DNA of 64,000 nt from NCBI GenBank assembly GCA_030432565.1, contig JAUIGV010000004.1, positions 1 through 64,000 on the forward strand. Direction: 5' to 3'. Under the pieces are notes generated by a model, which saw only the letters and a program-made list of their open reading frames with translations, made no database searches and was not told the DNA's origin. The stretch comes from Verrucomicrobiia bacterium (lineage in GTDB: Bacteria > Verrucomicrobiota > Verrucomicrobiia > Verrucomicrobiales > Akkermansiaceae). Shown piece after piece: positions 1 to 64,000 of the stretch; positions within the stretch are counted from its first letter, which is position 1, and the number at the start of each line of letters is the position of its first letter. The translations under genes and the position numbers were made by a program.

Positions 1-621
1 GAATTTGACGCCCTTGAGGAGAACTTTTCAGGAGTTACCTTTCCCGATTCCAGCATTGGCCGCAGCCTTCTTGCGACACTCAAGACCATTGCTTTACGCG
101 CTAAACTTGGTTTAAGACGCCAGACCATTTTTGTTTCCCGTGGAGGATGGGATCACCACAGTGCGCTCATTCAACCCCAGCAAAACCTCCTCGCCGAACT
201 CACCCCGGCTCTCGCTGCGTTCCAGGAAGGACTGGAAAACTGTGGCCTTGCGGATTCGGTAATCACCTTCTCTGCCTCGGATTTCGCACGGACGCTTCGC
301 TCAAATGGTTCCGGATCGGATCACGCATGGGGTGGAAACCAATTTGTGATGGGTGGCCCGGTGGCCGGCGGGCAGGTTCTTGGTCAATACCCGAGCCTCG
401 CTCTTGATTCTCCGGATGATGTTGGACGAGGAGGAAGGATACTGCCAACGACCTCGGTCGATGCGCTGGTCGCCGAGCTTCTCCTCTGGTTCGGACTGGC
501 GGGGCAGGCAAACTTCGAAAAGGTTCTCCCGAATCTCAGGAACTTTTACGACATCGGTGACGCGGATGCCGCAGACCCAACCACCCTCCCGATTGGCTTT
601 TTGAAACCCGAGGCATTCTAG
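1..621 (+). CDS. DUF1501 domain protein, C-terminal part (5' end outside window)
   Basis: The reading frame is open from base 1 to the TAG at 619-621, giving the last 206 residues of a protein that starts upstream. Visible family features are the segment around GGWDHH, the run FSASDFARTLRSNGSGSDHAWGG, and the stretch GGPVAGGQVLGQYP; together these are typical of the C-terminal half of DUF1501 proteins. Full DUF1501 proteins usually carry a Tat signal and are abundant in Planctomycetes and Verrucomicrobia, often beside a DUF1800 or cytochrome-type partner. The family resembles sulfatases in fold, but its substrate is not established. The next gene starts directly after the stop codon, so the two are probably co-transcribed. 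Family assignment is strong; function is open. Confidence 0.88.
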   Translation, partial: EFDALEENFSGVTFPDSSIGRSLLATLKTIALRAKLGLRRQTIFVSRGGWDHHSALIQPQQNLLAELTPALAAFQEGLENCGLADSVITFSASDFARTLRSNGSGSDHAWGGNQFVMGGPVAGGQVLGQYPSLALDSPDDVGRGGRILPTTSVDALVAELLLWFGLAGQANFEKVLPNLRNFYDIGDADAADPTTLPIGFLKPEAF

Positions 622-1122
622 ATGAAAGCAGGTCTCATCGGAGCCTGCGCGCTTCTTGTCATTCTCATTTTGCTCTTTAGCCGGGAGGGAGCTAATTCAG
701 ACACGAAAGAAGAAGCTCCGCAAAGAGAAGTCCCTCGGGTCCTCTCCGTGGAACCCGGTGATCCGGTCCTTTCCGATACCATGCTGGCTGGATACGCCGG
801 AGACGACACCTCGGGGGCCGAAGATCTCAAAATGATGGGACGGTTTCTCGACAGCGTGTTTTTATTGGTCAAGCAACGGGATACCGCGGACTACTCAACC
901 AACGAAGACCTCGTCATTTTCCTGCATGGCAACAACTCCCATCGCTCATCATTCCTCGCAAAGAATGGCCCTGCAATCAACGACAAGGGGCAAATAATCG
1001 ACCGGTGGGGCTCGCCACTTATCTTGCACCCCGTTTCTCAAAAACTACTTGAACTCCGCTCGGCCGGGCCGGACAAAAAACCCTATACCGAAGACGACCT
1101 TCTCTGGCCCAAGCAACACTAA
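622..1122 (+). CDS. Membrane-anchored protein with GspG-like C-terminus
   Basis: This 166-residue protein begins at the base after the DUF1501 stop codon. It has one N-terminal hydrophobic segment (about residues 3-20) followed by a soluble domain. The end contains DRWGSPLILHP and then SAGPDKKPYTEDDLLW, which resembles the C-terminal motif of type II secretion major pseudopilins, where acidic residues bind calcium. The prepilin peptidase site (GFTLIE-type) is not visible, so it is probably not a normal pilin. A link to the upstream DUF1501 protein is suggested by the zero spacing. I do not recognise a named family beyond this resemblance. Confidence 0.7.
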   Translation: MKAGLIGACALLVILILLFSREGANSDTKEEAPQREVPRVLSVEPGDPVLSDTMLAGYAGDDTSGAEDLKMMGRFLDSVFLLVKQRDTADYSTNEDLVIFLHGNNSHRSSFLAKNGPAINDKGQIIDRWGSPLILHPVSQKLLELRSAGPDKKPYTEDDLLWPKQH

Positions 1123-1150
1123 AAAAGTCCCACGCAAGGCGTGAGACTTT
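1121..1150 (-). terminator. Intrinsic terminator for sucAB
   Basis: Bases 1124-1135 and 1139-1150 form a 12-base stem with one mismatch and a three-base loop. On the minus strand the stem is followed by six T residues (A run 1121-1126 on plus), so it best serves the minus-strand sucAB operon. It lies between convergent genes and may also stop plus-strand transcripts less efficiently. Confidence 0.75.
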
Positions 1151-1179
1151 GGAAAATCAATATCGACGTAAATCACAGG

Positions 1180-2577
1180 TTACATCTCAAGCATCATCCG
1201 GGTCGGATTCTCAAGACAGTCCTTGATCCGGATTAAGAAAGTAACCGCCTCCTTGCCATCAACCAGACGGTGATCATAGCTCAGGGCAAGATACATCATG
1301 GGCCGGATTTCAACTTTGCCATCTACTGCCATCGGGCGCTGCTGGATGGTGTGCATTCCAAGAATTCCACTCTGTGGAGGATTCAAGATCGGAGTACTCA
1401 GGAGAGAACCGTAAACACCTCCGTTTGAAATCGTGAAAACGCCACCGGAAAGATCGGAAAGCTCAATCTTGCCTTCCTTCGAGCGGACCGCATATTCGAT
1501 GATGTCTTTTTCGATCTGCGCGAAGGATTTCTGATCGCAGTCACGAACGACTGGAACAATAAGCCCCTTCTCGGTTCCGATCGCGATTCCGATGTCATAA
1601 AAATGATTTTCGATGATCTCGTTCCCCTCGATGCGAGCATTGATTGATGGAACATCTTTGAGAGCCTGAACAACAGCCTTCGTGAAAAGTGACATGAAAC
1701 CCAGCTTAACCCCGTGCTTGCCAACGAAGTCCTCCTGAACCGACTTTCTCAAATTCATGACGGCAGTCATGTCGACCTCGTTGAAGGTGGTAAGAATGGC
1801 GGCAGTTTGCTGGGCATTAACAAGGTGCTGGGCGATCTTGCGGCGGAGCGGTGTCATTTTCCGACGTGTCACCCGTGAATCATCGTCCTGAACAACCTGC
1901 AATTTCGGAGCAGATGCGGGCACAACCGGCGCAGGAGCAGGCGTAGGCACTGCCGGAGCTGCGGCCTTGACCGGCTCAGGATCTGAGGCAGCAAGAGCCG
2001 GTGAGGCGGGAGCTTCAGAAACTGCAATCGATCCCAATTTTTCACCAATCGAGACCTCGGTTCCTTCGGAAACTTCGATGCTGACCACTCCGGAAGCCTC
2101 GGCCTCAAGCTCACTCGAAACCTTGTCGGTATCCAAAGTGACGAGGACCTGTCCCTTTTTTACAAAATCATTGTTGGAAACCGCCCAGGCTGCGACTGTT
2201 GCCGATGTGATCGATTCACCCGCCGCAGGGACTACAATATCGATCTTCTCGCCGGTCGGACCGGAAGCGACGGGAGCCGGAGCCTCTTGTGGAGCAGCTT
2301 GCGTTTCAGGAGCAGGCGCGGGAGCTGAGCCACCTGAAGCAGCCCCCTCGGCGATCAAGCCGATGACGGTCCCAATCTCGACCTCCTCGCCTTCCTGAAC
2401 GGTGATCGAAACAGTTCCGGCAACCTCGGCTTCAAGCTCGTTTGAAACCTTGTCGGTTTCCAGAGTGACCAGAGTCTGGCCTTTTTCGACTGTCGCTCCA
2501 TCGGCAACGTGCCATCTGGCAACAAGTGCGGAGACAACAGACTCTCCGACAGGTGGAATTTTAATTTGGTGAGACAT
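1180..2577 (-). CDS. sucB: 2-oxoglutarate dehydrogenase E2 (dihydrolipoyl succinyltransferase), two lipoyl domains
   Basis: E2 moves the succinyl group from E1 to CoA on swinging lipoyl arms in the TCA cycle. Two lipoyl domains are visible, each with a TDKVS lipoyl-lysine site (near residues 43 and 152). An Ala/Pro-rich linker (about 190-235) leads to the catalytic domain, which starts near [15 protein letters not shown] and ends with [12 protein letters not shown], the DHRxxDG active-site motif near residue 436. Most bacterial SucB proteins have one lipoyl domain and a subunit-binding domain of about 35 residues; here there are two lipoyl domains and no recognisable subunit-binding domain. 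I chose ATG at 2577; a TTG two codons upstream is the alternative. The gene follows sucA closely, and an E3 gene is not adjacent. Confidence 0.95.
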
Positions 2578-2583
2578 GTTCAA

Positions 2584-5409
2584 TTAAACGGAAAAGGCTT
2601 CTTCGCAGAGCATCTTCTGCTCGCGTTTGTGGACGGCTTTCGAACCGGTGGAAGGGCTTGAGGCACGGTCGCGGCCTGCATAGCGGACAGTTCGGCCGGT
2701 CGCCTTTTTGAGGCGATGCTGGATGTAACCCCATGCTCCCATATTGAGTGGTTCCTCCTGGCACCATACGAATTTCTTGGCTGAGCTGTAGGGGCTGATG
2801 GCCTGCTTGACAGCGTCGATATGGAATGGATAGAGCTGCTCGATACGAACAATGGCAGCATTCTTAATGCCGTTCTCCTCGCGGTAAGCAAGGAGATCGT
2901 AATACACCTTTCCTGAACAGAAGACAACGCGGGAGACATTCTCCGGCTTGTCAAACCCGTAGGTATCAGGCAGCACCTCCTGGAAGGAAGTGTCGTCGAG
3001 GAAGTCCTCAACCTGGGAAACTGCGCGCGGATTGGTCAGAAGACTTTTCGGAGTCATCACAACCAAAGGTTTGCGGGTCGGAGAATGTTTCTGACGACGG
3101 AGAGCGTGGAAATACTGGGCTGGAGTCGTGAAATTCCCCACGATCATGTTTTTATCAGCACAGAGCTGCAGGAATCTCTCAAGTCGGGCACTTGAGTGCT
3201 CGGGGCCCATACCCTCGTATCCGTGAGGAAGAAGCATCACGAGCGAGCTCGGTGTCTGCCACTTTGACTCTGCGGAAGAGATGAACTGATCGATCAGGAC
3301 CTGGGCTCCGTTGGCAAAGTCACCAAACTGCGCCTCCCACATGATCAACATCTTTGGACAACCAATGGTATAGCCGTAATCAAAACCGAGGACGGCAGCT
3401 TCGGAAAGAAGGCTGTTATAGACACAGAATTTCTCCTGATCTTCGCTGAGATTGCTCAAAGGCACGTAGCGCTCCCGGGTTTCGTAGTCGTAAAAGACCG
3501 CGTGACGCTGACTGAAGGTTCCTCGTCGGCAATCCTGACCGGAAAGCCGAACCGGAAAGCCCTCGGTCAACAAGCCTCCAAAGGCCAAAGCTTCTGCAAA
3601 GGCCCAATCGAAGGGCCCGCCATTTGCCAAAGCTTCGACACGTCTCGGCACGAAACGTTTGGCAAGCGTCGGGTGAAGTTGAAAACCATCCGGAATTGTC
3701 GTAAGGACTTTTCCGATATGCTGGAGGCGATCGAGCGGAATTCCGGTGACGACAGGATCATGCGAGTAGGGCGGTTGAGGTTGTGCGGTGGAGCCAGTGT
3801 AAACATCAAGGTTCCCCTCCTGCTCATTCTTTCGCATTTCCTCAAGCCCTGCATCAAGACCGGCCCAGATCTCATCATGAATTTCCTGGCCCTCTCCTAC
3901 CGTCATGATTCCGGAAGCGACCAATTCGTCGAGATAGAGCTGGCCGGCGGTCTTACGACCAGAGATCTGGCGGTAGATGTGAGGCTGGGTAAATGCGGCT
4001 TGATCGGTCTCGTTGTGGCCCTGGCGACGGTAACAATACATGTCGATGACAACATCGCGTCCCCAGACCTGACGGAACTCCAGTGCAAATTCAGCCGCCC
4101 AAATCAATTCTTCCGGTCGCTCCCCGTTCACATGAAGAATCGGAGCTTCGATCATTTTGGCGACGTCGGTGGCATAGGCCGAAGAGCGGGCATCCTCCGG
4201 CATGGTCGTGAATCCGATCTGGTTGTTTACCACCATATGGATCGTTCCCCCGGTTCGATATCCGGCCAATTGGGAGAGGTTGAGAACCTCCGCCACCGGA
4301 CCCTGTCCGGCAAACGCAGCATCCCCGTGAATGAGGAGAGGCAGCACGACTTTGCGGTCGGTCTTGGCACCATCATCTCCGATCATCCGTTGACGGGCCC
4401 TCGCCTTTCCTTCCACAACCGGGTTAACGGCCTCGAGATGGCTGGGGTTTGCGGCGAGACTCACGCGAACCTCGCCATCTTCCAATTGGCGCACCTTTTC
4501 GTAACCGAGGTGATATTTGACATCGCCGTCGCCGGCAACGAGGTCGGGAACGTAGTTCGGGGTGAATTCGTACAGGAGCGTGGAAATGGACTTTTTGACA
4601 AAATGAGCGAGAACATTCAGCCGACCACGGTGGGCCATCCCCATTTCAATTTCTTTGATTCCAGAACTCGGACACAACTCGAGGGTACGATTTAAGAGAA
4701 TCATGAGGCCCTCGCCGCCTTCCAGTGAGAAACGCTTCTCGCCCAGAAACTTCTTACCCAGGAAGCTCTCAAAAAGCTCTGACTCCATGAGCCAGCGGAG
4801 GGCCTTCTTGCTCACTTCGCCACTAATGGAAGGAGCATCGACTTTATCCTCAATCCGCTGGCGAATCCAGTTTCGCACATGCGTATTGTGGATATGCATG
4901 AACTCAAATCCAATTTTCCCCGAATAGGTCTCTTTCAGCGAAGCTTCAAGGTCCCGCAACTTGATCGTCTGGCCATCGCGAAAAAACTGCGTGGCAGCCT
5001 CCCGATCAAGGTCTTCGTTGGTAAAGCCAAAGGTCTTCAGCTCGAGTCGCGGATTGACCGGGCCTGAATCCTGCAGCGGGTTGATGTGGGCTTGGGTGTG
5101 GCCGAGGGTCCGGTAGTTGTAGACCAAACTCACCACTTTTCCGCGAAACGATAGTTGTTCCTCCGAAAGTGGTTGATCGAGCCGGGCCGAATCACCTCCG
5201 GACGCGGGTAGTCCATTGGGACCACCTTTCTTGGGAACTGTCGAACCAAGTTCGAATCCCTCGAAAAATGCAGCCCAATTTTCTTCGACAGAAAGAGGGT
5301 CGGCGCTCCATTGCGCATATTTTTCGTCCAAAAGTGCTGCATTCAGCCGGGGCGAGATGTGAGAGGACATTTGTAGTTGGGAGGGACGTTTATCGCGAAA
5401 GAATGACAT
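2584..5409 (-). CDS. sucA: 2-oxoglutarate dehydrogenase E1
   Basis: This 941-residue thiamine-diphosphate enzyme decarboxylates 2-oxoglutarate and loads succinyl onto E2. The N-terminal part has the E1 leader motif (DPLSVEENWAAFF), and the centre shows GMAHRGRLNVLAH and HGDAAFAGQG, both conserved in SucA active sites. The C-terminal part (EAQFGDFANGAQ, LPHGYEGMGPEHSSARLERF) is the usual transketolase-like pyrimidine domain. Length matches the family. The stop codon is six bases before the chosen sucB start, so the two genes form one operon. An internal Met at residue 14 (MSSHISPRLNAALL) could be the real start, since it begins the conserved region. Confidence 0.97.
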   Translation of the reverse strand: MSFFRDKRPSQLQMSSHISPRLNAALLDEKYAQWSADPLSVEENWAAFFEGFELGSTVPKKGGPNGLPASGGDSARLDQPLSEEQLSFRGKVVSLVYNYRTLGHTQAHINPLQDSGPVNPRLELKTFGFTNEDLDREAATQFFRDGQTIKLRDLEASLKETYSGKIGFEFMHIHNTHVRNWIRQRIEDKVDAPSISGEVSKKALRWLMESELFESFLGKKFLGEKRFSLEGGEGLMILLNRTLELCPSSGIKEIEMGMAHRGRLNVLAHFVKKSISTLLYEFTPNYVPDLVAGDGDVKYHLGYEKVRQLEDGEVRVSLAANPSHLEAVNPVVEGKARARQRMIGDDGAKTDRKVVLPLLIHGDAAFAGQGPVAEVLNLSQLAGYRTGGTIHMVVNNQIGFTTMPEDARSSAYATDVAKMIEAPILHVNGERPEELIWAAEFALEFRQVWGRDVVIDMYCYRRQGHNETDQAAFTQPHIYRQISGRKTAGQLYLDELVASGIMTVGEGQEIHDEIWAGLDAGLEEMRKNEQEGNLDVYTGSTAQPQPPYSHDPVVTGIPLDRLQHIGKVLTTIPDGFQLHPTLAKRFVPRRVEALANGGPFDWAFAEALAFGGLLTEGFPVRLSGQDCRRGTFSQRHAVFYDYETRERYVPLSNLSEDQEKFCVYNSLLSEAAVLGFDYGYTIGCPKMLIMWEAQFGDFANGAQVLIDQFISSAESKWQTPSSLVMLLPHGYEGMGPEHSSARLERFLQLCADKNMIVGNFTTPAQYFHALRRQKHSPTRKPLVVMTPKSLLTNPRAVSQVEDFLDDTSFQEVLPDTYGFDKPENVSRVVFCSGKVYYDLLAYREENGIKNAAIVRIEQLYPFHIDAVKQAISPYSSAKKFVWCQEEPLNMGAWGYIQHRLKKATGRTVRYAGRDRASSPSTGSKAVHKREQKMLCEEAFSV

Positions 5410-5439
5410 TCAGGCTTGGAACGGCGTGAACATTACCGT

Positions 5440-5468
5440 TAGTTAATCCGCACACCTCCGGGAGTCAA
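5440..5468 (-). promoter_or_regulatory. Possible sucAB promoter
   Basis: On the minus strand TTGACT (complement of 5463-5468) is followed after 17 bases by TAACTA (complement of 5440-5445). The -35 box is good and the -10 box is weak. The start would lie about 25 bases before the sucA ATG at 5409. Confidence 0.35.
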
Positions 5469-5501
5469 CCCGCACCAACGATTCTCTAAAAAAAAATACC
5501 C

Positions 5502-6434
5502 ATGATCGAGATTTCAAGTCTCAGCAAGAGCTATGGGCGCCACAAGGCGGTCGACCAAATTTCCTTCGAGGTCACTCGGGGAGAGATTGTCGGCTTTCTT
5601 GGCCCCAACGGTGCCGGCAAATCAACCACCCTGAAAATGCTGACGGGTTTTCTCCCGCCAACCTCGGGTGCGGCACGAATTGCCGGAAAAGACATCTTCC
5701 GCGAATCCCTTGAAGTTCGCAAGAAAATCGGCTACATGCCGGAAAATGTCCCTCTTTACACCGATATGAGGGTCAAGGAATACCTGCGATTTCGCGGAGG
5801 ACTCCGGGGACTTTCGGGAAGCCGGCTGCGCAAGCGCATGAGCGAGGTCATGGAGACCTGCGGGCTCACCCACGTCCGCCGCAAGATGATCAAGACGCTC
5901 TCCAAAGGATATCGCCAGCGGGTCGGTTTAGCTGACGCGCTGATTCACGAGCCCGATTTGCTCATTTTGGACGAGCCTACCAACGGACTTGACCCGAACC
6001 AGATCCGCGCGATTCGCCGCCTCATCAAGAATCTTGGTGAAAAACACACGATTCTTATCTCGACTCACATTCTCAGTGAGGTCGAAATGACCTGCAACAA
6101 GGTGGTGATTATCGACGAGGGCAAAATCAAGGCCGCAGATACGCCTGAGAACCTCGTCAGCTCCATGCGACGTGCCGGACGGGTCACCGTTGAACTCCAA
6201 GCACCAAGGACCGAGGTCGAAGAAATCATTTCTGATTTCGAAGAAGTAACCCGGGTGGTCGGCGAGCCACTTCAGGATGGCTGGAATCGCTTTACCGTCT
6301 TCGCCGCTCCAAAAACCGACACCCGTGTTAAGATTGGCAATCTCGCCGCCGAGAAAAAGTGGCCGCTCCGGTCCCTCGGCCGCCGGATCGGCACGCTCGA
6401 GGAAGTTTTCATCGAACTCACCCGCAAAGATTAA
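5502..6434 (+). CDS. ABC transporter ATP-binding protein, GldA/NosF type
   Basis: The 310-residue protein has a Walker A motif GPNGAGKST (residues 34-42), a signature-like LSKGYRQRVGLA near 133, Walker B DLLILDEPTNGLDP near 150, and a switch histidine in STHILSE. A C-terminal extension of about 90 residues is typical for ATPases that work with a GldF-like permease. It heads a regular four-gene operon with gaps of 11-12 bases; the next genes encode the permease, a GldG-like auxiliary protein and a DUF4340 protein. In Bacteroidetes, gldA, gldF and gldG are required for gliding, but outside that phylum such loci occur without gliding genes, so the exported substrate is unknown. No Shine-Dalgarno is seen. 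Confidence 0.92.
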   Translation: MIEISSLSKSYGRHKAVDQISFEVTRGEIVGFLGPNGAGKSTTLKMLTGFLPPTSGAARIAGKDIFRESLEVRKKIGYMPENVPLYTDMRVKEYLRFRGGLRGLSGSRLRKRMSEVMETCGLTHVRRKMIKTLSKGYRQRVGLADALIHEPDLLILDEPTNGLDPNQIRAIRRLIKNLGEKHTILISTHILSEVEMTCNKVVIIDEGKIKAADTPENLVSSMRRAGRVTVELQAPRTEVEEIISDFEEVTRVVGEPLQDGWNRFTVFAAPKTDTRVKIGNLAAEKKWPLRSLGRRIGTLEEVFIELTRKD

Positions 6435-6446
6435 GCCTACAAACCC

Positions 6447-7199
6447 ATGCGCATCTTCCGGATTCTCTACTTCAAGGAATTGAAGTCTTACTTTCTCAGC
6501 CCCTTCGGCTGGCTCATTTTGTGTTTCGCGGCAATCATGCAGGGCTTTGCCCTGACCGCCACTTTCAAGCAATTTTCAGACAACGCCATGTCTGAAAGCC
6601 TGGTCTTCGCAACTTTCACTTCACCGATTTTTGGAATCTATTTCCTCTTCCTATTCCCGGTTCTCACAATGAGATTGTTTTCCGAGGAAAACCGATCCGG
6701 AACGATCGAGGGTCTCCTCACCGCGCCCGTGCGGACCTGGCAGGTGATTTTATCAAAGTTCGGCGCAGCCTACACCACTTTCCTTTCGCTCTGGATTGCC
6801 GCAGCAGTGCATTTCTACCTTTTCACGGTAATCACCGATGTCCCTCCCCCTTTTAGCAAAGGCGAACTCTTGGGGGCGTTCCTGATCATTGCCCTCATGG
6901 GCATGCTTTTCACAACCTTTGGATGTCTGGCATCGGCTCTCACCTCGAGCCAGATCATTGCCGGGGTCGTCTGCACCTCGATTTTGATTTTCCATGTTTT
7001 CCTGGGATTCATTCCTCAATTCTTCGGTGATCAGATTCCGGCGGCCGCCTTCTTCAACTTCATCTCATCGCCGATTCATCTCACCGATTTCACCCGTGGA
7101 TTGATCGACAGCAAAACGCTTGTTTTTTACCTCTCCACCTCTGCCTTTTTCTTATTCCTAACCTTTCACCTTTTGGATTTCCGTCGCTGGAAACCCTGA
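6447..7199 (+). CDS. ABC transporter permease, GldF type (ABC-2)
   Basis: This 250-residue membrane protein has about six hydrophobic segments (near residues 17-37, 55-75, 105-128, 140-165, 172-195, 225-245). The motif MRLFSEENRSGTIEGLLTAPV is diagnostic for ABC-2 permeases of the GldF/NosY group, as is a conserved DFTRGLIDS stretch near the end. It starts 12 bases after the ATPase gene and is followed 12 bases later by the GldG-like gene. It should form the membrane channel for the ATPase encoded upstream. Confidence 0.9.
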   Translation: MRIFRILYFKELKSYFLSPFGWLILCFAAIMQGFALTATFKQFSDNAMSESLVFATFTSPIFGIYFLFLFPVLTMRLFSEENRSGTIEGLLTAPVRTWQVILSKFGAAYTTFLSLWIAAAVHFYLFTVITDVPPPFSKGELLGAFLIIALMGMLFTTFGCLASALTSSQIIAGVVCTSILIFHVFLGFIPQFFGDQIPAAAFFNFISSPIHLTDFTRGLIDSKTLVFYLSTSAFFLFLTFHLLDFRRWKP

Positions 7200-7211
7200 T
7201 CATCCGGACCC

Positions 7212-8771
7212 ATGGCAGACACAGACTCCAACTTCGACATGGCACCTCCACCACGTCCGGTCAAACGACTGGGACTGGGCGTACGGGCTGTTCTTCAGAT
7301 CGTCTTCGCACTCTTATCGCTGATTTTCATTTACTACCTGGCCTTCTCTTTTCACGACCGCTGGGATCTCACCGAGAGCAACTCTTTCACCCTCTCAGAG
7401 GCGACCGAAAAGCTTCTCGCCTCATCCGGCGTCCAAGACCGGGACGAGCCCATTAAAATCATTGCGGCCCTTCGCAAATCATCCCCCTACTACTCCCGCC
7501 TCCGCCCGGTGGTCGAGGAATACGAGCGACTTTCGAAGGGGAAAGTAAAATTGGAATACCTCGATCCTATTCGCGACAAGGACCGCGCCTTCGAGATTCA
7601 AAACAACTACGGAGACCTCCTTGCCGATAAATTATTTGAAGACGATATCTTTATTATCGACGCACGCGAGGGAGCTGCAGCCAACTCGGTCGAGGCAACC
7701 GAAGATGTCACCAGCCATTTGCGCTACCTCCCCGCCAGTTCAATGGTAATCAGCCGGAGCGACGTCAACAACCAAAGACGCCCCGTCGGGTTTCAGGATG
7801 AAGATTTGCTCAGTTCGATGCTTCAATCAGCGATCGAAGGCAAGCCCCGCATCATGTATCTTGTCGAAGACAAAAGCGATCTCGAGGTCACCGCCACCGG
7901 ATCTCCCCTGCAAGTCATTAGCGAGGCTCTTCAAAAGCAGAACATTCTTCTGCTTCCGCTCAAGATTTCTCAAGTCGACAACATCCCCGACAATGCCGAA
8001 GGCCTCGTCATTGTAGCTCCCGAGTATGATTTTGAGCCCAATGAGATCGAGGTTCTTGAGAATTACTGGAAACGACCTTCCTCCGCGATCATCGCTTATC
8101 TAACTCCAAGCACCCGCCCCATTAATTTGCGGGCCTTTCTTCGAAAGAACGGAGTCACTCCGCGCGACGACCGGATCATTCGCACCCGAAATGGAAGAAC
8201 CGAAAACCAGGTCCTCGCCACCTTCACCGCTGGTGCCGGACTTGGAATCAATGGAAGCCTTGAGATGAAGTCCGTCCCCTTCGAAGGGCGGATCAGCAGC
8301 CTCGAGGTCCGGGAAGGCGCGGAGGACCTCGTCACCAATCGAATTCAAGCCTACAGTCTCATTGAAACAGCTCCGGAATTCTGGGGAGAGACCGACTACA
8401 AGAAAGCCAATCCAAAATATGACGATGACGCGGACTACAGCGGCCCTCTTTCAATCGGAGCCGCTGTCATCAGAGGCAATGCCAATGCTGATGACACCGC
8501 GGCTAATGTTTCGAAGATGATCGTTCTTTCAACCTCCGATTTCCTCGACCCCACCCGGCTTGGCAACGAGCAACTCGACTTCGTTAAAAACTCGACCTAT
8601 TGGCTTCTTGGGCGGGAGGAGTTGATGGGAATCGGTCCTCGAAGCCTCCAGCGCCGAAAGTTGAATCTTATTAAAGACGAGGTTAAGTTCCTCAGCAACA
8701 TCGTCCTCTTTTTCATTCCGGCAGGCCTGTTCATGGTCGCCATGTTCGTCTGGAACATTCGCCGGGCCTAA
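7212..8771 (+). CDS. GldG-like ABC transporter auxiliary protein
   Basis: The 519-residue protein has one membrane segment near residues 27-46, a large outer domain, and a second membrane segment near the C-terminus (about 492-512). The layout and motifs such as DRWDLTESNSFTLSEAT and PVVEEYERLSKGKVKLEYLDP fit the GldG / ABC-type uncharacterised transport system family (DUF7088 N-terminal region plus the ABC_transp_aux domain). It sits between the permease and the DUF4340 gene with 11-12 base gaps. The outer domain probably handles or recognises the substrate; this is inference from family architecture. Confidence 0.85.
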   Translation: MADTDSNFDMAPPPRPVKRLGLGVRAVLQIVFALLSLIFIYYLAFSFHDRWDLTESNSFTLSEATEKLLASSGVQDRDEPIKIIAALRKSSPYYSRLRPVVEEYERLSKGKVKLEYLDPIRDKDRAFEIQNNYGDLLADKLFEDDIFIIDAREGAAANSVEATEDVTSHLRYLPASSMVISRSDVNNQRRPVGFQDEDLLSSMLQSAIEGKPRIMYLVEDKSDLEVTATGSPLQVISEALQKQNILLLPLKISQVDNIPDNAEGLVIVAPEYDFEPNEIEVLENYWKRPSSAIIAYLTPSTRPINLRAFLRKNGVTPRDDRIIRTRNGRTENQVLATFTAGAGLGINGSLEMKSVPFEGRISSLEVREGAEDLVTNRIQAYSLIETAPEFWGETDYKKANPKYDDDADYSGPLSIGAAVIRGNANADDTAANVSKMIVLSTSDFLDPTRLGNEQLDFVKNSTYWLLGREELMGIGPRSLQRRKLNLIKDEVKFLSNIVLFFIPAGLFMVAMFVWNIRRA

Positions 8772-8782
8772 CGTGTTCTACC

Positions 8783-11023
8783 ATGAGAATTCTGCCCACC
8801 CTTTTTATCACCCTGATCACCGCCGGGCTGGGTTTTCTTGCGGTGATGCACCAGCTCCATGGTAATCTGTATTTCATCTTCGGAGCTCCACCTCTGAAGG
8901 CAGGCGGGACCTTGTATCAATTCGATCCGGCTGACGTCGGGCGTATCAACATTCTTAACAGCGATGGCACCCGTGCTGAGCTCGTCAAGGCGGGTGGAGT
9001 CTGGTTGATCAAAGAACCTTGGGACGACTACGCTGATGCCCGCGCCGTTCGGGCACTGGTCGAATTTGCCGCCAAATTACGAATTGAGGATGTGATTAAG
9101 CGGGAGGAGGTCAAGGATATGGCTGACTACGGACTGAAGAAGTCCAGGATCGAAGTCCAAATGTTCGACAAATCAGGGGGGCCGGTATGCCACTTTAAAA
9201 TGGGCCGCTATACCAGCTGGCGGGGATTCGATCCTGATTTCAAGTCGGAGGACCCCACCGCGCGTCCTCCCAGCTTCCCGACTCTAATCATCAACCCCGC
9301 CGAGGAAGACCAGGAAGATTATCTCTACGTCTGCAGTGACATCCCCGATCCCAGAATCCGGGAAGACAAGATGCGAGACTACTTTGCCGGGGGCCTCAAA
9401 GTCTTCCGCGATCACCGTGTCTTTTACAACTCTCCGGGCTTTGCCGGGGAAATCACGATCAAGGAAAAAAATTCCGAGATCACTGTAAAGCGCGATGGCC
9501 TCTCCAAAACCGATGACTGGAGGATCACCAAACCCTACGAACTTGCCAGCAGCCCCGCTGCCATCAACAAGCTTCTCGGTGGCCTGGCCGCTCTGCAGGC
9601 AGGTGCCGTTCTTGACGAATCAGCTCTCGCTCTTCCCGACCCTCTCCCCGATAACATCGATTACACCATCAGCATCAGCTATTATCTTCCAGACGGTTCC
9701 CTGAGCACTCCGGTTACGGCAATCTTTTATCCTCCGGAAAATGACCAGGTCACTTCGATCCCAGTCATCGTCTCGGAAGGCCCCGAGAAAAAAAGATCCG
9801 CGGTCCTTCTGGTTCCAAACGGGCCGGGCACCATTCTCGACAGCATTCCCCGGAGCGTGAACACCATCCGCAGCCGCACCATGACCTCACTTCAGGTCAG
9901 ACAGGTGGAATCAATCAAAATAAGCGACTTCATGGGCCGGGCCGTCGATCTCACCCTTGAAATGAATCCTCATGAACGCGCCCGGCGCTGGTATGCCAGG
10001 GTGTTTCAGGAAGACCCCCCGTCCTCGCAAGGACCGCAATACGATGGCCCTGCCAACATCTTCCAAATCAACGAGCTTTTTCAAGCCCTCTTCAAGAACG
10101 AAGTGAAGAGCTTCACCAATGACGCTTCCACCGACCCCGCCGAATACGGGCTCGATCAACCCATTCGGAAAATCCTCATCAATCTCAAGGACGCCGAGCC
10201 CGCCATCTTCGTCGTGGGGGAAAAGCTTCGTCCGCAATACTTTGCCCGCCGCGCGGACAATGGTCGCCCGTTGGAAATTTCCGAGGAAGCTTATGAGGCC
10301 GGCCTCAAAGGAGTCAAACATCGTGAACTGGAAATCGTAGCCCGTCCCGGTAACAACCTTGCCACCCAGGCAACCGGACTCGAATTACTGGGGCTTGACA
10401 GGCCAAAGGTAGTGCAATTTGAGGAAGTCACGATTCATCTTGGGAAGGTCAACGCCCGGCACTTCTTTGCCAACCGGCTCGATGAAAAGGGCTACCATTC
10501 ACCGCACGTGGTAGAAATCGGAGCGGATAAAATCGGGCAAATGCCGCTGGAAGCCTACCAATGGCGGGGTGAGCGGCTCTGGAACATCAACCGCTTTGAA
10601 ATCAACGGACTCTCGATTGAGAAGAAGGGTGAAGCGGCCTTGGATTTAACTTATAACTTCTACGCCTCGGAATGGTCCGCAACCCGATCGGGCAAGGACG
10701 TCACAGCTCTGCTCAACACCAACAAGGCCGAAAAACTCCTCAAAAAACTTACCGACATCGAGGTGAAAAAATGGATTGGTCCAATGGTCGAAGATGCGGC
10801 AAATCGATTGATCGAACCCGACCTCCAAATCACCGTGCTAGTCGAAGAGATTGATGAAACCGGAAAGCCGGTTGGAACCGTCCGGCGGCAGTTGAAAATT
10901 TCACAAATTGTCGAAGGCCAAGCCAACCGCCTTCTCTTCGGCAAGACCGATACCAATCCAAGCTACTTCCTCATCGATTTGCCAACCGTCCAACGTTTAT
11001 CGGTTCAACTTCTTGAAGAATAG
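8783..11023 (+). CDS. DUF4340 domain protein, partner of the GldG-type transporter
   Basis: The 746-residue protein begins with a signal anchor (about residues 5-25). It then contains repeated modules of the type DPADVGRINILNSDGTRAELVKAGGVWLIKEPWDDYADARAVRALV, the pattern of DUF4340, with a second related module beginning near the middle (DPAEYGLDQPIRKILINLKD). DUF4340 genes regularly follow gldG-like genes. The C-terminus is probably periplasmic. The stop codon ends one base before the stop of the convergent acetyltransferase gene, and no terminator is visible between them. Function is unknown. Confidence 0.85.
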   Translation: MRILPTLFITLITAGLGFLAVMHQLHGNLYFIFGAPPLKAGGTLYQFDPADVGRINILNSDGTRAELVKAGGVWLIKEPWDDYADARAVRALVEFAAKLRIEDVIKREEVKDMADYGLKKSRIEVQMFDKSGGPVCHFKMGRYTSWRGFDPDFKSEDPTARPPSFPTLIINPAEEDQEDYLYVCSDIPDPRIREDKMRDYFAGGLKVFRDHRVFYNSPGFAGEITIKEKNSEITVKRDGLSKTDDWRITKPYELASSPAAINKLLGGLAALQAGAVLDESALALPDPLPDNIDYTISISYYLPDGSLSTPVTAIFYPPENDQVTSIPVIVSEGPEKKRSAVLLVPNGPGTILDSIPRSVNTIRSRTMTSLQVRQVESIKISDFMGRAVDLTLEMNPHERARRWYARVFQEDPPSSQGPQYDGPANIFQINELFQALFKNEVKSFTNDASTDPAEYGLDQPIRKILINLKDAEPAIFVVGEKLRPQYFARRADNGRPLEISEEAYEAGLKGVKHRELEIVARPGNNLATQATGLELLGLDRPKVVQFEEVTIHLGKVNARHFFANRLDEKGYHSPHVVEIGADKIGQMPLEAYQWRGERLWNINRFEINGLSIEKKGEAALDLTYNFYASEWSATRSGKDVTALLNTNKAEKLLKKLTDIEVKKWIGPMVEDAANRLIEPDLQITVLVEEIDETGKPVGTVRRQLKISQIVEGQANRLLFGKTDTNPSYFLIDLPTVQRLSVQLLEE

Positions 11024-12061
11024 TCACCCCGTGATCGCCTTCCGGATCACTGATGATTCCCTGCCACTTGCTCTCAATCTTTCCTGGCGGGAATGGGGAA
11101 GTACTTCAATCGGGCAGGGCTCATATTTCAGCTGATTCATAAAAAAATCGACCGCTCTCGTGCTGAGGGCAAATACCCACGGAATTCCAAATCCCCGGGC
11201 TCTCTCTTCGGCCGCTTTCACCAGCAATTGACCGTATCCCTGCCCGCCATGACTTTGTTTGACATAAAGACATGCAATCTCGGCGCACCTCGGTTCATCC
11301 GAGCAATGCAGAGCCACACAACCCACCACGTTGCCGTCGATTGTCATCACCAAAAAATCATTAAGCGACGTCTCAATTTCCTCATAGGAACGCGGCACAA
11401 GGTGGGCATCCCGCATTGAACGTCCCACCATGGCCAAAAGCTCGGAAATATCATCAGGAGCAATCGGCCGAATCGAAAGATAGTCATCGGCATACACCAT
11501 GACTCCAACACCTTCGTTCGAGAACAACTCGTCCATCAGCACCCCTTGGTGGGTTTCGTTCAAAAGATGGACCCGGGGAATCCCGCGATTGCAGACCTCC
11601 GCCGCCCGATGCAGCAAGTCCCGACCCTCTCCCTGCCATTTCATTGCGTCCTCGCTCGAAATGGCATTGCCGCCCGCCACTTGCTCGGGAAGGAGCACGA
11701 TCAACTTAAAAGCCCCAAGCGAACCGGCAAACTCCACCAGTTCATCACCGAGACTTTCCAATCCGGGCTTCTCGATCAGAGCCAGCTGGCCGCGATTCAG
11801 GATCGCTTCAACCTGATCTTTCTTCAAGTCAGTCGATTGCCACTTCAACTCACCATCGATCAGCAAATGGTCAAGTTGGGCCTCGCCCCGGCCGGTGGAA
11901 ATGACCACGAGCTTTACGCCAACTTGTTGGAGCGCAATGAGATCGAGCAGCGATTCTGCAAGCGCCAATTCCGGCATCCGGGCAGCGTTCAACACCAACA
12001 CAAAAGTCTTCCCGCGGAAGAACGGAACATATTGAAGGACGGCGCGAAGGTCACTCTGCAC
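11024..12061 (-). CDS. ArgA-like N-acetyltransferase with shortened amino-acid-kinase domain
   Basis: The 345-residue protein begins with an amino-acid-kinase-like region (VPFFRGKTFVLVLNAA, residues 12-27), as in N-acetylglutamate synthase ArgA, and ends with a GNAT domain. The GNAT acetyl-CoA loop is visible as QSHGGQGYGQLL, and the FALSTRAVDFF segment also matches NAGS proteins. Classic ArgA is about 440 residues; here the kinase-like part is about 190 residues instead of about 290, so the arginine-sensing part is likely reduced. It probably makes N-acetylglutamate for arginine synthesis, but no arg genes lie nearby. It is divergent from proS. Another GNAT role is possible. Confidence 0.75.
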   Translation of the reverse strand: MQSDLRAVLQYVPFFRGKTFVLVLNAARMPELALAESLLDLIALQQVGVKLVVISTGRGEAQLDHLLIDGELKWQSTDLKKDQVEAILNRGQLALIEKPGLESLGDELVEFAGSLGAFKLIVLLPEQVAGGNAISSEDAMKWQGEGRDLLHRAAEVCNRGIPRVHLLNETHQGVLMDELFSNEGVGVMVYADDYLSIRPIAPDDISELLAMVGRSMRDAHLVPRSYEEIETSLNDFLVMTIDGNVVGCVALHCSDEPRCAEIACLYVKQSHGGQGYGQLLVKAAEERARGFGIPWVFALSTRAVDFFMNQLKYEPCPIEVLPHSRQERLRASGRESSVIRKAITG

Positions 12062-12184
12062 AACGGGACGTTAGAAAACCCTAATCAGATTGGCAAGGCA
12101 CCGCGTCATTCGGTCAAATTTCTCTCAATCCAAACCTCGTTTTTCCTTTGCCTTGCTTCCACTTTCCCTAATCCTCCGCCCGTC

Positions 12185-13708
12185 ATGGCCAAGCCTAAAA
12201 ACGCAATCACACCCACGCGCTCGGAGAACTTTCCCGAGTGGTATCAACAAGTCGTCCGCGCTGCCGACCTTGCTGAAAATTCCGAAACTCGGGGATGCAT
12301 GGTCATTAAGCCGTGGGGCTTTGCGATTTGGGAAGCCATACAGCGTGACCTTGATGGACGGTTTAAGGCCACCGGCCACGAGAATGCCTACTTCCCCCTC
12401 TTGATCCCCCTTTCCTATTTGGAAAAAGAAGCCGAACACGCCGAAGGCTTCGCCACCGAATGCGCCGTCGTGACCCACCATCGACTCGAGGCCGAGAAGG
12501 ACCCAGAAACCGGCAAGACCAGAATGGTTCCCACCGGCAAACTGACCGAGCCATACGTCATTCGCCCCACTTCCGAAACCATCATCGGGGCCGCCTTTTC
12601 CCGGTGGACGAATTCCTACCGTGACCTCCCGCTTCTGATCAACCAGTGGGCCAACGTGATGCGCTGGGAAATGCGCCCGCGCCTTTTCCTACGGACTGCG
12701 GAATTCCTCTGGCAGGAAGGGCACACCGCTCACGAAACCAGGGAAGAAGCTCTTGTGGAGACCCATATGATTCACCAGCTTTATGCCGACGCCATTCGCG
12801 ACCTCCTCGCCATCCCTGTCATTATGGGAGAGAAAACCGAGGCCGAACGCTTTCCCGGAGCAGAATCCACCCTGACCGTCGAAGCCATGGTACAGGATAA
12901 GAAGGCCATTCAAGCCGGCACTTCGCACTACCTCGGGCAAAATTTCGCCAAAGCCCAAAACATCACCTTCGTCGACCGCGACAACAAGGAGCAACATGTT
13001 CACACCACTTCGTGGGGAGTTTCGACGCGCCTCGTCGGGACTCTGATCATGGCCCACTCGGATGATGATGGATTGGTTCTTCCACCCCGGGTGGCTCCCC
13101 AGCAAATTGTCATCGTCCCGGTGACCCCAAAGGAGGACTCTCGCGATGCCATCATTGATGCCTGCGAAGCCCTCGCCGTTCGCCTTCGCGAGCAATCCTA
13201 CGGAAGTGAAAAAGTTCGCGTCCATGTCGACAAGCGAGACCTCGGCGGCGGCGTTAAAAAATGGGAATGGGTCAAAAAAGGTGTCCCCCTCCGTGTTGAA
13301 ATCGGCCCCCGTGACCTCGAAGAGCGCAAAGTCTGCCTGCAACGCCGGGATCAGGCCGCCAACCAAAAGACCTTCATGGAAAAGGAGGAATTTCTCCGCG
13401 ACGTGGTGGAGATTATCGATGATATCCACCAGTCCCTGCTGGAGCGGGCCCGCGGATTCCGCGATGAAAACATCACGGAATGCACCGACCTGACCTCCTT
13501 TGAAAAACACTGGGATGATTCCAACGAGAATCCCGGTTGGCTCATCACCCCGTGGGCGGGATCACGTGAAGAGGAGGAAGAGATTTCCAAACGCCTTAAG
13601 ATCACAGTCCGTTGCCTGCCCAACGACAAGCAGGATGAGCCTGAAGCCCCATGCGTCCTGACCGGCAGACCAACCACATCCAGGGCGATCTGGGGACGAA
13701 GTTACTAG
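12185..13708 (+). CDS. proS: Prolyl-tRNA synthetase, archaeal/eukaryal-like type
   Basis: The enzyme charges tRNA-Pro. I chose ATG at 12185 (MAKPKN) because the conserved domain starts there; the frame stays open far upstream, but that part overlaps the opposite-strand acetyltransferase gene. The 507-residue length, the motif-2 region RWEMRPRLFLRTAEFLWQEGHTAH, and the anticodon-binding domain (VAPQQIVIVPV) identify the shorter class without the editing insertion found in Escherichia coli ProS. The C-terminal region holds the zinc-domain-like tail of this subclass (ITVRCLP...CVLTGRPTTSRAIWGRSY) and the protein ends in Tyr as usual. A hairpin terminator follows. Confidence 0.96.
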   Translation: MAKPKNAITPTRSENFPEWYQQVVRAADLAENSETRGCMVIKPWGFAIWEAIQRDLDGRFKATGHENAYFPLLIPLSYLEKEAEHAEGFATECAVVTHHRLEAEKDPETGKTRMVPTGKLTEPYVIRPTSETIIGAAFSRWTNSYRDLPLLINQWANVMRWEMRPRLFLRTAEFLWQEGHTAHETREEALVETHMIHQLYADAIRDLLAIPVIMGEKTEAERFPGAESTLTVEAMVQDKKAIQAGTSHYLGQNFAKAQNITFVDRDNKEQHVHTTSWGVSTRLVGTLIMAHSDDDGLVLPPRVAPQQIVIVPVTPKEDSRDAIIDACEALAVRLREQSYGSEKVRVHVDKRDLGGGVKKWEWVKKGVPLRVEIGPRDLEERKVCLQRRDQAANQKTFMEKEEFLRDVVEIIDDIHQSLLERARGFRDENITECTDLTSFEKHWDDSNENPGWLITPWAGSREEEEEISKRLKITVRCLPNDKQDEPEAPCVLTGRPTTSRAIWGRSY

Positions 13709-13749
13709 CTGCACCACAAGGGCTGTCTCCGGCCCGTCCGCAACCGCCC

Positions 13750-13778
13750 ATGGCGCTCACATGAGCGCCATTTGTTTT
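13750..13778 (+). terminator. Intrinsic terminator after proS
   Basis: Bases 13750-13759 and 13762-13771 are a perfect 10-base inverted repeat with a two-base spacer, so the loop is effectively four or more bases. It is followed by TTGTTTT. It lies 41 bases after the proS stop codon. Confidence 0.75.
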
Positions 13779-13795
13779 ATTCACGGAGCAAATAT

Positions 13796-13842
13796 TGCGC
13801 ACTTTTCACAAGCGATGCGCAGTCATTCGCAATCGGTGCGAA
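13796..13842 (+). promoter_or_regulatory. Repeated TGCG elements upstream of the cco cluster
   Basis: TGCGCA occurs at 13796 and 13816 and TGCGAA at 13837, spaced 20 and 21 bases apart, about two helical turns. A reversed copy, TTCGCAA, lies at 13826-13832. The middle unit includes ATGCGCAGTCA (13815-13825), which recurs before another cco gene. The array lies 34 bases before the first likely start codon of the cluster and could bind a regulator. No FNR-type site (TTGAT-N4-ATCAA) was found here. Confidence 0.35.
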
Positions 13843-13875
13843 GAAGTCTTTTCAGATCCGGATATTCTCCGGTCC

Positions 13876-14430
13876 ATGAATTCGCGCCCATCGGTCGATA
13901 AAGACTTCAGCTCATGGCTGGTCAAACGGAGCCTTGCCCGTTCAAGCGGCAGGTGTCAACAAGCTGACTTTAGCATCGCCATCGAATCGCCCTGTGTCGT
14001 GTGCCAGCCCCGTGTCGCGGCCGCACTTGCCTGCTATCTCAACGAATTCGATGACAGCGAAAACCACTGCAATTGGCTTCCCGTCACAGATCACCGCCTT
14101 GAACAACTCCAGGCCCACCATGAATTCAGGAAGATGCTCCGCCACTCCGAGCCGGACGATCCAAACTCAGCCATTTCCTACCTTAGTTCCCAGGGCGGAG
14201 TGGTTCTCGAACTTCCAAAGTGCCATCAGCAAACCGAGAGCAACACCAAGGTTTTTCAGGTCAGCCTCAGCTGCCAGGAGCCAAACGAGGGAAATCACCA
14301 CCTCTGGGTGAACGCCAAACGCATTCCCGAGAAGACTCTCGTCCCCATGATTGCCAACGCCTTCTTCGACTGGGCCTGCAATGGCGGCGACCGTGTTGAA
14401 GACGAATCCAGCCAGAAAGCAAGGAAGTGA
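13876..14430 (+). CDS. Hypothetical protein heading the cbb3 oxidase cluster
   Basis: A 184-residue soluble protein from ATG at 13876; the frame extends upstream to a TTG at 13795, but that part overlaps the repeated TGCG elements. It has a CVVC pair (near residue 40) and several other cysteines, no membrane segment, and a C-terminal FFDWACNGGDRVED region. I do not recognise the family. Its stop codon overlaps the GTG start of the next gene (GTGA), so it is translationally coupled with ccoS and may help with oxidase assembly or heme or copper supply; that is inference from position only. Confidence 0.6.
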   Translation: MNSRPSVDKDFSSWLVKRSLARSSGRCQQADFSIAIESPCVVCQPRVAAALACYLNEFDDSENHCNWLPVTDHRLEQLQAHHEFRKMLRHSEPDDPNSAISYLSSQGGVVLELPKCHQQTESNTKVFQVSLSCQEPNEGNHHLWVNAKRIPEKTLVPMIANAFFDWACNGGDRVEDESSQKARK

Positions 14431-14573
14431 ACGTCATCGCCATCACCCTACTCGTCTCCATGGCCCTCGCCGGGATCTTCATCGTTTGCTTTGCCACCGA
14501 AGCCTTTCGCAAACGTAAGTCCTCACCCGAACGCGACTCCCTCCTTCCTCTTCAGGACGACTCAAATCAATAG
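14427..14573 (+). CDS. ccoS: CcoS-like cbb3 oxidase assembly protein
   Basis: This 48-residue gene starts with GTG overlapping the previous stop codon, preceded by AAGGAA, one of the few good ribosome sites in the window. The protein begins MNVIAITLLVSMALAGIF, a single membrane helix, and ends with a charged tail containing SLLPLQDD, close to the LLxDD tail of CcoS. CcoS is needed to insert heme and copper into the cbb3 oxidase. It is usually found after ccoI; here it lies directly before ccoNO, 26 bases away, which supports the call. Confidence 0.7.
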   Translation: MNVIAITLLVSMALAGIFIVCFATEAFRKRKSSPERDSLLPLQDDSNQ

Positions 14574-14599
14574 CACAAAGCCACCATTCAATCCAAACC

Positions 14600-17095
14600 A
14601 TGACCATAACATACGACGACAAAACGCCGCGGCAATTCATGATCGCCTCAATCATTTGGGGCCTCGTGGGGATGCTTGTAGGCGTCATTGCAGCACTCCA
14701 ACTCAGTGACTGGCGCATGAACGGCGCCTTTCTCGAAGCGATTACCTTCGGCGCCTTCAATGCGGATGGCGTTTCCTGGCTGACCTTCGGGCGACTTCGC
14801 CCGCTTCACACAAACGCCGTCATTTTTGCCTTCGTCGGCAACATGGCTTTTTCCGGGATCTACTACTCCACCCAGCGACTGTGCAAATGCCGCACCGCTT
14901 CCGACAAGCTATCGCAGATCCACTTTTGGGGATGGCAAGCCATCATCCTGGGAGCCGCCATCACCCTGCCACTCGGTCTCACCCAGTCGAAGGAATATGC
15001 CGAACTCATCTGGCCCCTCGATATCGCCGTCGCCCTCATCTGGGTGGTTTTTGCAATCAACTTCTTCTGGACCCTCGCCAAACGAAACGAACCCAGCCTT
15101 TACGTGGCCCTTTGGTTCTACATTGCGACCATCATCACGGTGGCGATGCTTTACATCGTTAACAACCTCCAGATTCCCACCTCGCTCACCCATTCCTATC
15201 CAATCTTCGGCGGACTCCAGGACGCTTTGGTGCAATGGTGGTATGGCCACAACGCCGTGGCCTTCTTCCTTACGACTCCGATCCTGGGCATCATGTATTA
15301 CTTTTTGCCCAAGGCTGCCAACCGCCCGGTGTATTCGTACCGGCTTTCAATCATTCACTTTTGGGCGCTCGTTTTCATCTACATCTGGGCCGGACCGCAC
15401 CACCTTCTCAACACCGCCTTGCCTCGCTGGCTGCAAACACTCGGCATGCTCTTCTCGCTCATGCTTTGGGCTCCATCCTGGGGCGGCATGCTCAACGGCC
15501 TTCTCACTCTCCGCGGTGGCTGGGCCAAACTCCGGACCGATCCGGTCATCAAATTCTTCGCTGCAGGTGTCACTTTCTACGGCATGGCGACTTTTGAAGG
15601 ACCACTGCTTTCCATCCGCGCGGTCAATGAACTCTCCCACTACACCGACTGGGGAATTGGTCACGTTCACTCGGGAGCTCTCGGCTGGAACGGCCTCATG
15701 GCCGCCGGGATGTTCTACTGGCTCGCACCACGAATGTGGAAAACCGAACTCTGGTCAAAGAGTCTCGCGAACCTGCACTTCTGGATCGCCCTGGTTGGCA
15801 TCCTTCTCTACGTCGCTGCGATGTGGACCGCCGGGATTACCCAGGGCCTTATGCTGGGTCAACTCAACGAACAAGGTACTGGACTCAAATACGAGTTTGT
15901 TGACACCCTCCTCGCCATTCGCTGGCCATACTACTTCCGAAGCTTCGGAGGAACCCTCTACCTCATTGGATTTGCACTCTGCGCCTTTAACATCTGGAAG
16001 ACTGCCAAATCAGGCTCACCCGTGAATGGCACTGCCGAAGTCACTCCGCTTGAGCGCGAGAAAAAAGACTTCCTCGGTCTCAAGGCCATCTTCGTCCATA
16101 AGAGTGTCCAGCACATCTTCTGTGTGATCCTCTTCACGATCCTGTGGATCTTTGCACCACGTGGAGGTGACTACGCAGCGCTGGCCCTTGTGATTGTCTT
16201 CGCAGTTCTCGCCTACCGCGCCTTCCGAAAGGATGTCAAGAGCTGGGCGGACTTCCATGACAGCCTTCTCGAGAACTATATCCCTCTGACCGTTCTCGCC
16301 TTCATTGCCGTCGCAATCGGTGGAGCAGTTCAGATCATTCCCACTCTGATGGTGGATCGGGCCAAGAACATTGAAGGTCGACTTCAGGAAGCCTACACCC
16401 CTCTTGAGCTCGCCGGACGTGACATCTACGTCGCCGAAGGTTGTTACAACTGCCACTCACAGATGATTCGAACATTGGTGCCGGATGTCATGCGATACGG
16501 TCGTAGCGGCCATGATGACGATTACTCCCATCTTGGTGAGTCCATCTACGACTTCCCATTCCAATGGGGATCGAAGCGAACCGGTCCCGATCTCGCTCGC
16601 GAAGGCGGACCACTCGTCGACAAGGAAAATCCACACCTCCGGACCGGTAAACGGGATAACCTGTGGCATTTCAACCACTTCCTTGATCCACGTCAAACCT
16701 CGCCGGGATCCAACATGCCACCTTACCCTTGGTTCTTCGAAAACAAGACGGACTTCAAGTCCCTTCCGAAGAGAATCGCAGTACAGCAAACCCTCGGAGT
16801 TCCTTACCCGGCCATGACCAGGGATGAGATTGAGCAGAGTGCCCGCGAACAAGCCATGGCAATCGCAGACACCCTGAAAGAGTCCGCCTACCTGCCGGAC
16901 CAACCCGATCTTTCCGGTGATGAATTGCGGAACTATCTCGCCGAGCGCCAGATCATCGCCGTGATTGCCTACATGCAGAAGCTGGGGGCATACACCGAGC
17001 AAGAACTTGATAAGAACAAGCCGGACACCTTTGATCCGGATCAACAACGGCAGTTCCGAAAAGAAGCCAAAGAAGACGAAACCGCCCAACGCTAG
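14600..17095 (+). CDS. ccoNO: cbb3-type cytochrome c oxidase, fused subunits I and II
   Basis: The 831-residue protein joins CcoN and CcoO, which are usually separate. The CcoN part (about 1-470) has twelve or so membrane helices, the copper and heme histidines in WYGHNAVAFFLT, GPHHLLNTALP and GHVHSGALGWNG. Extra helices (about 500-575) lead to the CcoO part, which has one c-type heme site CYNCH at residues 615-619 followed by SQMIRTLVPDVMRYG. It reduces oxygen to water with high affinity and pumps protons. Such CcoNO fusions are known from Bacteroidetes and Verrucomicrobia. It lies between ccoS and ccoQ, as expected for one operon. Confidence 0.96.
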   Translation: MTITYDDKTPRQFMIASIIWGLVGMLVGVIAALQLSDWRMNGAFLEAITFGAFNADGVSWLTFGRLRPLHTNAVIFAFVGNMAFSGIYYSTQRLCKCRTASDKLSQIHFWGWQAIILGAAITLPLGLTQSKEYAELIWPLDIAVALIWVVFAINFFWTLAKRNEPSLYVALWFYIATIITVAMLYIVNNLQIPTSLTHSYPIFGGLQDALVQWWYGHNAVAFFLTTPILGIMYYFLPKAANRPVYSYRLSIIHFWALVFIYIWAGPHHLLNTALPRWLQTLGMLFSLMLWAPSWGGMLNGLLTLRGGWAKLRTDPVIKFFAAGVTFYGMATFEGPLLSIRAVNELSHYTDWGIGHVHSGALGWNGLMAAGMFYWLAPRMWKTELWSKSLANLHFWIALVGILLYVAAMWTAGITQGLMLGQLNEQGTGLKYEFVDTLLAIRWPYYFRSFGGTLYLIGFALCAFNIWKTAKSGSPVNGTAEVTPLEREKKDFLGLKAIFVHKSVQHIFCVILFTILWIFAPRGGDYAALALVIVFAVLAYRAFRKDVKSWADFHDSLLENYIPLTVLAFIAVAIGGAVQIIPTLMVDRAKNIEGRLQEAYTPLELAGRDIYVAEGCYNCHSQMIRTLVPDVMRYGRSGHDDDYSHLGESIYDFPFQWGSKRTGPDLAREGGPLVDKENPHLRTGKRDNLWHFNHFLDPRQTSPGSNMPPYPWFFENKTDFKSLPKRIAVQQTLGVPYPAMTRDEIEQSAREQAMAIADTLKESAYLPDQPDLSGDELRNYLAERQIIAVIAYMQKLGAYTEQELDKNKPDTFDPDQQRQFRKEAKEDETAQR

Positions 17096-17115
17096 CACCA
17101 CCAACAAGCAGAAAG

Positions 17116-17310
17116 ATGTATAAAAGAATCTTCCATGAAGAATGGGCCGCGATCGTGCCGATCATCGCCTTCCTCATCACCTTCACCTTCTTTGTCGCCA
17201 TGATGGTGAAAGCCGCCCGCATGAAAAAATCGCAGAGAGATCAACTTGCCGCACTTCCTTTGGAAGACGACCAGGCATCCTCCAAATCAAACAGCCCAAC
17301 CAAACCATGA
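17116..17310 (+). CDS. ccoQ: CcoQ-like cbb3 oxidase subunit
   Basis: A 64-residue protein with one membrane helix (about residues 10-32), the IIAFLITFTFFVAMMVKA segment, then a charged tail. Size, topology and position between ccoNO and ccoP match CcoQ, which stabilises the complex. Its stop codon overlaps the ATG of ccoP (ATGA), implying coupled translation. Confidence 0.82.
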   Translation: MYKRIFHEEWAAIVPIIAFLITFTFFVAMMVKAARMKKSQRDQLAALPLEDDQASSKSNSPTKP

Positions 17311-17945
17311 ATCCAGAACACGGACAAGAAGAGCATGAAGAACACCGCCGTGCGGACTTTGCTTCAAAAAAGGGAGAAATCGTTCTCCGCAAGCACGAGT
17401 ATGACGGCATTCAGGAGTATGATCAGAAGCTCCCCAACTGGTGGCTCGTCACCTTTTTTGGCGCGGTCATTTTCTACCTCATCTATTGGTTCGCATACTA
17501 TCAAGCTGGCTTGATTGAGACCGATCAGGATGCGGTTACCAACGCCATCGCCGAAATACAGAAGGAGAAGGCCGAGGCTCTCGAGAAAACTCTCGCCAAC
17601 CTCAACGACAAGGTTCTTGTCAATGAATGGGCCACAGACGGCGCAATCGTTGCGGAGGGCGAAAAGATCTACTCACAGGTCTGCATCGGTTGTCATGGCC
17701 CCGAACTGGATGCCCCAACCAAACTGGGCCTTTCACTCGTCGATCACGAATGGAAGTATGGCGATCGCCCGATGGAGATTTTTAAACTCATTAACGAGGG
17801 CTCACCCGCGGAAAGCAAGGGCATGCCACCAACCGGGGCCAAGATGATTCCATGGGGTGCGACTTACAGCGGGAAACAAGTTGCCCAAATGGTTGCCTTC
17901 ATCATCTCGAAGAATCCGGAAGACTTCGCCAAATTCAAAGATTAA
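17307..17945 (+). CDS. ccoP: cbb3 oxidase subunit III, single-heme CcoP
   Basis: From ATG at 17307 the protein has 212 residues. The N-terminal part holds PNWWLVTFFGAVIFYLIYWF, the CcoP membrane anchor, then a coiled-coil-like linker (Glu/Lys rich, about 75-100) and one cytochrome c domain with CIGCH at residues 126-130 and a likely axial methionine in GMPPTGAKMIPWG. Canonical CcoP has two CxxCH sites; only one is present here and the protein is short. It should accept electrons from soluble cytochromes and pass them to CcoO. A strong terminator follows. Confidence 0.93.
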   Translation: MNPEHGQEEHEEHRRADFASKKGEIVLRKHEYDGIQEYDQKLPNWWLVTFFGAVIFYLIYWFAYYQAGLIETDQDAVTNAIAEIQKEKAEALEKTLANLNDKVLVNEWATDGAIVAEGEKIYSQVCIGCHGPELDAPTKLGLSLVDHEWKYGDRPMEIFKLINEGSPAESKGMPPTGAKMIPWGATYSGKQVAQMVAFIISKNPEDFAKFKD

Positions 17946-17977
17946 AGAGCTCAAATCCTCTCTCGTTCCACGAATTC

Positions 17978-18005
17978 AAAAGCAGCCCTTCGGGGCTGCT
18001 TTTTT
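17978..18005 (+). terminator. Intrinsic terminator after ccoP
   Basis: A perfect 11-base stem (17978-17988 with 17993-18003) closes a TTCG loop and ends in a run of six T. It marks the end of the ccoS-ccoNO-ccoQ-ccoP unit. Confidence 0.92.
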
Positions 18006-18125
18006 GTCATCTTTATTCCCGAGCAATCCATGCCGAATAAACAACAAGCAGTGCGTATCACACTCTCTCAAACACTGATTTCATAAGAACGCTCAAACGG
18101 AGCAAACGTCTAACAAACTAAAGAT

Positions 18126-19040
18126 ATGAAAACACAGTTCGCCCTCGCAACAACTCTCGCCATGACCGGTGGAGCCCTCGCGCAAGATGTCTTTGCCGAT
18201 GCCATCCGCCCCATCACGGCGCCAACCGTTGCCGACCTCGCGTTGCCACGCACCCAGCTGCACGGGATCTACCTTCACCAAAACATGCCCTCCACAGTCA
18301 GCACGACTCTCGGGCAGGTCCCACTCGGCGGTGACTTTCAGGTTTACGCTCTCCAATTCGAGATTGCGCTCAATGAGAGAACTTCGATCGTTGCGACCAA
18401 AGACGGCTATATTGACTTCAACCCCTCTGCAGCAAGTCCGCTCACCTCACAGGAAGGATTCGCAGATCTGGGTCTCGGGATCAAACGCGCCCTGATCTAT
18501 GACACCGCGAATGCCTTCGTTCTCTCCGGCATCGCCACGGTGGAAATTCCCACCGGCGAGTCCGAAGTCTGGCAGGGTGAAGGCGATGGTGCCATCAACC
18601 TCAATCTCGCCGCCCTGAAACTCTGTGATAGTGGTGTGCAGTATTCCGGAAATGCCGGCCTCCACATCCCTTTCAGCGACAGTCAGTCGCTCACCGGTTC
18701 GATCAACCTTCATGCCAGCTACGAAATCACTCCGTGGTTCATTCCGTTGATTGAATTAAACTGGTTTCATGTATTCGACGAGGGCGACGGTACGAGCAAC
18801 TTTACCAACCAAGGAGGCAGTCTTGTGCCTTCCGTAGCCCAGTTTGAAGCAGGAGACCTTATCAACTGGGGATCTGCAAATGCCGATGTCAATCGTGATA
18901 TCGTCACCCTTGGCGTAGGTTTCCGGTCGAAACTGACCGAGAACGCCCGTCTAGGTGTGGCATTCGAATTCCCCCTGACCGACGAAGAGGACAATCTCAT
19001 GGATGATCGACTCACCGTTGACATGGTCTGGGTCTTCTAA
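18126..19040 (+). CDS. Putative outer-membrane beta-barrel protein
   Basis: The 304-residue protein has a signal peptide (MKTQFALATTLAMTGGALAQ), many alternating hydrophobic/polar strands and ends in VDMVWVF, a terminal Phe typical of barrel insertion. It resembles transporter-like or OmpL-type barrels, but I do not recognise a named family. It is flanked by terminators on both sides, so it is its own transcription unit inside the cco island. It might be a channel for small molecules or metals connected with oxidase assembly, but this is only a guess from location. Confidence 0.7.
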   Translation: MKTQFALATTLAMTGGALAQDVFADAIRPITAPTVADLALPRTQLHGIYLHQNMPSTVSTTLGQVPLGGDFQVYALQFEIALNERTSIVATKDGYIDFNPSAASPLTSQEGFADLGLGIKRALIYDTANAFVLSGIATVEIPTGESEVWQGEGDGAINLNLAALKLCDSGVQYSGNAGLHIPFSDSQSLTGSINLHASYEITPWFIPLIELNWFHVFDEGDGTSNFTNQGGSLVPSVAQFEAGDLINWGSANADVNRDIVTLGVGFRSKLTENARLGVAFEFPLTDEEDNLMDDRLTVDMVWVF

Positions 19041-19074
19041 AGGGACAATCGACCCCAATACGTTCCCAACTCTT

Positions 19075-19107
19075 AAAACCCCCGGCGAATTCGCCGGGGG
19101 TTTTTTT
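19075..19107 (+). terminator. Intrinsic terminator after the outer-membrane protein gene
   Basis: A GC-rich perfect palindrome centred on GAATTC (19077-19104), followed by a run of seven T at 19101-19107. The site lies 35 bases past the stop codon. Confidence 0.93.
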
Positions 19108-19185
19108 CATTTCACCGTCTGATCCCGCATAGCTTTCGACAATTCATGCGCAGCCAATGGCAGGGCAAGATGCGAGATTCCCGGC

Positions 19186-20595
19186 GTGTCCGAAAAGAAG
19201 CTCCCGAACCTCGACAGTGTTACATCAGTCAACGCAGACGGATCCCACTACGTGCTACACCCGGCCGACGTATCCGGTCGATTTATGTTGGCACGGAAGA
19301 TTTTCGCCATGCTTCTCCTGATTGTTTACGTGGCCTTGCCCTGGATTACCATCAACGGGGCACCGGCCGTCTTTCTGGATATTAGCAACCGCCAATTCCA
19401 CCTTTTTGGAATCACACTGACCCCGCAGGATCTCTGGGTTCTCTTCTTCGCCATCACTGGAGCCGGCTTTACCCTCTTCTTTCTAACCGCTCTTCTCGGT
19501 CGCCTCTGGTGCGGTTGGGCCTGCCCCTACACCGTCTTCCTTGAGCATGTTTTTCGCCGCATTGAAAGGTGGATCGATGGTGATTCAAGCGCCCGCAAAA
19601 AGCTCGACAAAGCTCCATGGCGATTCCCCAAGATCTGGCGGCGCGCGCTAAAACATTGCCTCTATGTGATTATGGCGGCCCTCCTTGCTCACGTCTTCCT
19701 TTCCTACTTTGTCTCCCTCGAACGCCTTTATGGCTTCCTCCACGAGAACCCTCTCGACCACCTGAGCTCTTTTGGTACCGTTGTATTTCTGACCGGAGCC
19801 TTTTACTTCTGCTTCGCTCATTTCCGTGAACAGTTTTGTATCATGGTCTGCCCCTATGGCCGCCTTCAGTCAGCCATGACCGATGACGACACGATCATCA
19901 TTGGCTACGATGAACTTCGAGGCGAGCCACGTGGCAAGGCCAATGATCCCAAAGCCGCCGATTGCATTGACTGCCGGCGCTGTGTGAACGTTTGCCCAAC
20001 CGGGATCGACATTCGTAATGGCCTCCAACTTGAGTGTATCGGATGCGCCGCTTGCGTGGATGCCTGTGACGACATCATGAAGAAGCTGGATCGCCCCACC
20101 GGTCTTGTCCGCTACGATTCGCTCAACGGTCTGGCTGGTAAAAAACGCCGTATCATCCGCCCCCGGATTTTCCTCTATGCATTTCTCGGATGCCTTGGCC
20201 TTGGCGCACTGACCACGGCTGCGGTCAGCAAGGCCAAACCCTATAATCTCAGCTCTTCCCGGATGGCCGGACCTCCATTCCTGGTCGACGGTTCCACCGT
20301 CCGGAACAACTATCAGGTTCACCTCGCCAATAAGCGCAATCAACCCGCGACCTTTGTAATGAGCCTCGAAAGTGCACCCGAGGGATTCGAGCTCAGCGGA
20401 GCCGGCCAAAGCTTCGACCTTCCCGCCCGGGGAGACGTCAAACGCCCCGCGATTATCATCGTCCCACATGAAAATTACACCGGCCCTTGCGAGGTCGTGA
20501 TCAAGCTGACCGGGCAACCCGGAGACGTCGAAATCACCAACACCGTCCGATTTGTGGGGCCAAATCCAGCCAGCCTTGGAAAAGGTAAGCAATAA
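19186..20595 (+). CDS. ccoG: cbb3 oxidase accessory protein CcoG (FixG/RdxA)
   Basis: The 469-residue membrane protein has several helices, a WCGWACPYTVFLEHVFRR segment, and two 4Fe-4S cluster sites in CIDCRRCVNVCP and CIGCAACVDACD. The C-terminal part is an Ig-like periplasmic domain, as in FixG. CcoG reduces copper during assembly of the CuB site of the oxidase. The start is GTG at 19186; the conserved region begins soon after it. The genes that follow are in the usual accessory order (G, H-position, then I). Confidence 0.94.
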   Translation: MSEKKLPNLDSVTSVNADGSHYVLHPADVSGRFMLARKIFAMLLLIVYVALPWITINGAPAVFLDISNRQFHLFGITLTPQDLWVLFFAITGAGFTLFFLTALLGRLWCGWACPYTVFLEHVFRRIERWIDGDSSARKKLDKAPWRFPKIWRRALKHCLYVIMAALLAHVFLSYFVSLERLYGFLHENPLDHLSSFGTVVFLTGAFYFCFAHFREQFCIMVCPYGRLQSAMTDDDTIIIGYDELRGEPRGKANDPKAADCIDCRRCVNVCPTGIDIRNGLQLECIGCAACVDACDDIMKKLDRPTGLVRYDSLNGLAGKKRRIIRPRIFLYAFLGCLGLGALTTAAVSKAKPYNLSSSRMAGPPFLVDGSTVRNNYQVHLANKRNQPATFVMSLESAPEGFELSGAGQSFDLPARGDVKRPAIIIVPHENYTGPCEVVIKLTGQPGDVEITNTVRFVGPNPASLGKGKQ

Positions 20596-20660
20596 CGGGG
20601 CATCAAATCACAGAAAATGCGCAGTCAAAACCGTCAAAACCGACCACTCTCACTCCCGAA

Positions 20661-20810
20661 ATGAAAGCATTCTTCCAACACCCCGCCACTTTGGTGACCC
20701 TTGCCTTCCTTCTCCTGATCGGCGCATGGTCGGTCATCGTGACGACCGCCGTTAAGCATCGTGCCGACTCGGTTCCCGTGCGGGTTGAAGCAACCGAAGC
20801 CAATAAGTAA
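20661..20810 (+). CDS. Very small membrane protein in the CcoH/FixH position
   Basis: A 49-residue ORF with a single helix (TLVTLAFLLLIGAWSVIVTTAV) and a basic, then acidic tail. It ends directly before the ATG of the next gene (zero spacing). In other cco clusters this slot is held by ccoH/fixH, whose product is about 150-170 residues with a FixH domain; nothing of that domain is seen here. It may be a reduced CcoH or an unrelated small subunit. The coding call rests on operon position, a sensible membrane helix and exact junction. Confidence 0.6.
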   Translation: MKAFFQHPATLVTLAFLLLIGAWSVIVTTAVKHRADSVPVRVEATEANK

Positions 20811-21533
20811 ATGGAACCGGGCCTGACCATCGCGGCAGCACTGGTGACCGGACTGGTCACCAGCGTGCATTGCGTTGCGATGTGTGGTCCGCTCGCGTGC
20901 TCCGTCGGGAAAGTCGGCAAAGGAGAAACCCGCAACATGATGGCCTATCTTGGCTATCACGGAGGAAGACTCATCGCATACTCCGGCATTGGCGCTCTTT
21001 GCGGAGCCATCGGACAACAACCCCTGCGCTGGATTTTTAATTCGCCGGCCGTCGTGCTTCCATGGATGCTCGTGATCCTTTTCCTGATCACCGCCCTTGG
21101 GCTTTGGAAAAAACTCCCCCGCCCCCGCTTTGTGGATCGCCTCGTCGCCCGGGCCCGGCTGCGTTCATTCAAGCTTTCCGCCGGTCGCGGAGCCCTCGTC
21201 ATGGGACTCGTCACTCCGCTGCTTCCCTGCGGCCCCCTTTACCTCCTTTTTGCCGCCACCCTTCTGAGCGGAAGCGCACTTCGTGGCGCAGAGTTCGCCC
21301 TTGCTTTTGGAATGGGCACCGTCCCTTTACTCTGGGTCGCCCAACAAGGTTTCTCCCGTCTCCGGGAAACCATGCCGGCCCTGCGATTTACCCAACTGCA
21401 ACGTGGACTCGCCATCGTCGCCACCATCGTCATGATCTGGCGCCTGCAAGATACCCTGCCCGACTTCAGTGCAGCCGAGCCCCCCTCTCCATCGGTTGAA
21501 GCCGAAGCTGAACTTCCGTCCTGCTGCCACTGA
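20811..21533 (+). CDS. SafE/TauE-type membrane protein (CcoH-linked, DsbD-like domain)
   Basis: The 240-residue protein has about six membrane helices, an early HCVAMCGPLACS segment and a GLVTPLLPCGPLYLLF segment, which are the paired cysteine/proline motifs of the sulfite exporter TauE/SafE-like (DsbD_2, UreH-domain) family often found in cco clusters. In these clusters the protein is thought to help copper delivery to the oxidase. The stop codon overlaps the start of the copper ATPase gene (TGATG), showing coupled translation. Confidence 0.88.
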   Translation: MEPGLTIAAALVTGLVTSVHCVAMCGPLACSVGKVGKGETRNMMAYLGYHGGRLIAYSGIGALCGAIGQQPLRWIFNSPAVVLPWMLVILFLITALGLWKKLPRPRFVDRLVARARLRSFKLSAGRGALVMGLVTPLLPCGPLYLLFAATLLSGSALRGAEFALAFGMGTVPLLWVAQQGFSRLRETMPALRFTQLQRGLAIVATIVMIWRLQDTLPDFSAAEPPSPSVEAEAELPSCCH

Positions 21534-23911
21534 TGAATGATTGCACCTGCAGACACTGCCACACACCTTTTACCCCCACTCCCCAAGAGTCGGAGTTTTG
21601 CTGCGCCGGTTGTCGTTTTGTGAATCAGCTTCTCGTCGGGGAAGGACTCGGCGACTTTTACAAATTACAGGATGGCCAGGCCGGTCGACCCGTTGGCGAA
21701 CGGCCTTTTGAAGCGCCTAAAACAGACTGGCTCACGCCCCTCGTTTCAAACCTTCCCGATGATAGAACTCAACACACTCTCAAACTTCGCGTAAGCGGCG
21801 TCACCTGTGTGGGCTGCGTCTGGCTCATCGAAAAACTTTTCCTCGCACAACCGGGCGCAATCAGAGCCAGTGTCTTTCCAGCGACCGCCGAAGCCGAATT
21901 CACCTGGGAAACAGGGACGGATGCCATCCTGAAACTCGCTGAAGAATTGCCGCGATACGGATACGTTCTAGAGGACCCCGCCAACGCCGCGCCTCCAAAG
22001 GCTGAAAGCCGGAAGGTGATTCCCCGCCTCGGACTTAGCGCCGCCTTTGCCATGAACACGATGGCATTCTCATTGCCGCGTTACCTCGGCATGAAGGATA
22101 GTTTTCCCTACGCCGGACTCTTTGATCTCATCGCCCTTTTATCCTCCACCTTCACGCTGCTCATCGGAGGCACCTACTTTTTCTCGAAGGCAATCGCCTC
22201 GTTGCGGCACCGCACGATTCACATTGATGTGCCCATCGCACTTGGGCTCGCATTTGCCTACATTGGATCCATCATCGGCTGGCTGAGCGGAGAGGCCCAC
22301 CTCATCTACTTCGATTTCGTGGCGACCTTTACCGTCCTGATGCTCGGAGGCCGATACCTTCACCTCGCCGCAGCCGAACGCGCACAAAGCCAGCTTCAGG
22401 GACAATCGGCCATCGCCAGCGATCTCGAACTCATCGATGGCTCCCGTAAATCCACCAAGGCCCTTGCTGTTGGTGATCATTTCATCGTTTCTCCGGGCCA
22501 GGCCCTTCCGGTCAGCGCCATTCTGACTGGCGATGATCACGAATTTTCCCTTGCCTGGATGACCGGGGAACCAGAACCACGCACTTTCGCCGGGGGCGCG
22601 ACCATTCCCGCAGGATCTATTCCACTGGGACATGCTAAAATCTCGTTAATCGCAACCGAAGCATACTCCGACTCTCTTGTAGCTCGTCTGACCCGCGAGG
22701 AAGACAGCGTAAGCTCCCAACCGGTTGTGCAACGTATTCTCAAATACTATCTGGTGACCATCATAATCATCGGACTCGCCACGGGAATCGGTGGTGTCAT
22801 CGCAGGTGTCCCGCCCCTCATCGCGCTACAGCGTATGATCTCGGTCTTTATTGTCTCATGTCCCTGCGCCATTGGGGTGGCCATTCCTCTGGTCGACCGT
22901 CGCGCTTCGTCCGCGTTGGCAAAAATTGGCGTCTTTGTCCAAAATCCGGCTCTCTGGCAATCATTAACCAAAATCCGCCATCTCATTTTCGATAAGACCG
23001 GAACTCTCACTTTGGAGAATCCCGAACTCATCCAATCTGATCAAATCGAGCGCTTGAACGACGAGGCAAAATCCGCCTTGCACGCGCTTACCTCCGGATC
23101 ACTTCACCCACTCTCCCGCTCTCTTTTCCAGATCATTGCTTCGCAGACTCCTCAATCGAATCCAGCCAAACCCGTCGACAAAGCCGGACTTGGAACCATC
23201 CTCAAAATCGATGGTCAAGTCTGGACCCTCGGCAAGCCCGGCTGGCTCGGCCAGGACGATTTTAAAACACTCGAGACCAGCGCACTTTCCTGCGAGCTGG
23301 CTTGCGATGGAAAACTGATCGAGACTTTTCAATTCCGCGAGACCCTCCGGCCTAGAGCCCTGCAAGCACTTTCGAACCTCTCCGAAAGTCACCAACTGCA
23401 CATTCTTTCGGGCGATCAGGAAGCCCGCGTCTCAAGCCTCGCCACCACTCTTGGCATTCCCGCCAAACAAGCGCACGCCGGTCTTTCTCCCGATGAAAAA
23501 GCGGATCTCGTGTCATCGCTCAAACCTTCGCTCTATCTTGGCGATGGCATGAATGACACCCTCGCATTCTCGGCAGCCACCCTCTCCGGAACTCCCGTCG
23601 CAGATCGCTCACTCCTCGACCGGCGATCCGACTTCCTCTTCACATGCCCTGGCCTCTCCTTCCTCCCGACCCTTTTCTCGATGGCGAAATGGCGCCGCCA
23701 CACCGTGGGTCTAATCCTTGCATTTACCATCACCTACAACCTTGTCGCCGTCACCGCCTGTGTCCTCGGTCACATGACTCCTCTTGCGGCCGCCATCCTG
23801 ATGCCGCTGAGTTCCATCGCCAGCCTCCTCATCGCGAGGAGAAAACAACAGGAGAAAAAACCGAAAGCTCTGAGCAAGGCAGCCCCGGTCGTTGTCGCTA
23901 AGACAGCTTGA
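21533..23911 (+). CDS. ccoI: Copper-exporting P-type ATPase for oxidase assembly
   Basis: The 792-residue protein begins with a cysteine-rich zinc-finger-like region (CTCRHCHTPF...CCAGC), then an HMA domain with GVTCVGC, and a P1B ATPase core. The CPC metal site is at 443-445, the phosphorylated Asp is in DKTGTLTL (D487), the HP motif lies in LHPLSRS, and GDGMNDTLAF marks the hinge. It exports copper for the CuB centre of cbb3 oxidase. The Cys-rich N-terminus is typical of CcoI/FixI. A short Lys/Ala tail follows the last helix. Confidence 0.95.
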   Translation: MNDCTCRHCHTPFTPTPQESEFCCAGCRFVNQLLVGEGLGDFYKLQDGQAGRPVGERPFEAPKTDWLTPLVSNLPDDRTQHTLKLRVSGVTCVGCVWLIEKLFLAQPGAIRASVFPATAEAEFTWETGTDAILKLAEELPRYGYVLEDPANAAPPKAESRKVIPRLGLSAAFAMNTMAFSLPRYLGMKDSFPYAGLFDLIALLSSTFTLLIGGTYFFSKAIASLRHRTIHIDVPIALGLAFAYIGSIIGWLSGEAHLIYFDFVATFTVLMLGGRYLHLAAAERAQSQLQGQSAIASDLELIDGSRKSTKALAVGDHFIVSPGQALPVSAILTGDDHEFSLAWMTGEPEPRTFAGGATIPAGSIPLGHAKISLIATEAYSDSLVARLTREEDSVSSQPVVQRILKYYLVTIIIIGLATGIGGVIAGVPPLIALQRMISVFIVSCPCAIGVAIPLVDRRASSALAKIGVFVQNPALWQSLTKIRHLIFDKTGTLTLENPELIQSDQIERLNDEAKSALHALTSGSLHPLSRSLFQIIASQTPQSNPAKPVDKAGLGTILKIDGQVWTLGKPGWLGQDDFKTLETSALSCELACDGKLIETFQFRETLRPRALQALSNLSESHQLHILSGDQEARVSSLATTLGIPAKQAHAGLSPDEKADLVSSLKPSLYLGDGMNDTLAFSAATLSGTPVADRSLLDRRSDFLFTCPGLSFLPTLFSMAKWRRHTVGLILAFTITYNLVAVTACVLGHMTPLAAAILMPLSSIASLLIARRKQQEKKPKALSKAAPVVVAKTA

Positions 23912-23918
23912 TGCAATC

Positions 23919-24389
23919 ATGACACCTTCACTTCCCGACCTCACCGACCGTGCGGGTATCAAACCTCTTGTAAATCGTTTCTACGAAATCGTCCGCAAGG
24001 ACGCGAATATAGGCTTCATTTTCGAGGAGATCGTCCAAGTCAACTGGGAGCTTAACCTCCCAAACATGTATCCCTTTTGGGAAACCGTCCTTTTTCGAAG
24101 CGGCGGATACAGGGGAGATCCCATCGCAGCTCATTCCAAATTCGTGTCGAAGACGGAAATTGGAAAAGCTCAGTTTGAACATTGGCTAAAGCTCTTCCGT
24201 GAATCGGTCGACTCTCTCTTCTCCGGCGAAAATGCCGGGCCCATCAAGAGGTGTGCCAAAGACATGGCAAACGTGATTCACGGCAAGATGAACGGAGTTC
24301 AAGATCCCCGCTTTGATCCCGCCAACCTGACACCAGAACAACGTATCCGATACGCCAAATACAAAAACCAAAAGGAGCCGGAGGCATGA
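23919..24389 (+). CDS. Truncated hemoglobin, group III type
   Basis: From ATG at 23919, 156 residues. An earlier ATG at 23911 is in another frame. The segments LVNRFYEIVRKDANIGFIF, YPFWETVLF and HSKF with FEHWLKLFRESVD match group III truncated hemoglobins, with the proximal histidine in AHSKF. A C-terminal tail (DPANLTPEQRIRYAKYKNQ) extends beyond the usual fold. Its ATGA overlap with the NnrS gene links it to nitric oxide stress. Such globins are found in cells that meet low oxygen or NO; direct activity here is not shown. Confidence 0.88.
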   Translation: MTPSLPDLTDRAGIKPLVNRFYEIVRKDANIGFIFEEIVQVNWELNLPNMYPFWETVLFRSGGYRGDPIAAHSKFVSKTEIGKAQFEHWLKLFRESVDSLFSGENAGPIKRCAKDMANVIHGKMNGVQDPRFDPANLTPEQRIRYAKYKNQKEPEA

Positions 24390-25600
24390 CCTCGGTCCCG
24401 CATCGCTGCTGCTCCGAGCCATTTCGGGTCTTCTTCCCCCTCGCGTTTTTCGCATCCATCGTTGGAGTTCTCCTTTGGCCTCTCTCGCTGGCGGGGCTGC
24501 TCAATTTCCATCCTCTTGACGCTCATGCCCGCTGGATGATCCAAGGTTTTGGAGGATGTCTCATTGTTGGCTTCGTTGGGACCGCCGGACCCAGGCTCAT
24601 GGGTTCCGAATGTTGGTCCCGCGCCGAGCTGATTTGGCATACCCTCATGGCGCTCTCCATGCTGACGGCACTCTCCTTTGCCCGGATTCTCGTGGCCGAC
24701 CTACTTGCGGGCTTCTGGCTGCTTGGAGTCACCTGCTCGATGATTGGACGTTTGATTTTTGATCGGAACGGGTTTCCCCCGCCCGGAATGGTTTTAGTAT
24801 TTTTCGGTCTGATCACCGCCATTGTTTCGAGCTTTGCGCTGGCCCTGCACGGGATTCTCGGATTCTCGTTTTTCTGGCATCAATTCTGGCGAAATCTCTA
24901 CTTTCAGGGCTTTCTCTGGCTCCCGGTCATTGGAGTCGCACCTTACCTCATCCCTCGCTTTTTTGGCCTCAAATCACTCCATTCATTCGAAGAGGGCCGC
25001 GGCGTTCCAATAGGATGGCTCAAGTATTGGATCATCTCTGTCATTTCGGGCACCCTTCTCCTGGCCTCTTTCGCGATCGAAGTTTGGCTTAATCAGAAAG
25101 CGGGCCTTTACCTCCGGGCATTCACAGTTTCCGCCCATCTCTTTGCCTTCGTCCCCGGGATACTCTCGCTCAAAAAGTGCAATGCCCTTGGACTCTCTAT
25201 TCGTTGGGTTCCCTGGTGTGCGGCAGTCGGCTGGCTGGCCATTATCTTCTTTCCGGGTCTCAGGACCGGAGTCCTTCACCTGATGTTCATCGGTGGAGCT
25301 GCTATTGTAATGTTGGCAGTCTCCACCCGGGTCATTCTGGGCCACAACGACCGGCACGACAGACTGGCCCTTCCCATGAAGTGGTATCACCTTGTTTGGT
25401 CCTTGCTTCTCCTGACCGCTGCCACCCGCTTGTCAGCGGACTTTGTCCCCAAGGTTCGCATTTCGCACCTCAGTTACGCAGCGTGCCTTTGGATCATCGT
25501 CATTGTTTTCTGGAGTGTAAAAATCCGCCGTGACCTCAAATCCCCACTCCCTAATCCATCAACCCGCGGCAACTGCCCAAAAAGGAAGCGAAAACGCTAA
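24386..25600 (+). CDS. nnrS: NnrS family membrane protein
   Basis: This 404-residue protein has about twelve hydrophobic segments. It has the NnrS markers: an early PFRVFFPLAFFASIVGVLLWP, an AHARWMIQGFGGCLIVGFVGTAGPR stretch and VSTRVILGHNDR near the end. NnrS is a heme- and copper-containing membrane protein linked to nitric oxide resistance in bacteria that denitrify or meet NO. It overlaps the globin gene by four bases. The end is rich in Lys and Arg. The overlap with a globin and the nearby cbb3 genes support a role in NO protection. Confidence 0.92.
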   Translation: MTSVPHRCCSEPFRVFFPLAFFASIVGVLLWPLSLAGLLNFHPLDAHARWMIQGFGGCLIVGFVGTAGPRLMGSECWSRAELIWHTLMALSMLTALSFARILVADLLAGFWLLGVTCSMIGRLIFDRNGFPPPGMVLVFFGLITAIVSSFALALHGILGFSFFWHQFWRNLYFQGFLWLPVIGVAPYLIPRFFGLKSLHSFEEGRGVPIGWLKYWIISVISGTLLLASFAIEVWLNQKAGLYLRAFTVSAHLFAFVPGILSLKKCNALGLSIRWVPWCAAVGWLAIIFFPGLRTGVLHLMFIGGAAIVMLAVSTRVILGHNDRHDRLALPMKWYHLVWSLLLLTAATRLSADFVPKVRISHLSYAACLWIIVIVFWSVKIRRDLKSPLPNPSTRGNCPKRKRKR

Positions 25601-25676
25601 AAACACTGCATAAACCAGCCAAAAACAGTCGTATCTCCATCTGATCGATTAATGCCGAACAATGTTCTAACGCACC

Positions 25677-25703
25677 TTGATCAACTTTGCTTTTCTGTAT
25701 AAA
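25677..25703 (+). promoter_or_regulatory. Possible promoter for the PocR/AraC regulator
   Basis: TTGATC (25677-25682) and TATAAA (25698-25703) with a 15-base spacer, shorter than the usual 17. The start codon is at 25731, so a leader of about 20 bases would result. The TTGATCAA here is also palindromic. Confidence 0.4.
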
Positions 25704-25730
25704 AAAAACCGACGTCAGACGAAACTGTTT

Positions 25731-26651
25731 ATGGCTGATCCGATTCTTCCCAATTTCGAACGAGTGGTCTTTGAGCGGCTTCGCGCATCCGAGGAGTTTA
25801 CCTCCTACGAAAATGCCTTTCGTCTCGCGACGGGTCTTCCGCTTCGTTTCATGCGAATGGACGAGGAATGGTGCCTCTTGGAGCACAGTGAAAACCAAAG
25901 CCCGTTCTGTGAAATTATCAACAAGTGCAAAACAGCTTGTAGTGAGTGCATTAATACCAACAAGCGGCTATTGGAGATGGTCGAGGTTGAAGGGCCGATG
26001 ACTTGCGGTTGTTTTTCAGGTCTCTGCGCAACGGCAGTCCCCGTGCGACTCGGCTCCACAACACTCGGTTTTCTCAAGACAGGGCAAGTATTCCGCAAAC
26101 AGCCCAAGAAAGAAGACTTCGAACGCGTCGTTTCCAAATTGATTGAAGATGGATTCGATCCAGCGAAAAGAGACCTCCTTCACCAAGCCTACTTCCAGAC
26201 CCAGACCATCGACCCAAAGCGCTACGAGAGTATGATCCTGCTCCTCGAAACCTTCGCCGACCAGCTTTCAAGGCACGCGGACAACCTTGTCATCATTCTC
26301 GATGGCAGTGAGCCGGAAGCCATTGCCAAGGCACGACGCCTCATCCACGCCAAACTGGATGAACCGATCAGCCTGGCTGAACTCGCCGCTGCCGCTGGCT
26401 TGAGTGAGAGCCATTTTTGCCGAACTTTCAAGGAGGTGACAAAACTCACCGTCACCGATTACACCACCCGGGCGCGAATTGCTGCAGCCCGAAAAGAGCT
26501 ACTCCGTCCCGCCGCCAGGGTTTCCGACATCGCCTTTCGGGTAGGTTTCCAATCCCTTTCGCAGTTCAATCGCTCTTTTGCGAAACTCGTCGGCTGCTCA
26601 CCTACAAAATTCAGGGAAACCGAACTTAATAAGGCAAAGCTCAAAGCGTAG
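25731..26651 (+). CDS. AraC-type regulator with PocR ligand-binding domain
   Basis: I chose ATG at 25731 (306 residues); the frame is open further upstream but without good starts. The N-terminal half has a PocR-type sensor domain with a cysteine cluster (CEIINKCKTACSECI... TCGCFSGLCATAVPV), and the C-terminal 100 residues are an AraC DNA-binding domain (ISLAELAAAAGLSESHFCRTFKEVTKLT and VSDIAFRVGFQSLSQFNRSF). PocR was described as a 1,2-propanediol sensor; other members are likely to bind different small molecules or metal. It may control the neighbouring cco/nnrS genes or the dehydrogenase cluster downstream; neither is shown. Confidence 0.9.
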   Translation: MADPILPNFERVVFERLRASEEFTSYENAFRLATGLPLRFMRMDEEWCLLEHSENQSPFCEIINKCKTACSECINTNKRLLEMVEVEGPMTCGCFSGLCATAVPVRLGSTTLGFLKTGQVFRKQPKKEDFERVVSKLIEDGFDPAKRDLLHQAYFQTQTIDPKRYESMILLLETFADQLSRHADNLVIILDGSEPEAIAKARRLIHAKLDEPISLAELAAAAGLSESHFCRTFKEVTKLTVTDYTTRARIAAARKELLRPAARVSDIAFRVGFQSLSQFNRSFAKLVGCSPTKFRETELNKAKLKA

Positions 26652-26720
26652 TGCTGCTTAAAATATTATAGGACGATCTTGTCCAAGAGTCCGTCAGCTT
26701 CAGATTTTGATCAGGCAGGA

Positions 26721-26769
26721 CCCTCCACGTTCATACGATATCGCCCAAACCGGGCGGGAGGGATCGTAT
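26721..26769 (+). other. Possible RNA pseudoknot between convergent genes
   Basis: Four segments pair in a crossed pattern. CCCTCC (26721-26726) pairs with GGAGGG (26757-26762), and ATACGAT (26733-26739) pairs with ATCGTAT (26763-26769), while CGCCC (26742-26746) pairs with GGGCG (26752-26756) as an inner hairpin. All pairs are perfect. A GGAC/GTCC hairpin lies at 26671-26684. The element lies downstream of the regulator gene and before the end of the convergent heme gene, and could act as a 3' structure or separate RNA. Confidence 0.4.
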
Positions 26770-26827
26770 TTAAAGATCAGGAAACGTTATCCCTGTATTC
26801 GCTCTTCCTTTCCGCTTCGGAACAGGT

Positions 26828-27379
26828 CTACTGGTTCTTGAGAGGGATTGAAATCACAAGCCCCGCCACACGATCCTCAAGAGAGGTTCGCTTGGGCACA
26901 TGACACTTGAGGCAGGCATTATGAAGGAGAATTGGCCCGGCCCGGCGGTAGCGATCATCTGCGATCAGTTCAAACTCATCCTTCCCGGCCCTCAAGGCAT
27001 CGACCGCATTGCGTTCGAACTGATCCTTGGGTTTGTGGTCTACATTCATCGTTTTTCCTTCAACGCCCAACCACCGGACATCGACCTTCTGCTTCTTTGA
27101 GAGGTCCTTGAAAACCTCCTCGAGCGTCGCGGATGGAATAAAATCATGATCATTGGGGTCAAAGAAGTCGCGATGCACCAATTGCAGTGTTCCGTGAAGG
27201 CTTTCATGAAGGAGTCGCGCCCTTCCTCTTGCCTCCTCGACACCGGATGGCAATAACGCGGAAGCTGCCTCCGAATCACCGGCCTTTGCGGGGTCACTGC
27301 GACCTTCAAAGACAAGGAGGACAGAGATTCCAGTCACTAGCGAAGCAAGAACAATGCCTAAATGATTCTTCATTCCCAA
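26828..27379 (-). CDS. DUF3365 heme protein, periplasmic
   Basis: A 183-residue protein with an N-terminal signal anchor (NHLGIVLASLVTGISVLLVF), then a DUF3365 (Tll0287-like) domain with one heme motif, ACLKCH, near residues 156-160. In the conserved core are LLHESLHGTL, VDVRWLGVEG and NVDHKPKDQFERNAV. Such proteins bind one c-type heme and are thought to sense redox state or gas, or carry electrons. A second Met (residue 3) is an equally good start. It lies just downstream of the giant dehydrogenase gene on the same strand (39 bases), which suggests shared transcription. Confidence 0.82.
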   Translation of the reverse strand: MGMKNHLGIVLASLVTGISVLLVFEGRSDPAKAGDSEAASALLPSGVEEARGRARLLHESLHGTLQLVHRDFFDPNDHDFIPSATLEEVFKDLSKKQKVDVRWLGVEGKTMNVDHKPKDQFERNAVDALRAGKDEFELIADDRYRRAGPILLHNACLKCHVPKRTSLEDRVAGLVISIPLKNQ

Positions 27380-27418
27380 GCCTCGGATATCGGGGCCCGG
27401 AGACGAAGTGAAAACACG

Positions 27419-30400
27419 TTAAGGTTCTGACCTCTTGGCTTCCAAGCGGTCGATGCCAACCATAAAAGCCGGATCCGCGGACTCATTTTTCCCAACGATA
27501 TGGACATCCACCTGTAAGGGCTCCCCCGGGCTGACATTGACATTGCGAAAGATCAAAGGAATTCCCGGGAGAACCTTCTTGGTGTAAAGATCTGCCTCCT
27601 GAAGCTGCCCGTTCATTGAGATCTTGATCACTGCGTAGTCCCTCGCCGTTGTGGGGTAAAGCGTGATATCGTAAGTGCCGGGCTTCAAAGCTTTCAGAGT
27701 CATCGTAAGCACATCTCCGGGCTTGCCCCCGGTCCACCAAAGATGATTGTCACCCGACCAACCAGGGCCAAAGCTCTTCATACCCTGATCGACCAACTGG
27801 CCTCGATTCACCTTGGTAGTCTTAATCAGGCTCTCTCCTTCAAAGCGAATCACGTCTATTGCGGGAGGACCAACTTTTTGGGTCGGATCGGGAATCTCGG
27901 GACCTTCACCGGGAAGAGGAACCTGGGACGGACTCCCGAGATATTTCACCAAATCGGCTACTTTCCCCATCGGAAGCGCCTCAAAAAGTCCGGCTGGCAT
28001 TAGGGATTGGGCGAGTTCTTCGCGCTTGTCCACCTCTCGCTTCTTCACTTCGGTAATCGTTCCGCCGGGCATCGCAAGTTCGATCACCTGATCCGTCTCA
28101 CGACGCACCATCCCGCTCAGGCTGGACCCATCCTTCAGAGCAAGCACGTTTAAAAGATAGTCCTTCCCAACCACCGAACTCGGAGCGAGAACGTTCTCAA
28201 GAAGATAGGCAAGATTGGCCCGATTGGAACCTGTGAGATCGGGCCCCAAGGCGATTCCTTCTCCAAAAAGCTGATGACAGGACCCACAAGTCTCGGTGAA
28301 GACAACACGCCCACGTGACGCATCGGCCTTGGAAATCACTTTGGGGTTCAACCTCTCTTCCCACTTTCTGACTTCATCTGAAAGATTGGCCAGATCGACT
28401 GCGGCTCCGGATCTTGACCAGTTCCGGGATATCAGATCATTGATTTCTTCATTCTTAAATCGATCAAATTGATGAAGCAGAACCATGGAAACCAGAGAGG
28501 ATGAAACCATTTTCCGGTCAACCGCTTGCAGCAATACCAAAGCCATGTCATCACGGGATGCCAGCAAATTCACGGCGTCGTTTCTGAGCTTCAACGGAAA
28601 CCCTGCAAGATGCTTTACAAGAGCCTCGGCCGTTGGTTTACCCGGATGCTGGCGCAGCGCTTTGATGGCAGCTTCCTGCATACTTTCAACATGCAATAAA
28701 TCAGCAGCCAAACTGGCAAGCCCGGGATCTTTACCATTAATCAAAAACTCCATGGCACGATTGCGAACGAATGCAGGTTGCTTCCCGTCCTCTGCCACGG
28801 CCCGCCAATACGGGAAGAAATCGGGATCCCCAAACGGCCCGCCAAGTTCCGCCAAAAGCCCTTCAATCATCTTTTGATCTCCACCCAACTTCCGGCCATT
28901 GGCTTTGATCGCTTCCCAATTCGTCGGCTGTTGAAAGGAGCGGACGTTCTGAAGCGACTCCAGGAGTTGCCGTGCCAGAGTTTCAAAATCGCCCACGCTT
29001 TTTGCATCAGACAAGGAGCGGGTCATGGCTTCCCGTCCCTCCGGAGTGCCGGTTGCACGGCGAATCAAAAATTGTTTCAACTGTGGCCAGGCAGCCTTTC
29101 CTCCGAGAGCCAACACGCGCGCCGGATCAACATCAACCAGAGGCTCAATCCCAAACCAGCAAAGCAATGGAATGTTCTTATCCGGGCCACTAAAGGAATG
29201 TCTGGTAAGACCTTCGGCAAGGCCCCACCGTTGTTCATAGGGAAGCCGCTGTAAGAGCGAGGCAAGGTATCGGCGAACAATGAGGGATTTTTCCTCCACA
29301 GCCATTTTCTCGATCCTCATCAAAGTCTCTTTGGACAGCGCTTTCTGTGATTCACCGGCGAACTGAACCGCCCACGCTCTTAAGTTTGGATCGGCATCAT
29401 CCAGAGCCTCAACCGTACTTAAGCCACAAAAATGCCGCGTCCAGAGGGCTCGAAGCCTGACCCGTGTCGATGAATCTCTCTCAAGGATGGTAAGCGCAGC
29501 TTTAACCGCTTCCTGATTCAATTGACCGGAAGCACTTCGCTCATGAAGAAGTCTGCGGGCCAATCGTGACACGACTTCATTTGGATCGCCCACCAGTTTC
29601 ACAAGCGCTACATCCGAAAGCCTGTGGAGATCACGCGATGGGCTCTTCTTATTTCCATAGCGAACTCGAAAAATGCGACCATTGCTCCGATCCCAAATCT
29701 TCACGTCCCGGTGATGACAGGTCTGCGGATCCACCCAATCGGAGAAATACATCGCGCCATCAGGTCCCTGCATGAGCCCCACCCCGATAAAGTCATGATT
29801 GTTCGTAAGGAGGAAATCGGGACGGTGTCTCGCCAGATACCCCGAACCCTCACGCTCCAGCTTTTCGCGAACGATACGATGCCCGTGGAGATTATGAAAG
29901 AAGACCGCTCCTCGATACTCGGCCGGAAACTCCCCGGCCTGATAAATTCCAAGACCACAATGCGCGTGACCACCCCCAAGGGCAGACGTGTCCGCTGGTG
30001 CCGGGCGACGCGCGGTAAAGTTGTCTCCCCAAAATGCGTGTTCACCGATATTTCCGGCAAAGTGGGAATGATCAGCGATCGTTTTAAGATCCTCGTAAGT
30101 GTGCGGGTTAAAATGCTGCCCGGCCTGTCGCTGATAGCGCCCTCCTTGGGCTAGATGGTAAAAGTGCGGAATCACACAAGCACTGACAAACCAATCGCCG
30201 ACTTCATTGTAATCAACTCCCCAGGGATTACTCGTTCCGTGGGCATAGACTTCAAATTCCTTGAGCACCGGGTGAAAGCGCCATACCCCGGCATTGAGTC
30301 TTTCCCGCTCTGAATCAGAAGCTCCGGGTTTTCCGACATTCGAATGGGTAAAAACACCATGGCATCCATAAAGCCAGCCATCAGGACCCCACGTCAATGA

Positions 30401-32044
30401 ATTCAAGGTTTCGTGGGTATCTTGATATCCCCAACCATCCAGTAAAATTTCGGGATTGTTGTCAGGAACATCATCGCGATTTTCATCCGAATAAAACATC
30501 AAGTACGGTGCCGCCCCGACATACACCCCGCCAAATCCGACCTCGATCCCGCTGCCCAGATTGATCCCTTCTGCAAAGACTTTCTTCGACTCAAAACTAC
30601 CATCCCGATCGGCATCTTCCAAAATCACAATACGATCCTTCCCTTCACCATCTTTAGCTCGCACCGGATAGGTGTGGCCTTCGAGCAACCAAATCCGTCC
30701 GCGTTCGTCAAAGCACATCGCAATCGGCTGCGCGATCTCCGGTTCGGCAGCGATCAGATCAACCGAAAAACCATCCGGAATGTCCATTCGGGCCAAGGAT
30801 TCCCCGGCACTCATCTTATGTTGGTAGTCATCCTGCGGACGGCCTCCGTCAACTCTCCACTTTGGAATTGGAGAAAGCGCACCCCCTTCCTCTTGCAAAT
30901 GCGTAATGAGCCCCATCTTGTTTGAAGTAATGACGTCCGGGCGTCCATCAGCATTCAAATCAGCGACCTTCACCTCCACGCCCACTCCGGAGTCCTCGTC
31001 AATCAAGTGAGGGACAAATTCCAACCCGCGTTTGGTCACGGTATTCTGAAACCAGTAGAGCACCGGAGCCTGCAAGCCCCCCGCGTCTTTCCCCTGATGC
31101 GCGAGGTATCGTTTTCCAGTCACAAAGTCCATCCGACCATCCCCGTCCATATCTGCTTTCGCCAGCGCATGAAGTTGAGAAAAAACGACGCCAAAGTCGC
31201 TTTCTGTCGATGACTTCCCCATCAGGTCACGACGACGGAATTTACCGACGTCCACCTGCTCAAACCAACCCAAGCCATATCCATGGGCCTGGTAGGACGT
31301 TATGATGTCAGCGTCGCCATCTTGATCAAAATCCTCGATCAAGATCTGCGCTCCACCTCCCCCGTAATTGCTCTCCGACCAAACGCGTTTCTTCCACAAG
31401 CCACCCCGCTTTTTGGGATGTTCATACCAATGCCTCTTTTCAACGACATCAAGGCGACCATCTCCATCTAGATCCCCGACTCCAAGGCCGTGACCGAAAG
31501 GCGTCACCGCATCTCCGGGAAGGCTAATAGTGTTCCATGTCCACGGTTTCGTGGCATCGTCATTGGCTTCATAATAGCCATAGCGCCCCGACCGTGCGCA
31601 AACAATCTCCGGAAAACCACCCGGCACCAAATCCACAAAATGGGGCGATTCATTCGCGACTTCCTTCGCTATGACAAGCTCCTCCCAGAGACCTTCGTCG
31701 CCGGAGTTCAGATAAATTTTGGCCTCCTTTCCCGGGAAGCCAAAGACCAGGAGATCATTTTTATCATCACCATTAAAATCCTCCACAAAGCTGAAGAACG
31801 AATTGGAATATCCACGCTCTCCTTGAAAGGCCTCCCCTACCGCAAAACGAAGTCCTCTTTTGAAATCCGGCCCGGCAAACCAGAAGGGTCCATAGCTTAA
31901 ATCGACCACTCCATCGCCATTCAGGTCACCTACCCCACAGCCCTCCGCATAAAACTCTGAGAGCAAAACCTGCCGCTCCCATCCTCCCTGCCCGGCCAGC
32001 AAGTGACCACCGAACATTAGGGCAAGTGTCGATAAGTATTTCAT
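27419..32044 (-). CDS. Giant FG-GAP / PVC-type dehydrogenase / HEAT / cytochrome c protein
   Basis: The 1541-residue exported protein (signal peptide MKYLSTLALMFGGHLLAGQG) carries four parts. Residues about 20-400 are FG-GAP/VCBS repeats with calcium motifs such as DLNGDGVVDL, DLDGDGRLDV and DMDGDGRMDF. Residues about 415-830 form the PVC-type membrane-bound dehydrogenase (TIGR02604) beta-propeller (IPDGFSVDLIAAEPEIAQPIAMCFDERGRIWLLEG). Residues about 830-1230 are HEAT-like helices. A heme c domain (TIGR02603) follows with CGSCH at 1253-1257. The last 110 residues look like a carbohydrate-binding or Ig-like domain. These proteins are abundant in PVC bacteria, but substrates are unknown; sugars or alcohols are plausible. 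The opposite strand has the GMC oxidoreductase genes. Confidence 0.92.
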   Translation of the reverse strand: MKYLSTLALMFGGHLLAGQGGWERQVLLSEFYAEGCGVGDLNGDGVVDLSYGPFWFAGPDFKRGLRFAVGEAFQGERGYSNSFFSFVEDFNGDDKNDLLVFGFPGKEAKIYLNSGDEGLWEELVIAKEVANESPHFVDLVPGGFPEIVCARSGRYGYYEANDDATKPWTWNTISLPGDAVTPFGHGLGVGDLDGDGRLDVVEKRHWYEHPKKRGGLWKKRVWSESNYGGGGAQILIEDFDQDGDADIITSYQAHGYGLGWFEQVDVGKFRRRDLMGKSSTESDFGVVFSQLHALAKADMDGDGRMDFVTGKRYLAHQGKDAGGLQAPVLYWFQNTVTKRGLEFVPHLIDEDSGVGVEVKVADLNADGRPDVITSNKMGLITHLQEEGGALSPIPKWRVDGGRPQDDYQHKMSAGESLARMDIPDGFSVDLIAAEPEIAQPIAMCFDERGRIWLLEGHTYPVRAKDGEGKDRIVILEDADRDGSFESKKVFAEGINLGSGIEVGFGGVYVGAAPYLMFYSDENRDDVPDNNPEILLDGWGYQDTHETLNSLTWGPDGWLYGCHGVFTHSNVGKPGASDSERERLNAGVWRFHPVLKEFEVYAHGTSNPWGVDYNEVGDWFVSACVIPHFYHLAQGGRYQRQAGQHFNPHTYEDLKTIADHSHFAGNIGEHAFWGDNFTARRPAPADTSALGGGHAHCGLGIYQAGEFPAEYRGAVFFHNLHGHRIVREKLEREGSGYLARHRPDFLLTNNHDFIGVGLMQGPDGAMYFSDWVDPQTCHHRDVKIWDRSNGRIFRVRYGNKKSPSRDLHRLSDVALVKLVGDPNEVVSRLARRLLHERSASGQLNQEAVKAALTILERDSSTRVRLRALWTRHFCGLSTVEALDDADPNLRAWAVQFAGESQKALSKETLMRIEKMAVEEKSLIVRRYLASLLQRLPYEQRWGLAEGLTRHSFSGPDKNIPLLCWFGIEPLVDVDPARVLALGGKAAWPQLKQFLIRRATGTPEGREAMTRSLSDAKSVGDFETLARQLLESLQNVRSFQQPTNWEAIKANGRKLGGDQKMIEGLLAELGGPFGDPDFFPYWRAVAEDGKQPAFVRNRAMEFLINGKDPGLASLAADLLHVESMQEAAIKALRQHPGKPTAEALVKHLAGFPLKLRNDAVNLLASRDDMALVLLQAVDRKMVSSSLVSMVLLHQFDRFKNEEINDLISRNWSRSGAAVDLANLSDEVRKWEERLNPKVISKADASRGRVVFTETCGSCHQLFGEGIALGPDLTGSNRANLAYLLENVLAPSSVVGKDYLLNVLALKDGSSLSGMVRRETDQVIELAMPGGTITEVKKREVDKREELAQSLMPAGLFEALPMGKVADLVKYLGSPSQVPLPGEGPEIPDPTQKVGPPAIDVIRFEGESLIKTTKVNRGQLVDQGMKSFGPGWSGDNHLWWTGGKPGDVLTMTLKALKPGTYDITLYPTTARDYAVIKISMNGQLQEADLYTKKVLPGIPLIFRNVNVSPGEPLQVDVHIVGKNESADPAFMVGIDRLEAKRSEP

Positions 32045-32306
32045 CCCTCAGAAAAGACGGCGTAGGCGGGGTCCTGACAAGCTGAAATTTTATCGTTCCC
32101 TGTTGGCTCATCAAAAGAAGGACAACAAACCCAGCGGGATTATCAGCCGTATTTTCACGCTTCCCGACAAAGATCGGATCAAGGATGAAGTGATCCGCGG
32201 TCAGAGCGATGCAGCCTTGGCATAGGTCGTGACTCCGCGCCGCGAACGCTTTGTGCTGGCTCACCCGGCAAATCCCTTTCAGAATCCCAAAAAGTCAGAT
32301 CATTAA
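32007..32306 (+). pseudogene. Possible remnant ORF with in-frame TAG before the GMC unit
   Basis: In one frame the stretch 32007-32306 is free of stops except TAG at 32223-32225, and reads like protein (for example KLKFYRSLLAHQKKDNKPSG and then, after the TAG, RRERFVLAHPANPFQNPKK). It ends with TAA directly before the ATG of the next gene. No ATG or good GTG start is seen, so it may be a truncated pseudogene or chance. It otherwise holds the promoter space between two divergent units. Confidence 0.3.
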
Positions 32307-32885
32307 ATGGAACGTCGAGAAATGTTAAAAATCATGGCCACCTCTCTCGGGGCTGGCATCGCCCTGCCGGAAAGCGCCTTTGCCAAAATGGGCGAGCCAT
32401 TTGATCCAACTGAGCTCACTTTCTTTCGTCCCGGCCAACGGGCGCAGGTTGCCATGATTGCCGAAGCCATTATCCCGCGCACCGATACGCCCGGCGCCAT
32501 CGATGCCGGTGTTCCCGGATGGATCGAGGTCATCGTGAAGGACTGCCTCGAACCAGAAGATCAGGACATCATTACCGCTGGGCTCTCCGAGCTCATGCGG
32601 CGATGCCAAAAGGAACACGGCAAGGATATTGGCCAACTCACCGGCCCCCAACAGGTCGAGTTTCTCACCAAGATGCACAATGAGACGATGGCCGGGAAGC
32701 GCAAGGCGCAGAAAGATGGGCAAAATCCCCGTCGCACTTTTCTCGAGCAGTTTAAGGAGCTCACAAAATTTTGCTTCTGTAGTTCCGAGCTGGGAGCGAC
32801 CGAAGCATTCGAATTCATCTTTGTCCCAGGCAAATGGGTTGGGTCGATGCCGCTCAAGCCCGGACAAAAAGCCTGGGCTCTTTAA
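32307..32885 (+). CDS. Gluconate 2-dehydrogenase subunit 3-like protein
   Basis: A 192-residue protein with a twin-arginine-like start (MERREMLKIMATSLGAGIALP), which fits the exported small subunit of membrane-bound GMC dehydrogenases. The conserved segment MIAEAIIPRTDTPGAIDAGVPGWIEVIVKDCL is typical of this family. It forms an operon with the FAD subunit gene, 18 bases downstream. It is believed to export and stabilise the large subunit by hitch-hiking through the Tat system; that is known for the family, not shown here. Confidence 0.92.
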   Translation: MERREMLKIMATSLGAGIALPESAFAKMGEPFDPTELTFFRPGQRAQVAMIAEAIIPRTDTPGAIDAGVPGWIEVIVKDCLEPEDQDIITAGLSELMRRCQKEHGKDIGQLTGPQQVEFLTKMHNETMAGKRKAQKDGQNPRRTFLEQFKELTKFCFCSSELGATEAFEFIFVPGKWVGSMPLKPGQKAWAL

Positions 32886-32903
32886 TTTTAGAAAATCACG
32901 ACC

Positions 32904-34613
32904 ATGAATTTAAACACCAAAGGGAAAACCTCGCACACCTATGACGCCATCGTCGTCGGATCCGGAATCTCGGGAGGATGGGCCGCCAAGGAGCTGAGCG
33001 AGAAGGGCCTCAAGACCCTTGTCCTCGAGCGCGGCCACGACATCAAACACATCGTCGATTACAAGACAACCAACTCAATGCCATGGCAGTTGAATTGGAT
33101 GAACAAGCCATCGCGCGAGATGCTCAAGCAGCAGAAGAAGCAAGCACGCACCGGTTACACCGTCAAACCCGAGGCCGGCTATCTTTTTGTCGATGACGAG
33201 GATCATCCCTATGAAGAAAAAAAACGTTTCGACTGGATGCGTGGCTACCACACCGGAGGTCGTTCCCTCATGTGGGGGAAACAAACCTATCGACTCAGTC
33301 CCATGGACATGGAGTCAAACGCGAGGGAGGGAATCTCAATCCCGTGGCCGATCTCATACGATGAACTCGCGCCCTGGTATTCCTACGTCGAAAAGTTCGC
33401 AGGCATTAGTGGTTCAAAAGAAGGACTCGCCCAACTTCCCGATAGTGAATTTCAACCACCCATGGACCTGACCCCACCCGAGCTCGATCTCAAAAGAGCC
33501 ATCGAAGCAAAGTGGAAGGGTCGGACCCTCATTCCCGGACGCGTGGCGCACCTCACCGCTCCGACCGAAGAGCAGATCGCTCTTGGGCGCGCCAGTTGCC
33601 AGTATCGAAATCTATGTCGTCGTGGTTGTCCCTTCGGCGCCTACTTCAGCAGCCAGGCCGCCACCCTTAAAGCAGCTGCCAACACCGGCAATATGACCCT
33701 GCGTCCACACTCCATCGTTGAATCTGTCATCTACGATGACAAAGCCGGAAAAGCCATCGGGGTCCGCTTGATCGACGAGATCACTTTTGAAACCATTGAG
33801 TATTACGCCAAGGTCATTTTCCTGAACGCATCCACCGTAGCCTCCACCGCGATCCTGATGAATTCCAGGTCCAGGCGCTTCCCAAATGGCATGGATGAGA
33901 GCGGTTCACTCGGTGGTTACCTCATGGACCACCATCTCGGAGCCGGTGCGAGCGCAACCCTCGATACTCACAAGGATAAAATTCACTATGGTCGCCGTCC
34001 CAATGGCTTTTACATCCCCCGCTTTCGCAACTTCAGCGAGAAAGCCAGAGGCAACTATCTCCGGGGCTTCGGCTATCAGGGCGGCGGCATGCGGGCCAAA
34101 TGGAATCGTTACATTGGCGGCTTCGGCGCGGACTTCAAAAAAGAACTCACCTCCTTCGGCCCATGGCGACTCTACCTCGGCGGCTTTGGCGAATGTCTCC
34201 CCTACGAAGACAACCGGATCACCCTTAGCAAAGATAAAACCGATAAATGGGGCCTTCCCCTCGTCGTTGCCGATGCCGAGTTCAAGGAAAACGAACTCAA
34301 CATGCGCAAAGACATGGCCGGCGACGGAGGAGAAATGCTCGAAGCACTCGGACTCAAAAATGTGCGTACTTTCAACAGCAAACCAAACATTGGCCTCGGC
34401 ATCCATGAGATGGGCACTGCTCGTATGGGCAGCTCGCCCAAGGAATCGGTCCTCAATGGGCACAACCAAGTCTGGGGTGCGGAAAATGTCTTCTGCACCG
34501 ACGGCTCGGCCATGGTTTCCGCCGGGTGTCAGAACCCCTCACTCACCTACATGGCCCTCACCGCACGCGCTGCCAACTACGCCGTCAACGAATTGAGAAA
34601 GGGCAATCTCTAG
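32904..34613 (+). CDS. GMC family FAD-dependent oxidoreductase
   Basis: The 569-residue flavoprotein has the dinucleotide-binding GSGISGGWAAKELSEKG near the N-terminus, a conserved GGRSLMWGKQTYRLSP stretch, and the C-terminal GMC motif IHEMGTARMGSSPKESVLNGHNQVWG...TDGSAM with the active-site His and Asn. It has no signal peptide, and its partner upstream carries one. Family members oxidise sugars, gluconate, choline or alcohols. The nearby heme proteins (DUF3365 and the FG-GAP protein) could accept its electrons in the periplasm. The substrate is not known; no terminator is obvious in the 40 bases that follow. Confidence 0.94.
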   Translation: MNLNTKGKTSHTYDAIVVGSGISGGWAAKELSEKGLKTLVLERGHDIKHIVDYKTTNSMPWQLNWMNKPSREMLKQQKKQARTGYTVKPEAGYLFVDDEDHPYEEKKRFDWMRGYHTGGRSLMWGKQTYRLSPMDMESNAREGISIPWPISYDELAPWYSYVEKFAGISGSKEGLAQLPDSEFQPPMDLTPPELDLKRAIEAKWKGRTLIPGRVAHLTAPTEEQIALGRASCQYRNLCRRGCPFGAYFSSQAATLKAAANTGNMTLRPHSIVESVIYDDKAGKAIGVRLIDEITFETIEYYAKVIFLNASTVASTAILMNSRSRRFPNGMDESGSLGGYLMDHHLGAGASATLDTHKDKIHYGRRPNGFYIPRFRNFSEKARGNYLRGFGYQGGGMRAKWNRYIGGFGADFKKELTSFGPWRLYLGGFGECLPYEDNRITLSKDKTDKWGLPLVVADAEFKENELNMRKDMAGDGGEMLEALGLKNVRTFNSKPNIGLGIHEMGTARMGSSPKESVLNGHNQVWGAENVFCTDGSAMVSAGCQNPSLTYMALTARAANYAVNELRKGNL

Positions 34614-34654
34614 CGACGAGGACAGCTTAACAAGATTCAGGTTCGCCCTGGCTC

Positions 34655-35632
34655 CTAGTCTTTTGTCCAGATTCTCGTATTCAAATCGAGTTCTTCCACA
34701 ATTTCAAAACAACTTCGCAGCTGACCCAATAGCTTTGCCATTTGGTTACGATCACCCGTAGGTCGTTTGATGTCCCCTTCGAACCAGTTCTCTGTGTTGG
34801 GAATGGCCAGCCACACATGGGAATCCCGGAAGACAATCCGAAGCTCACTTCCAAGGCGTTTACGCAATTTCACCAGGCGTTCCTGCATCGCAGGAGTGAG
34901 GATGTAGCGGGTCTCGACCGCATCGGTTCCTCTAACGACAAACATCTGCTCGAACTCGGAATTCTCCATCTTTTGCAGGTTGCCTCCCAACTTCTGCAGC
35001 TTCTTGCCAAACCACCCAAAGTGACGTTCGGCAACATCAGGCATGACGCTCACCGGACTTCGAAACTCTTTGTGGAAGTCGGCCAGCAGGAAGATTCCTT
35101 TAAAAATCGTTTCCCAACGTGTCGATGTGTGACCATCGGAATTTGTGGAAGTATGCTTCTCCTCGGCATGCACTTCTGAAAGCATTAATTTGGTGTCGCC
35201 AATCATCCCATGGATGAGATCCTCGCTCTGATACCGATCCGGGTCGGCGCGAAACAAACCCGATTCCTCATAGACACTCTTCGGAATACCGCGCTCGGGT
35301 TCGTAGGTCATACCGGGTTCAACATGATTCACAAGCTTCCCGATGACGCCAAATTTAAACAGCATCCGATACCGTTTTAGTCCGTCGCCAAAATAGGCAT
35401 AGTAAACCAGAGTCCCCCCAACCACAGCGAAAGGCAGTGCCACCCAGAATCCAGCACCGTTTCGGGTGAGCATCGAAATTAGAAATCCCAACACCAAGGA
35501 TCCAAGCATGACAAAGGTCATCCTAACCTGCCCCTCGGCCCGCTTGGCCGCGATATCTTTTCTGATTCGATTCACCTCCTCGGTTTCGTCAAAGATCTTC
35601 GCCAATGCCGCCTCGACATCCCATTTATTCAT
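34655..35632 (-). CDS. DUF3137 domain membrane protein
   Basis: A 325-residue protein with two adjacent membrane helices (about residues 40-82), followed by a DUF3137 domain. The motifs KTEFRSPVSVMPDVAERHFGWFGKKLQKL-like and ILTPAMQERLVKLRKRLG match this family, which regularly follows LemA. The start overlaps the stop of the LemA gene by four bases (ATGA). The function is not known. On the minus strand, the C-terminus is near residue 325, ending LDLNTRIWTKD. Confidence 0.88.
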   Translation of the reverse strand: MNKWDVEAALAKIFDETEEVNRIRKDIAAKRAEGQVRMTFVMLGSLVLGFLISMLTRNGAGFWVALPFAVVGGTLVYYAYFGDGLKRYRMLFKFGVIGKLVNHVEPGMTYEPERGIPKSVYEESGLFRADPDRYQSEDLIHGMIGDTKLMLSEVHAEEKHTSTNSDGHTSTRWETIFKGIFLLADFHKEFRSPVSVMPDVAERHFGWFGKKLQKLGGNLQKMENSEFEQMFVVRGTDAVETRYILTPAMQERLVKLRKRLGSELRIVFRDSHVWLAIPNTENWFEGDIKRPTGDRNQMAKLLGQLRSCFEIVEELDLNTRIWTKD

Positions 35633-36174
35633 AGTTTCACCTCCACGTTGGCACGCTCACTTGATTTCACCTCAAACCAATCGGCTCGTTCGAAATTGAA
35701 GACCTTTGCAAAGAGCAGCCCAGGAAAGACTTCAACGCCCTCATTCCAATCGGTCACCGCAGAGTTGTAAGCGCGCCTTGATGCACTGATCTGACTCTCC
35801 ACTTCCGTCAAATTTCTCTGCAGCATTAGAAACTGTTCGCTTGATCCGAGCTCCGGATGGTTTTCGGCGAGAGCGAACAATTGGTTTATTCCAGCGGTCA
35901 CTTCTTCCTCCCTTCGAAACCGTTCGGCAGATCCCGGACTGGCATTCCGGGCCGCAATCACCGCTTCCAGAAGCTCTCTCTCATGTCCGGCAAAAGCTTT
36001 CACCGCCTCGACCAGATTGGGGATTAAATCCCACCTCTTCTTAAGTTGGACATCAACGGAGGCAAAGGCATTCCTCATCGCATTCCGGCGTGAGATAAAA
36101 CCATTGTAGATCACGATGGCAGATACGAGCACCAAGGCACTTCCTGCAAAAATCCATTCCATGTTTGCAATCAT
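35629..36174 (-). CDS. lemA: LemA family protein
   Basis: A 181-residue protein with one N-terminal membrane helix (WIFAGSALVLVSAIVIYN) and the LemA core: KKRWDLIPNLVEAVKAFAGHERELLEAVIAAR, the segment LRNLTEVESQISASRRAYNSAVTDWNE, and a PGLLFAKVFNFERADWFEV end. LemA proteins have an outward-facing N-terminus and a helical bundle; function is poorly defined. It shares an operon with the DUF3137 gene. A Met five residues in (MEWIFAG) is an alternative start. Confidence 0.93.
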   Translation of the reverse strand: MIANMEWIFAGSALVLVSAIVIYNGFISRRNAMRNAFASVDVQLKKRWDLIPNLVEAVKAFAGHERELLEAVIAARNASPGSAERFRREEEVTAGINQLFALAENHPELGSSEQFLMLQRNLTEVESQISASRRAYNSAVTDWNEGVEVFPGLLFAKVFNFERADWFEVKSSERANVEVKL

Positions 36175-36248
36175 AGACCCCCAGCAACACCGGACGATTA
36201 CAATTAGCTAAAAATCTTGCAAAAGCACCACTGCCAACAATCCAAACC

Positions 36249-36265
36249 AAGCTGAATTTCAGCTT
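36249..36265 (+). promoter_or_regulatory. 17-base palindrome upstream of the sulfatase gene
   Basis: AAGCTGAA and TTCAGCTT (8-base arms, one-base centre) lie 40 bases before the start of the sulfatase-DUF1080 gene, in the gap between it and the divergent lemA. This is a good shape for an operator of a dimeric regulator, or for a short hairpin. No regulator gene is adjacent. Confidence 0.4.
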
Positions 36266-36304
36266 CGTCAAATTCGGAGCAATAGGATATCCAATCACTC
36301 AGAC

Positions 36305-38497
36305 ATGAAACGATTCCTTCCGATCCTTCTCTCACTTCTGGCTATCTCGTCACAGCAATACACTGCCGCCGAAAAACCCAACATCGTCTTTTTCTTTACG
36401 GATGACCAAACGATCTCGACCTTGGGTTGCTATGGAAACCCCGTTGTAAAAACGCCTAACATCGATGCTCTCGCCTCGCGTGGCACCCGATTCCAACAAG
36501 CCTTTGTCAGCCACCCGATCTGTTGGGCCAGCCGGACCTCCATCCTTACCGGCATGACTGCCCGCAGCTACCGCACTCCGGGAAACGGTGACCGCGTTGG
36601 CGATGAAGCTCTCAAAGTTCTCTATTCCGATCTCCTCCGGCAGAACGACTACCGCACCGGCTACTTCGGCAAATGGCACGTCATGTCGTCCCGAAAATTC
36701 GACAAGAAGGCACACTTCGACGAAATCGAAGTCATCGGAAGAAATCCTTTCTTCAAGAAACTTCCCGATGGCACTCTCCGACACGAAACCGACCTCATCG
36801 TGGACAAGGGAATCGATTTCCTGAATCGCCAGCCCAAGGACAAACCTTTTGCTCTCAACATGTGGTTCAATGCATGCCACGCCGAAGACGGCGATCGGCG
36901 CCCCGGCATCGGGCATTTCGCCTGGCCTCAATCCGCCAACGGACTTTACGAAGACACCTACATTGGACCTCCCCGCCTCGCGGACCCCGCGATCTTCGAG
37001 AACCTTCCGGACTTCCTCCAAACCAGCATCACCCGCGAGCGTTATTTCTGGCGCTGGAACACTCCCGAGAAATATCAGACCAACATGCGGGCCTACTACC
37101 GTATGGTAACCGGAATCGACAATGCCATCGGGCGCTTCCTCAAGGCTCTTGATGAGGCTGGACTCGCTGACAACACCATCATCGTTTACTCCGCAGACAA
37201 CGGATACCACATGGCAAATCGCGGGCTCTCCGGCAAGTGGTCTCACTTCGAGGAATCCATCCAGGTTCCCATGATCATTGCCGACCCTCGTGTTCCCAGG
37301 AACAAGCAAGGTCGGGTTTCCAGCCTTCCCGCCCTCAACATCGACCTCCCCGCCACCTTCCTCGACTGGGCTGGCCTCGAAACGCCCGGGCGTTTCGATG
37401 GCCGGAGCCTGAAACCCATCGTTGACGGCAACGAACCGGCAGACTGGCGAACAGACACCTTCCACGAACACTTCGCCGTCCGTCATCGCATACCCGCGTA
37501 CGAAGGAATCCGTACCGCCACCCACAAATATGTCCGCTACATCGATCACGACACCGAGTTCCTTCATGATCTCAAAAACGATCCCGATGAGTTGATCAAC
37601 CTGGCTACAGATCCCAAACATGCAAAGCTCCTCGAAAAACTCCGCAAGCGGACCGACGAGCGAATCAAGGAAATGGGTTCGCCCCTTGATCCACCAAAAC
37701 AAAAATTCACCGCCTCAACACCGCCCCACCCAGAAGCTTCGGCAGCCGTGACCGTTCGCCCCGGCGCAGACGGATTCGTTCGTCTTTTCAACGGTAAAAA
37801 CCTAAGCGGGTGGACTGGCGATAAAAAATATTGGTCGGTCAAGGACGGAGCACTCACCGGAGTCACTGATGGTTCTCTCAAAAAGAATCGCTTCATCACC
37901 TGGAACGGTTCAACCATCCGCAACTTCGAGCTCCACGTAAAAGTGAAATTCAGCGACCGCGCCAACAGCGGAATTCAGTACCGTAGCAAGATGATGCCGG
38001 AGATTGATCTAGATGTCGCGGGCGGCTACCAATGCGACATCATGGCGAGGCCCGAGAACATGAACGGAATGACTTATGAAGAGCGAGGTCGGCGAATCCT
38101 TGGCTATGCGGGCCAAAAAGTCGTTGTGGATCCGACAGGGCAGCCCTGGGTTATCGGGGAAATGGAGGTTAAGAAGTTTGAGCCAAATGTTTGGCATGAT
38201 TACCGCGTCCGGGTTCGAGGCAACCATCATCAGCACTGGATCGACGGCCACAAAACCTCTGATCTCGTTGATCTCGATGAAAAAAGCCGCGCCCTCGAAG
38301 GCATCTTCGGCTTCCAGGTTCATGTCGGGCCCGCCATGCAAATTCAGTTCAAGGATATCCGCATGAAACACTTCCCTGACGACCTCCCACTTCGAACGTC
38401 GGAAGACACCGTGATTCCACCGACCGCTTACGGTGTGCGCCCGCAGGGAACTCCGAAAAAAGGATGGAAAGCCCCCGTATACAAGGACCAAGACTAA
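36305..38497 (+). CDS. Sulfatase fused to DUF1080 domain
   Basis: The 730-residue exported protein has a signal peptide and a sulfatase domain in the first 460 residues. The formylglycine motif is CWASR (Cys73, then TSILTG), with the metal-binding FTDDQ and the histidine-rich GYFGKWH segments seen. From about residue 489 a DUF1080 (3-keto-glucoside hydrolase-like, LamG fold) domain follows, marked by FVRLFNGKNLSGWTGDKKYWSVKDGALTG and NSGIQYRSK. Cys-type sulfatases need a maturation enzyme, not found in this window. The pair in one chain suggests a protein that binds or splits a sulfated carbohydrate and removes sulfate. DUF1080 function varies: some members act on oxidised sugars. Confidence 0.92.
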   Translation: MKRFLPILLSLLAISSQQYTAAEKPNIVFFFTDDQTISTLGCYGNPVVKTPNIDALASRGTRFQQAFVSHPICWASRTSILTGMTARSYRTPGNGDRVGDEALKVLYSDLLRQNDYRTGYFGKWHVMSSRKFDKKAHFDEIEVIGRNPFFKKLPDGTLRHETDLIVDKGIDFLNRQPKDKPFALNMWFNACHAEDGDRRPGIGHFAWPQSANGLYEDTYIGPPRLADPAIFENLPDFLQTSITRERYFWRWNTPEKYQTNMRAYYRMVTGIDNAIGRFLKALDEAGLADNTIIVYSADNGYHMANRGLSGKWSHFEESIQVPMIIADPRVPRNKQGRVSSLPALNIDLPATFLDWAGLETPGRFDGRSLKPIVDGNEPADWRTDTFHEHFAVRHRIPAYEGIRTATHKYVRYIDHDTEFLHDLKNDPDELINLATDPKHAKLLEKLRKRTDERIKEMGSPLDPPKQKFTASTPPHPEASAAVTVRPGADGFVRLFNGKNLSGWTGDKKYWSVKDGALTGVTDGSLKKNRFITWNGSTIRNFELHVKVKFSDRANSGIQYRSKMMPEIDLDVAGGYQCDIMARPENMNGMTYEERGRRILGYAGQKVVVDPTGQPWVIGEMEVKKFEPNVWHDYRVRVRGNHHQHWIDGHKTSDLVDLDEKSRALEGIFGFQVHVGPAMQIQFKDIRMKHFPDDLPLRTSEDTVIPPTAYGVRPQGTPKKGWKAPVYKDQD

Positions 38498-38891
38498 TCA
38501 GCGTGGTTACCAATTGCGAAAAAGCAACGCCAGACAAAACCTCACCATGATCACTCACGGCAAGTGCCTGACAAGTGACCCTGGTCAATTGGTGTCATTT
38601 CCAACCTGCAAATGCTCCGCTTTGGCTTTCGTATGATGGTAGATCCTGTGGCAAGAAGACCCCTCACCCCTGAAGACTGAGTTGAGGGACTCCAAAGCAA
38701 AGAACCAATCAGTTTGGTCCAGCCCTTACCGGAGCGAGGTTGTACTAGATGGAGGCTTATCGGGAAACGAAGGCACCACGAAAACTGGCGGTTCGGGTTT
38801 CACTCACCCGCCAATCCTTTCTCATTCCCATCTTTCAGCAAGTCACCCGCGCGCTTGTTTTAGCGACTTTCATTTTCTAAGCTGAGCAACG
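38498..38891 (+). other. 394-base gap with no recognisable gene
   Basis: I found no convincing ORF, tRNA or IS remnant. The longest frame (38682-38885) lacks family signals. Weak hairpins occur: GGCGG (38787-38791) with CCGCC (38808-38812), and CGGGT (38794-38798) with ACCCG (38806-38810), which compete. Around 38665-38700 CCCTCA pairs with TGAGGG. The gap could hold a small RNA or just be spacer. Confidence 0.3.
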
Positions 38892-40184
38892 ATGACTACT
38901 CGCTCCCTCTTTTTTATCCTTATTCTCGTAAAGGGAATCCATGCCCAAAATGCCAAAGACCCTTATGAGGTTTTCCCGCCTGCGGAGCCCCCTTATTTCC
39001 GCGTTCGCTACGAAGCTGGGACCAAGGACGAACAACTTGCCTTTGCTGTCAAATATACCATCTGGATTCCCCCCAACGTGAAAACCCTTCGCGGCCTCAT
39101 CGTGCATCAACATGGCTGCGGAGTCGGGTCCTGCAAATCTGGCCTGACCGGAGCCTACGACTTGCACTGGCAGGCCCTCGCCCGGAAACACCACTGCGCT
39201 CTCATGGCCCCGTCCTACGAGCAACCTCAAGATGCAGACTGCCAGCTCTGGTGTGATCCACGTAGCGGTTCCGATTCCCGATTCCAACAATCCCTGGTCG
39301 ATCTTGGGAAGAAATCGAATCACCCCGAGCTTTCCAAAATCCCCTGGGCCCTTTGGGGGCACAGTGGTGGGGGGCACTGGGCTGGTGGCATGCTTATGTT
39401 GCACCCGGAACGAGTCGCTGCGGCATGGCTAAGATCGGGCGTTCCCTATTTAACACCCAATCCCAACCGGCCTTCCATCAAAGCCCACAAGCTTTCCGAA
39501 GCAGCCCTCACCATCCCCATTATGTGCAACCTCGGCACGAAGGAAGGCGTCACCGTCACCACCGGTCGATTCTCGAAAGTCTGGCCAGCCAATGAAGTCT
39601 TTTTTGACACGGTAAGCAGTAAGAATGGACAAATCGCCTATGCCATCGACCCACTCACCTCTCACGAATGCGGGAACCAGCGCTATCTCGCCATCCCATG
39701 GTTCGACGCCTGTCTCACCCTCAGACTTCCAAAGCAACCGGACTCGCCATTGATTCGAATCACCCGGTCAAACTCTTCGTGTCTCCGCCATCAAACCGAC
39801 GGTCGTGCCATCTGGCTTCCCAACCCTGAAATTAAAAAACTTTGGCAGGCCTACGTGAAGGACACCGCCGTCCCCGACAACTCTCCCCCTCCGTCTCCAA
39901 CGAATCTCAGAGTCGATCATTCGATCCTCACCTGGAGCGCGAACGCTGATCTCGAAAGTGGACTCTCACACTTTATTGTCATGCGCGACGGTGAGGCTAT
40001 TGCCAGGGTTCCGGAAAAGCCACTGAAGAGTTTTGGAAGATCACTGTTTCAGGGGCTTCAATATAGCGACACTCCGCAACAGCCACTGAGTCAAATGATC
40101 TTCACCGATCCCGCGCCCATCTCGGGCAAGACCCACGCCTACCGGGTCATCTCGGTGAACACGGTCGGCCTGAAGTCCGACTAG
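38892..40184 (+). CDS. Secreted alpha/beta hydrolase with Fn3-like C-terminus
   Basis: The 430-residue protein has a signal peptide ([17 protein letters not shown]) and an alpha/beta hydrolase fold. The nucleophile elbow is [11 protein letters not shown], and [10 protein letters not shown] near residue 75 may be the oxyanion loop. A likely catalytic histidine lies in [13 protein letters not shown]. The last 90 residues ([30 protein letters not shown]) are a fibronectin III-like module. It could be an esterase removing acyl groups from polysaccharides near the sulfatases. The exact activity is not known. Confidence 0.82.
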
Positions 40185-40334
40185 CTTTGTCCCAATCAGA
40201 ATTCCATTGGCCTCCCTTATCACGAAGCCGCTCCTTCCCCTCACCATTGCAAAATATTGAGCCACCCCCGCTCATCGCCAACAAAGCCCGGGTTGTTCCT
40301 AGCAAGCTTCTCTTGTTAACTGCAGATTTATTCA

Positions 40335-41864
40335 ATGAACAATCCCACTTCGAAACTTCTCTACTGGGCCATCACTTGCGCCCTCGCCGGGTTCATCTTT
40401 GGCTTCGACCTCATCGTCATCTCCGGAGCCGAGCAGAAAATCCAGTCTCTCTGGGGACTCAGTGGGCTCCAACACGGACTCGCCATGAGTGCCGCCCTCT
40501 GGGGAACCGTTGTTGGCGCAATCTTCGGAGGCAGGCCCACTGACAAATATGGCCGCAAGAAAGTCCTCCTCTGGATCGGCATCCTCTACTTCGTCTCGGC
40601 CATTGGCTCCGCCTTCGCCCCCAATGTCACCCTCTTCGCGATCTCCCGATTTATTGGTGGAATCGGAATTGGGGTTTCCACCGTCGCCGCCCCTCTCTTC
40701 ATCTCCGAAATCTCTCCCGCCGATCGACGGGGACGCCTTACGGGAATGTTCCAGTTCAACATCGTCCTCGGCCTCCTTGTTGCCACCATTTCCAATGCCG
40801 CCATTCTGTGGATCATGGGCTCCGACAGTGAAACCGCTTGGCGTTGGATGCTTGGCATCGAAGCAATCCCTGCCCTCATTTACTCCTTCATGTGCTTCAG
40901 CCTCCCCGAAAGCCCCCGCTGGCTCATCGACAAAGGACAACGCGACGAGGGGAAGAAAATCCTGGGCCAGATCAACCCTTCCTTCAGCGATACCCAGCTC
41001 GAAGACAAGGTCGTCGAAATCGAGCAAGCCGCCGACCTCGAATCCGGGAGCCCGAGAGTCTTCTGGAAACCTCTCAAGCTCGCTCTCGTTCTCGCCTTCC
41101 TCATCGCCTTCTTCAACCAACTCTCCGGCATCAATGCGATTCTCGGGTATGCACCACGCATCCTCGGCATGACCGGATTCGACCCCGGAGAATCCCTGTT
41201 CAATGCCACCCTCATCACTTTGGTAAACCTCATCTTCACCCTCGTCGGTCTTCGCCTCATCGACAAACTGGGTCGCCGCACCCTGCTCTACATTGGCTCC
41301 ATCGGCTACATCGCTTCACTCTCAATCTGCGCCTGGGCCTTCGATCGCTTTGAAGAAGACTTCGCCATCGTTTCCGATGCCATCACCCTCCGGCAAAACG
41401 TGAATGCCATTCAGAACGACCTCTCATTGGTCCCCGAGCGATTTCAGCCAGTAATCCATGAAAACGATCACTCGCCGGAGCGAATTCTTGACGTTGCAAA
41501 ACATGCTCAGATGGATGGCTCAAAACACAGCTGGTTTGGCGCCGGCCTCGTTCTCATCAGCATCCTTGGCTTCATCGCCGCACACGCCATCGGACAAGGT
41601 GCCGTCATCTGGGTTTTCATCTCGGAAATCTTTCCCGCCGCCGCCAGAGGTTTCGGCCAATCCCTCGGCTCCGCCACCCACTGGGTCTTCGCCGCCATCC
41701 TCACCTTCGTCTTCCCCCTTGCCATGGAGGCATTCACCGCCACCCAAATCTTCGGCTTCTTTGCCTTCATGATGATTCTTCAACTCGTCTGGGTCATACT
41801 GATGGTCCCCGAAACCAAAGGCGTCTCGCTGGAAGACATGCAAAACAATCTCAGTAATCGTTAG
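40335..41864 (+). CDS. MFS sugar porter
   Basis: The 509-residue transporter has twelve predicted helices and the family motifs GGRPTDKYGRKKVL, PADRRGRLTG, PESPRWLI, DKLGRRTLL and PETKG. These are hallmarks of the sugar porter subfamily (like XylE and GLUT). It has an insertion (residues about 350-390, FEEDFAIVSDAITLRQN...) between helices 9 and 10. It starts a tight group with the DUF1592 protein 19 bases later. It probably brings in a monosaccharide released by the neighbouring enzymes, with protons. Confidence 0.94.
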   Translation: MNNPTSKLLYWAITCALAGFIFGFDLIVISGAEQKIQSLWGLSGLQHGLAMSAALWGTVVGAIFGGRPTDKYGRKKVLLWIGILYFVSAIGSAFAPNVTLFAISRFIGGIGIGVSTVAAPLFISEISPADRRGRLTGMFQFNIVLGLLVATISNAAILWIMGSDSETAWRWMLGIEAIPALIYSFMCFSLPESPRWLIDKGQRDEGKKILGQINPSFSDTQLEDKVVEIEQAADLESGSPRVFWKPLKLALVLAFLIAFFNQLSGINAILGYAPRILGMTGFDPGESLFNATLITLVNLIFTLVGLRLIDKLGRRTLLYIGSIGYIASLSICAWAFDRFEEDFAIVSDAITLRQNVNAIQNDLSLVPERFQPVIHENDHSPERILDVAKHAQMDGSKHSWFGAGLVLISILGFIAAHAIGQGAVIWVFISEIFPAAARGFGQSLGSATHWVFAAILTFVFPLAMEAFTATQIFGFFAFMMILQLVWVILMVPETKGVSLEDMQNNLSNR

Positions 41865-41883
41865 TTCCAAACTTCCCCCTGGT

Positions 41884-44412
41884 ATGAAGTTCTTTCTCCC
41901 TTTTCTCTCACTCGTCTCACTCGTTGTGGCTGACGAAATTACTTTCGTGCCGGATCACGAAGGATTCAAGACCATCGCCCGGCCCTACTTCGAGACGCAC
42001 TGCCATTCCTGCCACGGGGAGAAAAAATCCAAAGGTGACCTCAACTTGCAGACCGACCTCAAGAACGACTTCCTCAATCTCGCCGAATCCGCCAAGTGGG
42101 GCGAGATTCTCAACGCCGTGAACGGGCACGAAATGCCCCCGGAGGAGGAACCCCAGCCAATGCCCGAGGACTCCGCCCGCTTTGCCGAATGGGTCGCCAA
42201 CGAGCTTTCCCGCGCCGAGATTTCCAAAAAATCCAGCCGGGTCGTCCTTCGCCGACTGAACCGCGCCGAGTATGCCAATACCATTCGCGACCTTCTCCAC
42301 GTTCGCTTCGATCCCACCGAATTTCCCGAAGATCCACCTTCCGCCGGCTTCGACAACATCGGCTCCGCTCTCACCCTCTCGCCCCTCCATCTCGAACTCT
42401 ACTACAACGCCGCCCGCAACCTCATTGACCAGGCCATCGTCACCGGAGAGAAGCCACCGGTCATCAAATGGCGCTTTGAACCTGATGAATCCACGTCGGG
42501 ACCAGATCGGGACCGGGTGAAACGCGGGGAGAACAACATCATCCTGAATGGTGGAGCCAAAAACAAAATCGTCGATGGCTTCGTCGTCTCACGCTCCCTC
42601 GACTGGGACCGCATCGTGGGCTTCCGTGACTTCCGCGTTGAGCACACGGGCGAATACCTCATCCGCATTCATGCCTCCTCCCGCGTTCCCTCACACGAGG
42701 AAGTCGTCGAATTCATGCGCCCCCTCCTCACCCAACGCGCCCGTGAACAAAGCGAAAAGCGCAACCGCCCCTTCGACCCCAAACGCGTTGCCGACGAACT
42801 CGCCCATTTCCAAAACGACAGCATGTATCACTACGGTCCGTCCCGTTTACGCGTGGAAGGAAAACTCTCCGGACAACCCGCATTCACTCACGAATTCGAT
42901 CTCGAAGCCAGTTGGCCCACCTCCAAAGCCCACGAGATCCGGGCCCACTTCACCACCGAGAAAGCCGGCCTCCAATTCAGACCCGCCTATGAAATCCCAA
43001 AGGTCCTCGAAAACCATTGGGTTCAGGGACGCGAGGAATTCCCGCGACCCGAGGCCATGATCGATTGGATCGAACTCGAGGGCCCCCTTCACCCGGAATG
43101 GCCGCCAAAATCCCAAACCGCCCTCCTCGCTGGCCTTCCCGATGACCTCTCCAGCTGCGGCGAAAAAGAAGCCCGCAAGATCCTCGCCAACTTTATGCCC
43201 AAGGCGTGGCGCCGCCCCGTCACCACCGCCGAGATCGACAAAAAGCTCGCTCTTTTCACCTCTGCCTTCTCCGAAGGCCGCGACTTCCTCGAAGCCCTCA
43301 AGCTCCCGCTCATCGCCACCCTGACCTCACCGCACTTCCTCTTTCTCACCGAACCCTCCACCGAAGCGCGTGCCCTGACTTCACACGAACTCGCCACCCG
43401 CCTCTCCTACTTTCTCACCTCATCCCAACCCGACCCAACGCTGACCTCACTCGCTGATACGGGAAAGCTCGGCAACTCATCGAATCTCATTGAGCAAGCC
43501 GATCGCCTCCTCGCCTCCCCAGCCTCGCAGGCCTTCGTCGAGAACTTCGCCGGGCAATGGCTCGACCTCCGCAAGATCGGCGCCAACCCACCCGCAAGTG
43601 ACCTTTTCCCTCGCTACGACCGTCACCTTGAAACCTCCATCGCCGGAGAGTCCCTCGCATTCTTCCACCATATCCTCCACGAAGACCTCAGCGTCCTCAA
43701 CTTCATCAAATCTGACTTCGTGACCATCAACGAGCGGCTCGCCCGCTTTTACAAAATCCCCGGTGTTCGAGGCGATCATTTCCGTCCCGTCCGCGTCACC
43801 CCCGCTCAAAACCGTGGAGGCCTCCTCACCCAGGCCTCCATTCTCTCCACCACTTCAAATGGAACCCGCACCTCGCCTGTCGTCCGGGGCACCTGGATTC
43901 TCAAAAACCTCCTTGGCACCGACCCCGGACTCCCGGTCGAAAACGTCGGTGAGATCGCTCCCAAAGTTCCCGGTATCGACAAGGCCACCGTCCGGCAACG
44001 CCTCGCCATCCACCGCGAGCTCCCGCAATGCGCGCGATGCCACAACAAGATCGACCCGCTCGGCCTCTCGCTTGAGAACTACAATGCCGCCGGCGAATTC
44101 CGCCTCCAGGAAGGATTCGGCTACAAAGGCCGCATTGGTCAAAACGATCCCGTCATCGACGCCTCCGCCAAGATGCCCGACGGCACCGAATTCGAGGGCG
44201 TCACCGGCCTTCAGAGCCAACTTCTAAAAAAAGAAGACCTCTTCCTTCGCTGCCTCGCCGGAAAAATGTTAACCTATGCCTTGGGTCGCGAAATGGGATA
44301 CTCGGACAAAGCTCTCCTCGACGCCGCCATTTCCCACATGAAGGAAAACAACCGCACTCTCCGTTCCCTCATCCACTTCATCGTCACCTCCGAACCCTTC
44401 ATTACCAAATAA
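41884..44412 (+). CDS. DUF1592/DUF1588/DUF1585 family protein with N-terminal heme c
   Basis: The 842-residue exported protein has a signal peptide and a heme c motif in THCHSCHGEKKSKGDLNL (around residue 40). The following domains match the order found in Planctomycetes: DUF1587 (RLNRAEYANTIRDLLHV), DUF1595, DUF1592 (SHELATRLSYFLTSSQPDP), DUF1588 (NRGGLLTQASILSTTSNGTRTSPVVRG) and DUF1585 near the end (CAGKMLTYALGREMGYSDKALLDA-like). Partner proteins are DUF1552 proteins, here four bases downstream. Function is unknown; an oxidative role linked to periplasmic electron transport is inferred from the heme. Confidence 0.93.
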   Translation: MKFFLPFLSLVSLVVADEITFVPDHEGFKTIARPYFETHCHSCHGEKKSKGDLNLQTDLKNDFLNLAESAKWGEILNAVNGHEMPPEEEPQPMPEDSARFAEWVANELSRAEISKKSSRVVLRRLNRAEYANTIRDLLHVRFDPTEFPEDPPSAGFDNIGSALTLSPLHLELYYNAARNLIDQAIVTGEKPPVIKWRFEPDESTSGPDRDRVKRGENNIILNGGAKNKIVDGFVVSRSLDWDRIVGFRDFRVEHTGEYLIRIHASSRVPSHEEVVEFMRPLLTQRAREQSEKRNRPFDPKRVADELAHFQNDSMYHYGPSRLRVEGKLSGQPAFTHEFDLEASWPTSKAHEIRAHFTTEKAGLQFRPAYEIPKVLENHWVQGREEFPRPEAMIDWIELEGPLHPEWPPKSQTALLAGLPDDLSSCGEKEARKILANFMPKAWRRPVTTAEIDKKLALFTSAFSEGRDFLEALKLPLIATLTSPHFLFLTEPSTEARALTSHELATRLSYFLTSSQPDPTLTSLADTGKLGNSSNLIEQADRLLASPASQAFVENFAGQWLDLRKIGANPPASDLFPRYDRHLETSIAGESLAFFHHILHEDLSVLNFIKSDFVTINERLARFYKIPGVRGDHFRPVRVTPAQNRGGLLTQASILSTTSNGTRTSPVVRGTWILKNLLGTDPGLPVENVGEIAPKVPGIDKATVRQRLAIHRELPQCARCHNKIDPLGLSLENYNAAGEFRLQEGFGYKGRIGQNDPVIDASAKMPDGTEFEGVTGLQSQLLKKEDLFLRCLAGKMLTYALGREMGYSDKALLDAAISHMKENNRTLRSLIHFIVTSEPFITK

Positions 44413-44416
44413 GCCC

Positions 44417-45760
44417 ATGAACCCTCTCCGCAACAAACTCCTCGACCGACGCCTCGTCCTCCGTGGCCTTGGCACCTGCCTCAGCCTCCCCTTGCTCGAG
44501 GCCATGCTTCCCGCTTCCCTCGCCGCCCCTTCAAAATACCGACCTATGGACAAATCCCCAGGTCGTCATCCCCGCTCAATTTTTTGCTACGTCCCCAATG
44601 GCGTCAATATTCTCGAGTGGATGCCCAAGTCCAGCGGCTCGAAGTACGAACTCTCTCCGACTTTACAAACCCTCGCCGCCCATCGCGAAAACTTCAGCGT
44701 CCTCACCGGCCTTGGACACCCTCATTCAAAAGGAGGCCACTCCGGGGCCGACACCTGGCTCACCGGAGCCGACCTCGCCGCCGTTCCAGGCAAGCAATAC
44801 GCCAACACCATTTCCGCCGACCAAATCATGGCCGCCAAACATGGCAAGGACACCCGCTTCCCTTCCCTCCAGCTTTCCGATGGTTCAGGCACCGGTAGTG
44901 CCGGACATTCCCACACGCTCTCCTTCGACCGCCGTGGCACTCCACTCCCGGCCGAAAACAGCCCCCGGCGCCTTTTTGAACGGCTCTTCGTTCCCGATGG
45001 CAGCGATTCAAAAAAGGAAATTCTCCGCCGCTACGCCGAGAAAAAATCCATCCTCGACAGCATCTCAGATGACGCTCGAGCTCTCGAAAAGAAGCTGGGT
45101 AAGACCGACAAGGACAAGCTCGATGAATACTTCACCTCGGTGCGCGAAACCGAACTCCGGGTCGAACGCATGGAGTCATGGATCGACATTCCAAAACCCG
45201 AGGTCGACTCCAGAAACCTTCAACTCGGCAGCCAGGCTCAAAACAAACACGACCGCCCAATGTGGATCGATGTCATGCTCGAACTGAGCTACCTTGCCTT
45301 CGTCACCGACATCACCCGCGTCATCACCTTCGAGTGGTCCCGCGAAGCCGGAGGCTACGGTGGAGGCGGCGAAAACCACCATGAACTCTCCCACCACGGA
45401 GGGGATGCCGGCATGCTTAAATCCCTTGCCAAAATCGACCGCTTTCACCTCGAGCGCCTTGGCCGCTTCCTCACTTTCCTGCAGGAAACGGAAGAAGCCG
45501 AAAGCTCCATGCTCGACTCCACCATGGTCATGTTCGGCAGTGGAATGAACAGCGGCGAAGGCGGAGCCCACTCTCCCAAAAATCTCCCCCTCCTCCTCGC
45601 AGGTGGAAAAGACCTCGGCCTCAAACACGGTCAACACCTCGCCCACGACATCGACAAACATCCCCCCATGTCCAATGTTCTCCTGACCATGATTCAAAAG
45701 ATGGAAATTGAATCATCACAGTTTCAGGATGCCACCGGCACCCTCACCGGACTCACCTAG
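44417..45760 (+). CDS. DUF1552 domain protein
   Basis: The 447-residue protein has a Tat-like start (NKLLDRRLVLRGLGTCLSLPLLEAMLP), as usual for DUF1552, and motifs FCYVPNGVNILEWMP, LTGLGHPHSKGGHSGADTWLTG, SADQIMAAKHG, and a C-terminal MVMFGSGMNSGEGGAHSPKNLPLLLAGG. The fold is thought to be alkaline-phosphatase-like, related to DUF1501. It pairs with the DUF1592 gene four bases upstream and a sulfatase fusion two bases downstream. Its substrate is unknown; the neighbours suggest glycans. Confidence 0.94.
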   Translation: MNPLRNKLLDRRLVLRGLGTCLSLPLLEAMLPASLAAPSKYRPMDKSPGRHPRSIFCYVPNGVNILEWMPKSSGSKYELSPTLQTLAAHRENFSVLTGLGHPHSKGGHSGADTWLTGADLAAVPGKQYANTISADQIMAAKHGKDTRFPSLQLSDGSGTGSAGHSHTLSFDRRGTPLPAENSPRRLFERLFVPDGSDSKKEILRRYAEKKSILDSISDDARALEKKLGKTDKDKLDEYFTSVRETELRVERMESWIDIPKPEVDSRNLQLGSQAQNKHDRPMWIDVMLELSYLAFVTDITRVITFEWSREAGGYGGGGENHHELSHHGGDAGMLKSLAKIDRFHLERLGRFLTFLQETEEAESSMLDSTMVMFGSGMNSGEGGAHSPKNLPLLLAGGKDLGLKHGQHLAHDIDKHPPMSNVLLTMIQKMEIESSQFQDATGTLTGLT

Positions 45761-45762
45761 AA

Positions 45763-48705
45763 ATGAAACTCGTTCTCATTCTCCTCCTCTGCGTCTCCGC
45801 GTCTCTGCGTGCGGCTCCATCCACCAAGAGACCAAACGTTATTGTCGTCTTCATCGATGACATGGGTTACTCCGACTTCTCCTGCTTCGGCGGCACCGTC
45901 AAAACCCAACACATCGACCGGCTCGCTTCGGAGGGAATCCGGTTTACCAACTTTTACGTCAACTCTCCCATCTGCTCCCCGTCCCGGGTCGCCCTCACCA
46001 CCGGACAATACCCGCACCGATGGCGAATCACCTCCTTTCTCAACAATCGTCGCAGCAACAAAAAGCGAGGGATGGCACAATGGTTGGACCCAAAAGCTCC
46101 CACCCTGGCCCGGCAACTTCAAAAAGCCGGATACGCAACCGGGCACTTCGGAAAATGGCACATGGGAGGGCAACGCGATGTCGCTGAAGCTCCTGAAATT
46201 TCAAAGTATGGCTTCGATCAAAGTTTAACCAATTTCGAAGGGATCGGTCCAAAACTTCTCCCTCTTACGCTCAAACCAAATCCGGAAGGAGGCGATCCCA
46301 TCGAAGGTCGTATTTGGGCTGACGCAGAGCGCCTTGGAGAAGGATTCAAATGGATGCAGCGATCTGAAATCACCACTGGCTTCGTTGACGAGGCACTCAA
46401 GTTCATCGACTCATCGGGGGCCAAAGGCAAACCCTTCTTCATCAATCTTTGGCCGGATGATGTGCACGGCCCCTGGTGGCCGCCTCTCGACAAATGGGGT
46501 GGAGATAAGCGGGCTCTCTACAATGGCGTCCTCGACTCCATGGACGAGCAACTCGCCCGCCTCTTTGATCGCGTTCGCAACGACCCAAAGCTTCGCGAAA
46601 ACACCATCATCACGGTTTGCTCCGACAACGGACATGAGCCCGGAGCAGGAACCTCGAGACCATTCCGCGGTGCAAAAACCTGGATGTATGAGGGAGGCAT
46701 CAGATCACCACTCATTATTTGGGCACCCGGACTCATCCCCATGGATAAAAAGGGGTCTGTCAATGAATCATCTGTCTTCTCCGCCATCGACCTCAACCGT
46801 TCGCTCTACTCCATCACCGGAACGGACCCCTCTCAAAATCTCGATGGAGAAGACCTCTCCGCCACCCTCGTTGGAAGTTCTTCCGCCTCACGCAAAGCAC
46901 CCATCTTTTGGAGGCGCCCACCCGATCGCCCCGGTTATGGCCATGGATTCGATGAGGACAATCCCGACCTCGCCGTCCGTGACGGAGACTGGAAATACCT
47001 CGTCAATCTGGATGGCTCTGATCCGCAGCTCTATCATCTCCGACAGGATCCCGGGGAGTCTCAAAACCTCGCGAACCAGAATCCGGGGATCGTCACCAGG
47101 CTTCACAAGGCCCTCCTAAAATGGAATTCCGGGATGCCCGCCGACGGCACTGATCCAACCTACAACAAGACCGGAGCACTTCCCAAAAACCACTTCATAA
47201 ATCCAATCGGACTTGGTCAAGATCCGTGGGTTGTACGCGACAAAAAAAACGAACGCTACCTTTGGTGCTCCTCCGAGGGCGACCGAGCCATCACGATTCA
47301 CACCTCTCAAAATCTCACCTCCTTCGGTCAACGACACCTCGTTTGGCAATCTCCCGAATCCGGCCCATACTCGAGACAAGTTTGGGCTCCCGAACTTCAT
47401 CTTCTTGAGGGAAAATGGCATATCTACTTCGCCGCCTCCGACGGCCAAAACAAAAAGCACCGCGCCTTTGTTCTCCGGTCCAGGACCGAAGACCCTTTGG
47501 GTCAATACGACATCCATGGACCGCTTCAGACCGGAGACACCGACAAACAAAATCTCTGGGCCATCGATATGACACCGCTAAAACTGAAAGACAAACTTTA
47601 CGCGATCTGGTCCGGTTGGGACACCCCCGACTCAGACCGGCAGTTTCTTTACATCGCCGAAATGGAGACTCCACTTAAACTTTCGAGCAGGCGTGTCCGC
47701 ATCTGTAACAACCTCGACTACCCTTGGGAGCGCACGGAAACCGGCCCGGGAGGGAAGGGACTAAACGAAGGACCTCAAGTCCTCCAAAATGGTGATCGAA
47801 TCTTTGTCACCTATTCTTGTGGTGCTTCCTGGCTGCCGAGCTACAAACTCGGGCTGCTTGAACTCACTGGTGACGATCCACTCGATCCATCGTCGTGGAC
47901 AAAGAACAAGAGCTCTATTTTTCAATCCACCAGGGAGACGTTTGGTGTCGGTCATTCATGTTTCGTCAAATCGCCCAACGGATCCGAGTGGTGGCATGTC
48001 TTCCACGCCAAAGAAAACCGAGGTCCCGGCTGGCAACGAAACATCTATATCCAACCCTTCAAATGGTCGGGCGATGGCCTGCCCGTTTTGGGACGTCCCG
48101 CTCCTCGAAACGAGCCCATTCCACGACCAGGCGGAGAGACAAGCAGCATGCTGACCTTGCCCTACTCCTCGGATCTGGCCTCCGACCATTCCTACTTCGG
48201 ACATGCTCAGTTTTACAATCCAAGCCCGAAAGGCCTTAAGCTTGGCTCCAAACCGACAACCCCCGTCAACACATTCCGCAGCGGCGAAAAGATTGTCCTC
48301 AGCGAAGAAACACCCGATGATTTCGTTGCCTCCGTCTCGCTTGACTTTCATGGTGTTCGGGACGGCCGGGGCTCCGGAATTCTTTTTCGCGTCACCGCTC
48401 CCTCTGTCGGCTTCGATGCAGTCCGCGGGTATTTCATCGGCATCAAACCAAGTCAAAACGCCGTTCTCCTTGGCAAGATGGACGGGACCGGTTGGCAGGA
48501 ATTAAAACGCAAATCCATTCCCATCGATGTCTCCAAAAAGCACCAGCTTTCGGTCACTGCAATCGGACCCAAATTCACAATCGCTCTCAACGGAGAGGAA
48601 CTATTCTCTCATCGCGACGCAACTTACAAATTTGGGACGATCGGTCTTCGCGTGACCGATATCCCGACGACTTTTTCAGAGCTAAACATCACTCAGCCCT
48701 GGTGA
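45763..48705 (+). CDS. Sulfatase fused to GH43-like glycosidase
   Basis: The 980-residue exported protein has a signal peptide, a sulfatase domain (about 25-455) with the Cys motif CSPSR (Cys71) and the FIDDMGYSDFSCFGG metal site. Residues about 480-790 resemble a five-bladed GH43 domain, with candidate catalytic residues Asp487 (GQDPWVV), Asp602 (WAIDMTPL) and Glu669 (LNEGPQVL) in the correct order and spacing. The final part (about 800-980) looks like a LamG-type module. The protein would both desulfate and cleave a glycan, perhaps arabinose- or xylose-containing. It begins two bases after the DUF1552 stop and overlaps the convergent transporter gene by 13 bases. The GH43 call is from motif order only. 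Confidence 0.88.
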   Translation: MKLVLILLLCVSASLRAAPSTKRPNVIVVFIDDMGYSDFSCFGGTVKTQHIDRLASEGIRFTNFYVNSPICSPSRVALTTGQYPHRWRITSFLNNRRSNKKRGMAQWLDPKAPTLARQLQKAGYATGHFGKWHMGGQRDVAEAPEISKYGFDQSLTNFEGIGPKLLPLTLKPNPEGGDPIEGRIWADAERLGEGFKWMQRSEITTGFVDEALKFIDSSGAKGKPFFINLWPDDVHGPWWPPLDKWGGDKRALYNGVLDSMDEQLARLFDRVRNDPKLRENTIITVCSDNGHEPGAGTSRPFRGAKTWMYEGGIRSPLIIWAPGLIPMDKKGSVNESSVFSAIDLNRSLYSITGTDPSQNLDGEDLSATLVGSSSASRKAPIFWRRPPDRPGYGHGFDEDNPDLAVRDGDWKYLVNLDGSDPQLYHLRQDPGESQNLANQNPGIVTRLHKALLKWNSGMPADGTDPTYNKTGALPKNHFINPIGLGQDPWVVRDKKNERYLWCSSEGDRAITIHTSQNLTSFGQRHLVWQSPESGPYSRQVWAPELHLLEGKWHIYFAASDGQNKKHRAFVLRSRTEDPLGQYDIHGPLQTGDTDKQNLWAIDMTPLKLKDKLYAIWSGWDTPDSDRQFLYIAEMETPLKLSSRRVRICNNLDYPWERTETGPGGKGLNEGPQVLQNGDRIFVTYSCGASWLPSYKLGLLELTGDDPLDPSSWTKNKSSIFQSTRETFGVGHSCFVKSPNGSEWWHVFHAKENRGPGWQRNIYIQPFKWSGDGLPVLGRPAPRNEPIPRPGGETSSMLTLPYSSDLASDHSYFGHAQFYNPSPKGLKLGSKPTTPVNTFRSGEKIVLSEETPDDFVASVSLDFHGVRDGRGSGILFRVTAPSVGFDAVRGYFIGIKPSQNAVLLGKMDGTGWQELKRKSIPIDVSKKHQLSVTAIGPKFTIALNGEELFSHRDATYKFGTIGLRVTDIPTTFSELNITQPW

Positions 48706-50492
48706 TTATCCACCGGAGAACGGAACAAGGGAACCAGTATACAAATGCCGGACAACAGCAGTGGAATTCCGGGGAGGACAACTCCGTAGAGAGTCAGACC
48801 GGTTCCGACAAGAACGGCAATAATCCCCGCACTTCCGAAGAAAACCTTTATAAGATCGCGGCCCATCGACGGCTCAGAGGGATCGCACGCTTTCGTTCTA
48901 AAGCGATCCCATCCGCGACCCGGAGGAGATGTTTGATTTACAAATCGGGTCAGTATTCCCGGCTCTTCCGGTTCGGTCAAAAAAGTCACCGCCAGCCAAA
49001 CAAAGGTCGTAAGAATGACCGGCCCGACGTAGTTCCACGGCCCCATCGCCACCGACCAACCAAAAGGATCGGCAAAGGGCAAGGTCGACTTGCTCGTGAA
49101 CAAATAGCTGGAAACGATGGCGGTTAGAGAGGCTGCAATCTCACTCCACGCATTTACCCTCCACCAGACCCAACGAAGCAAATACACCAAGCCGGTCCCA
49201 GCGCCGACCATCAACAAGACATCAAACATTTGCGCGGCATTCGTGAAGGCAAGCGCCACCAACGATCCCAGTGCAAGAACGAGAACACTACTCACACGCC
49301 CCACAAAAACCTGCTCTCGTTCGCTGGCCTTTGGATTGCAAAACCTCTTCCAAAAATCATTCGTGAGGTAGGAGGAGGCAAGATTCACCTGGGTCGATAG
49401 TGTGGAAATATAAGCCGCAATCAATGAAGCCAGCACCACTCCTTTTAAGCCCGCCGGGAGCTGGGCGATCATCGCCGGATAGGCAACATCGTGCCCAAGC
49501 TTGCCTTCTTCCAAATCAGGAAAGGCCTGATCGATTGATTCCAAAGTGGGAAAAACCACCAGCGAGGCCAAGGCAATCAAAATCCATGGCCACGGACGCA
49601 AGGCATAGTGAGCTACGTTGAAAAGCAGATTCGCCTTCGTGGCATGCTCCTCATTCCTGGCAGCCAAACTTCGTTGCGCAATATACCCGCCTCCGCCGGG
49701 TTCGGCTCCCGGGTAATAATTGGTCCACCACATCAGAGCGATCGGGATAATGAAGAAGGACACCCAGCTTGAATCTCCGGTTGGGACGATACTCATCTTG
49801 GCCTGCACTGCCTCGTTGGCAAAGAGCCCGTCCAGACCACCGATCGAATCCATGTTTAAAATATAGACCGTCGCAGCCACCGAACCGGCCATGGCCAATC
49901 CAAACTGGAAAAAATCAACCAGTAGCACTGATCGCAATCCCCCCGCGACACTATAAAGCATCGTCACCCCGGCCCCGAGTAGAATGGTCTGCCAAGCATC
50001 CAGGCCCATCAAAACCCCCAGAATTTTGATCGCAGCCAGGGACACCACGGCGATAATGAAAACGTTAAAAAACAAGCCTAGATACAAAGCCCGGTAGGCT
50101 CGCAAAATTCGTCCGCCAGTCCCGGAATATCTCAATTCATAAAACTCAACGTCGGTCATCACACCGGACCTCCGCCAACGACGGGCAAAAACATAAGTAG
50201 TCAGCATCCCTGAAAAGACGAGTGACCACCAAAGCCAGTTCTTAGAAACCCCATCCGTTCTCACCCAGTCGGTAATCAAGGTGGGAGTATCAGCCGCGAA
50301 GGTCGTGGCCACCATGGATACTCCAAGCAACCACCATGGCATGGAACGCCCCGCCAAAAAAAAGCTCTCGGAAGTTCCACTGTTTTTTTTGGCGGCCCAC
50401 CAGCCGATCCCCAAGCTGATCGCCAGTGAAGCGGCAATCACGATCCAGTCCAATCCCTCAATCATGGGACTCTCTCTATCAGCTTCCGGCAA
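48693..50492 (-). CDS. Sodium:solute symporter family transporter
   Basis: This 599-residue membrane protein has about thirteen helices. Family markers are IAASLAISLGIGWWAAKKN, FFLAGRSMPWWLLGVSMVATTFAADTPTLITD and NLASSYLTNDFWKRF. It belongs to the solute:sodium symporters, which import sugars, sialic acid or other solutes. The start at 50492 is uncertain; Met at 50465 (MIEGLDWIV) fits the first helix better. The gene is convergent with the sulfatase-GH43 gene, with 13 shared bases. It likely works with the glycan enzymes here, but the solute is unknown. Confidence 0.92.
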   Translation of the reverse strand: MPEADRESPMIEGLDWIVIAASLAISLGIGWWAAKKNSGTSESFFLAGRSMPWWLLGVSMVATTFAADTPTLITDWVRTDGVSKNWLWWSLVFSGMLTTYVFARRWRRSGVMTDVEFYELRYSGTGGRILRAYRALYLGLFFNVFIIAVVSLAAIKILGVLMGLDAWQTILLGAGVTMLYSVAGGLRSVLLVDFFQFGLAMAGSVAATVYILNMDSIGGLDGLFANEAVQAKMSIVPTGDSSWVSFFIIPIALMWWTNYYPGAEPGGGGYIAQRSLAARNEEHATKANLLFNVAHYALRPWPWILIALASLVVFPTLESIDQAFPDLEEGKLGHDVAYPAMIAQLPAGLKGVVLASLIAAYISTLSTQVNLASSYLTNDFWKRFCNPKASEREQVFVGRVSSVLVLALGSLVALAFTNAAQMFDVLLMVGAGTGLVYLLRWVWWRVNAWSEIAASLTAIVSSYLFTSKSTLPFADPFGWSVAMGPWNYVGPVILTTFVWLAVTFLTEPEEPGILTRFVNQTSPPGRGWDRFRTKACDPSEPSMGRDLIKVFFGSAGIIAVLVGTGLTLYGVVLPGIPLLLSGICILVPLFRSPVDNHQG

Positions 50493-50504
50493 GAAGGTCG
50501 AAAT

Positions 50505-50693
50505 CTACTTCGCCATGAGCATTATTTCATCCAGTCGGGAAAAGCCCGGAAAAGCGGAATCGTCGTATCCCCTGGTGCTGACCTTAAAAATCGCGCCTCC
50601 TGCGGCTTGAAAATGACAATCTCCGTCTTTCTCAATCAAGCGAACCTTTTCCAATGATTCACTTTCTGCACTGATCAAATTTCTCTCGATCAC
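50505..50693 (-). CDS. Small putative ORF upstream of the symporter
   Basis: From GTG at 50693 a frame of 62 codons ends 12 bases before the symporter ORF. Its translation has plausible composition (LEKVRLIEKDGDCHF, then FSRLDEIMLMAK), but I recognise no family. It occupies the space where the promoters of the divergent amidohydrolase and symporter genes should be, so it may not be coding. Confidence 0.25.
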   Translation of the reverse strand: MIERNLISAESESLEKVRLIEKDGDCHFQAAGGAIFKVSTRGYDDSAFPGFSRLDEIMLMAK

Positions 50694-50706
50694 TCGTATC
50701 GAGGCG

Positions 50707-51588
50707 ATGGCCCGATCCACCGCAGCTCTTCTCCTGGCTCTCTTCCCCGGGCTGTTCCTTTTGGTAGAGGCTGACAATCAAGCCGGGAGAACAAAAAAGG
50801 AATTGCCGTTGATTGCCGTAGGCGAGGGCGATCTCCCCATCATCCTTTCAGCTCCTCACGGAGGTAGGCAAAGAATCCCAGGTGTCGCACCACGCTCCGG
50901 CGAAGAAATCAGGCGCTTCGTCACCCGCACCGATCTGTGGACAGACGAACTGACCGAAAAGCTGGCCGACGAAATCGAGAAAAACACCGGGAAACGCCCT
51001 TATGTGGTAATCGCAAAGTTTCATCGGAAATACGTCGACGCCAATCGGCCACCTGCGTTGGCCTATGAATCACCCAAAGCCAAGCTCACCTACGACGCCT
51101 ATCATGCGGCTTTGGCCAACGCCAGAAGCGGGGTCGAGAAGCGCTTCGGGAGAGGACTCGTCATCGACATTCACGGACAAGCCACTCTTCAGGACGCCAT
51201 CATTCGCGGGACCCAGAACGGCAAAACTGTGAAACACCTGATTCGCAAATTTGGCAAGGAATCCCACCAAGGGAAAACCAGTTTGTTCGGCCGACTCCAA
51301 GAAAACGGGTTCGAAATCAATCCCGTGATTGACTCGATCACCCCGGAGCATCCGAACTTCACCGGAGGCTACATCACCCGGACTTATGGCAGCATGAATG
51401 GTGGAACAGTGGACGCGATCCAACTCGAATTGGGACGAAACCTTCGTCGCCCTGAAAACACCACAAAGAACGCGCAGCGTCTTTCCAAAGCCATCGTCGC
51501 TTTTGCAAAGGACTACCTTCCCCCCGTCCAAGGAAACAAAGAAAATCAAGGTCGGAGTCTGCCTCCACACAGCCACTGGCCGAAGTAA
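50707..51588 (+). pseudogene. Secreted N-formylglutamate amidohydrolase-like protein, 3' end frameshifted
   Basis: The 293-residue reading frame has a signal peptide and the amidohydrolase motifs SAPHGG, FHRKYVDANR, LVIDIHGQAT and IQLELGRNLRR, so the first domain (about 30-275) seems intact. After DYLPP a run of six C (51520-51525) is followed by a false end. Removing one C would give PPSKETKKIKVGVCLHTATG, the start of a second domain. The remains of that domain continue in another frame (next feature). The catalytic part may still work. Family members release formate or act on related amides; whether this one does is unknown. Confidence 0.75.
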
Positions 51589-51722
51589 TGCCCGGCAGCG
51601 CTGCCATTCCAAAAGGAAGGTTCGGACAAGGCCGCCTCATTTGCTTCAGCCCACAATTTGAGCGACCCAAAGAACTTGAATCTCTTGTTCAACAGGCCAT
51701 TCACGATGTCACTTCAAAATAG
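51588..51722 (+). pseudogene. Remnant of a glutamine-amidotransferase-like (BPL_N) domain
   Basis: A 44-codon frame starting on TAATG contains GSAAIPKGRFGQGRLICFSP and then QFERPKELESLVQQAIHDV, which resembles the C-terminal end of BPL_N/type 1 glutamine amidotransferase-like domains. The preceding frame (51533-51577) shows KKIKVGVCLHTATG, which fits the beginning of such a domain. The 150 or so residues between are absent, so an internal deletion plus frameshift probably removed most of this domain. Confidence 0.45.
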
Positions 51723-51759
51723 ACTCTCTGGACTTTTCCTTCAAAAAAACGGTGCTTAA

Positions 51760-53091
51760 ATGTTCGCCATGGGCAGCCAAAAAGGGATTCACGAACTTTA
51801 CGATCAACTCGGAGACAGCGCTGCGGAACACATCTGGGGAGATGACTCCGGGAACTCCGTTTTCTCACGACGAGGATTCCTGACCCGCTCGGCTCTTGGT
51901 GCTATGGCGGCAGCGGTTGGCGGACGGATCATTTTTGGCGACAAATTTCCCGCTAATTTGATTCCAGCTGCGCTGGCCCAAACAACCGAACCGTTCCGCA
52001 TCGCCGGTAAGGACGGGCTCACCATTCTCAATGACCGCCCTGTCAATGCCGAGACGCCCCCCCACTTGCTCGATGACGCCATCACCCCCGGAAATCGTCT
52101 CTTCGTACGCAACAACGGTCACCCGCCCGAGCAAGCCGCCATCGACCCAGCGACCTGGACTCTGGAAATTGCAGGCCCCGGAGTTGATAAGCCGAGCACT
52201 TTCACCATCGCCCAACTCAAAGAGACATTCGAGAACGTCGAACTGCAGATCCTAATCGAATGTGGCGGAAATGGTCGCAGCGAATTCAGTCCCCCCGCTT
52301 CAGGAAACCAATGGACCACTGGAGCCGTTGGATGTCCCAAGTGGACCGGTGTTCGCATGCGTGATGTTTTGAAGGCATGCGGAGTGAACGACAAGGCTGT
52401 TTACACAGCCTACTACGGCAAGGACACCCACCTCTCGGGCGACCCAAAAAAGGATCCCATTTCGCGTGGAGTTCCCATTGCCAAAGCACTTGAAGATCAC
52501 TCACTTATTGCCTGGGCCATGAACGATGAAGACATTCCCTGGATGAACGGTCACCCGCTCCGCCTCGTCACCGGCGGCTATCCGGCCTCAACCTCGGGCA
52601 AGTGGGTTCATCGCCTCGAAGTTCGCGATCAGATTCACGATGGAGCCAAGATGACCGGGTCTTCCTACCGTGTTCCCCGCTACCCCGTGGCACCCGGCAC
52701 CCGGGTGCCCGAGGAAGACATGGTGATTATCGAGGCCATGCCGGTGAAGTCCCTCGTGACTTTCCCCAAATCCGGAGTTACCGCCGCCCGGGACAAACCT
52801 TTCTCATGCCGCGGACAGGCTTGGGCCGGAGAACTGGCCGTCAATGAAGTCCACACCTCCATCGACTTCGGCAGCACTTGGCAGAAGGCCACCTTGGAAA
52901 AAGCACCAAACAGGTTTTCTTGGCAACGTTGGAAGCAAGACGGAATCGAATTCCCCGAGAAGGGCTACTACGAAATTTGGGTGCGGGCAACCGATGAAAA
53001 TGGCAAGAGACAGCCCATGATCCTTCCCGGCTGGAATCCGAAAGGCTACCTGAATAATGCCTGTCACCGCATCGCCGTCCAAGCCGTCTAA
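51760..53091 (+). CDS. sorA: Periplasmic sulfite oxidase, molybdopterin type
   Basis: A 443-residue protein with a Tat signal (SRRGFLTRSALGAMAAAVGG) and the sulfite oxidase fold. The molybdenum-binding Cys lies in IECGGNGRSEFSPP (Cys168). The segments AWAMNDEDIPWMNGHPLRLVTGGYPA and WVHRLEVRDQ are characteristic, and the C-terminal dimerisation domain includes GQAWAGELAVNEVHTSIDFGSTW. It oxidises sulfite, which may come from sulfated or sulfonated substrates, and passes electrons to the cytochrome encoded next. The symbol is used for the SorA-like group; the exact subfamily is not proven. A later Met (MGSQKG) could also be the start. Confidence 0.9.
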   Translation: MFAMGSQKGIHELYDQLGDSAAEHIWGDDSGNSVFSRRGFLTRSALGAMAAAVGGRIIFGDKFPANLIPAALAQTTEPFRIAGKDGLTILNDRPVNAETPPHLLDDAITPGNRLFVRNNGHPPEQAAIDPATWTLEIAGPGVDKPSTFTIAQLKETFENVELQILIECGGNGRSEFSPPASGNQWTTGAVGCPKWTGVRMRDVLKACGVNDKAVYTAYYGKDTHLSGDPKKDPISRGVPIAKALEDHSLIAWAMNDEDIPWMNGHPLRLVTGGYPASTSGKWVHRLEVRDQIHDGAKMTGSSYRVPRYPVAPGTRVPEEDMVIIEAMPVKSLVTFPKSGVTAARDKPFSCRGQAWAGELAVNEVHTSIDFGSTWQKATLEKAPNRFSWQRWKQDGIEFPEKGYYEIWVRATDENGKRQPMILPGWNPKGYLNNACHRIAVQAV

Positions 53092-53105
53092 CCTTTTCAT
53101 TTGTG

Positions 53106-53594
53106 ATGAATCCAAAACGAAAAATCGGCCTGATGAGCACACTTCCCGTCGGCGCCGCGATCCTCCTTTCGATCGGCGGGTCGACCGCCGACACCAAGGA
53201 AGCAGATAAGACCGCACCAAAGAAGATCGACGCTGCCAGCGGGATGATTATTGCCAAAAACTGGCAGACCGTTCGCGCAATGTGTTCATCCTGCCACTCC
53301 CCAAAACTATTCACCAACTACGGCGGCACCCGCGAAACCTGGGCGGGCTTGATTGATTGGATGCAGAAAAAACAAGGACTCTGGGAGTTTCCGCCCGCCA
53401 TTGAAGACCAGATTCTCACCTATCTCTCGGACAACTACCCTCCCGGAGAAACCAGCCGAAGACGCAATCTACCGGCTTACCAACGCCCACCAAACCCATA
53501 CACCAGCGAGGCTCGGGCCGAATACGAAAAGAAGCTGAGAGAAGGCAAAATCAAGCCTCCGCTCATCGAACAAAAAAAAGACGGCGAAAAGTAA
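53106..53594 (+). CDS. sorB: Periplasmic monoheme cytochrome c, sulfite oxidase partner
   Basis: From ATG at 53106 the protein has 162 residues with a signal peptide and one heme motif CSSCH (residues 60-64). Around it is a cytochrome c-like fold (MCSSCHSPKLFTNYGG and WAGLIDWMQKKQGLWEFPPAIEDQILTYLSDNYPP), a pattern typical for SorB-like proteins. A GTG directly upstream at 53103 is also possible. It lies 14 bases after the oxidase gene, matching the SorAB order. Its long charged tail after residue 115 is not needed for the fold. Confidence 0.82.
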   Translation: MNPKRKIGLMSTLPVGAAILLSIGGSTADTKEADKTAPKKIDAASGMIIAKNWQTVRAMCSSCHSPKLFTNYGGTRETWAGLIDWMQKKQGLWEFPPAIEDQILTYLSDNYPPGETSRRRNLPAYQRPPNPYTSEARAEYEKKLREGKIKPPLIEQKKDGEK

Positions 53595-53596
53595 AC

Positions 53597-53617
53597 TTCT
53601 CAAAGAGGAGTTGAGAA
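53597..53617 (+). other. Hairpin after the cytochrome gene
   Basis: TTCTCAA and TTGAGAA (7 bases each) surround AGAGGAG, two bases past the cytochrome stop codon. No T run follows. It may be a weak terminator or an RNA processing site. Confidence 0.35.
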
Positions 53618-53674
53618 CGCAAACTGCCACACACGCAATCGCGGACGACATTACCAAGCAAAAAACTCCTCACC

Positions 53675-54790
53675 ATGAACAAACAGCTTCTCACTCTTTG
53701 CACTTTCCTGCCGTTGGCTGCACCCGCAGCCAAATTCTCAGTCACCTCCAGGCCCTTTGGCGAGGTCGACGGGAAACCGGTTGAACTTTACACCCTCGCC
53801 AACGAATCGGGAGCAAGCGTCTCCATAACCAACTACGGTGGCACGGTAACCTCCATCGTAGTTCCGGACAAAACAGGCAAGATGGGCGATGTTGTTCTCG
53901 GTTTCGACACCGTCGCGGAGTATGTCGAAAAAAGCCCCTACTTTGGTTGCATCACCGGACGATACGCCAATCGTATTGCGAAAGGAAGGTTCACCCTTGA
54001 TGGCAAGGAATACACCGTTGCCACCAACAATGATCCCAACCATCTCCACGGAGGGCTGAAGGGATTCGACAAACAAATTTGGAAGGCAAAAATCGGAAAC
54101 AACACAGACAACCCTACCCTCACCCTGACCTACACCAGCCCCGATGGCGAAGAAGGTTACCCCGGAACTCTGACAAACTCGGTGTCCTACACCTGGACCC
54201 AGGACAATGCTTTGCGAATCCGCTACCGTTCCACCACCGACAAGCCGACCATTCTCAACCTAACCAATCACAGCTACTTCAATCTCGCCGGAGAAGGGAG
54301 CAAGACCAATCTCGATCACCGTATCAAGATCAACGCCAAACACTACACCCCCATTGATGAGACTTCCATCCCGACCGGCATTGCTCCCGTCGAAGGAACT
54401 CCTTTTGACTTCTCCAAACCCACCCGAATCGGCAAACGAATCGATGAGGACAACGAGCAACTCAAAAACGGAAAAGGATACGACCACAACTTTGTCCTTA
54501 AGAAAAAGGATGACGGGAAATTGATGACAGCAGCGATCGTCACCGAACCCACCAGCGGCCGGGTTCTTACGGTCAAAACAACCGAGCCCGGAATCCAGTT
54601 TTACACCGGGAATTTTCTCGACGACGTCAAAGGCAAAGGAGGCAGGAACTACGCCTATCGCTCCGCATTCTGCCTGGAGTCACAAACCTTCCCGGACTCT
54701 CCCAACCAAAAAGAATTCCCCTCACCGGTCCTCCGCCCCGGGGAAACTTACAATCAAGTCACGGTTTACCACTTCGGCATTAAGAAGTAA
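53675..54790 (+). CDS. galM: Aldose 1-epimerase (mutarotase), secreted
   Basis: A 371-residue protein with a signal peptide (NKQLLTLCTFLPLAAPA) and the galactose mutarotase fold. Family segments are SITNYGGTVTSIVVPDKTG, GRYANRIAKGRF, NHLHGGLKGFDKQIW and TNHSYFNLAG, with the catalytic His in the last and GYDHNFVL close to the catalytic Glu region. It interconverts anomers of free sugars, usually galactose or similar, and is placed outside the cytoplasm by the signal peptide. It fits the sugar transporters of the neighbourhood. Confidence 0.94.
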   Translation: MNKQLLTLCTFLPLAAPAAKFSVTSRPFGEVDGKPVELYTLANESGASVSITNYGGTVTSIVVPDKTGKMGDVVLGFDTVAEYVEKSPYFGCITGRYANRIAKGRFTLDGKEYTVATNNDPNHLHGGLKGFDKQIWKAKIGNNTDNPTLTLTYTSPDGEEGYPGTLTNSVSYTWTQDNALRIRYRSTTDKPTILNLTNHSYFNLAGEGSKTNLDHRIKINAKHYTPIDETSIPTGIAPVEGTPFDFSKPTRIGKRIDEDNEQLKNGKGYDHNFVLKKKDDGKLMTAAIVTEPTSGRVLTVKTTEPGIQFYTGNFLDDVKGKGGRNYAYRSAFCLESQTFPDSPNQKEFPSPVLRPGETYNQVTVYHFGIKK

Positions 54791-54796
54791 TTCTTT

Positions 54797-54820
54797 CCGG
54801 GGTCGGTTCGATCTCCCCGG
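54797..54820 (+). terminator. Possible weak terminator after galM
   Basis: CCGGGG (54797-54802) pairs with CCCCGG (54815-54820) with a 12-base loop. No T run follows, so the call is doubtful. Confidence 0.3.
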
Positions 54821-54861
54821 TCATCCTGCAAGATCCATCACTCATTCGGCGTTTTTAGCTC

Positions 54862-55884
54862 ATGCTCATTCGTGCTCTTTTTTTCCTGCTTCTTTCCCCT
54901 GCTCTTCTCGCCGGGGGACAGCAATACAAGATTCAGGTTCGTGCCTCCAAGATCGATCCAAAGGTGAAGTCCTATCCAAAAATTGGCTTCGTTCTCAAAG
55001 ACGGCAAAGGCAAGCCACAGGATATCCAAAACGCGAGCGTTGACACTGCGGTCGCGCCAAAGGGACAACTCGCCATTTGGCTGATGGCCCCCAAACAGGA
55101 ACTCTTCGACAGGTTGAATTCGTATGGCATTCATGCCATCCAGGTCCATTACGCCCGGCAATGGTTTTCAAAATGCTGCCAACAAAGGCCGGTTTCGGAG
55201 CACTGCCGCGGAAATATGCGACTCGAAGCCGCCACCGGGGAAGACCACAGTGACGAGGCTGACATTGCCGTTCGTGACAGTATCAAAGGGCGTGCACTCA
55301 GCTTCGTGAAGTATCTTGATAAAGAACACCCCGAAGGAAATTGGGGACAATTCCTGAACAAAAATAAAACCGATCTCGACTGGGAGAAAGTGATCCTGAC
55401 CGGAGCTTCCCACGGGTCCACGACGGCCTCCCGACTGGCAAAGCATACCAAGGTCGCCCGCGTGGTTGCGTTCTGTGGCCCCCGGGACCAATACCAGGCG
55501 TGGCAGGGCCTTCCTTCAAGAACACCCGCGAACCGCTTCTTTGGATTCAGCCACGTCAAGGACATGGGCTGGGAGGAGTTCCATTACCAACGGTCGTGGG
55601 AAATGCTGGGACTTCACAAGTTCGGCCCCATCGTCGACGTCGACAAAACCAACGCTCCTTATGGAAACACCCGGCGTCTCGTCACCGACTTTGACGTCAA
55701 CAACGATGCCAATCATGCCCATAGCTCGGTGACACCCGGAAGTCGCTCATTCAAAGGCCCAAATGGCAGGTTTATGCACGAAGAGGTCTGGCGCTACCTC
55801 TTCACCCATCCCGTCGAAGCGGTCGGCAAGCCCGTCCCTTCGACCAATGCCGCTAAAAAGATCAAACCGCAAAAGGTGAAATAA
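54862..55884 (+). CDS. Secreted alpha/beta hydrolase (BPSS1187-like esterase)
   Basis: The 340-residue protein has a signal peptide and a serine hydrolase elbow GASHGSTTASRLAK. The pattern VAFCGPRDQYQAWQGLPSRTPANRFFGFSHVKD resembles the BPSS1187-like family, with the acid residue likely in GPRDQ and the histidine in DANHAHSSVTPG. There are several Cys near residue 105-115 (KCCQQRPVSEHC). It stands alone with a spacing of 71 bases to galM. The substrate is unknown; deacylation of polysaccharide or ester is a guess. Confidence 0.75.
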   Translation: MLIRALFFLLLSPALLAGGQQYKIQVRASKIDPKVKSYPKIGFVLKDGKGKPQDIQNASVDTAVAPKGQLAIWLMAPKQELFDRLNSYGIHAIQVHYARQWFSKCCQQRPVSEHCRGNMRLEAATGEDHSDEADIAVRDSIKGRALSFVKYLDKEHPEGNWGQFLNKNKTDLDWEKVILTGASHGSTTASRLAKHTKVARVVAFCGPRDQYQAWQGLPSRTPANRFFGFSHVKDMGWEEFHYQRSWEMLGLHKFGPIVDVDKTNAPYGNTRRLVTDFDVNNDANHAHSSVTPGSRSFKGPNGRFMHEEVWRYLFTHPVEAVGKPVPSTNAAKKIKPQKVK

Positions 55885-55930
55885 ACCATTGCGCCGGCGG
55901 CGTGTTCAACGATCCTCATGCAACAAGATC

Positions 55931-56476
55931 ATGCACGAAGAAGTCAGCCTTACCCGCGAAGTCGACGCGATCCAGATCCCGTCCGGAGACACCATCACCC
56001 TGCCCACCGGAACTCCGGTTGTTATCACCCAGACACTGGGGGGAACCTACACCGTAGCCACCTCGGCGGGTTTGGCCCGCATTTCTTCAAGTGACGCCGA
56101 TGCTCTCGGAGTCGATCCTGACGAAAAGCAGGAGAAGCAAGCGGAGGCTGATCGCCTCGCCGACGCCAGCCTTGAGGAACAGGTATGGCACCAAATGAAA
56201 CAGGTCTTTGACCCGGAGATTCCGGTCGATATCGTAAACTTGGGATTAGTTTATGACTGCACTCTCTCGGAGTCCGATTCAGGAACGGACGTGGACGTCA
56301 AAATGACACTCACCGCCCCTGGCTGCGGGATGGGCCCGGTCATCGCAGCTGATGCCCAGGCGCGGATCATGTCCCTTAGCGAAATCAACGAAGCTCGCGT
56401 CGAACTCGTCTGGGATCCCCCCTGGAATCAGGACATGATTTCGGAAGAGGGTAAAATGAAACTTGGAATGATGTAG
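55931..56476 (+). CDS. sufT: Fe-S cluster assembly protein SufT
   Basis: A 181-residue cytosolic protein with an N-terminal part (IQIPSGDTITLPTGTPVVITQTLGGTYTV) and a C-terminal DUF59/MIP18 domain (EQVWHQMKQVFDPEIPVDIVNLGLVYDC, TLTAPGCGMGPVIAADA, WDPPWNQDMISEEGKMKLGMM). The Cys in PGCGMG is the conserved residue of the domain. SufT helps load Fe-S clusters onto client enzymes. The start is ATG 55931. It is not next to other suf genes, and it is convergent with the anti-sigma-like gene three bases away. Confidence 0.93.
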   Translation: MHEEVSLTREVDAIQIPSGDTITLPTGTPVVITQTLGGTYTVATSAGLARISSSDADALGVDPDEKQEKQAEADRLADASLEEQVWHQMKQVFDPEIPVDIVNLGLVYDCTLSESDSGTDVDVKMTLTAPGCGMGPVIAADAQARIMSLSEINEARVELVWDPPWNQDMISEEGKMKLGMM

Positions 56477-56479
56477 CGC

Positions 56480-57682
56480 CTACTCGCCGGAGTGACGACG
56501 AAGGGTTTCTTCCGACTGGAGGATCATGTCCAAGGCATATCGACAGGATTCATCAGTCACCTCCTCAAGCGCCAGAAGCTCCCTGGCCTCGCGGGAAAGT
56601 CTGACCAATGTCTCCTTGTCGCGGGACTCGGACGCGGCCCAGCGGGCAAAGCCTCCGAGGACAACCGCAGTTCTGAATCCCGCGCTGGCCTCTTCTTCGA
56701 TTCTATCCGAGCCATAGATCGGCACATATCCATTCTCACCTTCATTGGTGGAACCAATCGGACCACCTTCAAGCGAGACCGAGAATGAGCCTAATTGCCC
56801 CTCGCTCTCTTTGACTTCCAATTCATAAAGGAAGATTTGGGATGAATTAAACTTTCCGGAATTCGGAGCTACCGTTTGCTCCGCCCCCATACCTCCCACG
56901 AGCCGGGCGCTTGCGACCCGCTCAGGATCGAAGACCAACTTGCTGGAGGGCGAAATCTCGCGTCCGTTTGGCGAGCGTAAATGAATCATCCAAAGTAACT
57001 TCGTAGCATCCCACGGGCAGGCACCGCTCTCGAAGTAGCCTTCGAGCTCGCCCATTTCCAGCAGCGGTTCAAAGTCCACCACACCCAGATTCACCCAGTC
57101 CGCCACTTTAAACTGATCGCGTGCTGGCAAACGCCCGCTTTCGAGCAGCGCTCTCTCAACAAAAGATGGATCTGCTTTGGAAATCCCCAAAGGAACCGAC
57201 ACTCCTTCAGCAGACGAAATCTTGACCTCACCGGGAAGATCTTTGGATCCACCCGCGGGGGTTGCGCCATCCGGGGATCCAGCCCCACCATTGCTACCTG
57301 CCCCTTCACCAACCACCGTGCCACCGGGCTGATCGACATCAAACTGAGACAGGGCCACAAAGCCGGTGACCACCACAGCTGCCACGCCAGCAACCGCCAG
57401 AAACGACTGTCGGCGGGAACGCTTTCGGTGATCCAGCACGAGAACATCCGAATCCGGTCTCTGACCAGCCTTGTGAATTTCCGCTATTCTTTTTTCACCG
57501 AGCGAGAGCGAGCCGGTTCCAAGAGTGTTTGAAAGCAGCTCACTCAGGGAAGAGAGTGTCTCCTTTTCCTTAAGAAGATCCTCGTCGTTTTTCACAGCAT
57601 GATCAACAGCGGCCGCTTCGACCTCGTTGAGTTCACCGAGAACAAAAGCCGTCAAAGCGGGATCATCGGGAGTTATTTTCAT
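56480..57682 (-). CDS. YfbK-like protein lacking its VWA domain; likely anti-sigma factor
   Basis: The 400-residue protein begins with a zinc-free anti-sigma-like helical region (DPALTAFVLGELNEVEAAAVDHAV), then a membrane helix (SFLAVAGVAAVVVTGFVAL, about 93-112) and a Gly/Ser-rich linker. Residues about 165-240 match the N-terminal domain of YfbK (SFVERALLESGRLPARDQFKVADWVNLGVV and GACPWDATKLLWMIHL). The protein then goes directly to a DUF3520-like part (LVFDPERVASARLVGG). In YfbK a von Willebrand A domain lies between these two; here it is missing. It lies three bases after an ECF sigma gene on the same strand, so it probably holds that sigma factor at the membrane. Confidence 0.82.
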   Translation of the reverse strand: MKITPDDPALTAFVLGELNEVEAAAVDHAVKNDEDLLKEKETLSSLSELLSNTLGTGSLSLGEKRIAEIHKAGQRPDSDVLVLDHRKRSRRQSFLAVAGVAAVVVTGFVALSQFDVDQPGGTVVGEGAGSNGGAGSPDGATPAGGSKDLPGEVKISSAEGVSVPLGISKADPSFVERALLESGRLPARDQFKVADWVNLGVVDFEPLLEMGELEGYFESGACPWDATKLLWMIHLRSPNGREISPSSKLVFDPERVASARLVGGMGAEQTVAPNSGKFNSSQIFLYELEVKESEGQLGSFSVSLEGGPIGSTNEGENGYVPIYGSDRIEEEASAGFRTAVVLGGFARWAASESRDKETLVRLSREARELLALEEVTDESCRYALDMILQSEETLRRHSGE

Positions 57683-57685
57683 TAT

Positions 57686-58240
57686 TCAGGCGGTTTGGGG
57701 GGTAAGATTTTGGACGAGATCGTCCGGTAAAAAGCTGCGGAGGCGTTTGAGTCCCGTATGGAGAAGGAAACCAACGTTGCCGGAACTCAGGCCGGTCACT
57801 TCACTAATTTCCTCGTAACTGAGTCCTTGCTCAAATTTCAGGAGAATGACCTCCCGTTGATTTTCCGAAAGGCGGTTGAGTGCCTCGTGAACCTGTCCGA
57901 CCCTCTCCTCAAGATCAGCCCTCTCGGAAGGTGTCCTTCTTCCCGAAGGCACGCGCGCCATCTGCTCTTCCTCCAGATTTGTAATACGACGCTCCTTGCG
58001 GATCACATCGAGAGCACGGTTGCGGCAAACTGTGAACAACCAAGCCTTTAGGCCACCTTTTACCTTATCGACATCCTGTTGATAAAGGCGGATAAAGGTG
58101 TCCTGCACCACATCCCTGGCTCGCTCCACATCATGTAGAAAGGTCGTCGCATAACCGATAAGCGGTGACTCAAACTCGTTGAGTGCCGCTTTCACGAAGT
58201 CTTCGCGAGTGGTGATCATTTCCTCAGTTCCTTCCGCCAT
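57686..58240 (-). CDS. ECF-type RNA polymerase sigma factor
   Basis: The 184-residue protein contains sigma region 2 (FESPLIGYATTFLHDVERARDVVQDTFIRLYQQD and KAWLFTVCRNRALDVIRKERR) and region 4 (LSENQREVILLKFEQGLSYEEISEVTGLSSGNVGFLLHTGLKRLR). It forms an operon with the anti-sigma-like gene three bases downstream. The start could be Met1 or the nearby Met8. A 6-base inverted repeat (CGAAGG/CCTTCG, 58308-58324) lies upstream and might be part of its control region. Confidence 0.95.
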   Translation of the reverse strand: MAEGTEEMITTREDFVKAALNEFESPLIGYATTFLHDVERARDVVQDTFIRLYQQDVDKVKGGLKAWLFTVCRNRALDVIRKERRITNLEEEQMARVPSGRRTPSERADLEERVGQVHEALNRLSENQREVILLKFEQGLSYEEISEVTGLSSGNVGFLLHTGLKRLRSFLPDDLVQNLTPQTA

Positions 58241-58380
58241 TCAGGTGATTGATACCCCAACAACGTCCCATGTGCGACGTCTCTTAGAGAGAAAACTGTA
58301 AAGATCTCGAAGGAATTCCCTTCGCCAAAAGCAGCTGGATTCCAACAACTACGGTACTTTTTCGAATTTCATCTTTTTTA

Positions 58381-58432
58381 TTAACAAATGTTAAAAATTA
58401 ATTTGACCGTGTTGTCTCGATTAAGATAAGAT
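58381..58432 (+). promoter_or_regulatory. Promoter and inverted repeat for the LysM gene
   Basis: TTGACC (58403-58408) and TAAGAT (58427-58432), spaced 18 bases, match a housekeeping promoter. An inverted repeat TTAACA/TGTTAA lies at 58381-58394, eight bases before the -35 box, and may be an operator. The transcript would start about three bases before the ATG at 58443, so the mRNA may be almost leaderless. Confidence 0.55.
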
Positions 58433-58442
58433 CAGCTCCGTT

Positions 58443-59336
58443 ATGAAGGCTCTCACCCTTACCTCTTCGCTCATTGCAGCGCTCTCGTTGACAACTTTTG
58501 GACAGAATCATGCGAACCTCCGTTCTCAGATCTCAATCAAGGAGAAGCAACTCGCCGAAATTCAAAAAGAATTGCACGAACTTCGAAGCAAACTCAGTGC
58601 TCCTGTCGCTGGGAGCCACATTGTCAAACCCGGCGAAACCCTTCACTCGATCGCACAACGCCATCAGGTTTCCGTTTCCGATATCATGAAGTGGAACAAG
58701 ATCACCGACCCCACCAAGCTGGGCATCGGCGAAGAAATAATCGTTTCCGGAGCGGGATCTTCTGGAACCACGACAGTGTCCACAAACGAGAAGCCCGGGC
58801 CCTCGCCGGTAAAGAGCACTGACTACATCATCGCCAAAGGTGATACCTTTTACTCGATCGCCCGTCGCCACAAGATGACTCTGGCCCAGCTTCGCGCACT
58901 CAATCCCGACGTCAGCACTCATCTGCTCTCCCCAGGAAAGAAGCTTAGGGTTTCCGGAAAGGCGCCGGTTGCCTCCGACACTCCAACGCGCAAGGAAGTC
59001 GTCGTAGTCAAGGAAGCCAAGACACCAAAGGTTAAAGAATCTTCCCCGAAGCCGCCGGCCCCCGTGACAACTTCGAAGGAAACGACCAAGAAACCGATTG
59101 AAAAGGTGGCGACCACCAAAAATACGACTTCTGAGAAGCTTCCCGAGCCACCCGTAATCAAAGAGCGTGAAACCTCTTCATCCACGAAATCAATTATCCT
59201 CACTGAGGTCACCACCTTCGAAGCCTTCGCTTCCAAGCACGGAACCAGCACCAAGCACCTCAATGCACTGAACGGCTGGAACCTCCCAAGTTCAACGGTT
59301 CTCGCCAGTGGTTCCGAGATCCTCGTGCCTAACTAG
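58443..59336 (+). CDS. Secreted LysM repeat protein
   Basis: The 297-residue protein has a signal peptide (KALTLTSSLIAALSLTTFG), a coiled-coil segment (about 25-52) and three LysM-type modules: residues about 57-101 (IVKPGETLHSIAQRHQVSVSDIMKWN), 127-170 (YIIAKGDTFYSIARRHKMTLAQLRALN) and a shorter one at 258-297 (FEAFASKHGTSTKHLNALNGWNLP). A Lys/Pro/Thr-rich linker separates the second and third. LysM binds peptidoglycan or chitin; no catalytic domain is seen, so it probably anchors or organises the wall. Confidence 0.93.
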   Translation: MKALTLTSSLIAALSLTTFGQNHANLRSQISIKEKQLAEIQKELHELRSKLSAPVAGSHIVKPGETLHSIAQRHQVSVSDIMKWNKITDPTKLGIGEEIIVSGAGSSGTTTVSTNEKPGPSPVKSTDYIIAKGDTFYSIARRHKMTLAQLRALNPDVSTHLLSPGKKLRVSGKAPVASDTPTRKEVVVVKEAKTPKVKESSPKPPAPVTTSKETTKKPIEKVATTKNTTSEKLPEPPVIKERETSSSTKSIILTEVTTFEAFASKHGTSTKHLNALNGWNLPSSTVLASGSEILVPN

Positions 59337-59380
59337 GCCAAACCTTTACTTCCCCACTTTTTCTAAGGCAAAGGCAGGGC

Positions 59381-59416
59381 GATGCCCGGTGATTTCTTCG
59401 GAAGTCATCGGGCATC
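59381..59416 (+). other. Long hairpin with UUCG loop after the LysM gene
   Basis: A 16-base stem (59381-59396 with 59401-59416, two GT wobble pairs) closes on TTCG, the stable C-UUCG-G type of loop on the plus strand. No T run follows, so it may be a transcript end stabiliser rather than a classic terminator. It also lies 15 bases beyond the stop codon of the convergent exonuclease-like gene. Confidence 0.5.
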
Positions 59417-59431
59417 CATCGTTGGGGGAAG

Positions 59432-60037
59432 TCACTTTTTCCACGAAGCAACGACCTCTTGCTCGTTGCCATTGCGATCGGCGTATTTCACAAGACCGTG
59501 CTCCAGGCCGTATTCGTAAACTTCTTTTGTCACCTTCACATCGTAGCAGCAATACTCGGCAATATTGAGCATGTGAACGGGATCGCCGGTTTTTTTATAA
59601 AGCTGCCACCATTTCAAGGCATCAAGTCCGTCGGCCGTCTTGCTGGCATTGAGCGAGGCCTGCGCGACTGCATCCAGCTTGAGCCGATGCCCGAGGATTT
59701 CCTCGATATCGAGCATCATGTCACAATTTACAGTCTGGGTCGCTAGATCGTAAATGGTATAGGCCTGAAGGACAGGATAATCAAATTGGACGTGGTTATA
59801 TCCCACAACCAAATCTGCCTTGATGAGCTGCTCCACCAGATCTGCGACATTCTTTTCATCAAAAATATGATACTGCCCGGTCTCGGTGGAATAAGTCACA
59901 CCGACCGACATCCCCATCTTATCCTTGTGGGCGGATCCTCCCACATCTCCAAAGCTCCGCTGGGTCTCAAGGTCAAAGTAAACGATTCCGGGCACGCCCC
60001 ATTGATACGCAATCCCCCTCCTTCCGGCAAGAATCAC
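59432..60037 (-). CDS. Ribonuclease H-like 3'-5' exonuclease domain protein
   Basis: The domain begins with VYFDLETQRSF (first acidic motif), continues with LVVGYNHVQFDYPVL (second motif) and ends with AEYCCYDVKVTKEVYEYG (third motif with Tyr/Asp), the DEDD exonuclease arrangement seen in YprB-like RNase H fold proteins. The start is uncertain: GTG at 60037 gives 201 residues, GTG at 59995 gives 187. Upstream residues of the longer frame overlap the RDD gene. It lies 23 bases after the RDD gene and probably shares its operon. It may process or degrade nucleic acids; the target is unknown. Confidence 0.8.
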   Translation of the reverse strand: MILAGRRGIAYQWGVPGIVYFDLETQRSFGDVGGSAHKDKMGMSVGVTYSTETGQYHIFDEKNVADLVEQLIKADLVVGYNHVQFDYPVLQAYTIYDLATQTVNCDMMLDIEEILGHRLKLDAVAQASLNASKTADGLDALKWWQLYKKTGDPVHMLNIAEYCCYDVKVTKEVYEYGLEHGLVKYADRNGNEQEVVASWKK

Positions 60038-60060
60038 TTCGAGCTTCCCGCTCCCAACGC

Positions 60061-60828
60061 CTATCTCCTTCTGAGCAATTTCTCCTGCAGGCCTTGTTCG
60101 TCCTGCGCCAGAATCTCGGGAAGATAAGGGAGCATATTGGCCACAATCAGGAGAACTAGGATCCCCCAAAACCAAGCGATTCTCTTATTTGTGAGTTCAC
60201 CGCCTGTGACCTGAAATCCACTCTGCAGATCCCAAAGCATCCCCCCTTTCTTCCGGCCAAACCACAAGCTCATGCAAAGCCCGATCAACATCATCAGTGG
60301 AAGAAACATTCCCATTCCCAGAACCCATACCCTCATTGATCGAACAAAAGCCTGCCCGGTCGAAAGGCCTTGCCTCAAAACGGTCTCGACCCTCATTCCG
60401 AGAAGCCATTTCCCGGGAGTGCAGCCGATCGAGCTCACCATTGCCGCTTCCATCAGGATCACCGGCAGGATCGTGCCAATCACCAGCCACCCCGAGGAAT
60501 CCACGCCCCCCATCAGGTTCACATCAAATCCGACAGACAGGAAGTGGAGAATCGACCTGTAAATCATGTAGTCCATCACACGGGCTCCCAGCCTTGGCCA
60601 CGCTCGGAAAGGGGCGAGACGGACCTCAATGACGTCCGGCGCCGACTCTTCCGGCTTTTCAAACTCACCGGCCAGAATTCCCAATTCCGAAGCCGGCAGC
60701 CAGCCTCCGGCCCCTTCGTGCCAGACACGCGTGGCCTTATTCACCTTGCCTTCGCGGATCATTTCGCGGACCTCGTAGTCCTCAAAAGGGCCGGTTTTCT
60801 CCCCGTCTTGAATGATCCAAAGAACCAT
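60061..60828 (-). CDS. GYF_2 and RDD domain membrane protein
   Basis: The 255-residue protein starts with a GYF_2-like domain (WIIQDGEKTGPFEDYEVREMIREGKVNKATRVWHEGAGGWLPAS) and continues with an RDD membrane domain of four or so helices (LGARVMDYMIYRSILHFLSV and CTPGKWLLGMRVE). The final hydrophobic segment (FWGILVLLIVANMLPYLPEIL) is beyond the usual RDD. It lies four bases from the LolC/E-like gene and is probably co-transcribed. The function of RDD proteins is generally unclear, though some transport ions. Confidence 0.88.
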   Translation of the reverse strand: MVLWIIQDGEKTGPFEDYEVREMIREGKVNKATRVWHEGAGGWLPASELGILAGEFEKPEESAPDVIEVRLAPFRAWPRLGARVMDYMIYRSILHFLSVGFDVNLMGGVDSSGWLVIGTILPVILMEAAMVSSIGCTPGKWLLGMRVETVLRQGLSTGQAFVRSMRVWVLGMGMFLPLMMLIGLCMSLWFGRKKGGMLWDLQSGFQVTGGELTNKRIAWFWGILVLLIVANMLPYLPEILAQDEQGLQEKLLRRR

Positions 60829-60832
60829 GGGT

Positions 60833-62617
60833 CTAGAGATTACGAAGTGATTTGGCGGGATCGCGGAAGGCTGCCATCAAGGCCGGGACCAGAGCGGCAA
60901 TAAGGCACAGAATCACCGCCACCACGCAAATCACTCCAAGCTGACTGCCAATCGTCTCTGCCGGCAATTCACTCATCCCGTGGAATTCCGGCGGAAAAGG
61001 ATCAATCCCGAATCCTCGAATCACCGCCATAATCCCCTCCCGGTAACGGATCGCCAGCAAGCCCAGGCCCAAGCCCAGAATCGCCCCACCAATTCCCACA
61101 ATGAGTCCTTGGTAAACAAAAACCCGCACTATCTGCGAAGGCCGGGCCCCGAGGGCCTTCATTACGCCAATCTCCTGACGTTTCTGCACCGTCACTGTAT
61201 ACATCACCGCCATGATACTGAAGGCCGAGAGCAGGGTGATAAACGAAAGCGCAAAACTCATCATAATCTTCTCTGTCTTCACCAACTGGAAACGCTCCGC
61301 GTGGGTTTTCATCCAACTCCGCACAATCCAGTCATCACCCAGCTTACTTTGCAGCTTAATCGCAAACTCCTCCGCCTTGTATGGATCCTCGATCCGCAGA
61401 CCAATCGATTCAACCTCTCCTCTAAGCCCCTTGAGTTCCATTCCAATCGTGATCGGAACAAAAAGGTCGGGCCCCTTGGACCTCTCGCTGTCGGCATAAA
61501 CCCCCTGAATTTTTAACACTTTCGGAACGACAAATTTCTCGATTTTCCGGAAAGCCTCGTTGTCGGCCTTTTCGAGATCAAGCTCACGAAGCTCCTTCAA
61601 TTGTTCCAAGATTCCATCTTGGGTTCCTGCGTCGAAATAATCAAAGCCACCCTCCCGACGGTTCACAAAATCAAGCCGGTCCAAGATCTCCCGCACGATC
61701 TCCCGCTCCGCCGGACGCATATCACGACCCTCAGTTTCAACATCTCCATTCGGAGTCGAGACCACCATCGGCAGCAGCTCTTGAAAAACCCGGTAACCGA
61801 TCGTCACCTCCTGGCTTGAAGCCCTTTCCTCCGTACCAGATCTTTCGAAAATCCTCCTCACTCTCTCTTCAAAGCTCTCAAAAATCTCGGGATAGAGCTC
61901 CCATGCCCGCTTTTTTGGAACATTGTAAACCGCCATGACCTCATCGAGGTTGCTCGCCGCAATGATCCGAATCTCATCACCCACCTTTAAACCAATCGCC
62001 TTGGCCAATTGGCTTGAAACCACCACGTAGCGGTTCACATAGAGTTCCTCATTATCACCGGGTGGCAAATCGAGGGGTTCACCAGCGCCCTCGGCAGGAC
62101 TCGGTGGCAGAGCATCAGGATCGCCACCCGGTGGAGCCGGCGGCGGAGCCAAATCCGGCGCCGCGCCAGCCGACTCACCCTGGGGAGGATTAAAATCGAC
62201 CACGCTATCCGGGAAATTTTCCTTATCCAACATCTCTTCTAAAGCCTTGATCTGCCCCTCGTTCTCGGTGTTGAAGGCCCGAAAGTACGAAGGCCGTTGC
62301 CACGCGCGCGAATCCAGCAAGACGAATCCTTCCACCAAGGCAAAAGCCGACTCCACCCCATCCTCCCGGGCCAACGAAAGCTCCATTTCTTCCCAGCCTG
62401 AAATCGTCCCGTAGCTTGACTGAATCGAAATATGCGGAGAATGCCCCAGCAAGGTGTCTTTCAAATTGCGCTCGAAACCATTGTGCACCGAAAGAACCAC
62501 AATCAAAACCATCACCCCGAAGGCTACCCCCAGAAGGGAAATCAGGGTGATAATCGACACGAAAGTGCGCAGAGGATTCAAATACCTCAGCGCCAGGGTC
62601 CAACTAAACGATCTCAA
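60833..62617 (-). CDS. LolC/LolE-type ABC permease (FtsX family)
   Basis: The 594-residue permease has one N-terminal helix (LRTFVSIITLISLLGVAFGVMVLIVVLSV), a large periplasmic part, and three C-terminal helices with an FtsX pattern (VQKRQEIGVMKALGARPSQIVRVFVYQG). A proline/glycine-rich insertion occupies residues about 144-190 in the periplasmic part. LolC/E release lipoproteins from the inner membrane together with the ATPase LolD; no ATPase gene is in this window. It is about 180 residues longer than Escherichia coli LolC. Alternative roles in other FtsX-type systems are possible. Confidence 0.9.
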   Translation of the reverse strand: MRSFSWTLALRYLNPLRTFVSIITLISLLGVAFGVMVLIVVLSVHNGFERNLKDTLLGHSPHISIQSSYGTISGWEEMELSLAREDGVESAFALVEGFVLLDSRAWQRPSYFRAFNTENEGQIKALEEMLDKENFPDSVVDFNPPQGESAGAAPDLAPPPAPPGGDPDALPPSPAEGAGEPLDLPPGDNEELYVNRYVVVSSQLAKAIGLKVGDEIRIIAASNLDEVMAVYNVPKKRAWELYPEIFESFEERVRRIFERSGTEERASSQEVTIGYRVFQELLPMVVSTPNGDVETEGRDMRPAEREIVREILDRLDFVNRREGGFDYFDAGTQDGILEQLKELRELDLEKADNEAFRKIEKFVVPKVLKIQGVYADSERSKGPDLFVPITIGMELKGLRGEVESIGLRIEDPYKAEEFAIKLQSKLGDDWIVRSWMKTHAERFQLVKTEKIMMSFALSFITLLSAFSIMAVMYTVTVQKRQEIGVMKALGARPSQIVRVFVYQGLIVGIGGAILGLGLGLLAIRYREGIMAVIRGFGIDPFPPEFHGMSELPAETIGSQLGVICVVAVILCLIAALVPALMAAFRDPAKSLRNL

Positions 62618-62699
62618 GATGGGGGATCTCTAACGCTTCCCCAGCCGTGCCGCAACTCCACACTTCACACACCGCCCACTTCCCGCCAGACTTCGCCCC

Positions 62700-63077
62700 A
62701 TGATTAAGTTTCTCCACACCCGCATTCGCGTCTCCAACCCCGCCGCTTCCATCGAGTTCTACGAGAAAGTCGGCTTTAAACTCGGGCAGCAAAAAAAATC
62801 GCCCCAAGGCAACGAACTCGCTTTCATGCACCTTCCCGGCAACGATCACTTCCTCGAGCTCACTTACTCACCCGATTACAAGGTCGCGGTCCCTGAAGAC
62901 CTCATGCACACCTGCGTCGGTGTTCTCAACATTATCAAATATTGCGGAGATCTCGAGGAACAGGGCATCGAAATCTGGCCTGACGGATGGCGCGCAAAAT
63001 TTTCCTCCGGCGAGCGCAAAATGGCCTTCATCACTGATCCCGATGGCTACGAGGTCGAAATCCTCGAAATCGACTAG
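62700..63077 (+). CDS. VOC family protein (glyoxalase-like)
   Basis: A 125-residue cytosolic protein with the glyoxalase/VOC fold: FLHTRIRVSNPAASIEFYEKVGFKLG at the N-terminus, FLELTYSPD and, near the end, AFITDPDGYEVEILEID. Metal-binding positions His6 (LHTRI), a Glu in ELTYS, and Glu in VEILE are compatible with lactoylglutathione lyase. It may detoxify methylglyoxal, but members of this fold have varied activities. It precedes coaX by 68 bases. Confidence 0.85.
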   Translation: MIKFLHTRIRVSNPAASIEFYEKVGFKLGQQKKSPQGNELAFMHLPGNDHFLELTYSPDYKVAVPEDLMHTCVGVLNIIKYCGDLEEQGIEIWPDGWRAKFSSGERKMAFITDPDGYEVEILEID

Positions 63078-63145
63078 CCAAAGCAACGGCCCGGACCAAT
63101 CCCCCCTCGCTTTCCCATTTCAGCCCTCTCGCCCTTAGCCTAGGA

Positions 63146-63877
63146 GTGCACCTCCTCATTGATAACTCCAACACCCGGACCAAGTTCGCCCTCGACCTCG
63201 ACGGCAAACTCTCCGACTGGCGGGCGATCATTCCAACCTCCGCGCTTTCCGAAACAACCCTCCAAAACGCACTCCAGAGCCATAATTTCAAAAGAATCAC
63301 CCTCTGCTCCGTCGTTCCCGATGCCGCGGCCCTGATGGCCGAATTCTTCGAGCAACCCATTCATCACATCTCGCATCTCTCCCGGATGCCCATCACCATT
63401 GATTATCCCGACCCCTCCAAGATCGGGGCCGATCGCCTCGCCAACGCCTCCGCCGCCGTCCTCGAGCGCCCCGGCCCGGCCATTGTCATCGATTTCGGCA
63501 CTGCCGTCACTTTTGACGTCATTTCCCAAGCCGGATCCTACCTCGGTGGCGTCATCGCCCCCGGAACGGCCTCTCTCCGCGATTATCTCCACCAAAAAAC
63601 CGCCCTTCTGCCCGCCATTCAACTCCAGGAACCTCGCTCCGCCATCGGCCGCAGCACCGAGGAAGCGATGCAAGTCGGTGCCGTTATCGGCTACCGCGGC
63701 CTTATCCGTGAGATCCTTAACGAAGTTTGCGCAGAGCTTGGCGGCGATCCCGCCATCTTGGCCACCGGAGGCGATGCCGAACTCATTGGCAAAGGAATCG
63801 AAGCCATCGACATCATCGACCAAGACTTGACGATGAAAGGAATTCAAGTCATCGGGGCCTCGAACCATCAATTTTAA
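63146..63877 (+). CDS. coaX: Type III pantothenate kinase
   Basis: The 243-residue enzyme makes 4'-phosphopantothenate, the first step of CoA synthesis. The start is GTG at 63146. It has the acetate/sugar kinase-like fold with LLIDNSNTRTKFAL near the N-terminus (phosphate 1), the conserved GADRLANA, and VIDFGTAVTFDVI, all diagnostic for CoaX. ATILATGGDAELIGK-like residues near the end form the adenosine site. It lies between the VOC gene and the ROK gene. Confidence 0.95.
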   Translation: MHLLIDNSNTRTKFALDLDGKLSDWRAIIPTSALSETTLQNALQSHNFKRITLCSVVPDAAALMAEFFEQPIHHISHLSRMPITIDYPDPSKIGADRLANASAAVLERPGPAIVIDFGTAVTFDVISQAGSYLGGVIAPGTASLRDYLHQKTALLPAIQLQEPRSAIGRSTEEAMQVGAVIGYRGLIREILNEVCAELGGDPAILATGGDAELIGKGIEAIDIIDQDLTMKGIQVIGASNHQF

Positions 63878-63928
63878 CAAGAAAGAGCGTTCCTTGCTCG
63901 CCCCCTTCTTTTAGACTCCCCCAACCTT

Positions 63929-64000
63929 ATGAGCGACCTTCCTTTGGCCATCGGCATCGACTTCGGCGGAACCTCGGTAAAAACCGGCGTTCTCTACCGT
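63929..64000 (+). CDS. ROK family sugar kinase or regulator, N-terminal part
   Basis: The window ends after 24 codons starting with ATG at 63929. The translation includes AIGIDFGGTSVKTGVLY, the phosphate-binding motif of ROK/glucokinase proteins. The remainder lies outside the window. Whether it is a kinase or a repressor cannot be told. Confidence 0.85.
   Translation, partial: MSDLPLAIGIDFGGTSVKTGVLYR

What the first reader, a model, noticed from the sequence alone, without database searches (positions are those of the whole stretch)
45763..48705. One chain with sulfatase and GH43-like glycosidase
Cys71 in CSPSR marks the sulfatase, and Asp487, Asp602 and Glu669 occur in the order and spacing expected for a GH43 triad. 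Sulfatases and glycosidases usually act as separate enzymes; one exported chain suggests ordered removal of sulfate and sugar from one glycan. A LamG-like end could bind the polymer.
Basis: partly seen in the sequence, partly recalled or inferred. Interest (0 to 1): 0.65.

Follow-up and report, generated by a model that had tools for sequence, protein, structure and literature searches.

The report
Fused sulfatase and sugar-cutting enzyme
A marine verrucomicrobial gene encodes one secreted protein that joins an intact sulfate-removing enzyme, an intact sugar-cutting enzyme and a probable sugar-binding end. It is a new pairing of a known kind of fusion, shared by many marine Planctomycetota and Verrucomicrobiota, that probably strips sulfate and then the sugar from an algal-type glycan.

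Summary
ORF 45763-48705 (+, 980 aa) is an S1 sulfatase (CSPSR, Cys71), a GH43 five-bladed propeller with Asp487/Asp602/Glu669, and a C-terminal jelly roll that matches levanase CBM66 structures better than LamG. It is not an assembly artefact. The same chain occurs in 50 of 80 related loci, including isolates (Roseibacillus ishigakijimensis, Rhodopirellula baltica, Lacipirellula limnantheis). Every catalytic residue of both domains is invariant, and both halves are under purifying selection. Relatives carry the halves as two genes, and 17 loci carry an extra sulfatase (S1-S1-GH43). Fusion and fission have been recurrent. The host genome's only other GH43 domain also sits on a sulfatase chain (S1-GH2-GH43), which is two adjacent genes in two relatives. 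The likely mechanism is desulfation of a non-reducing end followed by exo removal of the sugar, as shown for the Formosa ulvan hybrid P36 (GH78|S1_25). The sugar is unsettled. The closest folds are exo-arabinofuranosidases (GH43_26), but the host lacks AraA and has XylA. Sulfatase-GH fusions, and GH43 hits inside planctomycete sulfatases, are already in the literature. It is a new variant of a known kind, of moderate interest.

The parts
45763..48705 (+). Whole gene: signal peptide - S1 sulfatase - linker - GH43 - CBM66-like jelly roll (980 aa)
45763..45816 (+). Probable Sec signal peptide (residues 1-18, MKLVLILLLCVSASLRAA)
   Evidence: Read from the sequence; no predictor run; helix 2-13 in the model
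45832..47142 (+). S1 sulfatase module (residues 24 to about 460; Pfam Sulfatase 24-349, SGSH_C 305-452)
   Evidence: VIA Z 43.6 to 7stv; orthologous to stand-alone sulfatases, 56-70% identity
45973..45987 (+). CSPSR formylglycine motif, Cys71-Arg75
   Evidence: invariant in all 48 fused rows covering it
47128..47196 (+). Linker, about residues 456-478
   Evidence: Between SGSH_C and GH43; lower model confidence around 461-470
47200..48084 (+). GH43 catalytic domain (residues 480-774)
   Evidence: Z about 40 to GH43_26 structures
47221..47223 (+). Asp487, catalytic triad residue 1
   Evidence: invariant
47566..47568 (+). Asp602, catalytic triad residue 2
   Evidence: invariant
47767..47769 (+). 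Glu669, catalytic triad residue 3
   Evidence: invariant
48280..48681 (+). C-terminal CBM66-like jelly roll (residues about 840-973; Pfam 3keto-disac_hyd just below cut-off)
40335..41864 (+). Sugar porter (MFS), first gene of the packed run; kept next to the fusion in close relatives
41884..44412 (+). PSD/PSCyt cytochrome-type exported protein, same run
44417..45760 (+). DUF1552 (HXXSHH) protein, 2 bp upstream of the fusion gene
48693..50492 (-). Sodium:solute symporter, convergent, overlapping the 3' end of the fusion gene by 13 bp; conserved neighbour in g1
53675..54790 (+). GalM-type aldose 1-epimerase, conserved near the fusion in g1

Best explanation
It is a secreted bifunctional exo-acting enzyme. 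The N-terminal S1 sulfatase, activated by oxidation of Cys71 to formylglycine by one of the host's FGE enzymes, removes a sulfate ester at or near the non-reducing end of a glycan. The GH43 propeller, an inverting exo-glycosidase with Asp487 as base, Asp602 as pKa modulator/orienter and Glu669 as acid, then removes the unmasked terminal sugar. That sugar is most likely a pentose: alpha-L-arabinofuranose first choice, beta-D-xylose second. The CBM66-like end holds the enzyme on chain ends. Fusion keeps the two consecutive steps together outside the cytoplasm, so desulfated intermediates are not lost; the sugar then enters through the neighbouring sugar porter or Na+ symporter. Shown: domain identity, intact and conserved active sites, widespread occurrence, orthologous split genes, sulfatase-rich surroundings. 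Inferred: both activities, their order, exo action of both, the substrate, CBM ligand and export.
For: Both domains are far over Pfam cut-offs. The model (pLDDT 91.5, pTM 0.66) matches sulfatases at Z 40-44 and exo-arabinofuranosidases at Z about 40. FGly Cys, Ca-site Asp, Lys, His and Arg residues of the sulfatase and the GH43 triad are invariant in every fused row that covers them (48-51 rows). dN/dS is 0.06-0.21 in both catalytic halves. The host has ten FGE-domain matches, the best at E 5e-86. Orthologous stand-alone sulfatase and stand-alone GH43-CBM genes occur in relatives; 11 of 15 genomes with the stand-alone GH43 also carry the sulfatase, against 17 of 109 without it (Fisher p 1e-5, not corrected for phylogeny). 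In Haloferula luteola they lie in one cluster with a GH127 gene. 16 of 103 neighbours of fused genes elsewhere are sulfatases. Precedent: P36 S1_25 and GH78 modules act consecutively; exo-S1_7 xylose sulfatases and GH43/GH3 xylosidases act in the ulvan pathway as separate enzymes (PMC8360166).
Against: No activity data. The host lacks L-arabinose isomerase and GH127 and has xylose isomerase, which weakens arabinose as the product. The nearest solved sulfatases include galactose-type carrageenan sulfatases (S1_19, S1_16, S1_15), so sulfate may sit on a different sugar from the one GH43 removes. GH43 is only 34-37% identical to GH43_26 enzymes. Repeated splitting shows that fusion is not essential. 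Inter-domain geometry was not measured.
Confidence: 0.6

Rival explanations
1. Two activities on one polymer but on different sugars: the sulfatase removes sulfate from a backbone sugar (for example galactose) while GH43 independently trims arabinose or xylose side residues; fusion only ensures co-delivery.
For: Closest sulfatase structures are galactose or GalNAc sulfatases (S1_16, S1_19, S1_15). Galactokinase genes and GalM lie near. The host's other GH43 is fused to a sulfatase plus GH2.
Against: The S1 subfamily could not be assigned (no SulfAtlas on hand), and 30% identity does not fix specificity. The solved precedent P36 works consecutively on one terminal sugar.
Confidence: 0.28
2. Beta-D-xylosidase rather than arabinofuranosidase in the GH43 half, acting on sulfated xylose-containing glycans after a xylose sulfatase step, as in ulvan (a variant of the best explanation, so its probability overlaps with it).
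For: XylA present, AraA absent. The adjacent porter's second-best NCBIfam match, below its cut-off, is XylE. XylR-type regulators lie beside some fused genes. The ulvan pathway uses S1_7/S1_8 with GH43.
Against: All best fold matches with known activity are exo-alpha-L-arabinofuranosidases, and all characterised GH43_26 enzymes are arabinofuranosidases (PMC12493170).
Confidence: 0.3
3. Neutral accretion: gene fusion is common in sulfatase-rich PVC genomes and the joined domains work independently with no mechanistic coupling.
For: Fusion state changes at least 6 times on well-supported branches and 13 times by parsimony. The GH43 half is lost or split in several lineages. Other partners occur: GH127, GH39, a second GH43.
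Against: The same partner sulfatase is kept in 50 loci over two phyla, with both active sites invariant. An extra sulfatase was added in 17 loci.
Confidence: 0.2
4. Frame artefact or chimeric assembly joining two genes.
For: The window's genome is a draft in 82 contigs.
Against: Same architecture in many independent assemblies, among them a complete chromosome (L197) and type-strain isolates; 97% identical GH43 half and fused chain in a sister genome.
Confidence: 0.01

Closest known systems
P36 of Formosa agariphila (GH78|S1_25 hybrid; sulfatase module PDB 6hr5)
   Same: One chain with an S1 sulfatase and an exo-glycosidase; consecutive desulfation and cleavage shown (PMC8511951).
   Different: GH78 alpha-L-rhamnosidase with S1_25, in an ulvan PUL of Bacteroidota. 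The window pairs a different sulfatase type with GH43, in Verrucomicrobiota and Planctomycetota, with no SusCD-type locus seen.
Sulfatase-GH fusions of Kiritimatiellales and Planctomycetes (S1_7-GH10/GH32, S1_15-GH29; multi-domain sulfatases of Porphyra isolates P1/P2)
   Same: Gene fusion of S1 sulfatase and GH in PVC bacteria; GH43 hits inside sulfatases noted (PMC4807772, PMC6388578).
   Different: The GH43 hits were read as distant homology, not analysed as an orthologous fused family. Residues, split orthologues and distribution were not given.
GH43_26 exo-1,5-alpha-L-arabinofuranosidases (AtAbf43C 9nxg/9nxj, SaAraf43A 3akf, 5m8b, 5m8e)
   Same: Five-bladed propeller, the same triad, Z about 40.
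   Different: 34-37% identity, against 49-63% between characterised GH43_26 members and AtAbf43C; their partner module is CBM42 or none.
Bacillus subtilis levanase C-terminal module (4azz, 4b1l; CBM66 by own knowledge)
   Same: Sequence match over residues 840-973 (E about 2e-8).
   Different: Ligand residues not checked; joined to GH43 instead of a levanase.
Pedobacter yulinensis sulfatase PyuS (7stt/7stv)
   Same: Closest solved sulfatase, Z 43.6, same Ca/FGly site type (PMC8746622).
   Different: Stand-alone; natural substrate unknown; 33% identity.

Membership tests
S1 formylglycine sulfatase | C/S-x-P-x-R maturation motif | tested here: met
   CSPSR at 71-75, invariant
S1 formylglycine sulfatase | Ca-binding and catalytic residues | tested here: met
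   D32, D33, D288, R75, K131, H133, H235, K305 invariant in fused rows; Asn289 read from SDNG
S1 formylglycine sulfatase | Fold and profile score | tested here: met
   Pfam 149 bits against cut-off 25; Z 43.6 over 399 residues
S1 formylglycine sulfatase | Maturation enzyme in host | tested here: met
   10 FGE-family matches; whether they act on this protein is untested
S1 subfamily (S1_16/S1_19-like) | SulfAtlas subfamily assignment | not testable with these tools
   No SulfAtlas library; nearest structures mix S1_19, S1_16 and S1_15
GH43 | Profile score | tested here: met
   151.7 bits against cut-off 32.2
GH43 | Five-bladed propeller | tested here: met
   Residues 475-791 match five-bladed GH43 structures, Z 39.6-39.9, rmsd about 2 A
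GH43 | Asp/Asp/Glu triad | tested here: met
   D487, D602, E669 invariant in 77 fused and solo rows
GH43_26 subfamily | Sequence level of characterised members (49-63% to AtAbf43C) | tested here: inconclusive
   34-37% identity; the CAZy subfamily tree was not available
GH43_26 subfamily | Exo-alpha-1,5-L-arabinofuranosidase activity | not testable with these tools
   Needs assay
CBM66 | Sequence similarity to the levanase module | tested here: met
   E 1.6e-8 over 134 residues
CBM66 | Ligand-binding residues for terminal fructose | not tested
   Residue list not at hand
P36-type consecutive S1-GH enzyme | Both modules intact on one chain | tested here: met
P36-type consecutive S1-GH enzyme | Product of the sulfatase is substrate of the GH | not testable with these tools
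   Needs assay

The most novel reading that the evidence does not exclude
The fused family is a dedicated consecutive enzyme (in 17 loci with two sulfatases) for a sulfated pentose-terminated marine glycan that has no described degradation route, and its repeated assembly in PVC bacteria replaces the polysaccharide-utilisation clusters used by Bacteroidota. One chain then carries what a PUL spreads over two or three genes.
Probability: 0.3. Interest if true: 0.62.

Novelty: new variant of a known kind. Interest (0 to 1): 0.42.

Why it matters
PVC bacteria carry more sulfatases than most groups and few have a known substrate. A sulfatase covalently tied to a glycosidase with a readable active site narrows what that sulfatase acts on, and the naturally split orthologues give matched controls. 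The fused family would be a practical test case for whether joining consecutive steps on a sulfated glycan improves its breakdown, which bears on why sulfated algal polysaccharides persist in the sea.

Tried and rejected
Artefact reading: rejected by recurrence in isolates and a complete chromosome. Pseudoenzyme reading for either half: rejected by invariance and purifying selection. Single fusion origin: supported within Akkermansiaceae-type genomes for the GH43 half, though weakly (SH-aLRT 51), while the sulfatase half needs 3 changes; rejected across the wider set (13 changes, at least 6 forced). Arabinose catabolism as support for an arabinofuranosidase: tested and not found in the host. 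Operon partners as substrate clue: PSD/DUF1552 genes are next to the fusion only in the window and G008, so they were dropped. A phylum sample of 387 genomes gave fusions only in the own genome at E 1e-150, but many stand-alone sulfatase orthologues. Coordinates of the model were not available, so the distance between active sites could not be measured. No paper describing this S1-GH43 family was found in the held library, which misses most subscription journals.

Full report
What is there. The window (G000:C49:1-64000 of a 5.93-Mb, 82-contig genome) holds a 980-aa ORF at 45763-48705 (+). Pfam finds Sulfatase at 24-349 (E 2e-43), SGSH_C at 305-452, Glyco_hydro_43 at 480-774 (E 3.7e-44) and a weak 3keto-disac_hyd match at 840-976. 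The N-terminus looks like a Sec signal peptide by eye. The C-terminal domain matches the solved C-terminal module of Bacillus subtilis levanase (4b1l, 4azz, 4b1m; E about 2e-8), a CBM66 by my own knowledge. 'CBM66-like' is therefore a better name than LamG-like.

Structure. AlphaFold2 on a 90-sequence alignment gave pLDDT 91.5 and pTM 0.66. VIA-align matched residues 22-466 to sulfatases (7stv Z 43.6, 399 residues, rmsd 2.3; then S1_19, S1_15 and S1_16 enzymes) and residues 475-791 to exo-alpha-L-arabinofuranosidases of GH43_26 (9nxg, 3akf, 5m8b, 5m8e) and 3k1u (Z 39.6-39.9, rmsd about 2). Sequence identity to these is 34-37%, whereas the ten previously characterised GH43_26 enzymes are 49-63% identical to AtAbf43C (PMC12493170). 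The domain is thus GH43 and nearest GH43_26, with subfamily membership undecided.

Not an artefact, and under selection. Over 145 genomes of the same family, full fusions occur in the window's genus and two others. A scan of named genomes gave 80 loci: 50 fused, 26 stand-alone GH43, 4 cut by contig ends. Fused examples include Roseibacillus ishigakijimensis KCTC 12986, Rhodopirellula baltica BR-MGV, Rhodopirellula maiorica, Neorhodopirellula pilleata, Stieleria tagensis, Roseiconus nitratireducens and the complete chromosome of Lacipirellula limnantheis. Sulfatase D32, D33, C71, R75, K131, H133, H235, D288 and K305 and the GH43 triad are invariant in every fused row covering them. dN/dS is about 0.06-0.21 in both catalytic halves.

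Origin. Stand-alone orthologues of each half exist. The sulfatase alone (about 465-560 aa, 56-70% identity) is spread over several genera; the GH43 with the C-terminal domain alone (530-630 aa, 49-56% identity) is common in genus g7. In the genomes without the fusion, 11 of 15 with the GH43 also have the sulfatase, against 17 of 109 without it (Fisher p 1e-5, not corrected for kinship). They are usually far apart (62 kb in G039, 88 kb in G064), but in Haloferula luteola (G085, L042) they share a same-strand cluster with a GH127 beta-L-arabinofuranosidase-type gene. On the broad GH43 tree the fused state changes 13 times, at least 6 forced by well-supported branches, and Planctomycetota and Verrucomicrobiota are intermixed. 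Fusion, fission and transfer have therefore been recurrent. In 17 fused loci a further sulfatase with its own C-x-P-x-R precedes the orthologous one, giving S1-S1-GH43. The GH43 half also pairs with GH127 (L138), GH39 (L202) and a second GH43 (L046).

A second fusion in the same genome. G000 has only two GH43 domains. The other (C62:62313-67280) sits on a 1656-aa sulfatase-GH2-GH43 chain with CCPSR. It is intact in G048 (68% identity). In G114 and G093 the same parts are two adjacent co-oriented genes about 20-30 bp apart. Joining of neighbouring genes is therefore caught directly in this family, and both GH43 domains of the window's genome are sulfatase-linked.

How it probably works. The sulfatase needs formylglycine; the genome has ten FGE-family matches. 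By analogy with P36 of Formosa agariphila, in which S1_25 desulfates the terminal rhamnose and GH78 then removes it (PMC8511951), the sulfatase should uncover a terminal residue that the GH43 removes. Exo action is inferred from the GH43_26 relatives, whose deep narrow pocket fits it. In the ulvan pathway exo-S1_7 xylose sulfatases and GH43/GH3 xylosidases act as separate enzymes (PMC8360166), so the chemistry of the pairing is known. The CBM66-like module would hold chain ends. A sugar porter, a Na+/solute symporter and a GalM-type epimerase lie next to the gene and are kept in close relatives. Elsewhere 16 of 103 neighbours of fused genes are sulfatases.

What stays open. The sugar is not settled. 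Fold similarity says arabinofuranose, as do GH127 partners in relatives. The host, however, has no L-arabinose isomerase match and no GH127, but has xylose isomerase. Nearest sulfatases are galactose types, so the sulfate may sit on another sugar. Distances between active sites could not be measured.

Known or new. Sulfatase-GH fusions in PVC bacteria are on record. Kim et al. 2016 (PMC4807772) report many multi-domain sulfatases with GH domains, a double-sulfatase gene, and 'high incidence' of GH43 hits inside sulfatases, which they read as distant homology; the present result suggests that some of these are fusions. van Vliet et al. 2019 (PMC6388578) list S1_7-GH10, S1_7-GH32 and S1_15-GH29. 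I found no paper on this S1-GH43 family in the held library. The verdict is a new variant of a known kind.

Noticed in passing
L068:4314-9281 (G000:C62:62313-67280): Second sulfatase-GH43 fusion in the same genome: S1-GH2-GH43, 1656 aa; intact in G048, split into two adjacent genes in G114 and G093.
   Followed up: partly
L161:2543-11593: 3017-aa frame with GH2, a TraB/PrgY/gumN domain, a weak GH5-like match, two sulfatases, GH43 and 3keto-disac_hyd in one chain of a Verrucomicrobiales MAG.
   Followed up: no
window 36305-38497: Neighbouring sulfatase with a strong 3keto-disac_hyd end has CWASR (C-x-A-x-R) instead of C-x-P-x-R at the maturation site.
   Followed up: no
L138:7505-11542: GH127-F5/8-GH43 fusion in planctomycete CA13 using the same GH43 relative.
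   Followed up: no
L046:8526-11210: GH43-3keto-GH43 chain with two GH43 domains.
   Followed up: no
L185, L189, L191, L192, L195, L196, L203: Stand-alone relatives of this GH43 plus C-terminal domain in actinobacterial (Nocardioidaceae, Propionibacteriales) MAGs, a possible ancient transfer.
   Followed up: no
window 40335-48705: Four same-strand genes (sugar porter, PSD cytochrome-type, DUF1552, fusion) with gaps of 19, 4 and 2 bp; the PSD/DUF1552 pair is next to the fusion only here and in G008.
   Followed up: partly
L093-L096: Stand-alone sulfatase orthologues in g16 sit among several other sulfatase genes; in L093 a lactonase gene follows, apparently where the GH43 half was lost.
   Followed up: no
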